Positions 1-64,000 of a stretch of DNA of 64,000 nt are shown in pieces. The translations under genes and the position numbers were made by a program. The number at the start of each line of letters is the position of its first letter. Position 1 is the first letter of the stretch. Origin of the DNA: Ustulina deusta (lineage: Eukaryota; Ascomycota; Sordariomycetes; Xylariales; Xylariaceae); NCBI GenBank assembly GCA_023159155.1, contig JAJNNX010000087.1:20003-84002 (forward strand), written 5' to 3'. A model generated the notes under the pieces. It saw only the letters and a list, made by a program, of their open reading frames with translations. It was not told where the DNA came from and made no database searches.

Positions 1-702
1 AACGATGCGGATGGTCTTGGTCTGAGTGGCCCATCATTGTAGACACAAGCACGATTACTGCTACGACAGTGGCTGCATTGTGGTTTCCCTGCGTCACATT
101 TGATCTTTCGTCGACGACAAAACTTTAGAGACCCTCTGCTTAGAAAATACCCCCGGACCAGAGCTCATCGGGTGTGGTGTGCATACCTGACAAGCCCGAG
201 GCATCTCGGCAAGGGTAGTCGCAATTCATGTGTTCCCTAATCAAGGCCGACCGCTCTTATATCAGAGCACTAGGCGAAAGACTAGGTAGAAAATGCCTGA
301 GTCCAAGATCAGACATGAATGTAATCTCTCACCAGCCATGATGTCGGCTTCAATATCAGAGACCCCTCACAGAGTGACTTCATCACATCGCTCCAAAAGG
401 CATCTCCGTCTTATTCTAGGCTTGACGAGACCAGGTTCCCCGCAGTTAGCTACAACGTTGGGGTCTTTCTCATGAATTCGGCAATTTCTCCAATTCTTTT
501 CCTCGGTCTTACTATGAAGAATTATAGCCAAGACGTACACACTCCTCATCACGATCATGTTGGAGATACTTTGTTTAAAATCAAGTATGGATGAAACAGA
601 GACCTATATATACGGGGTAATGTGACAAGCCCATCATTGCATGCCATATGAAATTCAGTTATGCGTATAAGTGCTGTTTGCCGGGTTGCGTCGTACCCCT
701 CC
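1..702. other. No gene seen
   Basis: Base composition is normal, but every reading frame is short and lacks recognisable protein motifs. This lies downstream of the leftward aldolase gene and probably holds its 3' flank. Any gene truncated by the window edge was not recognised. Confidence 0.5.
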
Positions 703-1667
703 TTAGTCCCGCAGTGTAGGATCTTCCTTTACAACCTGATCATAATATGGCTGAAACGCAAGCCACATCTTATTCGAGTTGCCGCTCTTTCTATGTGTGA
801 ACTCGGCTTCCTCTTTCCCGATATATATCTTCTTAAACCCAGGGCAGACCGCCGCGTTCGCCATCATCTGCGCGTGACAGCACCGATCCAACGCGATGAA
901 TAAGAAAGCAGCTTCGTCCACCGTCTTACCGCATGTGATCATGCCGTGGTTCTGCAAGATGATACTGCGCATTGTGGGACCGAGAGCCTTGGCGATGCGC
1001 GCCCCTTCTTCCGTCGAGAGTACCGTGCCTCCATAGCGCGGGTATACTGCCAGATCATTATAGAATCGGAGCGCATCCTGATATAGCATTTCGATCGGCC
1101 GACCAAAACAACTGAAGGCTTTGCCATACACCGAGTGTGCGTGACATGCAGCATTGAGATCTGGTCGCGCTTTATGAATCTCGCTGTGGATGGCAAAGGC
1201 CGGTCCATTGATTGCTGACTGTGCTCCACCGGGTAGGACCTCCCCCTTTTCGTTGACTAACACCAAATCTGATACTCGAATATGCGAGAAATGGGTGCTT
1301 AGAGGGTTGATCCAGAAGTTCTCTATGTTGGCAATTAAATGCTAGGTTTCTTGACACACATGTGCGTGAGTTACATACCAGGGTTCAGTGGATCTCTCAA
1401 TGAAATGTGACCAGCAACTCCTTCGTCGAAGCCTTGCTTGGCAAATACTCGAAACGCCGCAGCTAAGTGTTGTTTCTGATAGCTGAGCTCCTCTTCTACG
1501 TTCTGGAAGGTAGGGGGGGATCTAATGACAACCTTGCCGTCTTTGTCTCCCAAGAAATGAACATCCTCAAAAAAATCCAACTTGGTCACTTTCGTCTCCA
1601 GTGCAGTTCTGACACGAGGTGTTTCATACAGAGAGGATTCGGTGATAGTTGCTGTAGAGGTCGTCAT
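703..1667 (-). CDS. Class II aldolase/adducin family protein
   Basis: Two exons on the minus strand, 1667-1379 and 1322-703, with a 56-bp intron that rejoins DPLNP to ENFWINP in frame; 302 aa. Seen: an adducin-type fold with HISLRDP (about residues 87-93), IHSEIH (141-146), the metal-binding HAHS (157-160) and a later QNHGMITCG whose His (222) would complete the zinc site. The family includes L-fuculose-phosphate aldolase-like enzymes, epimerases and decarboxylases; many fungal members are unassigned, so the substrate is unknown. I chose the ATG at 1667 (context CAAC-ATG). The frame stays open upstream to 1868, which would add 67 residues without family features. It is divergent from the MDR enzyme at 2210 and may share its promoter. 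Likely cytosolic and intact. Confidence 0.82.
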
Positions 1668-2209
1668 GTTGAATCGGCATTGGGTTTCGGAGTGCATAGA
1701 AAACAAGGAACCTTGAGTGATCGCTGGGTAGCTTTCTGGCCACTTGCTTATAGGAGACGACCCATGCTGCTCAAATTCCCTAAGGGTCGCCGTTTCCATT
1801 GTCCCTGCCACACTACGTGTTTGGAACTGTTTCGCCAGCTCATGTTCTCCAAGTTTGTAGCGAGACACGGGTATTCAGCTCCCGCCTCCGCAGCCTATTC
1901 CCCGCAAGCGGAATTGCGAGTCCGCTTCGATGCCAGTGACGTAACCTGCCAATGGCTTCTTGGGACATAATTTCCCTTGCCTGCCATTCTCCACCCATAC
2001 GCAATCAGAGCGGGGTCTTCGCTCCGTGTAGAGCACGAGACGCTTATGTGGTCGCTGTGAAGGCACGTACAGCTCGCGTGAGTTGAGTGACAGAGCGTTT
2101 GCAATAGGGACAGGAAAGTTTTGACCTTGAATCGATACTTCCCTTCTATGAGGCGCCTTATACAGTCGTTAAATTACCTGAATTATACTCATCCTTCGCC
2201 TGCGTTAAG
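1668..2209. promoter_or_regulatory. Divergent intergenic region between aldolase and MDR gene
   Basis: About 540 bp between two oppositely oriented start codons. It would have to hold both promoters, which suggests possible co-regulation. I see no clear TATA box or recognisable operator. The aldolase frame remains open through the first 200 bp on the minus strand, so part of this could be coding if the upstream start is used. Confidence 0.4.
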
Positions 2210-3526
2210 ATGAGAGCCATCGGCATCGAGGGGGGCAAGGGAGATGCAGATAAGCTCTTCATCCAAGATGACGTTCCTGACCCCGTGGCTCACGACGATC
2301 GGGTTCTTGTTCGCATCAAGGCTTTCGGCTTGAATAGAATGGATTTAATGCAACGTGAAGATCGCTATCCCTATCCGTTGCTTCCAGAATCAGGCAAGAT
2401 CCTTGGCGTTGAGTTTAGCGGCACTGTGGAAGCAACAGGACCAAGTTGTGTGTCACACTAGATCTAGTTTGCCAGGTCTCGAAATGAAAAAGAACTGATC
2501 AAGGTGTAGGCAGTGGCATATTTAAGGACGGAGAGAGAGTCTTTGGTCTAGCTTACGGTGGTGCTGTATGTATATACGCAGAATTCTTACATAAATGTAC
2601 TAATAATGACTTAAGTATGCCGAAAAAATATCCGTTTCGGAGAAGATGTTGATGCACATACCTGAAGAGATGGCTTATGAGGTAGCTGCTGGTATCCCTG
2701 AAGTTAGTCAATTCCACGAACCTAACAGAGCGAAAGAATCGCTGAAACCGAAAGATTAGACATATTTCACTGCTATACAAGCTCTGCATTTGGTCGGCGG
2801 TCTGGAGCCGGAACAGTCTGTACTCATACATGCGGGTGCATCCGGTGTTGGCCAGGCAGCGATTCAAATAGCCCGTTTTGGAGGCGCATCAAAGATATTC
2901 ACTACGGCTGGGACTGATGCTAAGTGCGCATTATGCAAGTATCTTGGGGCTGATTTTGCCATCAACTATCGGACCGGAGAGGACTTCTCCAGAGTGATTG
3001 AAAGAGAGACCGAAGGCAAGGGCGTCAACTTGATTATTGACCTAGTCGGACGAGACTATTGGCATAGGGTGAGTGATTCATTTAACTAGTTTTGAAGTGC
3101 ATTGAGCCTAATGGAACGACCAGTAAATCATTGTTCCTTAGAACAGCCCCTTACTTTCCCATGCAGGCAAAGGGTTAGCAAGAATCGCTTGATTCACTGA
3201 CACCAAACAGGAACACTGCTTCAGCGGCCATGGAAGCAAAGATAGTGCTTGTTGCCGCCATGAGCGGCAACATGATTGAAGGGTTTAACTTGCGAGCGCT
3301 GTTAAACAAGCGACTATGGGTGCTAGCAACAACATTGCGCACTAGAGATGCAGACTATCAAGCAAAACTAAAGAACGTTTTTCTTGAAAAGGCCCTGCCC
3401 CATCTTGCGAAGGGCACTATGACAGTCACTGTACATAAAGTCTTTCCGTGGTCAGAACTTGCCGCGGCACACAAGATGATGGAGACCAATACGAATGCCG
3501 GGAAACTGATCTGCATTGTCGAATAA
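2210..3526 (+). CDS. Quinone oxidoreductase-like MDR (zinc-free alcohol dehydrogenase superfamily) enzyme
   Basis: Exons 2210-2447, 2510-2565, 2616-2702, 2760-3068 and 3211-3526, with short introns (one has the branch site CTAAT before its acceptor). Seen: N-terminal GroES-like part with FGLNRMDLMQR, then GVEFSGTVEA, FGLAYGGAYAE, the Rossmann motif HAGASGVGQAAIQIA and a C-terminal KVFPWSELAAAHKMME. No zinc-ligand cysteines are visible, matching the PIG3/TP53I3-type quinone reductases that use NADPH. Oddity: the last junction is out of frame by one base. Family members read YWHR-NTASAAM; here the bases before the donor are CATAGGG, one G too many, so splicing at GTGAGT shifts the frame. Either one G was added (mutation or read error), or a 32-nt exon at 3142-3173 keeps the frame but leaves a 37-bp intron. 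Otherwise complete. Confidence 0.72.
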
Positions 3527-3695
3527 TAGTAGCTGAATGAACCAGCTACATATTTAATAGCTTGTGAATCGGCTGAGATTTGTATAATAATAACCTGATG
3601 AAGACACAGCTAGAATGGCAAAGTCCGAGCTCTACCACAAATATTTTCCAACATGATGCATCCCGAGGCTTGATTGTTTAAAGATATTAAACCTT

Positions 3696-4598
3696 CTACT
3701 CAAATAGCCTCCCTGGGTTGGTGACCCAGAACTTTTGCCAAGTTTCTTCATCAGGAATCCATTCTTGTAGCTTTTCAATATGTCCCTTATCGTCCACCTC
3801 TCTGAAACCTTCAATTTCATTCAGTCTTTGTTCAATAGTTTTCCCCTTCCGTACGACGCCTAGTCCGGTGTGAGGCCAATCACTACCAAACATGATCTGA
3901 TCGGGCCCAGCTGCAATAATTGCCTTGGCGGTTGCCTCGAGGCTATCCATCGCCGCCGGGTTGCCATGATAAAGCCTTTCGAAGCCGGAAATTTTCACGA
4001 ACAGGCGCTTCTCCCGGACAAGCGAGAGGAAAGTTTGGAATTCCAGGGTCTTTTCGTCGCCCGGAAATGTGCCGCCGAAATGGTCTGCCACCATCTTCAC
4101 TCGGGGATCCAGTTTTCGTATCGTGTCAGCCATCGATGCCCAGGCAGCAAGTGGGCAGAAGATGCCAATCGCCCACCCTAATCGAGCGAGCCGGCCAGCT
4201 AATGCTTCAACTTTCTTGATTATCTCTGCGCCTCTCTTCTGTTCTCCATGGCCCCATGCCATCTCATGCATTCGCGCTCCCCGGACACCGGCCACGTGCA
4301 GCTGATCAAGCTCCTCATCCGTTATGTTGTCAACGTCAATGGTTGCGAGACCGCGCAATTTGTATCTGGGTATATCCCTCTGCTTGTTGAGTGTATCAAC
4401 AAGCGGCGCTGGAGATGATCCTTGCATTGAAGCGTGAACGATTACTATACTGGTGCATCTTGTGATATTGTCGGGGTACTCAGATATCTGGGCCGCCTTA
4501 GGGGTGTAAGAACGAGGAACTGCGTAAGGGAATTTCTCCGGATCGAACACGTGAATATGTGTGTCCCAGGCACCCTTTGGTATAGCTCGATAAGACAT
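3696..4598 (-). CDS. TIM-barrel metal-dependent amidohydrolase (PDC hydrolase/LigI-like)
   Basis: Single exon, 300 aa from the ATG at 4598. Seen: the metal-binding HxH in WDTHIHVFDP (His14, His16), VADHFGG in the middle, and the late catalytic Asp in FGSDWPHTG (about residue 240). This order is that of amidohydrolase-2 enzymes such as 2-pyrone-4,6-dicarboxylate hydrolase, which open lactones of aromatic breakdown; the true substrate here is unknown. In-frame ATGs at 4628 and 4715 would add up to 39 residues containing a basic/hydrophobic stretch, possibly a targeting sequence; I prefer 4598 because homology-like sequence starts there. It converges with the MDR gene and is divergent from the transporter at 5008. 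Looks intact. Confidence 0.82.
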   Translation of the reverse strand: MSYRAIPKGAWDTHIHVFDPEKFPYAVPRSYTPKAAQISEYPDNITRCTSIVIVHASMQGSSPAPLVDTLNKQRDIPRYKLRGLATIDVDNITDEELDQLHVAGVRGARMHEMAWGHGEQKRGAEIIKKVEALAGRLARLGWAIGIFCPLAAWASMADTIRKLDPRVKMVADHFGGTFPGDEKTLEFQTFLSLVREKRLFVKISGFERLYHGNPAAMDSLEATAKAIIAAGPDQIMFGSDWPHTGLGVVRKGKTIEQRLNEIEGFREVDDKGHIEKLQEWIPDEETWQKFWVTNPGRLFE

Positions 4599-5007
4599 GG
4601 TTTGCAGTGGCTTTAGAAATCGTCTCATCGTTGGAAAACGCAACAGACACGGCCGGGATTTTATTGCTGCAGATAAGAGCCTAGATAGAACACACAGGAG
4701 AAATTGACTCTCCATACTAACTACAACTCTTAATAAGATACGAACCTACAAGAGCGGCAACATTAAAGGCCGTTACGGACCAGAAACTCCGCGCTCGCTC
4801 CAACGTTACAGATGCTACCCCAGTGACAATGTCGAGTGGCCCGGCAGTTGTAGTACTAAGCTTTCGTGCAGTACATGATAGAGCTAGGTCCCGCTTGGAG
4901 AGCCTCCAACTCTGATGTAATTACATCCATATTTTACTCACTACACGGATTCTGTTCGAGTGCCCGTAATATCCTGTCAGCCACCTCCGGTTTCAACAAC
5001 TATACCC
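4599..5007. promoter_or_regulatory. Divergent intergenic region, amidohydrolase and JEN-like transporter
   Basis: About 400 bp between divergent start codons. A possible N-terminal extension of the amidohydrolase occupies up to 4715. No motif I could name, but the geometry fits a shared bidirectional promoter for an enzyme and its transporter. Confidence 0.35.
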
Positions 5008-6680
5008 ATGGAGTTACTCAAGAACATATTACGGTTCCCCTACCACCTTGCCTCCTCACTGAGGATGAGCAAGCTGTCAGCTCTATCGTTCTTCACAAGT
5101 TGGCTTTGTTGGACTGTCGCCTGCATGCATTTCTATTGCCTACCATACTCAATGGAGGCTGTCGCCAAATCTCTCGGGGTTCCCCAGAGCACAGTCTCAG
5201 AAGCAAACACGACATCATTGCTGACTCGATCTGTTGGCGCCGCCATATTCGGAATTGTTGCGGACCAGTATGGTCGGAAGATCGCGATTCTTATCGATCT
5301 CGTGCTCCTGGGTGTTTTCACGCTATCTTCAGGCTTCGTTCACACGAGCGCGCAGTTGATCGCGGTTCGCGTCCTTTTCGGTGACACCTCCCCCAGCCGT
5401 AATGAATGATACGTGTCTGATTACAAACTTCCAGGCGTTGCCTTTGGGGGACTTTATGGCCCTAACATGGCAGCTTGCCTCGAGGCAGTCCCTCGTAAAG
5501 CCCGGGGCGCAGTAGGGGGTTTCACTCAACAAGGCTTTGCGGCAGGCAACCTACTCGCCTCGGCCTTCCACTTAGCAACAAGTAACACAACTCATCTTAC
5601 ATGAAATACCTATATTTCTAACGATTTCTTTAGATAAATACGGGTGGCAGCCGTTGTATTATGTTGCAGCGGGCTTGACGGTACCATGCTTTATCTTACG
5701 TCTTGTCACACCTTCATATTCGGTCATTGGAGAAGCTGTGAGAGAGGCAGAGGGGACTGGTAGAGTGGGTGCTCCCAAGGTAGTCGGTGGTGAGCTGCTA
5801 TTCTGGACCAAGTTCAGATACGCCGTTGTTCAACATTGGCCGATTTTTATATACACCTTGATCCTGACCTCGGCCTTCAATACCTTGGGACACGGACACC
5901 TAGACCTTTACCCATCATTTCTTTCAACACAAAAGGGTTTGGACGTCCTACACCAGACGTGGGTAACTGTGATTCTTCAAAGTGGTGGTATTCTAGGTGG
6001 CCTTATTGGTGGCCACTTGTGCCTCCATAATGTGAAATGGGTGCCTTTTTGTTTTGCTATACTCATAGCTCCATTCCTACCACTATTCATTCTTCCCGAT
6101 TCATGGCATCTTCTGGCTCTCGGCGCTTTCTTCTTTGAGTTCTGTTATGGAAGTGCCATTGGGGCTCTTGGGAATATTTTGCAGATTATCAGCCCGCACC
6201 CAGGGATTAGGGCAGCATTTGGTGGAGTAAGCATGGCACTACGTCGATGTCCCTGATACATTCATGGTGACGTTGTCTAATCCATATTGTGCAGGTTGCT
6301 TATAACCTCGGAAATGCAGTTTCCTCCTTTGCCCCTACGGCGGAGGCGCGACTCGGTGAAGAGAATCCGCTTCCCAATGGAAAGCCAAATTATGGCCAGA
6401 CAATCCTCATACTAGCCGGTACCGTAAGCACAGGTACATTATATATTCGTAACAGAAAATAGCTGACGACAAGTAGTTGATCGGCGTATTGAGCATTGTA
6501 CTCGCGTGCATGCCAATGGAGAATCTGAATATGGACTGGGATATGCAAGATCCAAGTCAGATTGAAGCATCTCAGCAAGCCATAAAAATAGTTCCGAACG
6601 AACGGTCAGGCGAAGAAGCAGTGGAGAATGGCAAAGGCGACGTCATTCACATGGAAAACATAAGCGTTAGTCGTGCTTAA
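5008..6680 (+). CDS. MFS carboxylate transporter, JEN1-like
   Basis: Five exons, 5008-5380, 5435-5581, 5634-6226, 6295-6423 and 6477-6680; all junctions keep frame, 481 aa. Seen: about 12 hydrophobic segments; the MFS loop signature DQYGRK after the second segment (FGIVADQYGRKIAI); PNMAACLEAVPRKARG in the first half; an acidic hydrophilic C-tail. At residues 256-268 it has N-TLG-H-GHL-D-LYPS, aligned with the JEN motif NXX[S/T]HX[S/T]QDXXXT of proton-coupled lactate/pyruvate/dicarboxylate carriers; Asn, His and Asp are kept while the Ser/Thr and Gln positions are changed. It probably imports a carboxylic acid across the plasma membrane. The neighbouring aldolase, amidohydrolase and MDR genes suggest a catabolic group. 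The ATG at 5008 (CCATGG) was chosen; upstream codons are in frame but contain no ATG. Confidence 0.85.
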
Positions 6681-6950
6681 AAGCAAACCTGAGAGGATGT
6701 ATGTGAAAAGCTCGAAGTGGGAAATTCAAAGGGATGTGAATTTCCGACATCAAGAGAGAGAAAGAAAGCAAGCCAACACCCTACAATAATGTGAGAGCGC
6801 CTCTAATTTAGGTTAAGTGCCTTGAGTTAGCTATAGAACATGCTGTTGCAATGCAGCAAAATGATATAGCTGCTTTAGCTACAAATTAACATACCTGATC
6901 GACTTGGGGGTCAACTAACTAGAGAACATTTCAACCACAACATGATCTTT

Positions 6951-7241
6951 CTATATTATCCACCACAGGCTTTGATCGTTTTTCGCCATCCTGCATCTGT
7001 CCCGGATTCGGAAGTCAACGTGTTTTTGGATCTCCTCTGGGTTGTGGATGTTTGGATAGTAGTGGAGAAAAACCGCCAAGTCACCGATATGCGGATCCTG
7101 AGTGTCATGGGAGAAGGACGTGAACGAGACCCTTGTCCGATGACCAATCCATGGCTTCGCCATCTTGATGGTATCTCGATCCGGGGACGCTTTAATGACA
7201 GCTGGCCCGAAATCTAGATTTTCAATGCAATGAACCGGGAT
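6951..7241 (-). other. Unrecognised exon-like reading frame
   Basis: A 96-codon frame that starts just after a CTAG acceptor-like site and ends at a stop codon. Its translation has balanced, protein-like composition (for example GPAVIKASPDRD, DLAVFLHYYPNIH, HVDFRIRDRC). I do not recognise the family. It follows directly after the broken acyltransferase on the same strand but does not resemble the rest of that family, so it may be the surviving 3' exon of a different, otherwise lost gene. There is no clear start codon of its own except an internal ATG at 7163. Confidence 0.3.
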
Positions 7242-7245
7242 CTAG

Positions 7246-7710
7246 TTGTGTTTGTGAGTATAATGAGGCTACTCGTATCCCCAAAAGAGCCGGCAGGCCA
7301 TTCTCCTCAATCGAGAACCTCTCTAGGCGATTTGACACGTGTATTCGCATGGTTAGCCTTGAGAGAAGGCGAATCCGTCGGCTAGGGTAGCCTGGATGCA
7401 AGGGGGTGCTCCTCCATGCTCGTGTCAAAGAGAGCTTGCGAGAACGCCACGGCTGGATGCTCGTGGTTAGATGAAGGGGGTACATGTATTTCCAGCTCAT
7501 CGTGTTCCTGGCACGATATGAGCCCCCTCACGTCATTGGGAATAGCAGGAGTATGTCAACTTCCATTGAGACGAATGCGACCTCGTAGATTTCTCCATCC
7601 ATTATCTCGTCTCACCAGCCGGTCAAAGTTATGATACAGCTTCGATGGGTCAAGCACATCATTAAACCGCATTGTCCAGCACACGATCGTATATTCAGCG
7701 GGAACCCTGC
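7246..7710 (-). pseudogene. Broken acyltransferase (BAHD/trichothecene acetyltransferase-like), N-terminal part
   Basis: Minus-strand fragments in different frames read like the N-terminal third of fungal PF02458-type acyltransferases: RFNDVLDPSKLYHNFDRLV and WRNLRGRIRLNG near 7672-7560, then after a frame change LEIHVPPSS, HPAVAFSQALFDTS and EEHPLASRLP near 7500-7385. Several stop codons and at least one frame change separate them, and the HxxxD active-site region was not found. Enzymes of this family acetylate or acylate hydroxyls in secondary metabolism. A dead remnant; the family call comes from motif recognition only. Confidence 0.5.
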
Positions 7711-7849
7711 ATTAAGGTAGATGTAGGTATTGTAGGCACTTCAAGGGGCCCATCTTGTACTTGGTACGTGGCGGGCCTTTTGAGACTTGTCAGGCTAGTA
7801 CACCCAGTTGATAGGTTCATGCCTGACCCCCGTATCTCACCACATCTAG

Positions 7850-8206
7850 GCTGGTACATGGTCCACACTCCCTACCATAAGCTCTCCATCCACTACAACT
7901 CAGGACCACAGAATACAAAGATCAGCTTATTCAACGCCACCATCGCCACAGTCGCGGATCGAGACAGATACCGTTGTTACTACGCAACTTAGCGTTATAA
8001 TATTGCAGATGGTAACCACAGAGGAGCAGGCAGTCACGATAACACAGCTCGTTACAGAGGTGCAGGAGCATACAGTCACCTTTCGAGGTGGATATTGCAA
8101 TGATGATGACGACTGCGCAGACCGGGTCGGATGTGCGGCAAAATGGGAGGACGATCAGGGAGTCTCATGGTGTAAGAATTATAGATGTCATTGTGGATGG
8201 TGCTAA
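7850..8206 (+). CDS. Candidate Cys-rich small protein, 5' end unresolved
   Basis: Frame open for 118 codons after an acceptor-like CATCTAG. The first half is Ser/Thr/Pro-rich (STTTQ, STPPSPQS); the C-terminal 40 residues are packed with cysteine in the spacing C-x5-C-x5-C-x12-C-x4-C-x-C-x2-C, followed directly by the stop. The only internal ATG is at 8009. This layout (linker plus compact disulfide domain) is that of secreted or wall-anchored small proteins, but no signal peptide exon was found upstream, so it may be a 3' exon or a relic. Function unknown. Confidence 0.3.
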   Translation, partial: AGTWSTLPTISSPSTTTQDHRIQRSAYSTPPSPQSRIETDTVVTTQLSVIILQMVTTEEQAVTITQLVTEVQEHTVTFRGGYCNDDDDCADRVGCAAKWEDDQGVSWCKNYRCHCGWC

Positions 8207-8399
8207 ATCGAAGCTTTTTGGAGGTCGAGAGATGCTGTAGCATTAGGTAGAAAGGGGAAATTGTAGAAGAGATGGAGTATTTGACATGGGAACCACCGCG
8301 GGTGATAATATAGACACGCCCGTCGTACCTTCCCACAATGCCCGCGAGATCTAGCGTGGCAACCCGAAGCTGTCTGGGGCTATATAGCGTCCTACAGTA

Positions 8400-10165
8400 T
8401 TATTCTAGTTCAAAACTCTTCTTCTTCTTCTTCTTCCCCTTTTTCTTCTTCCTTTCTTCTTCCTCCTTTTCTTTTTCTTCCTTACGACTTCGAATAACTT
8501 CAGACAGTGTTTGAAGTTGTTCAATAAATCCAAACATGGCTCCCTTTGTCTCGTCGTTCCACGTTTGCTCAGAAATTCTTATAGGACACTCGGCTAGCTT
8601 CTTCTGTTTATGTAAGGAGAGTAGATGTCCGAACAACCCCCCAAAGAGATCCTCTCCCCAAATGACCCGCGGGCGGCTTGAGTGCTCCATAGCCCTGAAT
8701 GCGTTGCTCATATTGTCCCTATCCTGAAAAAAATCGCCTCTACATACGAGTCTCTCACAGTAGATAAGTAAGCCTGCTAAGCCAGACGCAGCTGCTGTGG
8801 CCACAGAACTTCCGGGCTCGTAATCCAATCGCATCTTGAGTAAGACTTGTTCCTTGGGTTTAGTGCTGAGCAGTACACCAAGACCCCTACTCTACGCGCA
8901 CGATGAAAGGCGTCCTCAAGTGCGTGTATGTCATCCTCGGTTGATTTTGTCTCCATGGTGCAGCTCATAGATATGATGCCTACACGGCAGTCAACTGCCC
9001 AGTTTATCGCCTACTCCATGTCAGAATATACCTGCAACGCTTCTAAGAAACGGCTCTTACCTGCGCTGCGGATTTTGCTGTGACTTGTAGTCCGCCGTTA
9101 CTGCTAGCTTTTAAATAGGTGTCCCGAAACGTACATGTTTATCATATCCCTCGGAGTTTGTCGGGGATAAAATGATCTAATCCAAGCAATATTGTCATCA
9201 TAACTATCTAAAGCGTCATCAAAACCGTAATCGAGGACCGCAATCCCGACAGGGCTGGCGCTTTTGTACGGGATGGTTCGAATGAAGGTTGCGAAATCTT
9301 CAATGCAATTCACCCAGGCATTCTCCCTGCAGGGCGTTAGCTTTCTAGCAGTCCATGACGGTGACCAGCTTTGTACTCACGAACGTCCGCATATTATCCC
9401 ACTTCTTGTAATATATCCGCTGGTCTCAAATCCCGCCCTGGAAATTCTTGGAGCCCGAGTCGTCAGTAGTGTTTGGCCGTTCTGAGCAGTCCAAGCGGTG
9501 GGCGATACGCGACTGAAGATAGGTCCTGTCATCTCTCTCTGGAAGGGATTATGTGATTGAAAGGGCACACCAGATTTGAGATATTGGGCATGTCGCTCCG
9601 TAGTAGCTGGACTAACAAATGCGTTCCGTTGGTACGCTTCGGCCTCTTCGTTCTTGCCCAAATCCTGCAAAACCAATACTAGGTTGCAGAGGCTCGTTAG
9701 TGTGTCGGGATGCTCCCGACCCAGCTCCTTTCCTGCTATTCTCAACGCCCATTCACAGAACCTTTTTGCATCTTTGTGGTCGCCTAATACACGTAGTACA
9801 GACGCTAGATTAGTAACGCTTGTTAGTGTATCAAGGTGGGACACCCCGAGTACCCTCTCTCTCCCTTCCAACGCCCGTCGATGGAACGCTTCCCCCTCTT
9901 TATGCTTGCCTAAATCACATAATACTAAGCCCAGGTTGCTAAGACTCGTTAAAGTGTCGCAATGGTCTTCCCTTAGAGATTCCTCCCTTTGCTCTAGCAC
10001 CCGTCGATGTAGGATTTCTGCTTCTTCGTACTTTCGTAGATCTTGCAACACTAATGCAAGGTTTTCAAGGCTCAGTAGCGTATCAGAATTGCCTTTCCCC
10101 AGCACCGTCTCCCTTCCCTCCAGTGTCTGTCGATGTAACGCTTCGGCCTCTTCGTACCTGCCCAG
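8400..10165 (-). pseudogene. 5'-truncated TPR (kinesin-light-chain type)-subtilisin S8 fusion relic
   Basis: Minus strand. The first block (10165 to 9381) has about four 42-residue KLC-type TPRs (GRYEEAEALHRQTLEGRE; HPDTLTSLCNLVLVLQDLGK). A 54-bp intron (9380-9327, branch GCTAAC) joins it in frame to a subtilisin domain: catalytic Asp in VGIAVLDYGFDD, a degenerate SGHLF where SGHGT is expected, then a TAG and a one-base shift, NGGLQVTAKSAAQ, a 50-bp intron (9060-9011), AINWAVDC and IISMS, another frame change, and the Ser motif GSSVATAAASGLAG. The segment between oxyanion region and Ser is far too short for S8. The C-tail is a Lys/Glu run encoded by a purine tract. No in-frame ATG precedes the TPRs, and they abut the O-methyltransferase remnant. 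Such fusions occur in fungal NLR-like proteins; this copy is very probably dead. Confidence 0.65.
8407..8484. repeat. Homopurine/homopyrimidine simple tract
   Basis: A CTT/CCTTT-rich pyrimidine stretch. On the minus strand it encodes the Lys/Glu-rich C-terminus of the subtilisin relic. It likely grew by replication slippage. Confidence 0.7.
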
Positions 10166-10169
10166 CGGG

Positions 10170-10836
10170 ATGAAATCCCTAGACCATGTTCCGGGTTGCG
10201 GAGACGCTTTTGTTGCCAAGGCCTACGATTGGGCTTCCCTCGGAGATGTACTCATCGTGAATGTGGGTGGGCAACGAGGCTCAGTCGCGATAGACTTGGC
10301 AAGTAAGTTTGAGAACGTCAAACTGCTTGTCCAGGATGCAGCCATAGTCATTGAAAGCGCCGACTCCGCCGTTCCCAACCAGTTGAAAGAGCGCGTCCAG
10401 TTCATGGAACACGAGCTCTTTGGAAATCAGACGGTGCAAGCAGACGTCTATTTCTTCCGCATGATCCTCCGTTCTTGGGGCGATAAATACGCTGTCAACA
10501 TCTTGAAAGCTCAGATTCCCGCCCTTCGGCCCGGAGCAAAGATCCTCATTCAGGACGCATGTATGCCAGGGCCGGACAGTGCTAGTCCATTATGGAGAGA
10601 GCGAGTTATGAGGTATGCAACTTTGTTAGGTATAACGGATGAACTCGTATGCTTATTGACAAAAACTCACAAGGTCGGTTGACATGGCGTTGAAATTCTA
10701 CTTCAACAGCTACGAAAGACATCTGGACGAATGGAAATCGCTTCTCGCAGCGGCAGATAAGCGATTCGTCCTACATCGGGTGTTTGAGACCATGGACTCT
10801 CAGCTAACTATCCTTGAAGTTCACTGGGATGTGTAA
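10170..10836 (+). pseudogene. O-methyltransferase, C-terminal half (truncated)
   Basis: Two exons, 10170-10612 and 10674-10836, intron 61 bp, joined in frame. The frame is open but only about 200 aa, half the usual 380-400. Seen: AYDWASLGD, the SAM-binding VNVGGQRGSVAIDLA, LLVQD, and ALRPGAKILIQDAC. The dimerisation and N-terminal substrate part is missing: the sequence meets the TPR relic of the opposite strand at about 10,165. The catalytic His of the family, in an (H)DW(S/N)D motif, is replaced: here it reads LRSWGDKYAV, with Arg-Ser. An ATG at 10170 could start a protein, but without the catalytic His and N-domain activity is unlikely. It once probably methylated a phenolic hydroxyl of a secondary metabolite. 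Confidence 0.75.
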
Positions 10837-11959
10837 CTTGGCATGGCAGTCCATCAATTCCAGGTTCGTTGGCTATCCGAGCTTTGAGGTACATCGTGCA
10901 ATGGGTAATTTCTATTCTCAAAAAAGCTAGGTATCTCCTGGCTTGCATTCAGTCATTCTTTGGGTCAGGCTGGCAGTGGGGGTACGGCTTTGAGATTGCG
11001 TCGACCAAAGTGCAGCTTGGACTCCCTTAGAGCAAGGTAGACATACTTAGTACAACACTCTCCCTTGGATCCAAGCCTGGTTTTTTCCGAACAGGTTTCC
11101 TACAGCTACTCCCAGCTTTTCATTCCTAAGAATCAAATGAATCGTATTGTCTGTTATTCTGGTGTCTTCCATCTCTCGGAAATAGACGAGCGCAAAGCTG
11201 CTGGAAACTGCTTGATCTTGTAGGAGCTACTTGCATATGTTAATTGTTGTTGTTCCTTAATCGAAAAGAGCCTTGCAGCCATTCGACCCTCCCTTCGCAT
11301 ACAATTGGTGGTAAAAACCAACGCGCGCGTCCATCTCCGTCATTTTCAGGCATTTCGATGAATATCGAATCCATTGAACTCGGCAAAGCATTTCAAAATA
11401 TCATGTTCATAAGGTGCTTTCTGGGATTGTCGAGAGAGTAGCGCCTTGCTTCAAACGGAGAAGAGAGAGGAGGGAGGTCAAGAACAGTGGGAGGGGTGGA
11501 GGGGTCCAACGGGGGGCCGGGCAGTAGGAACAATAATTGGAGTGACATCCTTCGATAACAGGGTGCTGCTGTCAAAAAGTACCATTAAAAAGTTACCGTT
11601 AAAAATAGTAGAACTTATACAACCAACCATAATTATAAATATACCCCTCAGCAATACGGCTTCTCCAACACGATGTACCGATGATAAGACCTGCATGACA
11701 CTGCGCTGTTGGTTAGGGGATTTTATTTGCTCACTACGTTGGCCCCTTTTGGACCCTGCGGCAAGGCTGGGAAAAAGGGGGAAGGCGCGAGATGGGTAAA
11801 ACTCACAGGATTCAACATGATTGGATAAGATGATGGATCGTCCTTCTTTGCGCCCCGGTATTATTTATTCGGATTATTCGCTGAACAACACTGCAATCTT
11901 CCCACACCACATGTCTTTGGCTCGCGTTATCCGGTCCCAATTACATACCATCAATTGCA
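10837..11959. other. No gene seen
   Basis: About 1.1 kb of normal-composition DNA without convincing coding frames. It includes a G-rich patch near 11,460-11,525. No repeat or RNA gene recognised. Confidence 0.5.
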
Positions 11960-12105
11960 ATGGATACGATGACGCCGCCCCCTATGAATCCGAATGACCC
12001 TGGACGTGGGATTTGGTTTATCGGTTTGACGTGGACATTCACCATTCTAAGTCTACTCGTCGTCGCCACTCGTTTTTGGGTCCGCATCGCGGTTACTCAT
12101 ATATT
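11960..12105 (+). pseudogene. 5' stub of a PTH11/rhodopsin-like membrane protein
   Basis: From the ATG at 11960 the frame reads GRGIWFIGLTWTFTILSL then LVVATRFWVRIAV: the first transmembrane segment and following basic loop of fungal rhodopsin-domain (PTH11-like) proteins. The similarity stops at about 12,100, where the sequence becomes the antisense 3' flank of the MFS stub, and a stop codon follows. Six of seven helices are absent. Confidence 0.5.
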
Positions 12106-12431
12106 GTATGTTGAAATCGGTTGTAATTCGAGGGAGTGAAGTGGCTGGTCTGCGATGAGTAAGTGATAGAAAGAGGGTGGTCTTTGGACATACCAAGAAT
12201 ATAATGATCGAAACACATCAAGAACACAATTGACATCATGCCTACTGTAAATACAACAAGTGGCAAACCGTGCATGGTCGAGTCCTTCTCTGGGCCAGGT
12301 TCAATCTTATTGAGAGCATGTTGAATGTGCGAATGTGATGTCTCGATTTCTAGTGCTGCACTGTCAACGGCCACCGGAGTGCCTATACCAACACTTTTAG
12401 TCGAGCTGGAGTCTATTTGTCCAGGAGACAT
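12106..12431 (-). pseudogene. 5' stub of an MFS drug-efflux (DHA2-like) transporter
   Basis: First exon 12431-12194: a polar N-terminus followed by STMHGLPLVVFTVGMMS and FLMCFDHYIL, the start of helix 1 of 14-helix MFS pumps, which normally continues with ATAIP. A proper donor (GTATGT, phase 1) follows at 12193, but no second exon is present: by about 12,105 the sequence is the oppositely oriented receptor stub. A truncated gene, probably non-functional. Confidence 0.6.
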
Positions 12432-13045
12432 AGTTGGTCGAGATTCAGTTCTTTGAGCAACCGACCAAGGTATGCCAGGATGACGATTTAGGTAGCGTAT
12501 CTTTTAGACCGGACGAGAAACAAGAAAACGAAATGGAAGAAGAGAAATTATAGAGATTAAAAAGCTTCCATTCTAAGAGAAGCTGAGATTATATCAAACC
12601 AACAACACCATCTCCAACAAGAAAAAAAAAAGTACTGATTGAACATGCTCTCCATCCCTAGGTACTATATAAGCGAGCTAATCAATCGAGTCTTCTTACT
12701 AGTAGTTCTGTATAATACCTACATATAACAGTCTTTCTTGGACTTAACTAACTGTTTATGGCCAGTACCCTGTATCTGACAAAGGGAGCCTTACAGGGAT
12801 TCCATTTGCGTCTGTTACATAGTATTACCTGTTGGCTGTAGGTGATACTCAGTATTACCAACTACAGCACCTGAGGGAGCATTGAATCCTTTGTAAGCGT
12901 GCCGCACTCTGCTACATAATATGGCGGCATCATTCATTTTCACCCCTCATCCTCATCCTCTTCTCTCACTTCCTTTTCACTTTTCTCGCGTCCTCAGAGC
13001 CCGTAATATTTTTCATATGTGATCCGCACTGCTCGAACTGACTCC
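12432..13045. promoter_or_regulatory. Intergenic region and likely promoter of the NRPS-like gene
   Basis: No coding frame. A TATA-like stretch lies near 12,664-12,674 and a pyrimidine-rich tract (CATCCTC repeats, CTTTTC) at about 12,939-12,988, some 60-100 bp before the start codon. CT-rich tracts at this place are common in fungal core promoters. Inferred from position only. Confidence 0.4.
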
Positions 13046-16000
13046 ATGGCAGGCGATAGAGTTGCAAGCGGTCTCTGGCGAGAATTCACCTTGCCGCAGA
13101 TTGTTGACAAGGTGGCTCATGAGGAGCCCGACTACTTATACGGATCGTGGCCGGTAGAGCAGAGCTCGTACTTGGCCGGCGTGCGAAATATCACCTATGC
13201 TCAACTGGCCAACATCGTGAACGGTTTGGCATGGTGGCTGGTCAAGCAGCTGGGTCCCGACAAACAGCGTGAAGTCCTAGCCTACGTAGGTCCTAATGAC
13301 GTACGGTTCACGGCCCTGGTGCTGGCGGCCATGAAGACGGGCCACAGGGTGAGCAGCATCGTCTACGATGACGGGAGGCGAGTTAAATGATCTATAGCTC
13401 TTTCTCACTTCACCACGCAACAGCCCAATAGCCCATCGCAAGCTTTTCGGTTCGCTCAAGTGCGAAAGCCTCATCACGCCGGATCCAACACACCCACCCA
13501 CTAGAGCAATTCTTGAGGCTGTTGAACTCTGCCGACCCATTACGATCCCAAGTATTGAGGACCTCCTTTTCACCGTGCACGCAGTGTACACAAAGGATAA
13601 GGCCTTGGATGGGTCACTATTGGATACGCTGTTCATCATGTACGTTTCGGAAAGTTGAAGCATAGATGAGGGTTCTCTAATTTGAGATTTAGCCACACTT
13701 CTGGTTCGACGAGTATACCGAAGCCCCTAAATTGGACCCAAGCGACTGCGATGCGACACATTGAAGCCAGTAGTCGGGATCCGTCTACCGGGTTGATGTC
13801 TATTGACTCGTTCATCCACGGCAAACGGGTATTGTCGACACTACCACCATTTCATGTATGTCAGCCGGGATTAAGCCCAACTAGGGGTACATCCACTGAA
13901 GACTAGCGCTGATAACTTATAGGGTGCTGGTCTGGTGCAGCATCTACTGTACGCCATTCCCTTTGGCAATATTCCAGTGATTCCAGCGACAACAGGGGCA
14001 ATCGTCACAGCCAAGGGCGTCGTAGATGCCCTCAAGCAGACGCCCGCCGACGTGGCAGTCATGGTACCATCCATAGTAGCCGAGCTCTCCCAGAGTCCAG
14101 AGTTGCTCGATTACTGTGCTAAGAACCTCCAACTCATCCTATATATCGGGGGCGACCTACCGCAAGCTGTGGGCGATCGTGTCGCCTCCAAGGTTCGGCT
14201 TTGTTGCTGGTGGGGAGCATCTGAAGTGGGCATGCCGCAGCAGATGATTGTACCCGAGTTGGAATCGCAAAAAGGCGGTTGGCGCTACGTTCGTTTTCAC
14301 CCTTGCGCGGGTGCGACCTTTGACAAGGTAAACGACGGTCTCCACGAACTCGTGATAAGTCGCGATGAGACACGCATCGACACGCAAACCAGCTTCACCA
14401 TTGGCGGCTTCGAGGATTTCACAGAGTACCGTACTCGTGATTTGTTCGAGCCCCATCCAGTGGTGCCGGACTCCTGGCGCTGGTGTGCCCGGGCGGACGA
14501 CATCATCGTCTTCCTAAATGGCGAAAAAACGAACCCAGTGTCGATGGAACAGCAGATTGTCGCTCACAACCCGGGCTTGATCAGCGGTGCTATAGTCATC
14601 GGCGCTCAGAGGTTCGAAGCGGCGCTGATCATTGAGCCAGCAGCCAACGACGTCCCTCTAACAACAGCCGAGCAAGCCTCTCTGATTGAACGTGTGTGGC
14701 CAAGCGTCGACGAAGCGAACCGTAGCGCGCCCGCCCATGCAAGAATTGACAAGTCGTTAATCCTGGTCGCTCCTCAGCCCCTCATACGGGCTGGGAAGGG
14801 CACAATTCAGCGGGCTGCAAGCGTTTTGCAATACACGGCCGATATAGACAAGTTGTACTCAAATACCAATATCTCCTCATATGTATATGGCGATGGAGAC
14901 GAGGCAACTAGCGCTCAGATCATGGAGGCGGCAGATGTGAATATGGTTATACGACTGATTCAAGACACTATTCGCGACATGAAAGGCCTCACAGAGATGG
15001 ACGATGACACGAGTTTTTTCGACGGCGGCCTAGATTCGCTGCAGGCCTTACAACTTGTACGAACGATGCGGAAGGCTATCCGTTGCCCCAGTCTCGCGCT
15101 ATCAACTGTCTATCAGAACCCAACCGCAAGGCAGCTCGCCACAGCAGTGGCATTCGGCTCAAGCGATGGCTCTGATGACCAGAAGGTCTCAGAACAGCTC
15201 TTGGCCACCTACCGAGGGCTTTTGCAAGGGATCCCAAAGCTCGCTGATGCCCCGAGCAAAGAGGACGAGGGGCCCGTGGACATCCTCTTGACGGGCTCGA
15301 CCGGGACACTAGGCACATCCATTCTCTACGCGCTCCTCAAGCACCCCAGCGTCCGCCATATTTTCTGCCTCAATCGAAGTCCAGATGGCGGTCGAGCAGC
15401 CCAGCTCGAGCGATTCGCCGCATCCAATCTAGGAACAGACATACTGAGCAGCCGTGTCACATTCTTGCAGACAGATCTAACGGATCCGAAACTCGGTTTG
15501 GACGAAGAAACGTACGCAACGCTCCGCGCCCGCGTCGGGCTGTTCATCCACAATGCCTGGCCCGTCAACTTCAACCTCAATCTTCTGGCCTTTCGGCCGC
15601 TGTTCGCGGGTCTCGTGAACCTCTTCAAATTCGCAGCCGACGCCGCCCCGCGCACTGTGCGGACCTTCTTCGTCTCGAGTGTCAGCGCCGTGTCCGGCAT
15701 TGGCACCGGAGCGCCCGAAGAGGCCGTGCCGGACGAGGTCGGGCCCCTTGCCGCGCCTCTCGCGAACGGATAGGCGCGCAGTAAGCGCCTGGCCGAATTA
15801 CTGTGCGACTCCGCAGCCCGACAACTTGGCCGTCCCGTAACCATCTTGCGCATTGGTCAGGTTGCCGGGTCTACGGTCCAGCGGGGCGCCGTCTGGAACC
15901 GGTCCGAATGGTTCCCGAGCCTGGTCATCAGTTCCTTGCTGCGCTTGAAATCCCTACCCGACAGCCTCGGCCCCCAGTTCTCTGAGGTGGACTGGGTTCC

Positions 16001-16484
16001 ATCGGACGTGCTGGGTGCGGTTATCGCTGATCTCGTCCTGGCTGTTCCGGACACAACGCGGGGTGGCGGTGCCGAGGTCTTCAATGTGCGGAACCCGAAT
16101 ACGACATCTTGGAGTTCGCTTATCCCGATGATCAAAGAAGCAGCCAAGACGAAGTCTGAGCAGAATATACAAGTCGTCTCGCCTGCGGTGTGGCTGGCCC
16201 AGCTCCAGGAGAGCGTAGAAAGCGACAGCAATGACGCAGGCGCCGGGTTAACCGGGCCACTCGTGGCCAAGAACCCGGCTGTGAAGTTAGTTGATTTCTA
16301 CCGCGAGGGCCTGTGGCCACGCTTGCCGTCGGATGCCCCATTACAGCTGCCGATGGTTGTCGCTCGGGCGGTGGCCACTAGTGATACCCTACGCAACATC
16401 CCGCCTGTAAGGCCAGAGTGGATGAGGAAATGGGTCGCGGAGTGGATGGAAGATGTAGATCCAGTTGCTACCGAGTCGCTATAA
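13046..16484 (+). CDS. NRPS-like enzyme: adenylation-thiolation-thioester reductase, with one internal stop
   Basis: Exons 13046-13348, 13398-13639, 13693-13855 and 13923-16484, all in frame; 1,089 codons if the TAG at 15771-15773 is ignored. Order: adenylation domain with HTSGSTSIPKPL (from residue 183), WWGASEVG, YRTRDLF and DDIIVFLNGEKTNP; carrier domain with GGLDSLQ (Ser608, phosphopantetheine site); reductase domain with the NADPH motif LLTGSTGTLGTS (about 691-702), SSVSAVSG and the YxxxK region. This architecture activates a carboxylic acid, loads it on the carrier and releases it as aldehyde or alcohol. The TAG replaces codon 853: the text is ANG-stop-ARSKRLAELL, where the family has GYAxSK with Tyr as catalytic residue. 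The frame continues intact for 236 codons. As written, the product ends inside the reductase. Confidence 0.85.
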
Positions 16485-17026
16485 GCTGTAATGCCTCATG
16501 ATTGCGACTCGGCCAGGGTTTTCTATTAGTCGATGGGTAGATCCGATTGCGATACATCTGAATTATAAGGCTCACTTGTGATACGTTGACCCACGTGCCT
16601 CACATCTTCGTCGCATTAGTGTAGGAAAAGCCTAGACTCTGCTATTTGATGAAAACGAAAACTACAGCTCTCGCGCCACTTGACACTAAAGCAGTATTTC
16701 AACACTATTGTGGACGGGATAAGGTGGAAATAGGAACAGCAAGCGTCAGGAAAACCCCGACCGTAGGTGTTGCATCGATTATTGCGATATCCACGGACAT
16801 TGCCGCTAATGATATACCGCGGCGCGTTGCTAGGTTTATCACAATGATACAAGCGTGACACAGCAGTGATAGTATATACGGATCTGACCGTTTGCCTGGG
16901 CAGAAACATGATTCCGAAGGGCTAGATACAACATGACGGATATGAGTGAGGGATTTGGGACATAAATCATACATGCGGTGAGCGCTTTTGCCACGGTTTC
17001 CCCTATCATACGGCTGCCGGGGCAAA
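16485..17026. other. Convergent intergenic region
   Basis: The 3' flanks of the NRPS-like gene and the leftward AIM18 gene. Short frames only, no recognised feature. Confidence 0.5.
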
Positions 17027-18190
17027 TCATATGACCCGAGTCGCTACGGTTCCAATGGGTCTCTCGACAAACTCCATAATGCCATCCACGATGTTGTTAC
17101 GCGCAGGCTCGGAAGCCACCTGCTTGCCGGCTAGATAGTTGAGCCAAAGCAGGCGCGACACCCTCTCATCAGTCACCCGGCCGATCGAGCCCATGCCGAC
17201 CTTGCCGTCGTCGTAGGTCACGGTCAGCCGTCCGGCGGCGTCCCGGCATAGGAGCAATTCCCGGGACTTGGGCACCTTCCCCCGGTTGAACAGCGACTTG
17301 AAGTCCTTCATAGCCAGGCCGAAGGCGTCGTCGCCGAACTCGGCACTGTTGCGCTGCGAGCGCGCCGTGATGGCGCGGACGAAGCCGTCTCGCAGGTGAT
17401 GGAAATCGGTATCTCGGACGGGGATGATGCGGAACAGCGACCGGGGACGGACCTCGGCGAGGATGGAGTTCCAGAGCTTCTCGCCCTGCTCGGGGTCGAG
17501 GAGCGCTTGGCGCAAGGTGTCCTTCTCGCTCGAGACCAGCGCCGTGGCGATGGGGTTGATTTCCTTGATGAGCCGCGACTGGAAGGCCGCGATGTCCTGC
17601 GTCGCCAGGTAGTACCCGACCATGTACACCTCGAAGCCGAGGAACGTGACGGTCCGCACGCCGAGGCCAACCAACGTGTACTCGACGCCATCGACCTCCT
17701 CCCGGCCCGGCTCGGCGCCGACGGCCAAGTCCAGCAGGCGCGGGAATGTTGGGACGGTGGTGTTTCCGGTGGGCACGATCTCGCGGCCCTGGGCATCGTG
17801 CAGGACGGTCTTGCGCCTCGACCCGGCGTCGGTGGTGAAGGGGTCGGCATTGACCGGCAGGCCGGAGTCGAGCTTCTTGGCCTTGCGCAGCGCGATGCCG
17901 AGGAGATAGGCGGTGTAGAGGCAGGCGATGACGCCCGAGACGGCGCCGCAGAGGAGAAAGTTGCGCCGTCGCACCTCGAAGTTGCGGTACTCGTCCCGCA
18001 TGCGCTTGATGTCGAGCGACTCGATGACGCGGCCGGCCGGCCGACGGCCCCCCAGGAACTGGAGCGTGCGGCGCTGGACCGCGGACGGATGCCTCTGCAG
18101 GCACTGGGCGCGGGGCGCAAGCGGGAGACGCGAGCCGGTCGCAAGAGACCGCAGACGCGGCGTGGACGGTAAAGAGCGTGCGGCCCTCAT
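17027..18190 (-). CDS. AIM18: Altered inheritance of mitochondria protein 18 (chalcone isomerase-like)
   Basis: Single exon, 387 aa, intact. The N-terminus is rich in Arg, Ser and Leu without acids (RAARSLPSTPRLRSLA), a typical mitochondrial presequence. A membrane segment follows at about residues 78-98 (CGAVSGVIACLYTAYLLGIA). The C-terminal two thirds has the chalcone-isomerase-like fold seen in AIM18/AIM46: VEYTLVGLGVRTVTFLGFEV, then VYMVGYYLA, and later GMGSIGRVTDERVSRLLWL with the helix that ends the domain. Yeast AIM18 is an inner-membrane protein proposed to bind heme; it is not a flavonoid enzyme. High GC, so false frames overlap it on both strands. Confidence 0.88.
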   Translation of the reverse strand: MRAARSLPSTPRLRSLATGSRLPLAPRAQCLQRHPSAVQRRTLQFLGGRRPAGRVIESLDIKRMRDEYRNFEVRRRNFLLCGAVSGVIACLYTAYLLGIALRKAKKLDSGLPVNADPFTTDAGSRRKTVLHDAQGREIVPTGNTTVPTFPRLLDLAVGAEPGREEVDGVEYTLVGLGVRTVTFLGFEVYMVGYYLATQDIAAFQSRLIKEINPIATALVSSEKDTLRQALLDPEQGEKLWNSILAEVRPRSLFRIIPVRDTDFHHLRDGFVRAITARSQRNSAEFGDDAFGLAMKDFKSLFNRGKVPKSRELLLCRDAAGRLTVTYDDGKVGMGSIGRVTDERVSRLLWLNYLAGKQVASEPARNNIVDGIMEFVERPIGTVATRVI

Positions 18191-19527
18191 CGCGGACGGG
18201 GGGGCGCCTGGTGACCGGGATGGCGGGTTTTTAGTCGATGGATTGTGTTTCTAACAATTGGCGCCTGTTCGTGAGTCCCGCAAGCCCGAACTAATTGAGG
18301 TCGGGGTCGTCCTCAATTGTGACTTGCATTCGGCACAATTTCGAGGTTGCCTTTTGAGTGTAGATGAGATATGTGGTGAATGCTAGCGCTACCGGTGACG
18401 ATAGAGGTGCATGGAGCTCCAGCTGATGCTCACGAGCTCCACTTTTCTGCATTTCATGTTATCAGTATACATGGATTAATGGATAATACCTCCATTATGC
18501 ATGGATATTGAGATATACCCTTGTTCCACATATGAACAGAGGTGTGGGGTGCGGGTGGAAAATAGAACTCCTCCCAATGGGCAGGTCCACCGGGTGTAAC
18601 CGATTTCTTCTCCCAGGTAGGCACCCAGGTACTTAACTAGATAGACGTGCGGCTGCCTTATTCTTCCCTCCTGTTGTAAATCCAACATCGCCCGCTCCCC
18701 GATTTCCGCCCTTATTCTTACTCTTCCTCTTGTTGCTGTCTTATAATCTACGCCGAGGTCCATCTCATCAATACCACCGCTTACATCGTTCAGCGACTGG
18801 GAGTTACCAACCGGGCCTATGTCTTTTGATCACATAACATGGCACGGACTTGGCGCCAGCGATTATCGTGGCTGACGCTGTCTTAGAAGCGCGGTATCGA
18901 TTTGGTTGCCTACTCAGCCACCCTTGTAATTTGCTCGATGGATCAGTTGCTGCAGGATTTCGGGTTGGCACCCTCTTGTCTCATGCGGTGGTCGATTGAT
19001 CGATGACCTACATACTGTCCAGATATATCGTGGGGTGGTCACTGGTGCAGGGGTCATTGTTGAACATTCGAACCACGACTTCCTCAGAATCCCAGCGAAT
19101 AATGTCGAGCAAGCAGCATCAGGTAGAGCGACGGTGACACGGCTGGTTCGTCTTGCAGACGACGATATTGGCGGGTGACCCTCTCGCCGGCTGCTAAGCC
19201 TCAAGCCTCCTTTGGCTGCCCAATGTCTATTGGCGAAGCGGCGAGGCGAAGTACCGAATGTTGCCGCCAGCGGAATGCACAAGCTATAATCGGGCTTACG
19301 TAGTTTAAGCCACATCCTGTCTCATGATTCTCACAGACGGAGCGGCCAGTACATGAGCCGCGCGCCATCCCAGAAGTACCGCCAAACCCATCAAACTCGG
19401 CCGGGCGCCCTTCATTTACTGGCATCCGCTCCATACATCCATTAAATCGGAGTCCCTCCTCGAACTTATTCTTGCCGAGACGCGCATCCGACTCGCCCCC
19501 GTCCTATTGAAGTAGGCAACGGTTGCC
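18191..19527. other. Intergenic, no gene recognised
   Basis: About 1.3 kb between the divergent AIM18 and HET genes. Some frames of 60-130 codons exist on both strands (for example minus 18476-18763 and plus 18996-19178) with partly protein-like composition. They lack start context, introns or known motifs, so I do not call them. The region must contain both promoters. Confidence 0.4.
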
Positions 19528-21024
19528 ATGGCCACCTTCACGTATAGTAACATGATCACCATAGAGTACGATAAACTCAGAGATTCCAATCGCAATATCC
19601 GCCTATTGCGATTCCGACAGCCCAGCTCTTTGCAACCAATCCCTTTCTTCATGGAGCTGCACGAGTATCCATTGGCGAGCGTGTACAAGCAATTTATCGC
19701 CGTCTCGCATCACTGGACTTCTTCAACTAAACCACTCCGGGAAAGTGAAGAGGGGTTTCTCGTCGGCGGTGACTTGGGGCGGCTCCTGCTTCAGCTGAAG
19801 GGCATTGAGCCCTCTTTGAAGAAGAAATTCGCCGATTTCAAGGGGTTCTGGATTGACGCCATCTGCATTAATCAAGATGATAGTATTCACGACGAGGAAA
19901 AAGTAAACCAGTTACAACTCTTGTCCCAGATTTATCAATCAGCAGAGTCTTGCCTTGTCGTTTTAGGAGCGAGCGACGGTAGCTTCCTGCAGTCGGCTAT
20001 AAAGTACCTCAAAAGTGGCAGCGCCGAGCACCTGAAAACGCAAACAACCGGCCGTTTAAGTAGTCTCGCCTTCCAAGCCGAGAAAAAAGGTCTAGAGCGG
20101 CTGTTCAATTTGTCGTATTTCAGAAGGGTCTGGATTCTCCAGGAGGTGATCCTGTCCCCAAAGATTAGGGTACTCTATGGCTTGGATCTCGTAGAGTGGG
20201 AGGAGTTCTGGACCCTTTCCAGAAAGCTTAGTGAACTTTCCAAAGACGTCGAACAACTGTCTACAAAGCACCGCAATTGGGTTGCAAACATGTTGAGGAC
20301 GCCGGCCTACTCCGTCATCCGTCAGCGGTGCAAGTTTCGAACCAACTTGGAGAAACCCTCGATTGTGGTGCTAATCGAGCGCTTCTGCATTTGGGAAAGT
20401 ACGGAGTACGTCGACAGAGTCTTGGCCCATGCGAATATTTGCTCTGAAGACATATTGGCGGACAAGACAAACAAAGAAAAGTTATATCAGAGCATCATGA
20501 CCCAAGTCGTTCGACAAGACCACAGCAATGAAGTTATCCAAGAGTTCCAAAAACTCCTCTCGCAATTGCTAAAACGTTCAACCCCCCAAAACAAGACCAC
20601 TCAACTTTCAAACGATCCAGTCAATGTCTCTCTACATGTGCGACCGATGCCTTTTGCCCTAGCCCTCCGGTCGTCAAACTCTATCTCGTCAGTCGAAGCC
20701 CCATCCGTCCTTAGCACAGTGTTTGGAACACCCTCATTTGCTGGCTCGACATCAATAAATCCAATCGGTCATATCTCTCTTGCCCAAAGAGACGCAATTT
20801 CCCGAAGCCGCCAGGCAGGCGGCAGGCATCCTCTAGTCAGTACTCGACGTGTAAGCAATAACCCCGAAACATTTCATCCTATCATGGAAATTCAGGACAC
20901 CTCACCGCTCGAGATACACGCACCAAAACGCAATGGCCTTGCCACATATATTCCTCGGAGCATTTCGCTTCTGTGGGACCCGAGCGCTTTTGAGAGGCGC
21001 CCTGTAGTTTGGAACAACGTGTAA
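19528..21024 (+). CDS. Heterokaryon incompatibility (HET) domain protein
   Basis: Single exon, 498 aa, ATG in good context (GCC-ATG-G). Seen in order: FIAVSHHW (about residue 52), FWIDAICINQDD (about 110), EKVNQLQLLSQIYQSA, CLVVLGASD, YFRRVWILQEV (about 200) and VLYGL. These are the conserved blocks of the HET domain, which triggers a cell-death reaction when incompatible fungal cells fuse and is related to TIR folds. The C-terminal half is Ser/Thr-rich, low in recognisable structure, with no WD40, ankyrin or NB-ARC repeats. Cytoplasmic. The partner is unknown. Intact as far as readable. Confidence 0.88.
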   Translation: MATFTYSNMITIEYDKLRDSNRNIRLLRFRQPSSLQPIPFFMELHEYPLASVYKQFIAVSHHWTSSTKPLRESEEGFLVGGDLGRLLLQLKGIEPSLKKKFADFKGFWIDAICINQDDSIHDEEKVNQLQLLSQIYQSAESCLVVLGASDGSFLQSAIKYLKSGSAEHLKTQTTGRLSSLAFQAEKKGLERLFNLSYFRRVWILQEVILSPKIRVLYGLDLVEWEEFWTLSRKLSELSKDVEQLSTKHRNWVANMLRTPAYSVIRQRCKFRTNLEKPSIVVLIERFCIWESTEYVDRVLAHANICSEDILADKTNKEKLYQSIMTQVVRQDHSNEVIQEFQKLLSQLLKRSTPQNKTTQLSNDPVNVSLHVRPMPFALALRSSNSISSVEAPSVLSTVFGTPSFAGSTSINPIGHISLAQRDAISRSRQAGGRHPLVSTRRVSNNPETFHPIMEIQDTSPLEIHAPKRNGLATYIPRSISLLWDPSAFERRPVVWNNV

Positions 21025-22348
21025 TTTCTGATTGATTTTCCGATACATTCTCAAGAGTCCAGGAGGGAACTGTGAGACCAGGACAGCCCACCCAAGCCGA
21101 AAAGGGACTTATTTGCAAACTGCTTCCAATGAGAATATATAGCTAGTTATGCAAATATCCCCAGATACTGAGAATCGCAAATCGATTTTATCTCTTCAAA
21201 ATGGGCAGGTCCATGGGACATCGCAATCGCGTGCCATCAGACCTATTCCTAAGAATTCGCAGCCATTGTGTAATAGAAGTAGACCGGCAGAACCGGTACA
21301 CAATATCTAGTAACCCTCAAGCTTCGTTAGTAAGAGAGAAAGTGATTGTGTTTTCCACTGAATTATGTATCGTGCGCCGTCGCGACAGCTAGTGGGGCTG
21401 TCTTGCGAGGTCTAGGTCATGGCGGCGTTGTGACGACAAGGGAGGGAAGTTTGGTGATTTTGGTCCTTTTTTTCTTCTTTTACGTACCGAAGAGTAGCAA
21501 ACAAGCTTGATCCCTAGCACCTCGGCAATCTAGCTCACCTACATGTGCCTGCTCTAGTCCAGATTCGGTAGCAATTTGGTACGGTTGAGCGTATGCCAAT
21601 AAAAGTCGGGTTACTTTTGTCACACAATCTGCCTGAGTTATTCAGCAGTTAGAGTAGGTATCTATGCGTTCTCTGTTTTTCTGCATACCGAAGGAATTAC
21701 CTACTTGGAAGGGATTTGATCATAGGGATTCTACGTGTGTGTTAGGTGCCTGAGGCTCACGTTCCCAGGTCCTTGTTCATGGCCGGGGGTTCGGACTCGG
21801 GTCCGAGTATGGCCGTGCGGACCCGAAACCCGCACCTCTTCAACCCTCTCCAACCGTTAGTTAAATCGTGAGCATACCCCGATATTTCGGCCTATATTCG
21901 ATGTCCAAAGTTCGTACCTACTACCTGTTTTGCCTACCCAGACGACGTTCACACTTAGCTATTTCATTTGAAGCGCAGTGATGATGTAATTAGTTCTGGA
22001 ATTCTCGGCCTTAGAACCGGCGTTAATGCCGTGACGACGATGACAGATCAACAAAGCAAACACGTTACACGGGACCGCGCGCCGACTCTCGCGACCGAGT
22101 TTCTACTCTCCGACTTACGCGCAGGCAACCATGTGGAAACTTTTAGCTAGGGGTCGGATGAAATGATCTCCGTGTATTATCCCGAGTAATACAAGCATAT
22201 ATAACGTGCTGTTCCTCGCGTTCTGACTGAAGTGACGGCCGCCACTGACACACACACACAATTCGACGCCCCATCGAGTAGACTTGATCAACTTGAACGA
22301 AGCCTGTAGTCTGAATTCTCTTTTTTCGTTCAACGCTCACGGAAAACT
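21025..22348. other. Intergenic; simple repeat and hairpin only
   Basis: No coding frame of note. Near 21,790-21,835 a GC-rich block contains an inverted repeat (CGGGTCCG and CGGACCCG, about 12 bases apart). A short (CA)n run ends at 22,260. The last part should be the promoter of the FAD monooxygenase. Confidence 0.5.
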
Positions 22349-23736
22349 ATGGCAACGGCTAATACACCGAGAATCGCCATCATCGGCGCCGGACCAGGCG
22401 GCCTGATGCTCGCGAGCATCTTGCATCACAACAACATCCCCTGCGGAGTCTACGAGCGCGACAGCAGCGCCGTCGCCCGCGCACAGGGCGGCACCCTCGA
22501 CATCCACGAGTACTCCGGGCAACAGGCTCTCCACGCCGCAGGGCTGCTGGGCCAGTTCCGCGCCGTCATGAGGCTAGGGGGCGACGCCTTGCGTCGTAAG
22601 TCACTAGATGCCTCCCCTTCTCCTCCCCGACTTCCCTTGCACATCCCGGGACCCCAAATTCATTTGCTAACGGCATTCCCGTAGTCATCAAGAAGGACGG
22701 CACCGTGGTATTCGAAGATAACGGCGATAGCCAGGAGGAATCACCGGAAGGGCCCGGGGATCGGCAGCGCGGAGAGACCGCAGGCAACTTCGTCAAGGGA
22801 CGGCCGGAAATCGACCGCCCGGCCCTCAAGGACCTCCTAATCGCCAGCGTACCCGCCGACACGATCCAGTGGGGCCGAAAAGTGACGTCCGTGGTCCCGG
22901 TCCCGGACTCCAGGCAATGGCGCCTCGAGCTCGACGATGGCTCCCGCCCCGCGCCCTTCGACCTCGTGGTTGGCGCTGACGGGGCCTGGTCGCACACCCG
23001 CGCGCTCCTCACGGACCAGCAACCCTTCTTCTCCGGCGTCACCGCCCTCGACGTCTGGGTCCACAAAGTCGACGAGACAGCGCCCGACGTGGCTGCGTTC
23101 GTGGGCCCGGGGAGCTGCTTTCTCTGGGCCGCAGACCGCGCGTTGCTCTTCCAGCGGAACGGACAGGGTCGCGAGGGAGACGCCAGATGCTTCGCGTGCG
23201 TCAGGACCGATCCGACGGCCCGCCCCAGCGCTAAGGCTCTGCTGGGGGAAGAGGACGACGGGGCAGAGGTCGATTGGAGCGATGCGCGGACGCGAGAGAG
23301 ATTCGTCGAGAGGCATTTCGGGGACTGGTTCGCCGAGGCCAAGCGCATGGTCCTTGCCATGACGGACACGCCGGCGCTCCGCCCCCTGTATATGTTGCCG
23401 GTGGGGCTCACTTGGGCGTCTCGGCCCGGTATCACGCTTCTCGGAGACGCGGCGCATCTCATGACGCCTTTCGCTGGTGTCGGCGTCAACGTCGCGCTGA
23501 TGGATGCGCTGGAGCTGGCGCGGGGCATCGCTGGCTGTGTGAAGACGGGATGCGCGGACGGAGAAGGTCTGGCGGCTATGTTGCGGCAGTATGAGAAGGG
23601 CATGTTCGCTCGGTCAAGCGAGGAGGCGGCTAAGACAGAAGCGGCGATGCATCTGCAGTTCCGGGAGGACGGTGCTGAGAGGATGGTCAAGATTATAGGC
23701 GGAGGCTTACAGCCCGACGAGCTGGTGTTTGAGTAA
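22349..23736 (+). CDS. FAD-dependent monooxygenase (aromatic hydroxylase/TetX-like)
   Basis: Two exons, 22349-22595 and 22685-23736 (89-bp intron with CTAAC branch site), 432 aa. Seen: the dinucleotide-binding IAIIGAGPGGLMLASIL at residues 9-25, the YERD that binds the ribose, the DG motif LVVGADGAWSHTR, and the GD motif ITLLGDAAHLMTPFAG-VGVN near residue 335. These are the three hallmarks of PF01494 class A flavoprotein monooxygenases, which use NADPH and O2 to hydroxylate a substrate. No membrane segment or signal peptide. Substrate unknown; the wide fungal subfamily includes secondary-metabolism enzymes and TetX-like detoxifiers. The exon-intron junction is in frame and the gene looks intact. 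Confidence 0.88.
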
Positions 23737-26273
23737 AGGGTTTAACAGTTCGTGGAATGATCGGTGGCCCGCTAGTGCTGGACGTGTCGGGCATCTTGAG
23801 ATCGTGGATTCTTGTATAATTAGTATGTAAGTAGGTAAACCTTAAATGATACATCTCTTCACTCTAAGTTTGCTTTTTTCTCTCGTATTGATGGATTTCA
23901 GTCACTACACCATTCCATCAACCGAGCTATCACGAGTATCTACGTACTGCTGTATGTGCTATATACACCAATTAGTTCGGCAATGATTTCCCATTACAAA
24001 AAGGAGCTCAGATATAAAGCAAGGGGCTAGATAGCTAGATAGCTAAATTCCTGAAAACCGAAACATCGACGCACTACTAGATGAATACTAAATTGGTGTA
24101 ACGTAAATACACGAAGCCAGTCATACAATATACCGTGTGTAACAACCCGGCTATGTTAGACTAGCTAATATAAAGGTTTCTGCAGGATCGTAAAGACTGT
24201 ATGTTCGGCAAGAAACCGATGCACGATCGGCAGAACTAATCAATAGGGTATTATTTAGTAAGTCGTCAAGGGATGTCTTGCACACAAAGAACTTTAAGCA
24301 GGGCTCGGGGGGGTAAAATTAGATAAAATTAGCAGAATTGTTGCTGCTCTTTTATATCAACAGCTCCGATGTACTAAGCGGCAGATATACTACAAATATG
24401 CAGCTCTTAAGAGAAAGAGCAACGCTCGAAATATTAGAGCAATATTTCCGGTTCCTTTAAAAAGGAGCCGTATATTTGCCGCAAATTTACGGTTCAGCGC
24501 ACTAGGCAATTATCTCTAAGGAAGAACAGCGTCGCTAGCATAGACAACCCTGGCTAACGTTCCTACACGTTTGCTATAGTACCACGGGGTGGAGCAAAAT
24601 ATATAGAGTAAGAATAAACAACGCTCGTGCCTCTTTTATATATTAAGGTGATATGTTCTGTCGTAGTAACCGTTATAAGTTTTATAGCTAACATTAACTG
24701 CAATAAAAATTTAAGGAAGCGACTTGCTCGGTTGTTTAGCAAGCAGCAGCAGCCCTTTTAACCCTTCTAAACTTCCCTTTTAGTTTAAATGTGTTAAGAC
24801 ATTCCTTTTACCGTAGTATTAATAGAGCACCTTACGCGCTATAGTAATAGCATCATATAAAAAATATAGTCCCGTTAGTTTTATATGCTATTTATAATAA
24901 AATAAGCTTTAGATAGGCCGGTTTCTTCTAGTATTAAGTAAATCTTTCCTTTAACTATGTTAGAAAAGTCGTTGTAAATACAGGTGCTCTATAAACTATA
25001 GATAAAGTATATTGTTGTTCTTATGCAAGTCTTTGCGCTTTTTCCCCCTCTTTTTCTTTCTTCATTATTATATTACGAGGTAGCCATTTTTATTTTTAAG
25101 CCCGAACAACCATCATTTCCTCTAATATCTATTACAACATTTCATCTTGTTCCTAATTAACCTTCGGATCGCTTGCTTCGCAAAGAGATTTACCCCGGAT
25201 TTATCCTAGGTGTGCTCCAGTCTTCCGGATAGTTCTCACCCGTTCACTCACAGTGTGACCTCCGTACAGATCCAATGGCCACCGAAAAAGATCTCGGCCC
25301 ACCGCGTACGCCGCAGAGTAAGCTATAGACCCGCTGGTGTTTCACAGGCACCCCCTACAAGTGCCACCTACTAGCCATACCGGGCGCCATTAACCACCCT
25401 TTGCCTTCCGACTTTACAATTCTATCCCGTACGATCAACAGCCCAAAACGCAAAGAGAAAGCCTGTGCCGCCCAGAATCGGCCCAGGCGCTTGTCCGAAG
25501 CAGAGGGCCTTAGCAGCCGGTGTAGCCAATCGGCGGCCGTACCACCACCTACACCCCCCCGGTTTGAAAAAGCCCCTCATCTGGGCCTCAGGCCGCTCGG
25601 TTGTAGCGTCCGTACAGCTAGGTCTCGCGGGACAATTGTCTGACTTGGTGAATTAACTGTTCGAGGGTTCGAGGGAACAAGCGGTTCAGACGCGCTTTAC
25701 AGTTAAACAGATGAACCAACAGGCCTAGACCTAACCCATAACAACTTATAATTAACACGTTCTATTCAAAATGATATTTCCGAATCTCTCGAACTTGCTC
25801 TTTAACATTTCTGCCTCTTTGATTTCTCTCAATTGTGGCTTCTCTTTCCTCTTAGCATTTTCAACCTCGGAGATTTTAACTAGAACAAATAAAAGCGTTT
25901 CGCGAGTTGGTAGTAACCGTCCATGATTTGTTTGGATGAACCGATTCAGGGGACTTTAGTTGAAATATTAGGTTATAATGTGTGCAATAATGGCAATTGT
26001 CAGACATAAGCAAGTTGATGATATGTATCCATTGATTAGAATCCGAAGGATCAACACTCTCTAGCGGCCGGATCTTAGATTCCCACCCCAGCACATAGCC
26101 AACGAAAACAGAAAATAATACCAAGTTGCCTTCTTCACCATATTCTAATAAGTCTCAAGTCAGATCACTAGTCTCTTTGTTGGTTACCTAGCGAAGCACA
26201 GCCCGAAAAGTATTGCAGTACTCACTCATCTACCCACCCACACTAGGCAGTTAAAACAAATAGCTCCCTCATC
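23737..26273. other. Old, partly AT-biased non-coding tract
   Basis: About 2.5 kb without a credible gene. From about 24,000 to 25,150 it is AT-biased but still has G and C, unlike the fully RIP-mutated tracts. It holds small direct repeats (TAGATAGC units near 24,030) and a cluster of hairpins, and looks like decayed transposon sequence I cannot classify. 25,400-25,650 is GC-richer, with only short frames. Confidence 0.45.
24428..24492. repeat. Three adjacent hairpins
   Basis: Seen directly: 24428-24435/24441-24448 is a perfect 8-bp inverted repeat with a 5-base loop; 24449-24458/24461-24470 is a 10-bp stem with one mismatch and a 2-base spacer; 24468-24479/24481-24492 is a 12-bp stem with one mismatch and a one-base loop. 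The second and third overlap by three bases, so they are alternatives or part of a larger palindromic structure. Confidence 0.7.
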
Positions 26274-26528
26274 TTACTCGCAAAACGGCGTCGGGTAGTC
26301 TGCAGGCCAGTAACAGAGTCGGGGAGTGCATACAGCAGCCAGCTGCCAGTGGCCGACGCTGCAGACGGCGATGTCGGCGAAGCCGTTGGCGCAATTGTAA
26401 GCTCCAGCCGTGTCGCACGGGAAGCCGACGGTAACTTGCGAGACGGCGACGTTTGCGCAGAAGCACGCGGCAATGGCAAGGAAGGAAACCATCTCGGAGG
26501 TCATGTGGGTCAGCTTACGTAGTTGCAT
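26274..26528 (-). CDS. Small secreted cysteine-rich protein
   Basis: Single exon, 84 aa. A hydrophobic stretch, SFLAIAACFCANVAVS, follows a short polar N-terminus (there are inner ATGs at residues 9 and 13) and should be a signal peptide cleaved near residue 30. The mature part of about 50 residues has six cysteines (FPC, YNC, AVC, AVC, LC, FC) in an even-numbered set fit for three disulfides, and the stop comes one residue after the last Cys. No domain I can name. Size and Cys content match fungal effector-like or antimicrobial secreted proteins; that role is inference. It lies next to transposon-rich DNA and upstream of the AAA gene in opposite orientation. Confidence 0.65.
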   Translation of the reverse strand: MQLRKLTHMTSEMVSFLAIAACFCANVAVSQVTVGFPCDTAGAYNCANGFADIAVCSVGHWQLAAVCTPRLCYWPADYPTPFCE

Positions 26529-26823
26529 ATTACAAGTGGGAGTAGGTATTGAAGTAACAAGTAAGAAGTGTGGGATAAGTGAATATATTTTTCGTGATAA
26601 TGATCAGTCAAACTGCAATCCATGAGAGGGCGCCAGTCTCTTTATTTATAGACCTTACGGACCCCCTATAGGCTATGTCAAAGGGGACTACAATTCATTT
26701 TCTTACTTCCTCTCCCATGTATTACTATAAACACTCCGACGTCGGCCTGTCTTATGCCCTATGGGAGGCTTGGTTGAACTGCTACGGGGTACGACCTCAT
26801 GAGGTTAAACACAATCATCATCC
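26529..26823. promoter_or_regulatory. Divergent intergenic region
   Basis: About 295 bp between the secreted-protein start and the AAA ATPase start on the other strand. No named motif seen. It probably holds both promoters. Confidence 0.35.
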
Positions 26824-29800
26824 ATGGGTGGTACTCTAGATGGGCAGAAAACGAATACACATCAATGCAATGACGCAGGCCATTCGGCTGATCTCGGTGC
26901 GCCAACCCACAGACGAAATCAGGCGTCTCTTTCATTGTCCGACAGTGAGGCCCTTCAGAAACTCATGTACCGCATTACTTCGCTGGAAGCGGAGAATCAG
27001 AATTTGAAACTTGTTAATGAAAGTCAAGCAAGGCATCAGTATCTGTATTTTATTGCGGCCGACCCAGGGATACCCCCAGTGGCGTATCTAGATGAACCAA
27101 GGTGGTCAATCGGGCCGAAAGGAGAAATTGTCTTAACAGCTCATTTTCCTATCACAGACATCATGGGTTATTTGGCTCATAAACATGATGTTGCATTTGT
27201 TGCAACACGGCACTATACACCTCAAACACAAGAAAACGAGGTTCAGAGTGCCTCACAGGCGAAACAACTTCTTCCCAAGCCGACGCCGACTAGCGAATAT
27301 ATCCATTTGGAATCTCGGGAGATGATTATGGCAGCGGAGGAATTTTTCCCAAGGCAAGCTACATTTTGTAAGGACTTTCCTCAGTTTAATATCCGAGGGC
27401 CTATTCAGACACCCTACGTCTTCTGGTATTGTTATCGATCACCGGGAGCATTTCAGGGGATGAGCGATCATCACCGACGACTGATGGAGCTGTTGACGTC
27501 ATGGATAGATGGGAACTATGGCAAGACGTATGACGTCGTGGTCAGGCAACAGAAAGAATCGGTGGTTTCGCAAGAAACGATGCCGTCCTTGGTGTGGCCA
27601 GGAGATGTCCTCGTATGGGAAGACAAGCGCGAATCAAAAGCAGCCATCGCTCAGTCATGGCCTAGGCAAATTCCATATCATGCTTTCGTAGGTCGCTAGA
27701 AGAATGGTGTAGATTGGACCAAGGGTTCAATTGTTGAAAATAAAGCGACGTGGAAGTGGTCAGTAGATACATGGAGGTACAAGTATGACGGCCGGTTTTT
27801 TCGGCACAATGAAGCCACCGAGATCGTATTTGAATCCAATTCATCAGCGGACGAAAAGCCCATCCTAAGTCTCAGCGCATACCTGTTACAGTATCCCCCA
27901 AAACGACTGACCTCAACCCTCGAAACTCGAGGCAAAACTTTCTGGCGCTGCCGATACAAGAAACTGGTATCGGACAATGATGGATTTGGATTTCATGCGG
28001 TAATTGTCCCTATATTGAAGTAGTGTGAGTGGATTACGTAAGTAATTACTTACTTAAGCTATATGGTGGCTATGCTGGTGAGAGGGGATAAAACACTATG
28101 AGGAACACTCTTAACAGTAGCTAGAGAATTATTACTAGAGCATGCGCAGATTAATAAAAATTGATTTCTTAATATTCGGTACGCTTGATTAACAGATCCC
28201 CCTAGAAATAATAGCAACTATTATACTAGGAAGTGTAGGTTCGGCCTATTTTTTAGTATATGGGCACTACTATATTGGGACTATCTATGAGTAGTTATTC
28301 ATAGGTGTCCACTTTAATATTCAAAAGTTTTAAACCCGCTACTAACATCTTGGTACCAGAGCTCTGAGAGGTTTATGGTAGACTTTGAAACCTATCGACA
28401 ATTGCATGAAAATTCCGGCCACTTTAAGATGACATACCCAAGCATTGATGGCGCCAAATCTCTGCGAATGGACCTGGAAATGATAAAGTCAGATGATCCA
28501 CCGCTTGCACCAGATATCTACGTCTTTCCTAACACAATCCCGGGATACAATTTAAGGAGCAAGACATGGAGTAAGTATAACAAAGGCATATATTATGGGC
28601 TTGGAACTTAGTCATATTTAGCTAATAATTCTCTAGGGATCTCAAGGTCCATGGCTCCCTTTCTCGAATGTTCGGACTTGGGATTCTCATGGCCTATTTA
28701 TGCCTATTTGCCATTAAGCTATTTAGAATACATTTTGTAACTCTATTAACGCAAAAAACTATTAGGTTTTTTTATATATGCGCATAGTCCATATAACTTT
28801 TAGTTCTTCTAATAAAAGCTTATTTGTTTTTTTATAGGCCTATATATTATACTAATAATATAACTAGCAGTTTAATATATTAATCTATATAATATTATTT
28901 TTTTTTTTTAATGTTTGCTTTTAAGCATTTTTATAATTAAATAATATAAAAGTTTATAAGTTTTGTTAAGTTATATTAATAGAACTAATATATAATTTTT
29001 TTTGTTTTATTATTATATAAATAATTGTAAAATTCTTAAATCTAGTGCTTTTTAGCTAGCTATTTTTTTTATTTAACTAAATATTTTATATTGTTTTAAG
29101 TTTTTAAAAAGTTCTTTATTTTTTTTATTTAGTAATTTTTAGATTTAATTAAAGCTATTTTTTATAAAACTTAATTAGAATTAAATAATATTTAATTGCT
29201 AACGTAATAAAGCTTAATAAACAAAATATAAAAAAAGTTATAAAATTTTTATTTTTTAAATAAAATAAATAAAATAATAATAAAAAAAATAACTTTTTAG
29301 ATTTTAAAAAGTTCTAATATTTTTTTATTAAGTTTTTTTATAAGTTGTTTAGTTTTAATATTTTTAATATTTAATATTACTAATTAGTTCTTAATATAAA
29401 TAAATGTTTTTATTTTTTTTTTATTAGCCTACTTTTTTATTTTTTAGTAGCTTTTTTTTAAATATTTTTATATGTTTTAATAAACTTATATTATTTAATA
29501 TATATATAACTAACTTTTTAAATTATAAAGTATACTAAAAAAAATTATAAGTTATTAAGTAATATTTATAATTTATATAAAATAAAATTATATATATAAA
29601 TATAAATATAGTATTATTATATATAAATTTTTTTAGTTAGTTATTTTATAATTAATAAACGTTTATAAATAGATTTTTAAAAACTAATTAAGTTATTTAG
29701 TTTAATTATTAGTTTAAAAATAAAAAGCTATACTTATATATAGCTTAATTTTTACTAGTTTAAAAAAGTTTTTTTATAAATATATAATAAATTTAAAATT

Positions 29801-32800
29801 TTTATTAGAAATAATATTAAAAAGTATACTATATAATTTTTAATAAACTTTTGCAAATATTTTAATAAAATTATTAATTTTTTTTTTTTAGACTTTTAAA
29901 GCTATAAAATAAGCTATTTTTATAAAAAGGTTAACTATTACTTATATAGAATTACAATTATTTAAAAGAAATAAATCTATAATAAAATTTATTATAACTA
30001 ATTACTATAAACTATAGTAAAGTTTTATAAATTATAGCAGTCTATAAAAAGCATACTATAAGATTTTGTTTTATTAGTATTATAAGCACTTTTATATATA
30101 TTCCTATATTAATATTTTTAAGTTTAACTACTAAAAATTGCAAATAATTAATTCTATAATTTTATTTATACTTATATATCTTATTACTAATATATTATGT
30201 TTAGACTTTATTATATTTTTTTAAATAGTAATAAATATTTATAGCTAGTCCTTTTTATATAATAAACTATTTTATATTTTAATGTTTTTATTAGAGTTTT
30301 TTAGTTATAAAACATATTTAGCATTTTTTTTTCCTGCTTAGCAGACTTTTTTTATAAAGTCTTAATTTTATTATAATATTATTAAACTATATAGCTGTTT
30401 TAATATTAATAAAATTACTATTGCTACTAAAAATAATATACTTTATAAATAAAAAAAGTATTTATTTTATAAAACCGTTTTTATTAGCTAGTTTTTATTT
30501 TTTATTTTTTTAAGGCAATATTAAACTAGTCTAAATATAATATTAGCTTTTTTATTAAGTTATTTTAATTAATAATTAATTATAAACTAATATATAAATA
30601 ATTGCTAGGCTTATTATGCTTATTTATAATTAAGGATTTTTATAGTTATAAAATATATAAAGTTCTAATAATCTAAATAAATCTCGATCCTATACTTAGT
30701 ATTTTTTAAATATTAATATTAGCAATTAAAAAAGTTTATTATAACTAAAAGCTTTTTATTATAGATTTTATAATTTATTTCTGCTAGTATAAGCTTATAT
30801 AAATAAAAAGCAACTAAATATAGTTATTTATTTAGGTTTTTTTATAATAGAACTGCCTTAAAAACAAAATTTAATATATTAGTTTTTATATATATAATTT
30901 TTTCTAAATTAAAATATACTAAAATAAAAGCTGTAATAAATTAGTATTTTAGTTTTTTAAAAGCTTTACTTATTACTTTTATTTATTTTTACTCTTTTTT
31001 ATTTTTTTTATTAGTATTTATAAAAAGTTTAATAATTATTAAAAGTTTTTTAATAAACTATTAATAAAAATTAATAAAACTTATAAACTATTATAATTTT
31101 TATAAAGTATTTAAGGTTTTTTATTTATTAATATAATTTATTTTGTTTAATATTATAAAAATTCTATTAGTTTTAATAATATAGCTTAAAAACTTTACTT
31201 TTTATACTTGTTATTTATATTTTTAAAGGGCAACTATTAAATTATATTATATTAGCTGTTTTAAAACTTTTTTAATTAATTAATTATATTTTTTTAATAT
31301 ATTAGTATAAATTAATAAATTGTTTAAATAAATAAAAAGTCTAATATTAATAAAGTTATAAAATATATTATTTATTATAGCTTAAAAAGTTGCTAGAACG
31401 TTTATAAGTCTTATTAATATAATTATATACTTAAAAAGGCTATATTTGCAACGGAATACTATTTTTTTTTTTTTTTTTTTAATATATATTAAAAAGAATC
31501 TAGATTTTAGGTTAATTTTAGTAAACTATTTAACTATTATAAAGCAAACTTATAGCTTTACAATTAATAGTATTAAATACTAAACTAGGATTATTATACT
31601 ATTTAAGCTTTTATAGTTAACTATAGGTTATAAAAAGTTATTTAAGTTTTTTTTTTTAATAAATATTAAAAAAGCCCTATATAATAAAGTAGATTTCTAA
31701 ATATGCTTAGTTTTTAGTATTTTTTCTAACTATAGTTTTAAAATATTTAATTTTTGTATATTTATAGTATATAATAATCCTTATAGTAATATTTTATTTT
31801 TTATAATATTAATAGTATAGTTTTATAGCTAATAGTTAAATAGCTATTATATAGCTATTTTAGATATAATAAAAAAGAATTCCTAGAACTTTTTAAAAAC
31901 TTAAGTAATAGTAGTATTAGTAGCTTTTTATAAAATAATTATTATAACTTTAGTTATTTTTAGGTTTAAAATAGTTTAACTTATATAATTTTTATAATAA
32001 TATTTTAAAATAAAAATAATTTTTTAAATATTTTTAAAAAAATATATTAATTAATATTATTTTAGCTATTATTAAAAAAAAATTATATTATATTTGTTAT
32101 TTATTTTATTTAGTTTAAAACTAAGCTATATAAAATAATTCTTTTAATATTTAAAAACTATTTTTTTTATATAATACTTGCTTACTTTTTATATATATAT
32201 AATATTAAAAGCTATTATAAATTATAGTTATATTTTTTTAATAAAAAGTAACTTTTATTATTATGTTTAACTAAAAAATATTATTAGTATTAAACTTTTA
32301 GTATTAAGTAGCGCTTAAATAAAATATTTTTTGCTATTATATAAAAACGTTATATATATTATAAAACAATATTTTATTTTAAGTTTTAAGCTAGGTTTTT
32401 TTTTTAAGTTTATTAGTTCTTTTTTAAGTTGCTTAATTACGTTTATTTAAAGTTTATTACTTTAGTTTAGCTTTAAAATTTTATAAAATATAGCATAAAA
32501 ACTTTTTAAAAATTTAAGTTAAACTTGTTTATTTTTATAAACTATAATAATAGTTTAAATATAGCTATTAAAAATATATTTATTTTAGTTTGTTTAATAA
32601 AGTTTAAAAAAAGTTATTTTTTAATTATTTTTTTTTTAGTAATAAAAGTTTTTTTAAGCGCTAGTAGCAAATCTTATCTATTAATATCTTTTTTAGCAAA
32701 ACAAGCAAAAATATTATAATTATTTTATTTATAACGCTAATAGTTAATCTTATTATATTTTTATTAATTAATAATAGTTTAATCTATTTTTTTTAAAATT

Positions 32801-35800
32801 ATTACTACTAAAGCTTATTATTTATTTTTAAAGTTTAGTTTAATTTTGCTATTGGTTTTTTTAAGTATGTTTTTTTTTTAAAATTAGTTATAGCTTAAGT
32901 TAAAACGTTTTTTTTTGCTAAAGTTAGGTTAGCCCAACTTTAAAAACTTTATTATTAAAGTAAGCTTTTTTTTTTTAATATCCTAGGATTAATTAGCATA
33001 TTTTTATATATTTGGCCTGCTTTTTATATAGCTAAAATAAATTCTTTATTAGTTTTTAGCAAGCTTTTTTAATAAAAATAAACTAATTTAATAATATTAT
33101 TAAAAAAAGTTTTAATTATATAATTCTAAAAAATAGTTCTAAACTATTAAATAACTTTATTAAAATTAAAAAGCTTTATAAAATATTAAGCTATGTTTTT
33201 TTTATATTTAAAACTAGTTATTTTTTTAAAGTTCTAATATTATTTAAAGTAGTTTTTAAACTTTTTTTTTAATATATATATATAGTTAAGCTATTAATCT
33301 ATAAAACTTATTTTTTTTATTTATTTAATACGCTACTAGTACTAAGTTTATGTTTTATTTATTAGTAGTAAGCTTACTTAGTTAATTTAATAGTAATTTT
33401 TAAAAAAACTAAATAAATAAAATCTTTAAAAGCTTAGATTAGCTAATTATTAGATCGTAATTTATTATTATTACTATTATTAATTTTTTAAAAACTTTAT
33501 AAAAAAAAAGCAGTAGTCCTTATAAAAGCTTTAATAAACTATTGTTATTATTATTATTTAAGTCCCTTAGGTCCGGGTTAAAAGCTCCGGACAAGCAATA
33601 AAATAGTATAGCTTTTTTATTCCTACTAAATATAAAAAGTCTAACATATACAAAATCAAATTGTATATAGGCTTTTTTAGCTGTTTAGTAAGCTTAAACT
33701 TTCTAAAAAGCTTTATTAATTAGTATTTTTTTTATTTGAGCTTTTAAGCTAAAATATTTAAATAGGGGCTTTTGTAATAAAAAAAACCCTAGTTAGTTAA
33801 TAAAAAGAATAAATATAAGCTTAAAAACTATATATTTTTTAATAGATTCTAAAACAAAATCTATATTTATTTTATAATTAGCTACTAATTAAATATTAAA
33901 CTTATTTAAAATAGCCTAAATATATACCCGGAGATCTTTAATTTATTTGTAAGTAGTTTTGTTATAAATAAAATCAAAATATTCTTAAGCAAACAAATTA
34001 TTAATTTAATTTTTTTTTTACTGCTTATAATATTACTTTTTTTTAAAACTTTTTATATTATTAATAATTTTTCTAAAATATTTTTAAAATTTATTATTAT
34101 TATAAAATTATTTTTTTAAGTTTAATAATAGCTTTTTATTAAATAAAAATATTTTAAGCAAACTTAGTAATAGTTTTTTATATTTTTTAAAAAAACATAA
34201 AACTAAATTGTTTTATTTATTATTAGAACTATTTAATTTGTTTTATAAATATAATAATTTTTATTTAATATATTTATATTATTATATTATAAAAATTATA
34301 TATAATTTTTATTTAATATATTTATATTATTATATTATAAAAATTATATATAATTTTATATTATTTTTTAATTTTTTTTTAGTTTTAATAATAAAAAGCT
34401 TTAATATTATTAATAAAAATATTAATTACTATATAAAAATTATTTATTTGCTAATATAATTTTATAAATTAGTTTAATAAATTAGTAATAATAATATTAG
34501 TTTTAATTAGTTTAATTTAATTTTTTATAATAATATTATATTTTTAAAGGTTATATAAAATAATAATACTAGTATAATTAACTAATAAATCTAATATATT
34601 AGACTTAGTTTTTAAAACATAAAATTTAATTAAAAAACAAAAAATTAATTATAAATAGAAATATTATTATAAAAATAATATGTTTTATATATTATAAATT
34701 AATTATTAATAAGCTATTAGTTTATTAATTGATTTAAATATTTTTTTAAATAGTAATAAAAAAAATATTCTAAGCATATATAAAAAAAAAACAAAAAGTA
34801 ATACTTTTAAAAAGTTTTAATAAAAAAAAACAAAAAAATTAAATAAAAAAACTACTAAAAACTATATTTTACTAAGCATAAAAAATAATTTTTTTGCTAC
34901 TAGTAATACTAAGCTGCTTTAAGCTAATTTGTTTTAAAAGTTTAGTTGTAGTTTAGTACTTTTTAGGTTATTTCTGTTTAAAATTTTGTTTAAGTTTTTT
35001 TTTTTGTTTAAATTTTTATTTAAAGTTTTATTTAGGTCTTTTTTTTCCGGTTTAAAAAAAATACTACTAATAATAACTATAACATAAAATAATAATTAAA
35101 ATATAAAAAGTGCTTTTAAAGCTAATAAGCTATTATTAGTAATAAGTATAAACTAAACTAAAATAATTATAAAATTATAAAAGTTTTTTTAAATAAATAA
35201 AAAATTATTTATAATAAAAGTATATATTATAAGCTTAGAACTTAGTTATATTTAGCTAATAATTTTTTAAAAATTTTAAAGTTTATAGTTCCTTTTTTCG
35301 AATGTTTGGACTTGGGATTTTTATAGCCTATTTATGCCTGTTCGCTATTAGGCTATTTGGAATATATTTTATAACTCTATTAATGCAAAGGACTGTTAGG
35401 TCTCCTTGCATATGCGTATAGTCCGTATGACCTCCAGTCCTTCCAATAAAGGCTTATCCGTTCCCCCGTGGGCCTGCATATTGTACCAACAGCATAGCTA
35501 GCGGCTTGGCATATCGATCCGTATGACAGTAAGTACTATACCACTTTTTGTCTGTTTGCAAGACTAACGGTATGCAGTTGACCTGACGGTCGACAATATA
35601 CAAGAAGTCGTCTGGAACAAGGAATCTTTCGAGTATCTTGTGGTCGAAAACGAGACGAAGGAACTCGTTCAAGCACTTGTTATGCATCAGATTGCCAGCG
35701 AAAAAGGCACCGATATAATCGAACGAAAAGGTAACGGCCTTATCATTCTACTACACGGTGGACCCGGCACTGGTAAGACCCTTACCGCCGAAAGTGTTGC

Positions 35801-36488
35801 GGAGCTTGCCGAGAAGCCCCTATTCCGCGTAACGTGCGGAGATATTGGCACGGAGCCAGAGAAAGTCGAAAAGTATTTGGAATCGGTCCTTCACCTCGGG
35901 AAAACGTGGGGCTGCGTCGTCTTGATAGACGAGGCAGAAGTGTTTCTGGAGCAAAGGAGCCTCGATAACCTCGAACGTAACGCGCTGGTGTCGGTCTTTC
36001 TACGCTTCCTCGAATACTACGAAGGCATCCTTATCCTGACTTCGAACAGGGTGGGAACCTTCGACGAGGCGTTCAAGTCGAGGATCCTTCTTTCCCTGCA
36101 CTACGAGAAATTGACGCGAAGTCAACGCACAAAAATCTGGAAGAAGTTCTTCAAGCGCCTGAAAGAGATTGACGACAGCGCCGCCACCGTAGCGTCTGCT
36201 ACCGAGCCCGGCTCTCTGAAGCGGAAATTTCAAGACGAAAGTACCGGGATCGACTTCGAGGACATAGAGTCTTACATTGACGACCTGGCGGCGGAGGAAT
36301 TGAACGGCCGGCAGATTCGAAACGTCATCACGGCGGGGCGGCAGTACGCTACTTTCAAGAGGGAACCGCTGAGAATCCACCACCTGAAGCACGTAATCAA
36401 AGTGTCTAGCAAGTTCGAGAACTACTTGAAGGATCTTCAGGACGGGCTCTCTGACGACAAAATCATGAAGAGTGACGGGATTAGGTAG
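26824..36488 (+). CDS. AAA+ ATPase (fungal DUF7025-like type), split by a retrotransposon and carrying one stop codon
   Basis: Exons 26824-27999, 28360-28570 and 35578-36488 join in frame to 766 codons. N-terminal part: a coiled-coil stretch (LMYRITSLEAENQNLKLV) and a region typical of large fungal AAA proteins (FMVDFETYRQLH; exon junction KTW-I-DLTVDNIQEVVWN). C-terminal AAA module: Walker A GGPGTGKT (residues 523-530), Walker B VVLIDEAE (Asp580, Glu581), sensor LTSNR and the arginine-rich RSLDNLERNAL. Damage: an in-frame TAG at 27697-27699 (codon 292) reads R-stop-KNGVDW with the frame open on both sides; Gln CAG changed to TAG would explain it. A 6,953-bp LTR element sits inside the third exon's upstream intron exactly behind the exon end. 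The splice signals at both ends survive. Probably a pseudogene. Confidence 0.75.
28038..28053. repeat. Perfect 16-bp palindrome inside AAA intron 1
   Basis: GTAAGTAATTACTTAC is identical to its reverse complement. It sits in a 360-bp intron, far longer than the other introns here, so it may mark a small inserted element. Confidence 0.6.
28571..28575. other. Target site duplication GTAAG (left)
   Basis: Five bases directly before the left LTR, identical to 35529-35533 directly after the right LTR. They are also the first bases of the intron (GTAAGT), so the 5' splice site was the target. Confidence 0.9.
28576..28894. repeat. Left LTR, 319 bp
   Basis: Matches 35210-35528 base for base in length. 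Its outer part (to about 28,730) keeps G and C while its inner part is strongly mutated to A/T. The expected terminal TG appears as TA, consistent with RIP. Confidence 0.88.
35210..35528. repeat. Right LTR, 319 bp
   Basis: Partner of 28576-28894. Here the inner part (to about 35,290) is mutated and the outer part is nearly untouched, ending in the canonical CA. The mirror-image pattern shows mutation fading toward both outer ends. Confidence 0.88.
35529..35533. other. Target site duplication GTAAG (right)
   Basis: Same five bases as 28571-28575. Followed by the rest of the original 49-bp intron (35529-35577), with branch CTAAC and acceptor CAG still present. Confidence 0.9.
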
Positions 36489-37351
36489 ATTATGCGGGAC
36501 CAGATCTGGTGTAAGAATACTTCAGTGGGAGGGACAGTCCATCTGTGTCAAGGGGTTCTCTTTTAGGTTTCTTATTAACGAATTCACGCATGATATATAT
36601 CTCCAGTCCCATTCACCAACGCGCAAGAGTCGATACTCTAAATCTGGACTGAAATGGTCGCTCACCCACCCTTAACACAAGCAATCCTAGTTGCAGGTTT
36701 CGTAGTGTTATTCCCGAAAACCATGTACTTGGCGAGGCGACATATCAACCTTGTTTGTAGTCCTCGACGGCAGCTGGAAGCAGACACTTCAGTTGGCGAG
36801 TCATCCGCTCATGCCTCGTCTTCCGGGCGATCAACTCATGGGTCATTCAACCTGCCCTGTGAAAGATATAGATAGTAGGCGGGATGTGGAGGCGCATCTC
36901 GACTGATGTTGTTCAAGGTCTAGAGGAGTTGGAAGCTATAAATGAGTTACTAGGGACCTATCTAGCCAATGCAGTGGTTCTTCATGGCCAATCTAGCGGG
37001 GCTAATAGTGAGAGTGCACATCCTGTAGGTACAATGGGAAGGGGAAGCTGTACAGTGCACAGGACAGTGTACAGAAAGCTACTGTCGCGGCCCCAATAGC
37101 TTTTATCGATAACGCGCATCCAACACTTCCAGTGATTAAGAAGGATAAAGAAGTCAACACTTCCCTTTCGAAGGTCGTCTAACCTCCACATCCCACCTCA
37201 TATCATATCTATCCAACACGACCATGGTCGCGTAATATTTGTCCTCTTCTCGGCAACTGTCTATCGCCGATCTCATTCTACCGACTTCCTCGCTCACGCT
37301 CACGCTTTCACAGCCACCACCGACCCGTCGGCACGTCCATCGCACGCAACC
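36489..37351. other. Intergenic; promoter of cyclin gene
   Basis: 3' flank of the AAA gene, then the upstream region of the cyclin gene. Short frames only, with no recognised motif. Confidence 0.45.
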
Positions 37352-38475
37352 ATGGCGACGGAAGATGCTCGCTACCGGCAATCCAGCCAGTACCGGCTCT
37401 GGTCGTTCTCGCCGTCGCATCTGCGGTCGCTCCGCGAAAAGACGAGCTCCCTCGCCGTGGCCCACATCGCCAGCCGGCTGCGCGCCGCGTCGCCGCCCGT
37501 CGACCCGCTGCCCGACTTCCTGACGCCGGCCGACGAGGCCATGCTGCTCAACTTCTACATCGTCGACCTGCTGCGCGCCGCCCAGTTCTGCGACCTCCCG
37601 TCCGAGATCCAGGCCACCGCCGCCGTCTTCTTCCGCCGCTTCTACGTCACCAACAGCCTCATGACCTATCCGCCCCGCGCCCTGACCATGACCTGCATCT
37701 TCTTCGCCTGCAAGGCCGAGGGCCTGTACTACCGCCTGCAGAAGTTCGCCGACAAGTTCCCCGGCATCACCGGCGAGGAGGTCCTGGCCGCCGAATATGT
37801 CCTGTGCCAGGGCCTCCGCTTCGCCTTCGACGTGCGCCATCCCTACCGCGCCCTCGAGGGTGCCATGATGGAGCTCCGGAGGCTCGGCGACTTCGACGAG
37901 AACCGCCTTGTCCGCGCCCACCAGAGAGCACGGGATGTCCTCAAGTTCAGCCCGCTGCTCACCGATGTCTACTTCCACTACACGCCGAGCCAGATCATGT
38001 TTGGCGCATTGTCCATGGCAGACGAAGGCCTGCTGCAGCGATTGCTGCGCGACGCCTTCTCCGGCCAGAGCGAGAGTGCCAAGAACCAAGTCTTGGAGAT
38101 GGTGCAGAATTGCAGAGCCATGCTCGAGAAGGAGCCGCCCGAGAGGCGGACAACGTACTGGGATGCGGTAAGAGCCCGCCCTGGCAGACCCCGTGGACGC
38201 CGTAAATGCTAATCGGGTGACAGAGCGGGAGCAAAGAGACGATGAAACCGCTGAACAAGAAACTTAAAAAGTGTCGCGATCCGGATCGGGTTGATCTGGT
38301 TGCATTGCAGAAGGCAAGAAGAGAGCAGGCCGTGCAGAAGACCAAAGCGAAGGTAGCTATGAAAGAAGACGGTGACGTCTTCGGTACCAGCAACGGCACA
38401 AATAAAGACGACGAGAGGGAAGCCAAGAGACGGAGAGTAGCAGGCGGAGCCGATATGTTCGGCCCTCCACTGTGA
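37352..38475 (+). CDS. Cyclin H-like TFIIH/CAK subunit (Ccl1/Mcs2 family)
   Basis: Two exons, 37352-38167 and 38224-38475 (56-bp intron), 355 aa. Seen: the conserved N-terminus SSQYRLWSFSPSHLRSLR that precedes the first cyclin box in cyclin H; cyclin box 1 with FFRRFYVTNSLM, TCIFFACKAEG and VLCQGLRFAF (about residues 80-165); a second helical repeat ending near TPSQIMFGAL; and a basic, Lys/Arg-rich C-tail (EAKRRR) likely to act as nuclear signal. Cyclin H binds Cdk7/Kin28 in TFIIH, phosphorylating the RNA polymerase II C-terminal domain. Complete and intact; an essential housekeeping gene in related fungi. High GC, so antisense frames overlap it. Confidence 0.9.
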
Positions 38476-39683
38476 TGTGAACTCTGAGATTCCAAGCATC
38501 GCACCGAAGTGCTAAATTAGCGCACCGCAACCGACAAGCTGACCGGAAGGGTGACCATGAAGGCATACGAACAGAGGGCTCATGACAACCCTTGGCTTAG
38601 TCTTCCTAAGACAACACAGCAGCAAACACTGCTGTAAACCGGACATCTGCATCCGAATTGTGGAAATGCACATAGCGTTCGAGCACTCCACATTATAATC
38701 TAAATGGACCGTCACTACTCTGATCATAGAAACGCATCAACGACCTCGGAACTGGTCAAGCTTTTCCTTGCAGCCACGTTACCCAAGTGCAGCGAGCTCG
38801 TATACGATGAGAGGATGGCCATCTATACGGACCCTAAGCGACCGAAACGTGCCAGCCCACTCGACTAATTTCCGTTGTCTGCCCGAGAGTCCAGGAAGTG
38901 GGGCCGATAATGGCGGTCGAACAAGTCATGCCCCGTTAGTAGGTCGTAGATCATTTTGTATCTCGTTCTAACAAAGTGACCACATCCTAACGCGTGATTA
39001 GCTCATCTCTCAATTGCATTCTACCATTTTCCGGTGACTCCCTTTATAGAATCTCGTTGATTGAGCCTGTTAGGTCGGGATTCATTACCTTGATAATGAA
39101 AGCTACATCTCAATTGCTCTGCTCGGCATCTGTCAGTACCTGCGCGCCATGTAAATGAACATGAGTTGATGTCTTCGACATAGCTGATAGCTAGTTGGCC
39201 CTGTCTAGATAGAGCCCGCACCCTTGATCTCCGGCTTATGAGTCTAGATACCCAGTTTATCTATCGAGATAGAGCGCAGATCAACATGCCTCATCCACTC
39301 AGGTGGGACAGTTGGGAACCCATGTTTCTGCCCAGGTTGCAGTCACTGCCAAGCTGTGCAAGTAAGGCAGGTCCCTCGTTACCTATGATACGTAGCATCC
39401 GACCCAGAAGCCATGTAAGCTACCCCGCGATAATAATTGGCACGACCTTTCACCAACTTACAGCTGGGATGATTATCAGTGACCAGGGTATGGATGTCCT
39501 GTAGATAAAGACATGGCTTCCCCTCACCGAGAACCAGGAGGAAGCCGTCCTCACCCTGCGAAAGTAATTCGAGAGGTTTACACACTGCTCAACCGTGGCG
39601 TTTAATAGGAAGACTACTTAGAAGTCATGGGGGAAAGGGTGATTACTCCAAAGGTTTAACAAAAGTCATCATAGACGGCCAGC
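38476..39683. other. Intergenic, no gene seen
   Basis: About 1.2 kb of normal-composition DNA with only short frames on both strands. It contains the 3' flank of the cyclin gene and the promoter of the permease. Confidence 0.5.
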
Positions 39684-41336
39684 ATGGCTGACATCGAGGC
39701 GGCAAGTGACCGGGATGAGTCCAAGGCGGACCCGGCCGTTCGCCACGATGACTTCACCGGCGACGCGAAGGCAGAGCAAGAGCGCCGCAACGTCGGCACT
39801 CTCGAGCGGAAGCTGAAGTCGCGACACGTGCAATTTATGGCACTGTCGGGGGCCATCGGCACGGGTCTTTTCGTCGGCAGCGGCCAGGTGCTGTCGCTCG
39901 CAGGCCCGCTCTCGGCATTCCTGGCGTACCTCATCACAGCCTTCAACGTGTACTGCGTCGTGCACAGCCTCGGCGAGATGGCGACGTACCTCCCGCTGCC
40001 GGGCGCCGTGGCCGTGTACGCGGCGCGCTACGTGGACGAGGCGCTGGGCTTCGCCGTCGCCTGGAACTACTGGTGGCAGATCGCCATCGGCGTGCCCATC
40101 GAGGTGACAGCCAGCGTCGTCGTCGTCGACTACTGGCCCAACGACGTGCCCACCGCCGCCCTTATCACCCTCTTCCTCTTCACCATGGTCGCCGTCAACT
40201 GCCTCCCCGTGCGCGTCTACGGCGAGGCCGAGTTCGTCTTCGGCGCCGTCAAATTGACGACCATCGTGGGATTGATCCTGCTCATGTTCATCGTGACGCT
40301 CGGCGGGACGCCGAGCGGCGAGCGCATCGGCTTCCGGTATTGGCAGGACCCGGGTCCGATGAAGGAATATCTCGTCACCGGCGCGCTGGGCCGGTTCCTC
40401 GCGTTCTGGAAGGTGTTCATCCAAGCGACCTTCTCGTACGGCGGCAGCGAGATGGTCGTGATCGCGTCTGGCGAGACGGAGAACCCGCGCCGCAACATCC
40501 CCAAGGCCATCCGTCGCGTCTTCTGGCGCATCGCGCTGTTCTACGTGCTCGCCGTGTTCCTCGTCACGCTGTGCGTGTCGTCGATGGACCCGCGCCTGCT
40601 CGACGCCATCCGCACGTCGGCCCCCGGCGCCGCCGCCAGCCCCTTCGTCATCGCCATCGAGAACGGCGGCATCGCCGTCCTGCCCTCCATCATCAACGCC
40701 GTCATCCTCTCCTCGGCCTGGTCGGCCGGGAACTCGTTCTTCTACGCCTCCACCCGCGTCCTGTACTCGGCCGCCCTCGACGGCAAGGCCCCGCGGTTCC
40801 TGACCTTCGAGCGCCGCGGCGTCCCGTACGCCTGCGTCGCCGCCACCACGCTGCTCTCGCTGCTCGCGTACCTCAACGTCAGCAACAGCGGCGAGAACGT
40901 CTTCTTCTGGCTCTCGAACCTGGCCGCCGTCTCGACCCTCATCATCTGGGCCTCCGTGTGCATCACCTACCTCCGCTTCTACCACGGCCTGCGACACCAC
41001 GGCATCCCCCGCGACACCCTGCCGTACAAGGCCCCGCTGCAGCCGTTCCTGGCGTACTTCGCCCTGGGCTTCTGCGTCGTCGTCGCCTTCTTCAACGGCT
41101 TCGACGCCTTCTTCCCCGGCAAGTTCGCCGCCGAGACCTTCGTCCCGCCCTACGTCGACGTCCCCATCTTCCTGGCCCTGCTCCTCGGGTACAAGCTGGT
41201 GATGAAGACGAAGCTGGTCCCCCTCGCGGAAATGGACCTCTGGAGCGGCAAGGCCGAGATCGATCGCCTCGAGGACTCCTGGCCGGATGTCAAGCCGCGG
41301 AATCTCCTCGAGAGGATCTGGTTCTGGATCGCGTAG
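39684..41336 (+). CDS. Amino-acid permease (APC superfamily, fungal YAT/AAP family)
   Basis: Single exon, 550 aa, intact. A hydrophilic acidic N-terminus is followed by RKLKSRHVQFMALSGAIGTG, the family signature that leads into helix 1 with the substrate-binding GAIGTGLFVGSG. About twelve membrane segments follow, with GEMATYLPLPGA, ATFSYGGSEMVVIASGETE, NPRRNIPKAI, SAWSAGNSFFYASTRVLY and a polar C-terminus ending in a Trp/Arg-rich tail. These proteins import amino acids by proton symport at the plasma membrane; the specificity (for example GABA, proline or general) cannot be told. High GC codon use like the neighbouring cyclin gene. Confidence 0.92.
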   Translation: MADIEAASDRDESKADPAVRHDDFTGDAKAEQERRNVGTLERKLKSRHVQFMALSGAIGTGLFVGSGQVLSLAGPLSAFLAYLITAFNVYCVVHSLGEMATYLPLPGAVAVYAARYVDEALGFAVAWNYWWQIAIGVPIEVTASVVVVDYWPNDVPTAALITLFLFTMVAVNCLPVRVYGEAEFVFGAVKLTTIVGLILLMFIVTLGGTPSGERIGFRYWQDPGPMKEYLVTGALGRFLAFWKVFIQATFSYGGSEMVVIASGETENPRRNIPKAIRRVFWRIALFYVLAVFLVTLCVSSMDPRLLDAIRTSAPGAAASPFVIAIENGGIAVLPSIINAVILSSAWSAGNSFFYASTRVLYSAALDGKAPRFLTFERRGVPYACVAATTLLSLLAYLNVSNSGENVFFWLSNLAAVSTLIIWASVCITYLRFYHGLRHHGIPRDTLPYKAPLQPFLAYFALGFCVVVAFFNGFDAFFPGKFAAETFVPPYVDVPIFLALLLGYKLVMKTKLVPLAEMDLWSGKAEIDRLEDSWPDVKPRNLLERIWFWIA

Positions 41337-42935
41337 TGCGCGGACGAGGTTACGGCAATATGTTTTCAGCCTGGTGTCATTTACCATGTGGATTGCTCGG
41401 TGGTCATGTCATTGTGCGTCTGAGGGCGCTTTGTGGGTGTGCAATGTGTTTTCTCAGCTATTAATTTACGGGGTCGGGCCATGTCAACACATACTAATGC
41501 AGACTAAGGTGCCGCGCCGCTGCTAGCACCGGGATAGGTGGGCCCGGCGGACATTGCAGTGTTTGGGGGACTACATGTGCTGTTGGGGTTTAAGACTCCG
41601 TTCACCCTTAACGATACTGCTCAAGTCGATGTAGCGCCCCAAGCGAAGTTTTTATTCTAATGTGCATTGCTTAATATGAGAAGTATTGTAACTTAGACTT
41701 CTAGAAATTTTACCAGGATTACCAAGTATCTATCACCTTTGACAGAAACACCGAAAAAGAATCACTGATATACTGGTTCAGGCGGATATTCTCGGGCCCT
41801 TTATGGGGACAATGGCCCAATGGCAAAAAGTGATTGGATTGTAGCTGAACATGGCCGCATTTAGCTGTGGTTATGCAGTCCGGCCTTTATTATTTTTAGT
41901 GAGGCCAATTGATTCCGTTTAGTGACTTACTCATAGGTTCCCAGCGAACCAGACCCAACCTGCTGATAATAAACAGTAATATAGCCCATTAGTGTCTCTG
42001 ACCTCTAGTCACGCTCATGCAAGCAAGAATATCGTGAACTTATCATGACCTTATGATGACGGCCAAGCATTGATATTCATATTTGAAAGAGGTGAATTGT
42101 CATGGATAGACTTACCATTGACTGTACCTTGGTACTTTTATCTCGACTTCCGAGGGACCTGGATCGAGTGGTCAATTACAGATAGTATTATTCGTGTGGG
42201 TGGCGGTACCTGAAATAGGCTGGTGTGCATCGATTACCGACTTACGGGACCTCCATAGGTAGGTAGAACACACCTAGGAACACTATTTGCCGGGGGTGTT
42301 AGGCCACCTCCGGCCACCAAGGAGGCGGGGAGGTGTATTGGTGAGCATGGGTTGTCATGCAGGACTGGAGGTATTCGGCTCGAAATAGCTAAGATGTCTG
42401 TGCCTCACTGTTCAGCCCGGATGCAGCCGGGCTAAATCGACTTGGCCTCAGAGCCTTACCTTTCCTGAAGAGCCTGAGTGGTGATGTGAGGCCGGGATCG
42501 TGCGGTTATTTAAACAGCGCTGGTTTGATTTCACTTTCGTTCCATCCTCATTTCCCCTCATCAACCACCATTCAGTAAGCAGGACCCAGGCAGTGGCCCT
42601 AACCAAGCGTATGTTTACACAGCTCGATCAATTTGTATGGGAAGCTAGCGTAGCCTCACGGCTACGGCGGAACGGAAAAAGTGAGAAGCAGCGAACAAGC
42701 GGCTCCCAACACTATATAATTACATACCGATCAACTAGCCTCGATCAGTCCCATCCAATACTACAAAGCTAGGCCTGACCTAGTCCATAACACAGCTTTA
42801 AACTGCCTTTGCTTTTAGCGAAAGAGGGACGACTAATGTCACGATCAGTGAAGTAGCATGGTAGCCAGTATATTGATACTATATAGGAATAGCAAAACGA
42901 TCAGATACGACCAAGTCTCGCTCTCTTTTCGACAT
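41337..42935. other. Intergenic, no gene seen
   Basis: About 1.6 kb between the converging permease and amidase genes. Normal composition, only short frames. One inverted repeat: CACCTCC at 42305-42311 and GGAGGTG at 42329-42335. No transposon ends recognised. Confidence 0.5.
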
Positions 42936-44808
42936 TTAGAGAGTCTTCCAGTCAAATGCCCTTTCCCAAGCCGCTGCGACCTTCAGGCAATCAATATCCC
43001 TGAATTTACGACCGATAATCTGCATACCCACTGGCAGCTTCACACTTGGATCTTCAGAAGCTGGCGAAAACCCAACAGGAAGAGAAAGTGCAGGATGCCC
43101 TGTGCCTAGAATGTGCATCAGTCGTACAAATCACCCATTATTTAACGGGCGATATTCCAACTTACAGTTCAGTGGGCTGGTATTGGCTAGGAGACCGGTT
43201 GACATCTGCATCAGCTTCAGTGGACCTCCCCTGTATCCATCCCTGTATCCATCCTCCGGTAATCGGGTAGGTGGGTTAGTTAGCGTAGGTGTTATTAGAA
43301 CATCAACATCCTTCAGCGCCAGATCGTAGGCATCCTATTCTAATATGAGTATTTCGGAGAACGAGGGAGAGGGATCAAGTGTTTACGTACGCCGACTGCC
43401 TTCAACAAGTTCATGCACTTGGCATGAAGCTTGGGTCCGTATCGTTCCTGGGCCCAAAGGTATGCAAGATATATGTATGAGGCGCCGGGCCCCAGTGCAT
43501 CGAATTGAGCCTGTGTGAGCTTGTCACCCACTAGGTCACATCGATCCGAAAAGTGTAATTGTTTCCGTCCATGTCGTTCCCCAAGCAACGCCCCTCGGGG
43601 ACTCAACACAGGTACAGAAACCATCCACGCAACCGTAGCTTCTAGGTGCGCTGGCACCGAGACAGAGGAAACAGTCGCTCCGAGCTCACTCAACTTCGTG
43701 GCAGCTGAACGAACACACGCCACGACATTTTCATCGTGGCCGGGAATCTGGAAGCCTTCCAACAGAATACCGACCTTCACTCCATCAAGCATAGTGTTCT
43801 TAGGTAATCGGGTCACCCCATCAATATCGCCGACATAGTTCACCTCATACCCTCCAAGTTCAATTGGTGGTTGCCGATCATCCCACCCATCTGGTCCAGC
43901 AATGGCTTCAAGAAGAAGAGCACAATCCCGAACGGTCTTCGCCATCGGACCGGCGTGGTCTATTGTAGGATCCAAGCTTAAAATGCCGGTATATGGGACT
44001 AGTCCCCATGTTGGCTTCAGTCCAACGATGCCGCAGGCCGCAGCCGGAATACGAATACTGCCCCCTTGATCGCAACCAATGGCGAGATCAACGGACCCTG
44101 TGGCCACGAGCCGCCCACTTCCGCTGCTCGAGCCGCCGGCGCTGTATCCTTCTGCATAGGGGTTGTGAACGGGTCCAGTGACTGATGTACATGAGACTCC
44201 CTCCATACAAGAATTCTCGCAAGCTAGACATGATTAGTCACAGCATTATGTCGCAATTAACTGGAACTTCAAGGCGTTGAATCCTACCAGCTTTGCCTGT
44301 TATTGTAGCCCCGGCATCCATAATACGCGTCGCCACTGTCGCATCGATCTCGGGAACCCACTCAACCATTGCTGTGCCATTTGTACACCTCACGCCCGCG
44401 AGAGCTATGTTATCCTTGAGAGCCACTGTCCGACCCTCCAGTAGGTTGCTCTTTGGAGCGATGCATTTTGCGGTTACCTATGGGTGATAGAGTCAGTTTC
44501 ACAATACGCCAATCCCAATGCCGCTTTGTTGGGGGTGTATAGAAACGGCATACCTTGGTTGCCCAAGCGCCAAATTCGTTATCTTCGGGGATGCGAATAT
44601 CGTTCCGGGGATACTTCTCCAGGTCTGGTCGTGGCTGTACTTGGCGGTCGTCCGGCAGTGAATCAATGGCAGTCTCAAAGCCAGTGAGCAACGTACTAAA
44701 CTCTTCGACTAGAGATTCATTGAGCTCGAGCCCGGCTTTCTTGAGGACCGGTTTGAGCTCCTCTCCTGTGACCCTCACGGAACCGGATTCGAGCTGAACG
44801 AGAGCCAT
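42936..44808 (-). CDS. Amidase (amidase-signature family, AmdS/GatA-like)
   Basis: Five exons on the minus strand, 44808-44554, 44477-44288, 44223-43391, 43334-43166 and 43105-42936; every junction keeps frame, 538 aa. Seen: the catalytic Lys in [10 protein letters not shown], the signature [18 protein letters not shown], and the Ser-cisSer-Lys triad partners in [13 protein letters not shown], plus a C-terminal [14 protein letters not shown]. These enzymes hydrolyse amides to acid and ammonia; the substrate is unknown (acetamide, indole-acetamide and others are used by relatives). The first residues before the ATG at 44808 are in frame but have no ATG. No signal peptide; cytosolic. Intact. 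Confidence 0.9.
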
Positions 44809-46292
44809 TGCGATGTTCTTCAAACCTTCACGCTTGTCTCAAAAAGCGACCTATTGGTCTAGAGATCCTTATCATATATATCATAGAAAGGAGGGGTTCC
44901 GGATCACCAGGTGAGATGAGGAGATAGCTTGCCGTGGGGAAGACCGGCTTACCAGGCCGAGATAAAATGGGTCCGAGGTCGGTAAGTGGGCCTAACTCGG
45001 AGAATGTACTTCTATCGACTGACATGAAAAAGGGGGCAACCAATACATGCGAGCGACAATAGGATTCGGACCGTCCTTTATTATCTGTTCGTTGAAGGTA
45101 TCTATATCTCGCTTACGCCAAATTCAGTTTCTCTCTTTGGTGGTTACCAGCTTTCAGTGTTGCTGTGCTATCTACCATATACAAGGTATCTCGAACTGGG
45201 GTGTTGTATTTACAGTGCGAGGGACAGTCATAGAAGGACCCCTTACGGTAACTCCATGCTGCTACCTCCAATTATATCCGGCACCCCCGGCTTCGTAGTA
45301 TGTCTAGATTATATTGCATGGGTAATATCTTCTTTTGACTCGATATGCTGTGTGCTTATGGATGGTATAAAGGGTATCAATAGTAGAAAGGAAAAGAGAA
45401 TGGCATAAGGGACGTTGTATTGCAATGTCTTCGACTTGGAACTGCATTTCACAATGCAATTATGGGTTGGTGCCATACCTGAAATTGATCTCAAGACGAA
45501 AATACAGCTACATCAGCAGCCACTTAGAAAAGTGATGAAAACAACACGGTGCTGTAGTTTTTGGATTGCTCATGGCGTACCTAGGTACAGCTAGGTAGTA
45601 TCGCAATGTGACATTATAAATCCGCAGCATTCCTTCTGCAATGACCTGTCACTGGCCTTCCGTTAGGCAACATGTTGTCAGCTACTAAGCTGCATGCAGT
45701 GAGCTTTCTCAGACCGACATTTTCCTTTAACTCAAATGTCTACCAACGCAGCTATAATGCGAATAGTTCGAGGGTACGATTCCATTATGCTTCCACGTGG
45801 GCAAACCCCCAATTGGACCCAAGTCCCCTGTTCATTTTGGAATTGGGGGCGGAAATGGCGGAGACTCAGTGATGAGGAGTGATGCAGGTCCTATCTAATG
45901 CGGTCTTGCCGCATATATGTGGTGCAGTTGCAAGTTGCATCTTTTTTAACCTACCAAAAAGCCCGCCCAGTATGATTACCACCGGAAACCCGGAATCTCG
46001 GAGATGAAGGTGAAACTCGCTTCGGGATCAACTGTGGCACTTGAAAACGAATACCCATGAACGGTAAACGCGTAGAGGGTGTAATAATAAGAGAGAGAAT
46101 TGGGTCGACATGTAAAATAGGAGATAGGACTAACCTCCTAAGCTCGTAAAAACGGAGTATCAACACACAGTACGATGCCGCTTAATTCCTCCTCGAAGTT
46201 ATGACTATACATTCATTGTGCATAACCATAAGATTATAGATTCAAAGGCTACTTATATCGGCAATCCTAGATACTTGGTTCGAGCCTTTTAG
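44809..46292. other. Intergenic, no gene seen
   Basis: About 1.5 kb upstream of the amidase and downstream of the leftward rhodopsin-like gene. Only short frames without motifs. A small hairpin (TGCGG/CCGCA) lies near 45,900. Confidence 0.5.
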
Positions 46293-47593
46293 TTAAATCT
46301 CATCAATCGACACGCCACTCCCTTTGCCTCCCGAAGGTTTCAAGGCGGCATTAAAGCTGTCGTTCCACTGTTCGGGCTCCGGTCTAGAGGGTCTCGCCCA
46401 CGGTGTGTTTCGTGTGCCATTATCAGGAATTGGGTGTCTGGACCTTCGGTGATTACGTGAGAGATGCTGGTATAGACGCGGGAAATAAGGAAGGCAGGCC
46501 ACAAGAATTCCGGTAGTAAACTCTCCGAGCCTAGGGGAGGTTAGCATATTACTCACCAGCTGGAGAAAGTTGCAAGAAAGGTGTGCTTACGCCCAAGAAG
46601 AAATCCAAACGACGGACCACGCAATATAATTGGAATATCCTAGCTGAATACTGTAGTAAAGACGAACGATACTTGTGATATTTGCACTAAGAGTAGTCAT
46701 TAGCTAATCCACCCAGACGCGATACCGCAAAAACGTACAGAACGCCCACCCCGAATACCGCAGAAGACCCGATTTTTCTCTTGAGTGGCAGTTGCAACTG
46801 CCAAATCGCTGCTATGGGTGTAACGAGGATCGTGAGGTCAGACAAGACGTTGATCGCCCCAGTTATTACTACACTATACTGTGTATCGATGCATACTCCG
46901 GTTAGAGCAGGGTCCCATATTTTAGCCCGGGGTATACACGAGAGGATAAATGATATCAAAGCCGCAGTATAAAAGAGTAGGTTGGCCCAGATAAGGATCC
47001 GAATGGCAGTGAAGGCCAGAGCTTTCCGATCATGGTTGAAAAAGATCAACTCGATTTGTCGGAGTACCACGTACTTGGCACAAAACATCGCTGGACAGTA
47101 TAGAATCTCCATGATATTAAAGCTCTACGTGTTATGCTTTATCAGTAAGAGATTTTAATATTATAAATTAGACTGACCGACCATAAGAGCTTCCCCGGTG
47201 CTTGGTGAGGGTATGTTCCAAAGGTGAATGTTGAAAGATACATATGCGATGAAAAGGGCCTGTCTCGCGCATTAGTTGACCGGGACTTTTTACACTCAAG
47301 ATTTCTCGGCCTTACTCCAGTAAGTAAGAGAACCCCTGAGGAACGGTTAGTTTCAGGCTTTTTTTTTATACGATTGCCACGTCCGATGACCTACAGTCTG
47401 GAAAGGTAAATTGCTTCATAACGGCTGCTTTTGTATATGTGCGTGCGCCAATGCCACCGAGTGTAAGAAAGAGCGTAATGACTGATGCAGCGATCAAAAA
47501 GGGGTGCTGACTTTCTAGGCTATGATTATTGGACTGTACGCCATCTCGTGGCTCCATTGCAAACACCTGGCTGGGACTCATGTCCATCCTCAT
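46293..47593 (-). CDS. Rhodopsin-domain (PTH11/SAT4-like) seven-helix membrane protein
   Basis: Model with six exons on the minus strand: 47593-47395, 47335-47316 (only 20 nt), 47259-47182, 47124-46739, 46686-46591 and 46530-46293; total 338 aa in frame. Read through, it gives ASVITLFLTLGGIGARTY, FTFPDWVLLLTG, FNIHLWNIP, MEILYCPAMFCAKYVVLRQ, NLLFYTAALISFILSC, TGVCID, VSDLTILVTPIAAIWQLQLP, KRKIGSSAVFGVGVLAN, SIVRLYYS and LGEFTTGILVACLP, the full series of blocks of the fungal rhodopsin domain. Five junctions have good signals; the donor after 47182 (GTCGGT) is weak. The family are plasma-membrane proteins, some of them receptors; ligand unknown. Of normal length, so probably functional if that donor is used. 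Confidence 0.72.
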
Positions 47594-48590
47594 GATGCAA
47601 CGCACTAATTAGCGGGTAGAAATGAATGCCGACAGCGAAAATGGAGATGTGTTCAAAGATCCACGTGTGCGAAACTAGTAAAGAAAGAGTTGGCGATTGT
47701 ACGCTTTACGGCATATGTTAACATGTTGATCCTGTCGCGGAGTGCCATATATACCGTTAATTCTCTCGCGGAATTAACGGCGTCGTTTTCTCCGTGATAG
47801 ATATACCTACTGTAGCCTTATTCTATAATTGGAATCAACATAAGGTTGCCTATGAGGATCGAGGGGTCAAACATAGGCGAATAGATAAGTAGGTTGCTCG
47901 TAAAGCCCACTTTATTTGATCGCCATTTATTCCTCGCTCCTTCAATGCTACACTGTAGGCCGGTTGGGAGTTTACTGGGTAGGAGTAGACAGCTAGAATC
48001 TGATGATGTTATGCAGCGACACGGCGCCTGTCGGGCGGACGACTAGAATCCGATTAGTTCTTATAATTATATACCTCTGTATCGCGGTCTTTCGTACATG
48101 ATTTCATAAGGGTACGATCAGCAAAGGTAACGAAGAACTAACTTCAGAGCAAACGGCTTTGCTATTATACTGATTCCGTTCCACACTGGTTCTCTTGTTG
48201 TTGATACATGTTCGTTCTTGGGTAGTCCTAGCGATCCAGTGATCTATGCCACGTGACTGGATTTGGTTTGTATTCTGGTTTTGTCTGTTCCGTGTATCCC
48301 TACACGTGGATGCCTCTGTTTTCGGGCGAGGCGGGGTAATGAGTGTGTTGGAATGTTGGCCTGCAACACTTACGTGGTGTCTGTGTCGCTGTATTTTAAT
48401 TGGTGTCGGCAAACATTGGGGGCTATGCATGATTGATTGGCGTTTGAGGATGGCCTTATATCTGACCGAAATAGGCGCCAAGATTGAATGTCCTCCTTTA
48501 ACACCAAAATCTCATCTACCTACGGCAGCGACAAGCTTCAAGTAGTCTAGTATGTAATTTCCACATACAAGACGAGTGCCTTAGCCGGAG
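47594..48590. other. Divergent intergenic region
   Basis: About 1 kb between two divergent genes. Frames present are short and unsupported. It contains a perfect hairpin at 47754-47780. Confidence 0.5.
47754..47780. repeat. Perfect 10-bp inverted repeat
   Basis: CCGTTAATTC at 47754-47763 and GAATTAACGG at 47771-47780 with a 7-base loop. It lies about 160 bp upstream of the rhodopsin-like start codon; it could be a dimeric regulator site or chance. Confidence 0.7.
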
Positions 48591-49371
48591 ATGCCAGGTG
48601 TGATTCTAGAGCCGCTTGCCGGTTGCATCAAATGGCTACCCCGCAAGGACGACCTTGTGCCGATTGACTCCGCCATTGACGAAGGCTGTTGTCATCACCC
48701 AGTGGTTATCCTTTCCACTATACCTCGCAACGATAGAGTGGAGATTCTCATCGTGGGTACTTCTTAAAACCCTTAAGAGAAATGTTGTTGAGCTGACGTG
48801 TCTTTGGCAAACACAGATCACCTCCTTCGGCGGTCTTGATCTCGAAAGAAAATACCCAAACCAGCCGTCAGCGAGACATGACCATCTTCCAATCGCACCC
48901 AGCAAAGCCCACCCCGACAATGGGATCCTCCTCGTTCTTAAAGACCCGTCGTGCGGGCTGAGAAAAAGGTCGTATGTGAAGACAAGGGACAAACACAGCA
49001 TTCTCCTAGCTTCATTGCAGCCCTATAACCGCCAAGGTCCAGAAATCTTCCTCTCGAAACGGTCGTATAAAACCCTTATTAAACGTATCCAGTTTTCTGA
49101 GTCCGCGGATCCGATTCAATCGGATTATGGAAATGACACAGTAAAGCCTTTTGACTGGAAAAAGTTCCGAAAGTACACGAAGATAGTCATGTCGATCTGC
49201 TTAGCTTTGCTTATCTCGTATGGATTTTATCGTGGTGGTTCTTGGGCCGTCGCTGCTTGCGGTCGAGTACTGGATTGGATCAAGAAGGCATTTCAGTCGA
49301 TAGGAGGAAAGGCTAAAAGCCTTTGGTTCTCATGTTGGCGGAGACTAGGGCTTGAAATGATGGCGTACTAG
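48591..49371 (+). CDS. Conserved fungal protein of unknown function with C-terminal membrane segment
   Basis: Two exons, 48591-48752 and 48817-49371 (64-bp intron, branch CTGAC), 238 aa. Seen: LEPLAGCIKWLPRKDDLVPI, CHHPVVILS, VEILIITSFGGLDLERKYP, YLPI-like SARHDHLPIAPSKAHPDNG, ILLVLKDPS, SYVKTRDKHSILLASLQPY and YKTLIKRIQFSES: a compact globular domain I recognise as a widespread uncharacterised fungal family, then a linker, a membrane segment at about residues 190-208 (IVMSICLALLISYGFYRGG) and a basic C-tail. It is probably tail-anchored. No enzyme motif is visible. The ATG at 48591 was chosen because it gives the full domain start. Confidence 0.72.
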
Positions 49372-50789
49372 ATTGGTTCTATATGGCGACTACTGCCACG
49401 ACAGTGTGAATGATGCGCGGACTCTATATTAAGGGCAGAATGAATTTATGAATTGATAGTACCATTACAGCTTTGGGTCAAGGGCACTCTTTAATCGTTG
49501 ACTAAGTTCGGCTTGAGGTGAGTAAGTACATCGCTTAGCCCCAACTCTGCCGCAAGCTCGACACTAGAGGCTTTAATCATAGCTGCTTTACCTCAGAGGA
49601 TATAAGCATCTGAAGAGGCGCTTTTCACTTCGAACTTCAAATTGGGGTTAAACAACGCAGTTAACTAGCATCAAGTTGAAGCGCGTCATTTTGAAACCGT
49701 TGGTGAAATGAATGGTATCTGAGCGTTACATTCAGCTTGACTACTTCCTGAGAGCAGATGGGAGACCTCATTATATACATTAACAGAACGTCCGTGCCCT
49801 TCGTGCCGCTTAGCCTTGTACAGTACACGAAGTGACTCCTTGTCACAGTTCACTTGAACAACTGTGACACAGTACCGGCTCAGCGAGGCAGGATGCTACA
49901 TGCGCGGAAGCTGGGGTTGCCACACATCCTCGATTCACTAGCGCCGATTACCCTCTTGTGCGACTAACATTGTTCTTAGATTAAAGTAAATGATCGAATG
50001 ACGACCCCCTTTGCTCGAAAAAGTTCAGGGTCGAAGCTATCTGCTAATTATCGGGAGCCATCCAGGGCCAACGTAGGCGACTCGGACTGCACACGAGTCT
50101 CTGTATTCACTCTGGGACAGGCCCTATCTGACGTTGGAGCACACAAAGAGACTACGAGAAGCTCTTGTTATGTGGGTAAGAGTCTCGGTTCCGCAAGGTC
50201 ATAAAATGTCACGAAAACATTTAACTACATCATATATGGTAACAGGCATTACTTGCAAATTTTCTAATAAGTAGTCTCGCTGCCAGGAAGTTGATAGCGG
50301 GCCATGCTTGAGATACATATCAGTAGATAGCTTCTTTTACGTCTTGATAGAAGTGTAGTGTTGGCTCACTGACTTTATATCGTTATGCAGAGAACTGGAC
50401 TATGCCCCAGGCTCTCGGTATCTGAGACTCTTTGCCTGGCGAGTCAATCCTAATTCCCGAATTATCTTCAGCATGAGCTACACGGATGTCGGCCAGTAGG
50501 CTTAGATAGGACTACGTATACTAACCTATGATATCCACCCACTATCCTATTCAGAGCCATCGGACCGACTACCGGCACACAGGGTAGCCCACTTCTGGGT
50601 GGGCTCTCCGTGCATGTACCTTAGCTTAATCCTCGATTTCTTCCTTGTTTGAAGTTCCGACGAGATACGGGAGGCAATTTCCTTGGTGGTGCGATATGGC
50701 AATGCAGAGAACGTCAATTATGATTGGGGTATATCTAAAGTTTCCTTTTAATCCCTACTTTCTCAACTTTGCATATTGTAAAGATAAAG
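49372..50789. other. Intergenic, border to the transposon tract
   Basis: Normal-composition DNA without a credible gene, going over into AT-only sequence near 50,800. It contains a fragment (about 49,680-49,870) related to the beginning of the AT-rich tract. Confidence 0.45.
49680..49870. repeat. Less-mutated copy of a repeat also found at about 50,790-50,940
   Basis: The two stretches share TTACATTCAGCTT and neighbouring bases; where they align, most differences are C/T and G/A, with some others and a small gap. The copy here keeps its G and C. It includes a perfect 10-bp hairpin, TGTCACAGTT/AACTGTGACA (49841-49850, 49860-49869). Probably a remnant of the same transposon family as the tract to the right. 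Confidence 0.5.
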
Positions 50790-51548
50790 CAAATAACTTG
50801 GCACTTGGTAAAATAATTGGTATATGAGTATTACATTCAGCTTAATATATTATAATAGAAAGTGAAAAAACCTTAATATATACACAAATAGTAATAACTA
50901 TACCTTTTATACTTTTAATTTTGTATAATATATAAAATAACTTTTTAATATAGTTTATTTTTAATATTTCTGCTTAAAAAAATGCTTTATATTTTTTAGT
51001 TAATTATAAAAATTTTAGTTAATAAAAAAGTTTTTAAACTTTTATAGAATATTTATTTTTGCTATTTTAATACTTTTGTGTGCTATATTTATTATTACTA
51101 ATATAAAATAGCTATAGTTTTTATAAAAATTTTAGTAGTACTTAGTTATTTTTATAATTTTATTATATTTAATTAAATATTATATATATATTTGTTTAAT
51201 ATAAAATATATGTTTTTTTTTATTAAAATAAATTAAAGTAATTTTATTAATACTTTATTGTAAGCTTTTTAAAAAAAATTTTTTTTTTAGGTTTATTTTT
51301 ATATATTTTATATTATTTTTTATTTTAGGTGTAATTTTTAAGTATTTTTTATAAACCTAGTATTTTTTTTAAATTTTTTAAATATATTTTTAAAAAGTAG
51401 TTTAGTTAGTTTGTTTGCTATTATATTTTTTATATAAACTTATTCTAACTATATTATTTTTTGTTTAATTTGTTTATAAATAAAATATATTTAAATATTA
51501 ATATATTAATTTTTATTATATTATATTAAATTTTTTATAAATATAATT
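50790..51548. other. RIP-mutated AT-rich sequence, host of the outer element
   Basis: Almost only A and T, no frames. It starts with the repeat noted at 49,680-49,870 and is presumably an older transposon into which the 51,549 element inserted; TAATT at 51544-51548 is the target duplication. Confidence 0.55.
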
Positions 51549-51688
51549 TATAATAGTTAGTATAGTCTTAGCAAGACCTGCAAGGACTCCAGACCTATAT
51601 AGCAATAAGATAGGAAGTCTATACATAAACTAACTTATAATCTTGCAGCTATATATATAGAGTTTATATTTATTTACTTTATAAACTC

Positions 51689-51719
<31 letters not shown>

Positions 51720-51785
51720 GTTTAGAGTTTTTGTTTATAATATTAATAAACTAGCTATAAAAGCTTTATTTAACTAATTATAATA
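51549..51785. repeat. Outer element, left LTR (237 bp)
   Basis: Pairs with 63257-63495. The first 100 bases keep C and G (for example GCAAGACCTGCAAGGACTCC), the rest is mutated. It contains a long T run whose length differs by about two bases from the right copy. Confidence 0.85.
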
Positions 51786-54700
51786 CTACTTTAAACTTAT
51801 TAATTATTTATTAATAAGTATTTAATAAATATATTTATTTTTATTTTATTATAATTAGCAAAACATAAATAAACTTTTTTTTTAGTTATATATTTAATAT
51901 AAAAAATTATATATTTTATAATATAAACTTAATTTTAATATAACTTTAATAAAAATTTTAATTTTTATATTATTTAAAAGCTAATAATTTATAAAAAACT
52001 TAATTTTAAATATTTTAAATTTATTTTTAATTTTTAAACAATTAAAATAATTTTAGTTTTTAAATATAGCTAGTTTTTTATTATTAAATAATTTAAAAAG
52101 AAAAAGGAAAATTTTGTATTAGACTTTTTTATAAATATTTTAAGCAAACTAATATTTAAAAAAAAATCTAAAAAAAAATAAAAAATTTTAAACTAGAACT
52201 AAAACAATTTAAAATAAATAATATATTTAAAAATATTAATTTTAAATTTTTTGATTTTATTACTTTATTTATTTTTTAGCGCTTTAAACTTTATTTATAT
52301 TAAAAAAACTAAAATATAAAAAATTAATTTTAATAAATTTATAAAAAATAAAACTTTATTTAATAATTAAGTTTATAAATTAATAAAAAAATTAAATAAA
52401 AATATTATTATATTTTAAACTAAAAATAATTAATTTTAATATATTATAAGCTAGTTAAAAAAATATATTAAAAAATTAATAAAAAATTATTTAATAATAT
52501 TATTAAAATAATTTAAGTTTTATTAATAATTTATTATAATTTTAATTAAATAATAATTATTTATAAAATATTTTAAGTTTATATATATAAAACTAATAAA
52601 AATACTAATAAATTTATTTTTATATTTAATAATTTAGCTTAAAAATATTAATTTTTTAAATTATAATAAAAATAAAAATTATAGAACTATTTTTATATAA
52701 ATTTAAATATTTTATATAAATTATTTATTAATAAAATTATTAAATTAATATATAATATTAAATAAGTTTATAAAATTATTAATAAATTAAATTTATAAGT
52801 TTAATTAAATAAAAATTTAATTAATAAAAAAAACTTATAATAAAAATAATTTTAATAGTTTTTTTATTAGTTTTTTTATTTATTTTAATTAAAATATATA
52901 ATTAAAACAAATTAATTATTTTTAAAATATTTATTTAATTATAAATTAATAGTATTAAAATAAAAAGTTCAATTTTATATAATATTAAAACTTATATTTT
53001 TTTAATAATTAATTATAAATTTATATAATAAATTAAATAATAATTAAAAATAATAATAATTTATTTAATTAAACTTTAAAAATTTTATAATTATTAATTT
53101 TAGTTATAATATTATTATTAATATTAAATAATTATTTTAATTAAATAATTTATTTTTATTAATTTAATTTTTGCTAATAATTATAATCGAACTTTTTAGT
53201 TATAAATAATAAAATATAAACCTAAAAATATAAAAAAAATACTAATTAATATAATTAAATATTAAAAAAATATTATGAAATATTAAAATAACTTTTTAAA
53301 AATAGAACAATTATTTTAGGAATAACTAAAAGTAAAAAAAATACAAAAAGTTTATATAATAATTTAAAAAAAAAAAAAACTAAACTATTATTAAAAAAAT
53401 TATATAAAACTTTTAAAATTATTTTTAAAAAAACTTATTATAATTAAGTTTATAATAATTAAAAATAATTAATATTTTATAAAAAAAAGAATTTTTAAAT
53501 TAATTAAATAATATTATAAAATTTTTTTAATAATAAATTAATTTTATTTTTTTAAAAAAAAAAAACTTTAAATATATAAAGTTAATATAAAACTTTTTAT
53601 TTTTTTTTAGCTATTATATTTAAAAAAGATTTAAAAAAAAAATTGAAATTTTATTAATATTATAACTAAAATTTAATATAATACTAAAATTTAATAATAA
53701 AAAATATATTTTTAAATTTTATTAATATCAAATATTTATATAATTTATTTCATTTAAAAAAAAGTTTATAAATAAACTATTAGTTATAAACTTTATTAAA
53801 TAAAATATAAACTTAAATATTATTTTTGTTTTATTTATATTTAAACTTAGGTTAATTAAATATAAATTTATAATTAATTATTAATAAAAAAGTACATATT
53901 TAAAAAATAAAATTATATTAGTTTTAAATATTAGTAATATTATATTTAATTATTATAATATTATTTATTTTATAAAACTAAATATTACTAAAGTTTTTAT
54001 TAATTATTATTAACTATAAAATTATATTAATTCTTTTTTTTAAACTTGCAAAAAAATATTTTAATAAAAAGTTTTATTATTTAGACTAAAAATAAAACTT
54101 CCTTAGTAGCAAACTTTTATTAATATATAAATTTATAAATATTTATATAAACAATATTTTAATTTTTTTTAAAACAATAATTTATTGCTTATATTAAGCT
54201 AAATATAAAAAAAATATTAAAAAGTTTTTTTTAATATTTTTATTATTAATTATTTAAAAATAATTATACAAACTAAAATAAAAATAAAAATTAATTTTAT
54301 GAAAATTTAAGTAATTTTAAATTAAAATTTTAATAATTTTAAAAATATTAAATTAATGTAGTTATTTTTTAAGTTTTATAATTATGTTTATATATTTATT
54401 TATTATACTAGTAAAATTATTATTTTTTTAAATTAATTATTATAAAAAAATAAGCTTTTAAATATATAAAATTATTAATATATAAAATGTTTGTTTTAGT
54501 GTTTTTTAAGCCTAGTTAATTAATATAAATAAAAATAAATATTTTATATAATATAATAAAAAAATATATTTTAAAAATTTATAAAGTAATTTTTAAAAAT
54601 AATAATATTAACTAAATAAGTTTATTTAATTTAAAACTATAAATTTTTAGTAGTAGTATAAATTTTAAAATATTATTATTTAAAGTTTTTTAAAACTAAT

Positions 54701-56162
54701 TTTTTTATAATAATTAATTATTAAGTTTTATTATATTTTTTTAATATAATAAATATATTAGGCTAATTTTTTAGTACTAACTAAAAAAAAAAAAATTAAT
54801 AGCTAATATTTTATTAAAAAAAATAATAAAGCTTTTTATAATAAAAATTAAAAAAAACTACAAAAAAAATAATAATATTAGTCCTTTTTAATAAAATATT
54901 AGGTTTTATATTAATTAAATAAAAAAACTAGCTATAAAATCTGAAAAATAAAAACAAAAAGTTATATATATTTAAAGTTATTTTAAATAAAATTTTTTTT
55001 TATATAACTTTAATTTAAAAAGTTTATATATTTTTAATTATTATATATTAAAGTTAATATAAAATAATTAAAATATTAAAATAAAAATATTATTAGTTTT
55101 ATTTAAAATATAATTATAAAAAAAATAAAATATTATAAAATAAAACTTTTAGTCTTTTTTATTTATTATTTATATTAGCTATAATATAGCAATATATAGT
55201 AATAAATACTAAAAATATATTACTTAACTAATAAAGTTATAATTATATATAAATGTTTATTAATAAGTTTAATTATTTAATTATAATTTTATTTAGCAAA
55301 AAAATAAATATTATAGAATTATTAATTATATAATATTATAAAAATTTATATAGATTTTTTAATATATTAAATATATAAATATTAAATAATATAAAACTAT
55401 TTATTTTTAAGTTTATAGTAATAATTAATAGTTTTATAAGTACTAAGTACTATTTTAATAATATTTATTACTTTTAGACCTAAAAAATAATAAAATTAAT
55501 TAATTAAAAATTAGATTAATAATTTTATTTTTATATTAATAAATATTAAAATAACTAAAATATTTATTTTTTTGTTTTAGATTTTATATATAATATTTTA
55601 TAATATTTATTAAGTAATATATTATTACTAAAAATAATAATAAAAATTAAAATATAAAAAATTTTAATAGTAAATATTAATAAAACTTTTATAAATTTTA
55701 ATATTAAGCAATAAACGTTCAAATTAGTTTATTAAACTTAAAATATTTAAAAAATAATATATAATATAGCAACTTTTATATAAAAATAATATAAGCTATA
55801 AATTAATCAAAAAAATACTTAATAAATTTTAAAATAAAAAATAAAGTTTTTTTTAAAAAAAAAGTTTTATAACATAAATCCTAACTATTAGATTAGATTT
55901 TTAATTAGTTAAACTTTTTAAAATTTTAAAAAAATAAAAGTTTAGCTATATTTTTAATTTGTTTAATTTTTATATAATAAAAAACTTGTTTTATATTAAC
56001 TAATTATAAAAAGCAAGCAATAATCTTTTATTTTAATAAATTTATTTATTATTTTTAGTTAAAAATCTTAATAATAAAATAAAATTTAAAATTAAACAAA
56101 TCAAATAATTAAAAATATATAAAAAAAATAAAAAACTAAAATATTAGGTTATTTAAAAAAGT

Positions 56163-56167
56163 TATAA
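56163..56167. other. Target site duplication TATAA (left)
   Basis: Five bases before the inner left LTR, equal to 62984-62988 after its right LTR. Confidence 0.8.
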
Positions 56168-56428
56168 TAGTTACGGTATGGTGGCTAGTGGCTAGTAGTG
56201 TGGCTATAACCCATAAGTTATATAAACCGCAATTTTTAATGCTTAGGTTATATGATTTATACCTAGCTAGTACTTGGCAATTATCTAACAGCTGCTTATA
56301 TTTCTTATTAATCTATTTATAAAAAACTTATAATATACTTTTGTAAAATTAGCTTTTTTTTTTATACTTAGATTTTAATATAAAGTTTGCTTTTAAAATA
56401 AAGTTTTGTTTTTTAAAATTGTTTAATA
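56168..56428. repeat. Inner element, left LTR (261 bp)
   Basis: Pairs with 62723-62983. The outer end keeps GC (GTTACGGTATGGTGGCTAG) while the inner end is mutated. Confidence 0.88.
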
Positions 56429-59400
56429 TGTAATAATTTAAGTATTACTTTTATAAAGTATATTAGAACTATTTTTAAATATTTTTTTAAACAATTAAAC
56501 AATTTATATATAGCATGCATTATAACTATTTATTATAACTTTAAACTATTTGCTAGGATTTAGTTTTTATTTTAGTAGTATAATATAAACTTAAAAAAAA
56601 TGTGCTTATATAAAAAATATAGCCCGCAAAAAAAAATATTTTTTATTAAATAACTTTAAAAAAAGTATACTTTAATCTAATAAAAAACTTTGCTTTAATA
56701 TATAATAATAATTATTAAATATATTATTTATATAAAAACTTTTATTTAATTAATTTATTATAGCTAAATATAATAATAATAAAAATAAATAACTTATTAT
56801 TATTTAAATAAGTAATAAGTTTAAATAAGCTATTATTAACTTTATTTTTATTAATTATTAATATTATTATAAAAAAAAAAAATTTAAAAAAAAAATTCTA
56901 AACTTAATTAATTAATATATAATAGCTTATATTAAAAAATTTTTTTTTTTTTTTTTTTTGTAGAATTATTTTAAAAATAAAACAAACAATCTTTATATTT
57001 ACAAAACTTATAAACTAGTCTATTTTTAATACTATTTTAAATTATTTAAAAGCTTTGTAGTAAAAATTTAAGTTATAAAATATTATAATAATTATTAATA
57101 TTTAATATATTTTAAATCTATATAAATTATTATAAAAAACTAAAAATAATATAATAAGTTTTTTTAAATAAAATAAATATTGTATTAATTTAAGTACTAA
57201 TAAAAATATTAATTAAAAGATTTTAATTAAAATTTTTTAAATATAATTTATTAAATTTAAGTTTGGTAACTTTAGCTTTTTAACTTATTATATAAATACT
57301 TTTTAATAAATAAACTAGTAATAAACTATTAATTAATTTTTAAACAAATTTAAAATAATAACTACTTAGTATAATAGTTTATAAAATTAAATAATAAAAA
57401 TAAATTAATACATTATAGATTTGATTGCCTAACGCTAATTAATTTTATATTTAAAACAAACTAAAAAAAAGTTTTATAAAACTGCTCGAATATATATAAT
57501 TATTTTTTATAATAATATAACAAAAAATAAAATTAAGTTTAAAATATAATATAAAAATATAAAGAATTATTTTTTTATTAATAAGAATTAGTTTGCTAAT
57601 AATGCTATAAAAATAATAAATATTAAGTCTTATTTTAGAAAAAAAGCTATAAAAAACTTATAGCTCTATTTTAAAAAAATTTATTTAAATTAAATCAAAA
57701 TTTCTATAATACTATTGATTTATTTTTAGAATAATTATTATAATATTAATAAAACTATTAAATCTAAAAAAAAATATAAAAAGTTATTTTTTAAAAGTAA
57801 ATCTTTAGATAAGTTTTTTAAGTTTAAAAATAATTTTGTTTAATTTATTAGTAAGATATGTTTTAAAAAATAAAAATAAAAATAAAAACTTAAAAATTGA
57901 TTTTTAATTTATTTTTATAATAAAACTATATTTAAATATTTAAAAAATAATATTATTTTTAATATTTATATAAAATATATTATTTAAATTGCTTATTAAT
58001 TAAATATTGGCAACTAAAAAAAATATAGTTTATAAAGCTAGAAAATAAACTTTTGCTATAGCTAAAAATAATATAAAAAAAAATAATAATATTAACTAAA
58101 AAAGTAGAATAAACATAAAAAGTAATATAGTATTTATGGTCCAAAGCTTTAAAATTAGTAATAATAAAATAAAAAAGCTAATTTTTTTAAAAAAATGTTT
58201 TAATTACAAATAATAAAAATATATATTAAAAAATTATTTAATAAAAACTAGCATAGCAGCTAATTATAGAACTTAAATAAATATTATATTTACAAAATAT
58301 AGTGGATTAAAGATGCTTATTTTAAAAAATAGTTCTAATAAAGATTATATTAAATTATTAAAAAAGTAATTTTAAATAAAATAGATTTTTATTTAAAAAG
58401 TATATTTTTAGATTATAAAAAAAAAATAATAAATAAGTTTTTTTAAAAAAAAGCTTTTTTTATATATTTGTACTATAAGCAATAATAAATTATTTTTAAT
58501 AATTTATAATTTTTTAAAAAATATAAGAGCTAGACTATATATATTTATAAATATTTGTTTTATTAAAAAAGTTCTATAATAATTATAATTTATTATAATA
58601 AAAATATTATTATATTTTGTAATAAGTTATAATAGCAAAAGTTAATAATTAATTAAGCAAATATTATTAATTAATTTAAAAATCTAAAGCGATATTTTTT
58701 AATAAATTTTTATATTTATATTAAATATATAATATAATGTTATTTTTAGCAAGTTATAGTTTTAAGCTTATAATATTTTATTAAACTATTAATAAAATAG
58801 ATTAGTATTTTTGCTAGATTTATTAACTAAACTTAATCATAAATATAATTTAATAATAAATAATACTAAGAAATAATTATTATATTTTTTTTTTTAAATA
58901 GATATATAATATAAAAATATAAAGTTAAAAAAAGCTATAGAATATTAAAAAAAATAATAGTAAGCCGCAAACTAGTGCAACTAAGCATATAATACTATAT
59001 AATAACTTTATATTAATATTTTAAAAAAAAGTAACTTTACTATAAAAGATATTACTAAAATAGAGAAAAACTTATATAATAGTTTTGTATTATTATCTAA
59101 GTTTACTTATAAAAAAAAAAAAGCAAAAAAGAAATAAGAAAAGCAAAAGTTTAAAAAATATAAATTTTCTTATTAATAGTCTAATATTGCTAATATATAT
59201 TAGTTAAAACATAATAGCATTAGTTAATATAAATATTAATTATAATATATTATAATAAGTGCTATAATATTTAAAAAAATAGTTTAAAAAAATAATTTTT
59301 ATAAAAATATATAGATTACTAGTATTTATTAAGTAGATAAAATAATTAAAGAACATAAGTCTAAAAAGGAACTATTTTTTAAAAAAAAAACAAAAAAATA

Positions 59401-59535
59401 AAAAAAAAAGCCCTAGAACTTATACCTCTAGAATATTATAACTTTTTTTATATTTTTAGCAAAATAGATTCTAATATTTTACTGTTTTACTGCCTACAAA
59501 TAGATTATAAAATAGAATTTATAAATATAAAACTT

Positions 59536-59994
59536 TTGAAAAACTTAAATTATAGCTTTTTATATAAAATATTATTAAATAAATTAGAAACTATAAAAAA
59601 GCATTTTATTAATAATTTATATAAAAGATTTATTAAGCTAAGCAATGCTTTATTTGTAAAAAAACTTTATAGTAGATTTTATTTTTGTATAAATTATTGC
59701 AAATTAAACAAAATTATTAAAAAAAATTGGTATTTTTTATTATTAATTAAAAAAACCTTATTATATATTTTTAAAACTAAAACTTTTACTAAAATTAATA
59801 TAAAATAAGCTTTTTATTATATATAAATATATTTAAAACAAAAAAACTTTATAATATTTTATATTTATTATAGTATATATTATTATTATATTTTTTTGTT
59901 TGGTTTTATTAATAGCTTTTTTATATTTTAAAAATATATTAATAATATTTTATTTAATTATTTAAATAATTTTTGTAGCGCTTACGTAAATAAT
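59536..59994 (+). pseudogene. Ty3/gypsy reverse transcriptase remnant
   Basis: An open stretch to 59808 keeps the RT blocks in mutated form: IKKHFINNLYKRFIKLSNA, ALFVKK, FCINYCKLN (family: FCVDYRxLN) and FTKINIK (family: FTKIDLR). In the same frame at 59974-60009 follows CSAYVNNIFIYSNN, the YxDDIL(V/I)YS block, in which both catalytic Asp codons have become Asn (GA-to-AA, the RIP direction). Stops lie between. Without the aspartates it cannot polymerise DNA. Confidence 0.8.
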
Positions 59995-60628
59995 ATTTTT
60001 ATTTATTCTAATAATTTAAAAAAATACTAAGTATATATAAAAAAAGTTTTTATTTGATTGCGATCCGCTAGCTTATAAGCGGACCTTAAAAAGTTAAAAT
60101 TTTATATAATTAAAACTAAGTTTTTAGGTATATTATTAGTACTAAAAATATATAGGTTAACTTAGCTAAAATTATTATAATATATAATTAGGAAATATTT
60201 ATAACTATAAAAAAAGTTTAATTTTTTTAAGTTTTTATAACTTTTGTTAAAAATTTATAAAAAATTATAGTAGAACAAGAGCTTTTTTTAATTATTTAAT
60301 AAAAAAAAAAGTATTGTTTAAATAAATTAAATAATATAAAAAAGCTTTTTAAAAGTTAAAAAAAAGTCTTTATATTAACTTTTATTTTTAAATATTTTAA
60401 TTATAAACTATTTACTAAAATAAAAACGAACATTTTTAATAATATAATAATAAAAATTATATTCTAGTTATATAATAATAAATAATATTTTATTATATTT
60501 TATTTTAAAACTATATATAATACTAAATTAAATTATAATATTTATAATAAAAAAAATTAATAGTAGCTCTAGTACTTAAAAAATAGCAAACTAAACTAAT
60601 TAGTAATTATAATTATTTTTTAGTTTTT

Positions 60629-60772
60629 ATAGACTATAAGGCATTAAAGTATTTTAGCAAGAAATAATATTTTAATTTAAAACAAGCTAAATAAATATTT
60701 TTATTTTTTAAATATAATTTTTTAATTATTTACTAACTTAGAAAAGAAAATATAGTAGTAAACGTAATGTTT
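60629..60772 (+). pseudogene. Ty3/gypsy RNase H remnant
   Basis: One frame reads DYKALKYFSKK, NLKQAK and RKENIVVNVM, corresponding to the family's TDHKxLxYF, LNxRQARW and GKENxVADALSR blocks. It is broken by stop codons. It lies downstream of the RT as expected, confirming element type and orientation. Confidence 0.7.
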
Positions 60773-62710
60773 TATAAATAAAAAAATCTTTAAATATAAA
60801 CTAAAAAAAAAAAGCGTATAAACATATAACTTTATTTAGATTTATATATAATATTTTTTTATTTTAAAAAAATAATATTATAATATTATATAAAATATAA
60901 CTTTATATTAACTTAGAATAACTAAAAAGCGATTAGTTAATAAATTATATTTTATATAAAAATAGGATAAACTTTAATATAAAGATTTACTAATAAAAAG
61001 TTAGAATAAATATAAAAAATAATTTATAAGTTATTAAAAAAGGACTTATAATTTTTAAAAATAGATTAGTTATTCCGGACGTTTTATATTTATATATATA
61101 ACTAATCAAAAAAATATATAATAGAATACTAACTATATACTTTAGAAAAAAAAAATTGTTTATTTAATAATATTAGTAGCTAAAAATAATAAAAGATTAT
61201 AATATACATATAGCTAATTATTTAAAATACTATTTAGCTAATGTATTAAAAAATAAAACTTTTAGCAAATTATGTTTGTTTTTAATATTTAATAAGGTAT
61301 AAAAATACTTAGTAATAAATTTTAAATAAATACTTAAAGATTAATATAGTTATAATAATATATTAGTAATAATTAATTAGTTACACAAACAAGCATAAAT
61401 AATTTTTTATATAATATAAGCTATGTTTAAAAATATAGTTTATATATATTATAAAGGCCCTTTTAAAATATTTGGAGTATTTATAATAATTACTTTAAAT
61501 AAAGGACTATAGTTTATATTTATATTTATAAATAAACTATATAAACTAATAAGTATAATTTATATTTTAGCTTTAATAAAATATTATAAAACAATAGAAC
61601 AAGCAGAAATTATAAACAAATATTTTAACTAAAAGTTAAAACTTTATATAAACTATTATTAAAATAGTTAGTCTAAAAAAATATTTATTATAAATTATAT
61701 ATAAGTAGCCTTACTATATAAGTTTATAAGCTTAGCGCTTTATAAAATAAAAATAGAATTTTTAATACTGTTCTATTTTGATTAAAAGAACAAAACAGCT
61801 AAAAAAGAAATAAACAAATTATTAATACAAAAAAAAGTTCTACAAGAAAACATATAAAAAAGGGCTAAAAAAATAGTCTAGTTTATTAATATAGCTAAAT
61901 TATATTTATAAAATATATAAGATTATATAATATAGTAAGCTAATAAAAACTATAAAAATTTTAATTTTAATATAAAAGATTATATATTTATACTAAAAAA
62001 ATAATAAAGCTAAAAAATAAATTGCTTGTTTAATAAGTTTGACTATTTAATAATATAACAAATATTTAAAATTTTAATATATATTAATAATATTTTTATA
62101 TTTAAAATTTTTTTTTTAGCAAGCTATAAACAAATATTATACTAATAGATTATAAAAATATTTTAATAACTTATTACTAAAGTAAAAAGCAAAAAATCTA
62201 AAAAATAAAATAATTAAGCTAAAAAACAAAAAAAAGTTATAATAAAAAAAATAAAAACTTTAAAGATATATTATAAAAAACTATAATATTAAATTAATTA
62301 AAAGAGCTAAAATATTAATAATAAATAGTATTTAATAAAAAACTTTAAAAATAGTACAAAAGCGCTAAAAAAATTTTATAATAAAAACTCTAAATTAGCA
62401 GGGCTACTAATAAAGTTAAAAAAATAGCTAAAAGCTACAAAAAATAATAAATTTAATAAAATATACTTTAATAATAATAAAACTATACTAAAAAATATAA
62501 AAAAGTTTTAATAAAAATATATATATAAAATAACTTTATATTTAAGTTATAATATAACAAAATTTATTAATATTATATATAAAAAACCCTATTTAATAAC
62601 GTAATAAAATAAAAGCCTAGATCAAAATTAATAAGTAAATATTTAAAGCTATTTTTTTTTTAGTTAGAAAATATTTGTTTAAATATATATAAATATATAT
62701 ATATATTTTT

Positions 62711-62722
62711 TATAAGGGGGGT
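62711..62722 (+). other. Polypurine tract of the inner element
   Basis: TATAAGGGGGGG-like run ending directly at the first base of the right LTR; it primes plus-strand DNA synthesis in LTR elements. The G run stands out in A/T-only surroundings. Confidence 0.7.
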
Positions 62723-62983
62723 AGTTATAATATAGTAGCTAGTAGCTAGTAGTGTAGCTATAACCTATAAGCTATATAAACTATAATTTTTAATTCTTAA
62801 GTTATATAATTTATACTTAGCTAGTACTTAGCAATGATTTAATAGCTGCTTATATTTTTTATTAATCTATTTATAAAAAACTTACAACATATTTTTATAA
62901 AATTAGTTTTTTTTTTTTATACTTAGATTTTAATACAAAGTTTGCTTTCGGAATAAAGCTTTGCTTTTTGTGATTGTTTAACA
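62723..62983. repeat. Inner element, right LTR (261 bp)
   Basis: Same length as the left copy. The outer end is little mutated (TTTCGGAATAAAGCTTTGC) and finishes in AACA. Confidence 0.88.
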
Positions 62984-62988
62984 TATAA
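62984..62988. other. Target site duplication TATAA (right)
   Basis: Directly follows the inner right LTR. Outer-element sequence resumes afterwards, up to its own right LTR at 63257. Confidence 0.8.
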
Positions 62989-63256
62989 TAATAATTTTAA
63001 TAATATTTAGTATATAGCTTAAAATTATAAAAATATATTAATTAAGCTTGATTAATTTTATAAAATTTATAAAAAAAATATTTAAATTGTTTATAAAATT
63101 ATAAAAATAAATATATATAATAGTAACTAATAAATTTTTAAATAATTATAAAAATAATAATAAAGTAGTATAATATAAAAAAATTATATAAATTTAATAT
63201 TATTAGTAATTTTGAGTTAAAACTATGTTTAAATTTTTAGTTTTAAAAAAAAATAA

Positions 63257-63397
63257 TATAATAGTTAGTATAGTTTTAGCAAAATTTGCAAAATTTTTAA
63301 ACTTATATAGTAATAAAATAAAAAGTTTATATATAAATTAACTTATAACTTTGTAGCTATATATATAAAGTTTATATCTATTTATTTTATAAACTCT

Positions 63398-63428
<31 letters not shown>

Positions 63429-63495
63429 AGCTTAGAGTCTTTGTCTATAGTATTAATAAACTAGCTATGGAAACTTTACTTAACTGATCGTAACA
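63257..63495. repeat. Outer element, right LTR (239 bp)
   Basis: Pairs with 51549-51785. Its inner part is mutated. The outer part (CTTAGAGTCTTTGTC, then GATCGTAACA at the end) is almost unmutated. The TAATT target duplication follows at 63496-63500. Confidence 0.85.
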
Positions 63496-63500
63496 TAATT

Positions 63501-64000
63501 AATCTTTAATTATTATTATAAATTATTACTATACTTAGTTTTTTAATTATTATTGCTTCTTTATTATTATTTTTTAATTTATGCTTAGTTTGCTATATAA
63601 GCAAGTTAGCTACATAACTTTTTTAACTATATTAGTAATTTTTTTATCTCTTATTTTATATATAAATAAAACTATAGTTTATTATAGTTTAAATAACTAA
63701 TTAATTATATTGCTGCTTAAATTAAAAATATATTTTAAAATTAACTCTTATATATTTAAATCTTTCTTTTAGTTTATATTAATCTAGCTTATTAATACTT
63801 TTAATAGTTTTTTTAAATATTAAGTAGTATGCTTTAGTTTTTAAAAAATATTATCATATTTGTTTAATTACTATTTTATATATTAAGATTAGATTTAATA
63901 TATATTTACTAATATATAAAACAATAAATTTAATATCTAGTTATATATTTATTATTAAATATATTAAAAATCTAACTATAGATTAATACTTATATTTATT
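63501..64000. other. AT-rich, RIP-mutated sequence to the window end
   Basis: Continuation of the DNA into which the outer element inserted. Almost only A and T, no frames, no ends recognised. The tract runs beyond the window. Confidence 0.5.

Follow-up and report, generated by a model that had tools for sequence, protein, structure and literature searches.

An LTR retrotransposon in the Ustulina deusta genome has inserted precisely at a 5' splice site within a DUF7025/AAA+ ATPase gene, its 5-bp target duplication GTAAG being the first five bases of the second intron of that gene. The window, i.e. the whole 64,000-nucleotide stretch analyzed here, corresponds to C110:20003-84002 in the 56-Mb assembly that served as the genome. 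We consider it probable that this is a chance insertion of an ordinary Ty3/gypsy-like element, which was later mutated by RIP and which broke the gene. The element would have inserted antisense into the gene, with a 5-bp staggered cut that happened to fall on the first five bases of a short intron already present. It would later have been RIP-mutated in the same way as its sister copies, a history consistent with LTRs that differ by transitions only and with an interior of 12% GC.

The element and the intron beneath it

The element spans 28576-35528 (6,953 bp) and is bounded on the + strand by GTAAG at 28571-28575 and 35529-35533, in agreement with the preliminary description of an LTR retrotransposon with this duplication. 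Its two 319-bp LTRs (28576-28894 on the left and 35210-35528 on the right, the 3' and the 5' LTR, respectively, for an element read on the - strand) enclose a RIP-mutated internal region of 12.4% GC (28895-35209, - strand). The LTRs are identical at 241 positions and differ by 78 transitions, with no transversions and no gaps, and 17 LTR pairs of the family show the same pattern (53-88 transitions per pair and 13 transversions in total). The usual RIP thresholds are a TpA/ApT ratio above 0.89 and a (CpA+TpG)/(ApC+GpT) ratio below 1.03. The internal region has values of 1.38 and 0.31, compared with 0.54 and 1.34 for exon 1 of the host gene; exons 1 and 2 carry no RIP signal. Exon 3, which has 51% GC and an open frame, passes both thresholds (0.92 and 0.78), and some leakage of RIP into it is possible. 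TG..CA termini are seen in the sister copies, the solo LTRs C78 and C99 among them, and the TA with which the left LTR of the window begins fits RIP. The element is dead and heavily mutated, RIP having acted on it as on its sister copies.

Assignment to a class draws on the sister copies. An RVT_1 match is found in 2 of the 18 non-solo copies of the family (C76 and C29), most sister copies being without one, and in both it is encoded on the other strand relative to the LTR frame, 3.95-4.44 kb from the 5' end of the element. By eye, a degenerate Ty3/gypsy-like reverse transcriptase stretch can be recognized in the window at 31160-31525 (- strand), which is 4.00-4.37 kb from the 5' end of the element and on the same strand as the sister RVT_1 matches; it contains YLNNLLIY (31307-31330), which, again by eye, we take to be a Ty3/gypsy RT motif. 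Pfam searches with the RT-like pieces of the window returned no RT match, only matches at chance level. A Ty1/copia identity was considered and rejected, as none of the 104 RVT_2 matches in the genome falls inside the listed copies and two copies carry RVT_1. With the RT of the window read by eye, the element is classed as Ty3/gypsy-like. The strand of RVT_1 in the sister copies, together with the RT-like stretch at the same place and on the same strand in the window, indicates that the element and the host gene most likely run in opposite directions, which makes the right LTR the 5' one. The poly-T that adjoins the left LTR would be compatible with a polypurine tract if the - strand is the coding one; no primer binding site was recognized.

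The host gene is a DUF7025/AAA+ ATPase whose best homologues bearing names are fungal. Homologue alignment places exon 1 at 26824-27999 and exon 2 at 28360-28570, joined over intron 1 (28000-28359), where the homologues align across FHA-SSERF; exon 3 (35578-36488, like the others on the + strand) is an open frame with Pfam matches to AAA (PF00004, E 1.2e-17) and AAA_lid_13 (PF23232, E 2.3e-9). The DUF7025 (PF22942) match in the exon 1 piece is below the cut-off (23 versus 27 bits). Homologues that are up to 62% identical over most of the length have the AAA domain, the fungal lid, and DUF7025. Intron 1 contains a dispersed repeat of 301 bp (28016-28316, + strand) between 4-bp ATAT duplications at 28012-28015 and 28317-28320, and measures 55 bp once the repeat and one duplication are subtracted. 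Insertions are present in both introns of the gene. Exon 1, the premature stop codon in it (described below), intron 1, and this repeat were absent from the preliminary description and are added here.

To the right of the element lies a complete 49-bp phase-1 intron (35529-35577, + strand), which reads GTAAGTACT...CTAAC...CAG with the donor GTAAGT. This bears out the earlier reconstruction: GTAAG forms the first five bases of an intron in an AAA+ ATPase gene, removal of the element and one GTAAG leaves the 49-bp intron with GTAAGT, CTAAC, and CAG, and the flanking exons, once joined, read KTW-I-DLTVDN. The left duplication likewise still reads GTAAGT by virtue of the first T of the LTR, the branch site and acceptor are retained on the right, and coding bases are untouched at the insertion site, where no exon base was lost. 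In the genome the strict pattern GTAAGT-CTAAC-CAG is found 351 times and its reversed control 148 times.

The age of intron 2 was assessed with homologues and with paralogues from the same genome, which supplied the empty-site comparison. The homologue alignment across the site covers 16 of the 58 proteins found, and 14 of the 16 show no interruption; the gap in P0005 starts directly after the W and that in P0017 one residue further on, and both could stem from mis-modelled introns. Two paralogues have a phase-1 intron in the same codon, L096 on C103 (KKW-V, donor GTGAGG) and L098 on C113 (RSY-D, donor GTAAGT), with translations and donors read by eye; the intron of a third, L097 on C63, is seemingly at a different place. 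Four further paralogous stretches (C91:1416401, C45:220861, C2:910249, and C70:334093) can be read across the site in a single frame that leaves no space for an intron, so intron 2 is not universal. The same-position intron in two paralogues indicates that intron 2 predates the element.

Splicing outcome and the state of the gene

Exon 1 contains an in-frame TAG (27697-27699, + strand) at a poorly conserved, variable position of the alignment; the TAG may reflect either a mistake in the assembly or a polymorphism of the strain. That the TAG lies in a tiny intron was rejected, the sole candidate seen by eye (27688-27712) being 25 nt long and frame-shifting. Exons 2 and 3 are open and the AAA+ motifs are intact, and from this the gene may have functioned until recently. 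Given the TAG and the element, the host gene is most likely a pseudogene in the sequenced strain.

The presence of the TAG in the assembly speaks for an alternative in which the gene was already dead when the element arrived and the intron position carries no selective meaning. We regard this as unlikely, for both insertions lie in introns, whose share is about 105 bp in a total of about 2,400, and insertions confined to introns would suggest selection against exon hits at the time, an argument with a strong ascertainment bias.

The insertion leaves two donors, both GTAAGT, at 28571 and 35529, which lie 7,007 and 49 nt, respectively, from a shared acceptor. In fungi, short introns are described as being recognized mainly by intron definition (PMC2397502). 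With a 49-nt intron left intact by the duplication to the right of the element, the downstream donor should win and the element would be kept in the RNA; readthrough from exon 2 into the element reaches a stop after KTWSKYNKGIYYGLGT. Alternatively, the upstream donor would pair with a cryptic acceptor at 28636, a pairing predicted from sequence only, which gives a 66-nt intron (28571-28636, + strand) with GTAAGT, CTAAT, and a CTAG in the LTR, and a predicted stop after 34 codons. Transcription may also stop within the AT-rich element, which has 63 AATAAA on its + strand; in Neurospora, poly(A)-signal-like motifs inside genes are reported to cause premature termination (PMC5869017). Whichever of these likely outcomes is realized, the AAA+ domain would be lost, and since exon 1 also contains the TAG, the host gene is most likely inactive. 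Intron insertions have been surveyed in another fungus, by its strain name Zymoseptoria tritici. There TE insertions are strongly depleted from introns, for which the study gives the small size of introns and the disruption of splicing as likely reasons (PMC8445621).

These considerations bear on a near-neutral insertion, in which the upstream donor and the old branch site and acceptor would remove a 7,007-nt intron and leave the protein unchanged at this point. All of the splice signals needed are present, the site shows no exon base change, and exons 2 and 3 are open. Against this, the acceptor has an equally good donor at a distance of just 49 nt, introns in fungi are short and mainly recognized by intron definition (PMC2397502), the element brings both the 63 AATAAA and a cryptic acceptor near the upstream donor, and exon 1 contains the TAG. 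We give this reading little credence, slightly less than a gene already dead. The preliminary description had proposed that a 49-bp intron was turned into one of 7,007 bp, with an accidental, near-neutral insertion as one of its two readings. The span from 28571 to 35577 is indeed 7,007 bp; however, with the 49-bp intron still whole to the right of the element, the intron was probably not lengthened to that size, and a silent 7-kb intron is unlikely. The term near-neutral is itself doubtful, since in this assembly the frame is already interrupted by the TAG of exon 1. A functional choice between the two donors, in which the upstream donor removes the 7-kb element, the downstream donor keeps it, and output depends on the donor used, is highly improbable.

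Target-site choice and the weight of the coincidence

The preliminary description left room for an integration preference for GTAAG or donor-like sites and suggested that the target duplications of the family be tabulated. Three LTR searches, in each of which 40 candidates were scored (of 41, 53, and 63), yielded at least 20 insertions that could be resolved. Two LTRs are present in 17 (including one that spans the contigs C84 and C88, whose ends have GTCGA in common and which count as a single insertion); the others are one with an interrupted right LTR (C91, its end taken from L092), and two solo LTRs. Left out were C16, whose right flank is identical to that of C107, and the diverged copies C29:728917, C50:259798, and C45:189661, of which the C50 copy has CCTAC on both sides by eye. 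The target duplication is 5 bp long in all 20 insertions and exact in 19, the exception being C38 with one mismatch (AGATG/AGATA).

An integrase with a preference for DNA resembling 5' splice sites derives some support from the other 19 targets, which match GTAAG at 1.89 of 5 bases, slightly more closely than do 950 five-base words from the flanks (1.19; P about 0.002 oriented and 0.018 on either strand). By a PWM of the targets, the likelihood ratio of GTAAG is 7.0 in the oriented and 4.3 in the symmetric form, and GTAAG ranks tied 6th of 1024 words oriented and 12th symmetric. However, the 20 duplications among these at least 20 insertions are all different, and GTAAG occurs once, in the window itself, without recurrence elsewhere. 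The resemblance comes down to a G at the 3' end and to A/T in the core, where 42 of the 57 bases at positions 2-4 are A or T; the best symmetric words are CTTAG and CTAAG, and only 2 of the 19 other targets start with GT. In addition, a stop-free frame of 204-757 aa crosses the joined insertion site at 5 of the 20 sites, by raw count; at four of these five, all in copies other than that of the window, the frame is 325-757 aa long, which suggests exons. The joined site of C91 has only 101 bases on its right side. From the 20 different targets, the A/T core, and the long frames at some sites, the family does not seem to seek donors; it seems to have at most a weak bias for an A/T-rich core, for which GTAAG is an acceptable target. 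A preference of the integrase for splice donors is accordingly a very improbable account of the insertion.

How surprising the register is can be estimated if the genome is assumed to have about 14,000 genes and an intron density like that of M. grisea and N. crassa (1.7-1.8; PMC2397502), which gives some 25,000 introns. The chance of taking exactly the first five bases of an intron is then about 0.04% per insertion and about 1% for 20 insertions, and over all of the elements of a genome and all of the stretches covered by a scan such an exact fit is expected somewhere. Among the listed titles and abstract openings of open-licence papers, none describes an LTR element that has a splice donor as its target duplication. 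According to PMC6416283, inner gene structures are absent from most of the fungal assemblies used there, so that the position of TEs within genes could not be studied.

In sum, this is a gypsy-like element of an ordinary kind, killed by RIP, and only its register is unusual. It has little weight as a case of targeting, because the family shows no donor preference in at least 20 insertions. It does offer a clean natural test of splice-site competition, in which a single insertion has placed the same six intron bases at both 49 and 7,007 nt from one acceptor, and the system could reveal how strict intron definition is in a filamentous fungus.

Comparison with known systems

The element resembles the RIP-mutated Ty3/gypsy LTR retrotransposons of filamentous fungi in its 5-bp duplication, solo LTRs, and RIP signature, as well as in the TG..CA ends of the sister copies and the RVT_1 matches in two of them; it differs in that the window copy coincides precisely with a 5' splice site, and the family is unnamed here. 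In the maize waxy gene, retrotransposon insertions in introns lead to competing splice choices. The present gene similarly has an LTR element in a host intron and competing splice choices, but plants tolerate longer introns, and at this locus the element has next to it a short intron that is complete and retains a donor of its own. Introners, as described in PMC9860276, also have a target duplication that contains a splice site; they create new introns, whereas the intron considered here was pre-existing, as judged from L096 and L098. The [D1,2] stwintrons of Xylariales share with this locus the arrangement of two donors and one acceptor in a fungal gene (PMC12403724). In those stwintrons, however, an internal intron splits the donor, whereas here both donors are uninterrupted GTAAGT and the second arose from the target duplication.

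A dispersed repeat in intron 1

The first intron of the AAA+ ATPase gene carries a dispersed repeat of 301 bp (28016-28316), with ends TGAAGT..ACTTYA, for which at least 42 match rows were obtained, the window's own copy included (40 of 140 first-look candidates scored). Both ends were in register and flanked by matching 4-bp duplications in 12 of the 20 copies examined; a further four had both ends but lacked a matching duplication, and the remaining four were scored neither way. The 12 duplications comprised ATAT (8 copies), ATAC (1), and CTAT (3), two of the CTAT copies having one flank in common. The repeat looks like either a MITE or a solo LTR, and one whose preference for its target is real.

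Exons of the AAA+ gene and the AT-rich end

Exon 1 contains an in-frame TAG at 27697-27699, which could represent a pseudogene, a strain polymorphism, or an assembly error. Exon 3 (35578-36488) has RIP-like dinucleotide indices (TpA/ApT of 0.92 and (CpA+TpG)/(ApC+GpT) of 0.78), and yet its frame is open; RIP leakage out of the LTR element is a possible source of this composition. RIP-like indices were also observed at the window end, in an AT-rich block of 13 kb (51000-64000; GC 5-14%).

Copies of the LTR family on other contigs

Contigs C84 and C88 of the source assembly are probably neighbours in the genome, because what seems to be a single element has one end at C84:11251 and the other at C88:260171, each with the duplication GTCGA. 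The LTR end at C16:21315 is the same as that at C107:53759, with an identical 30-base flank, reflecting either a duplicated contig or a segmental duplication. At C50:259798 lies a solo LTR that has diverged and belongs to a related subfamily; as judged by eye, it is flanked by CCTAC on either side.
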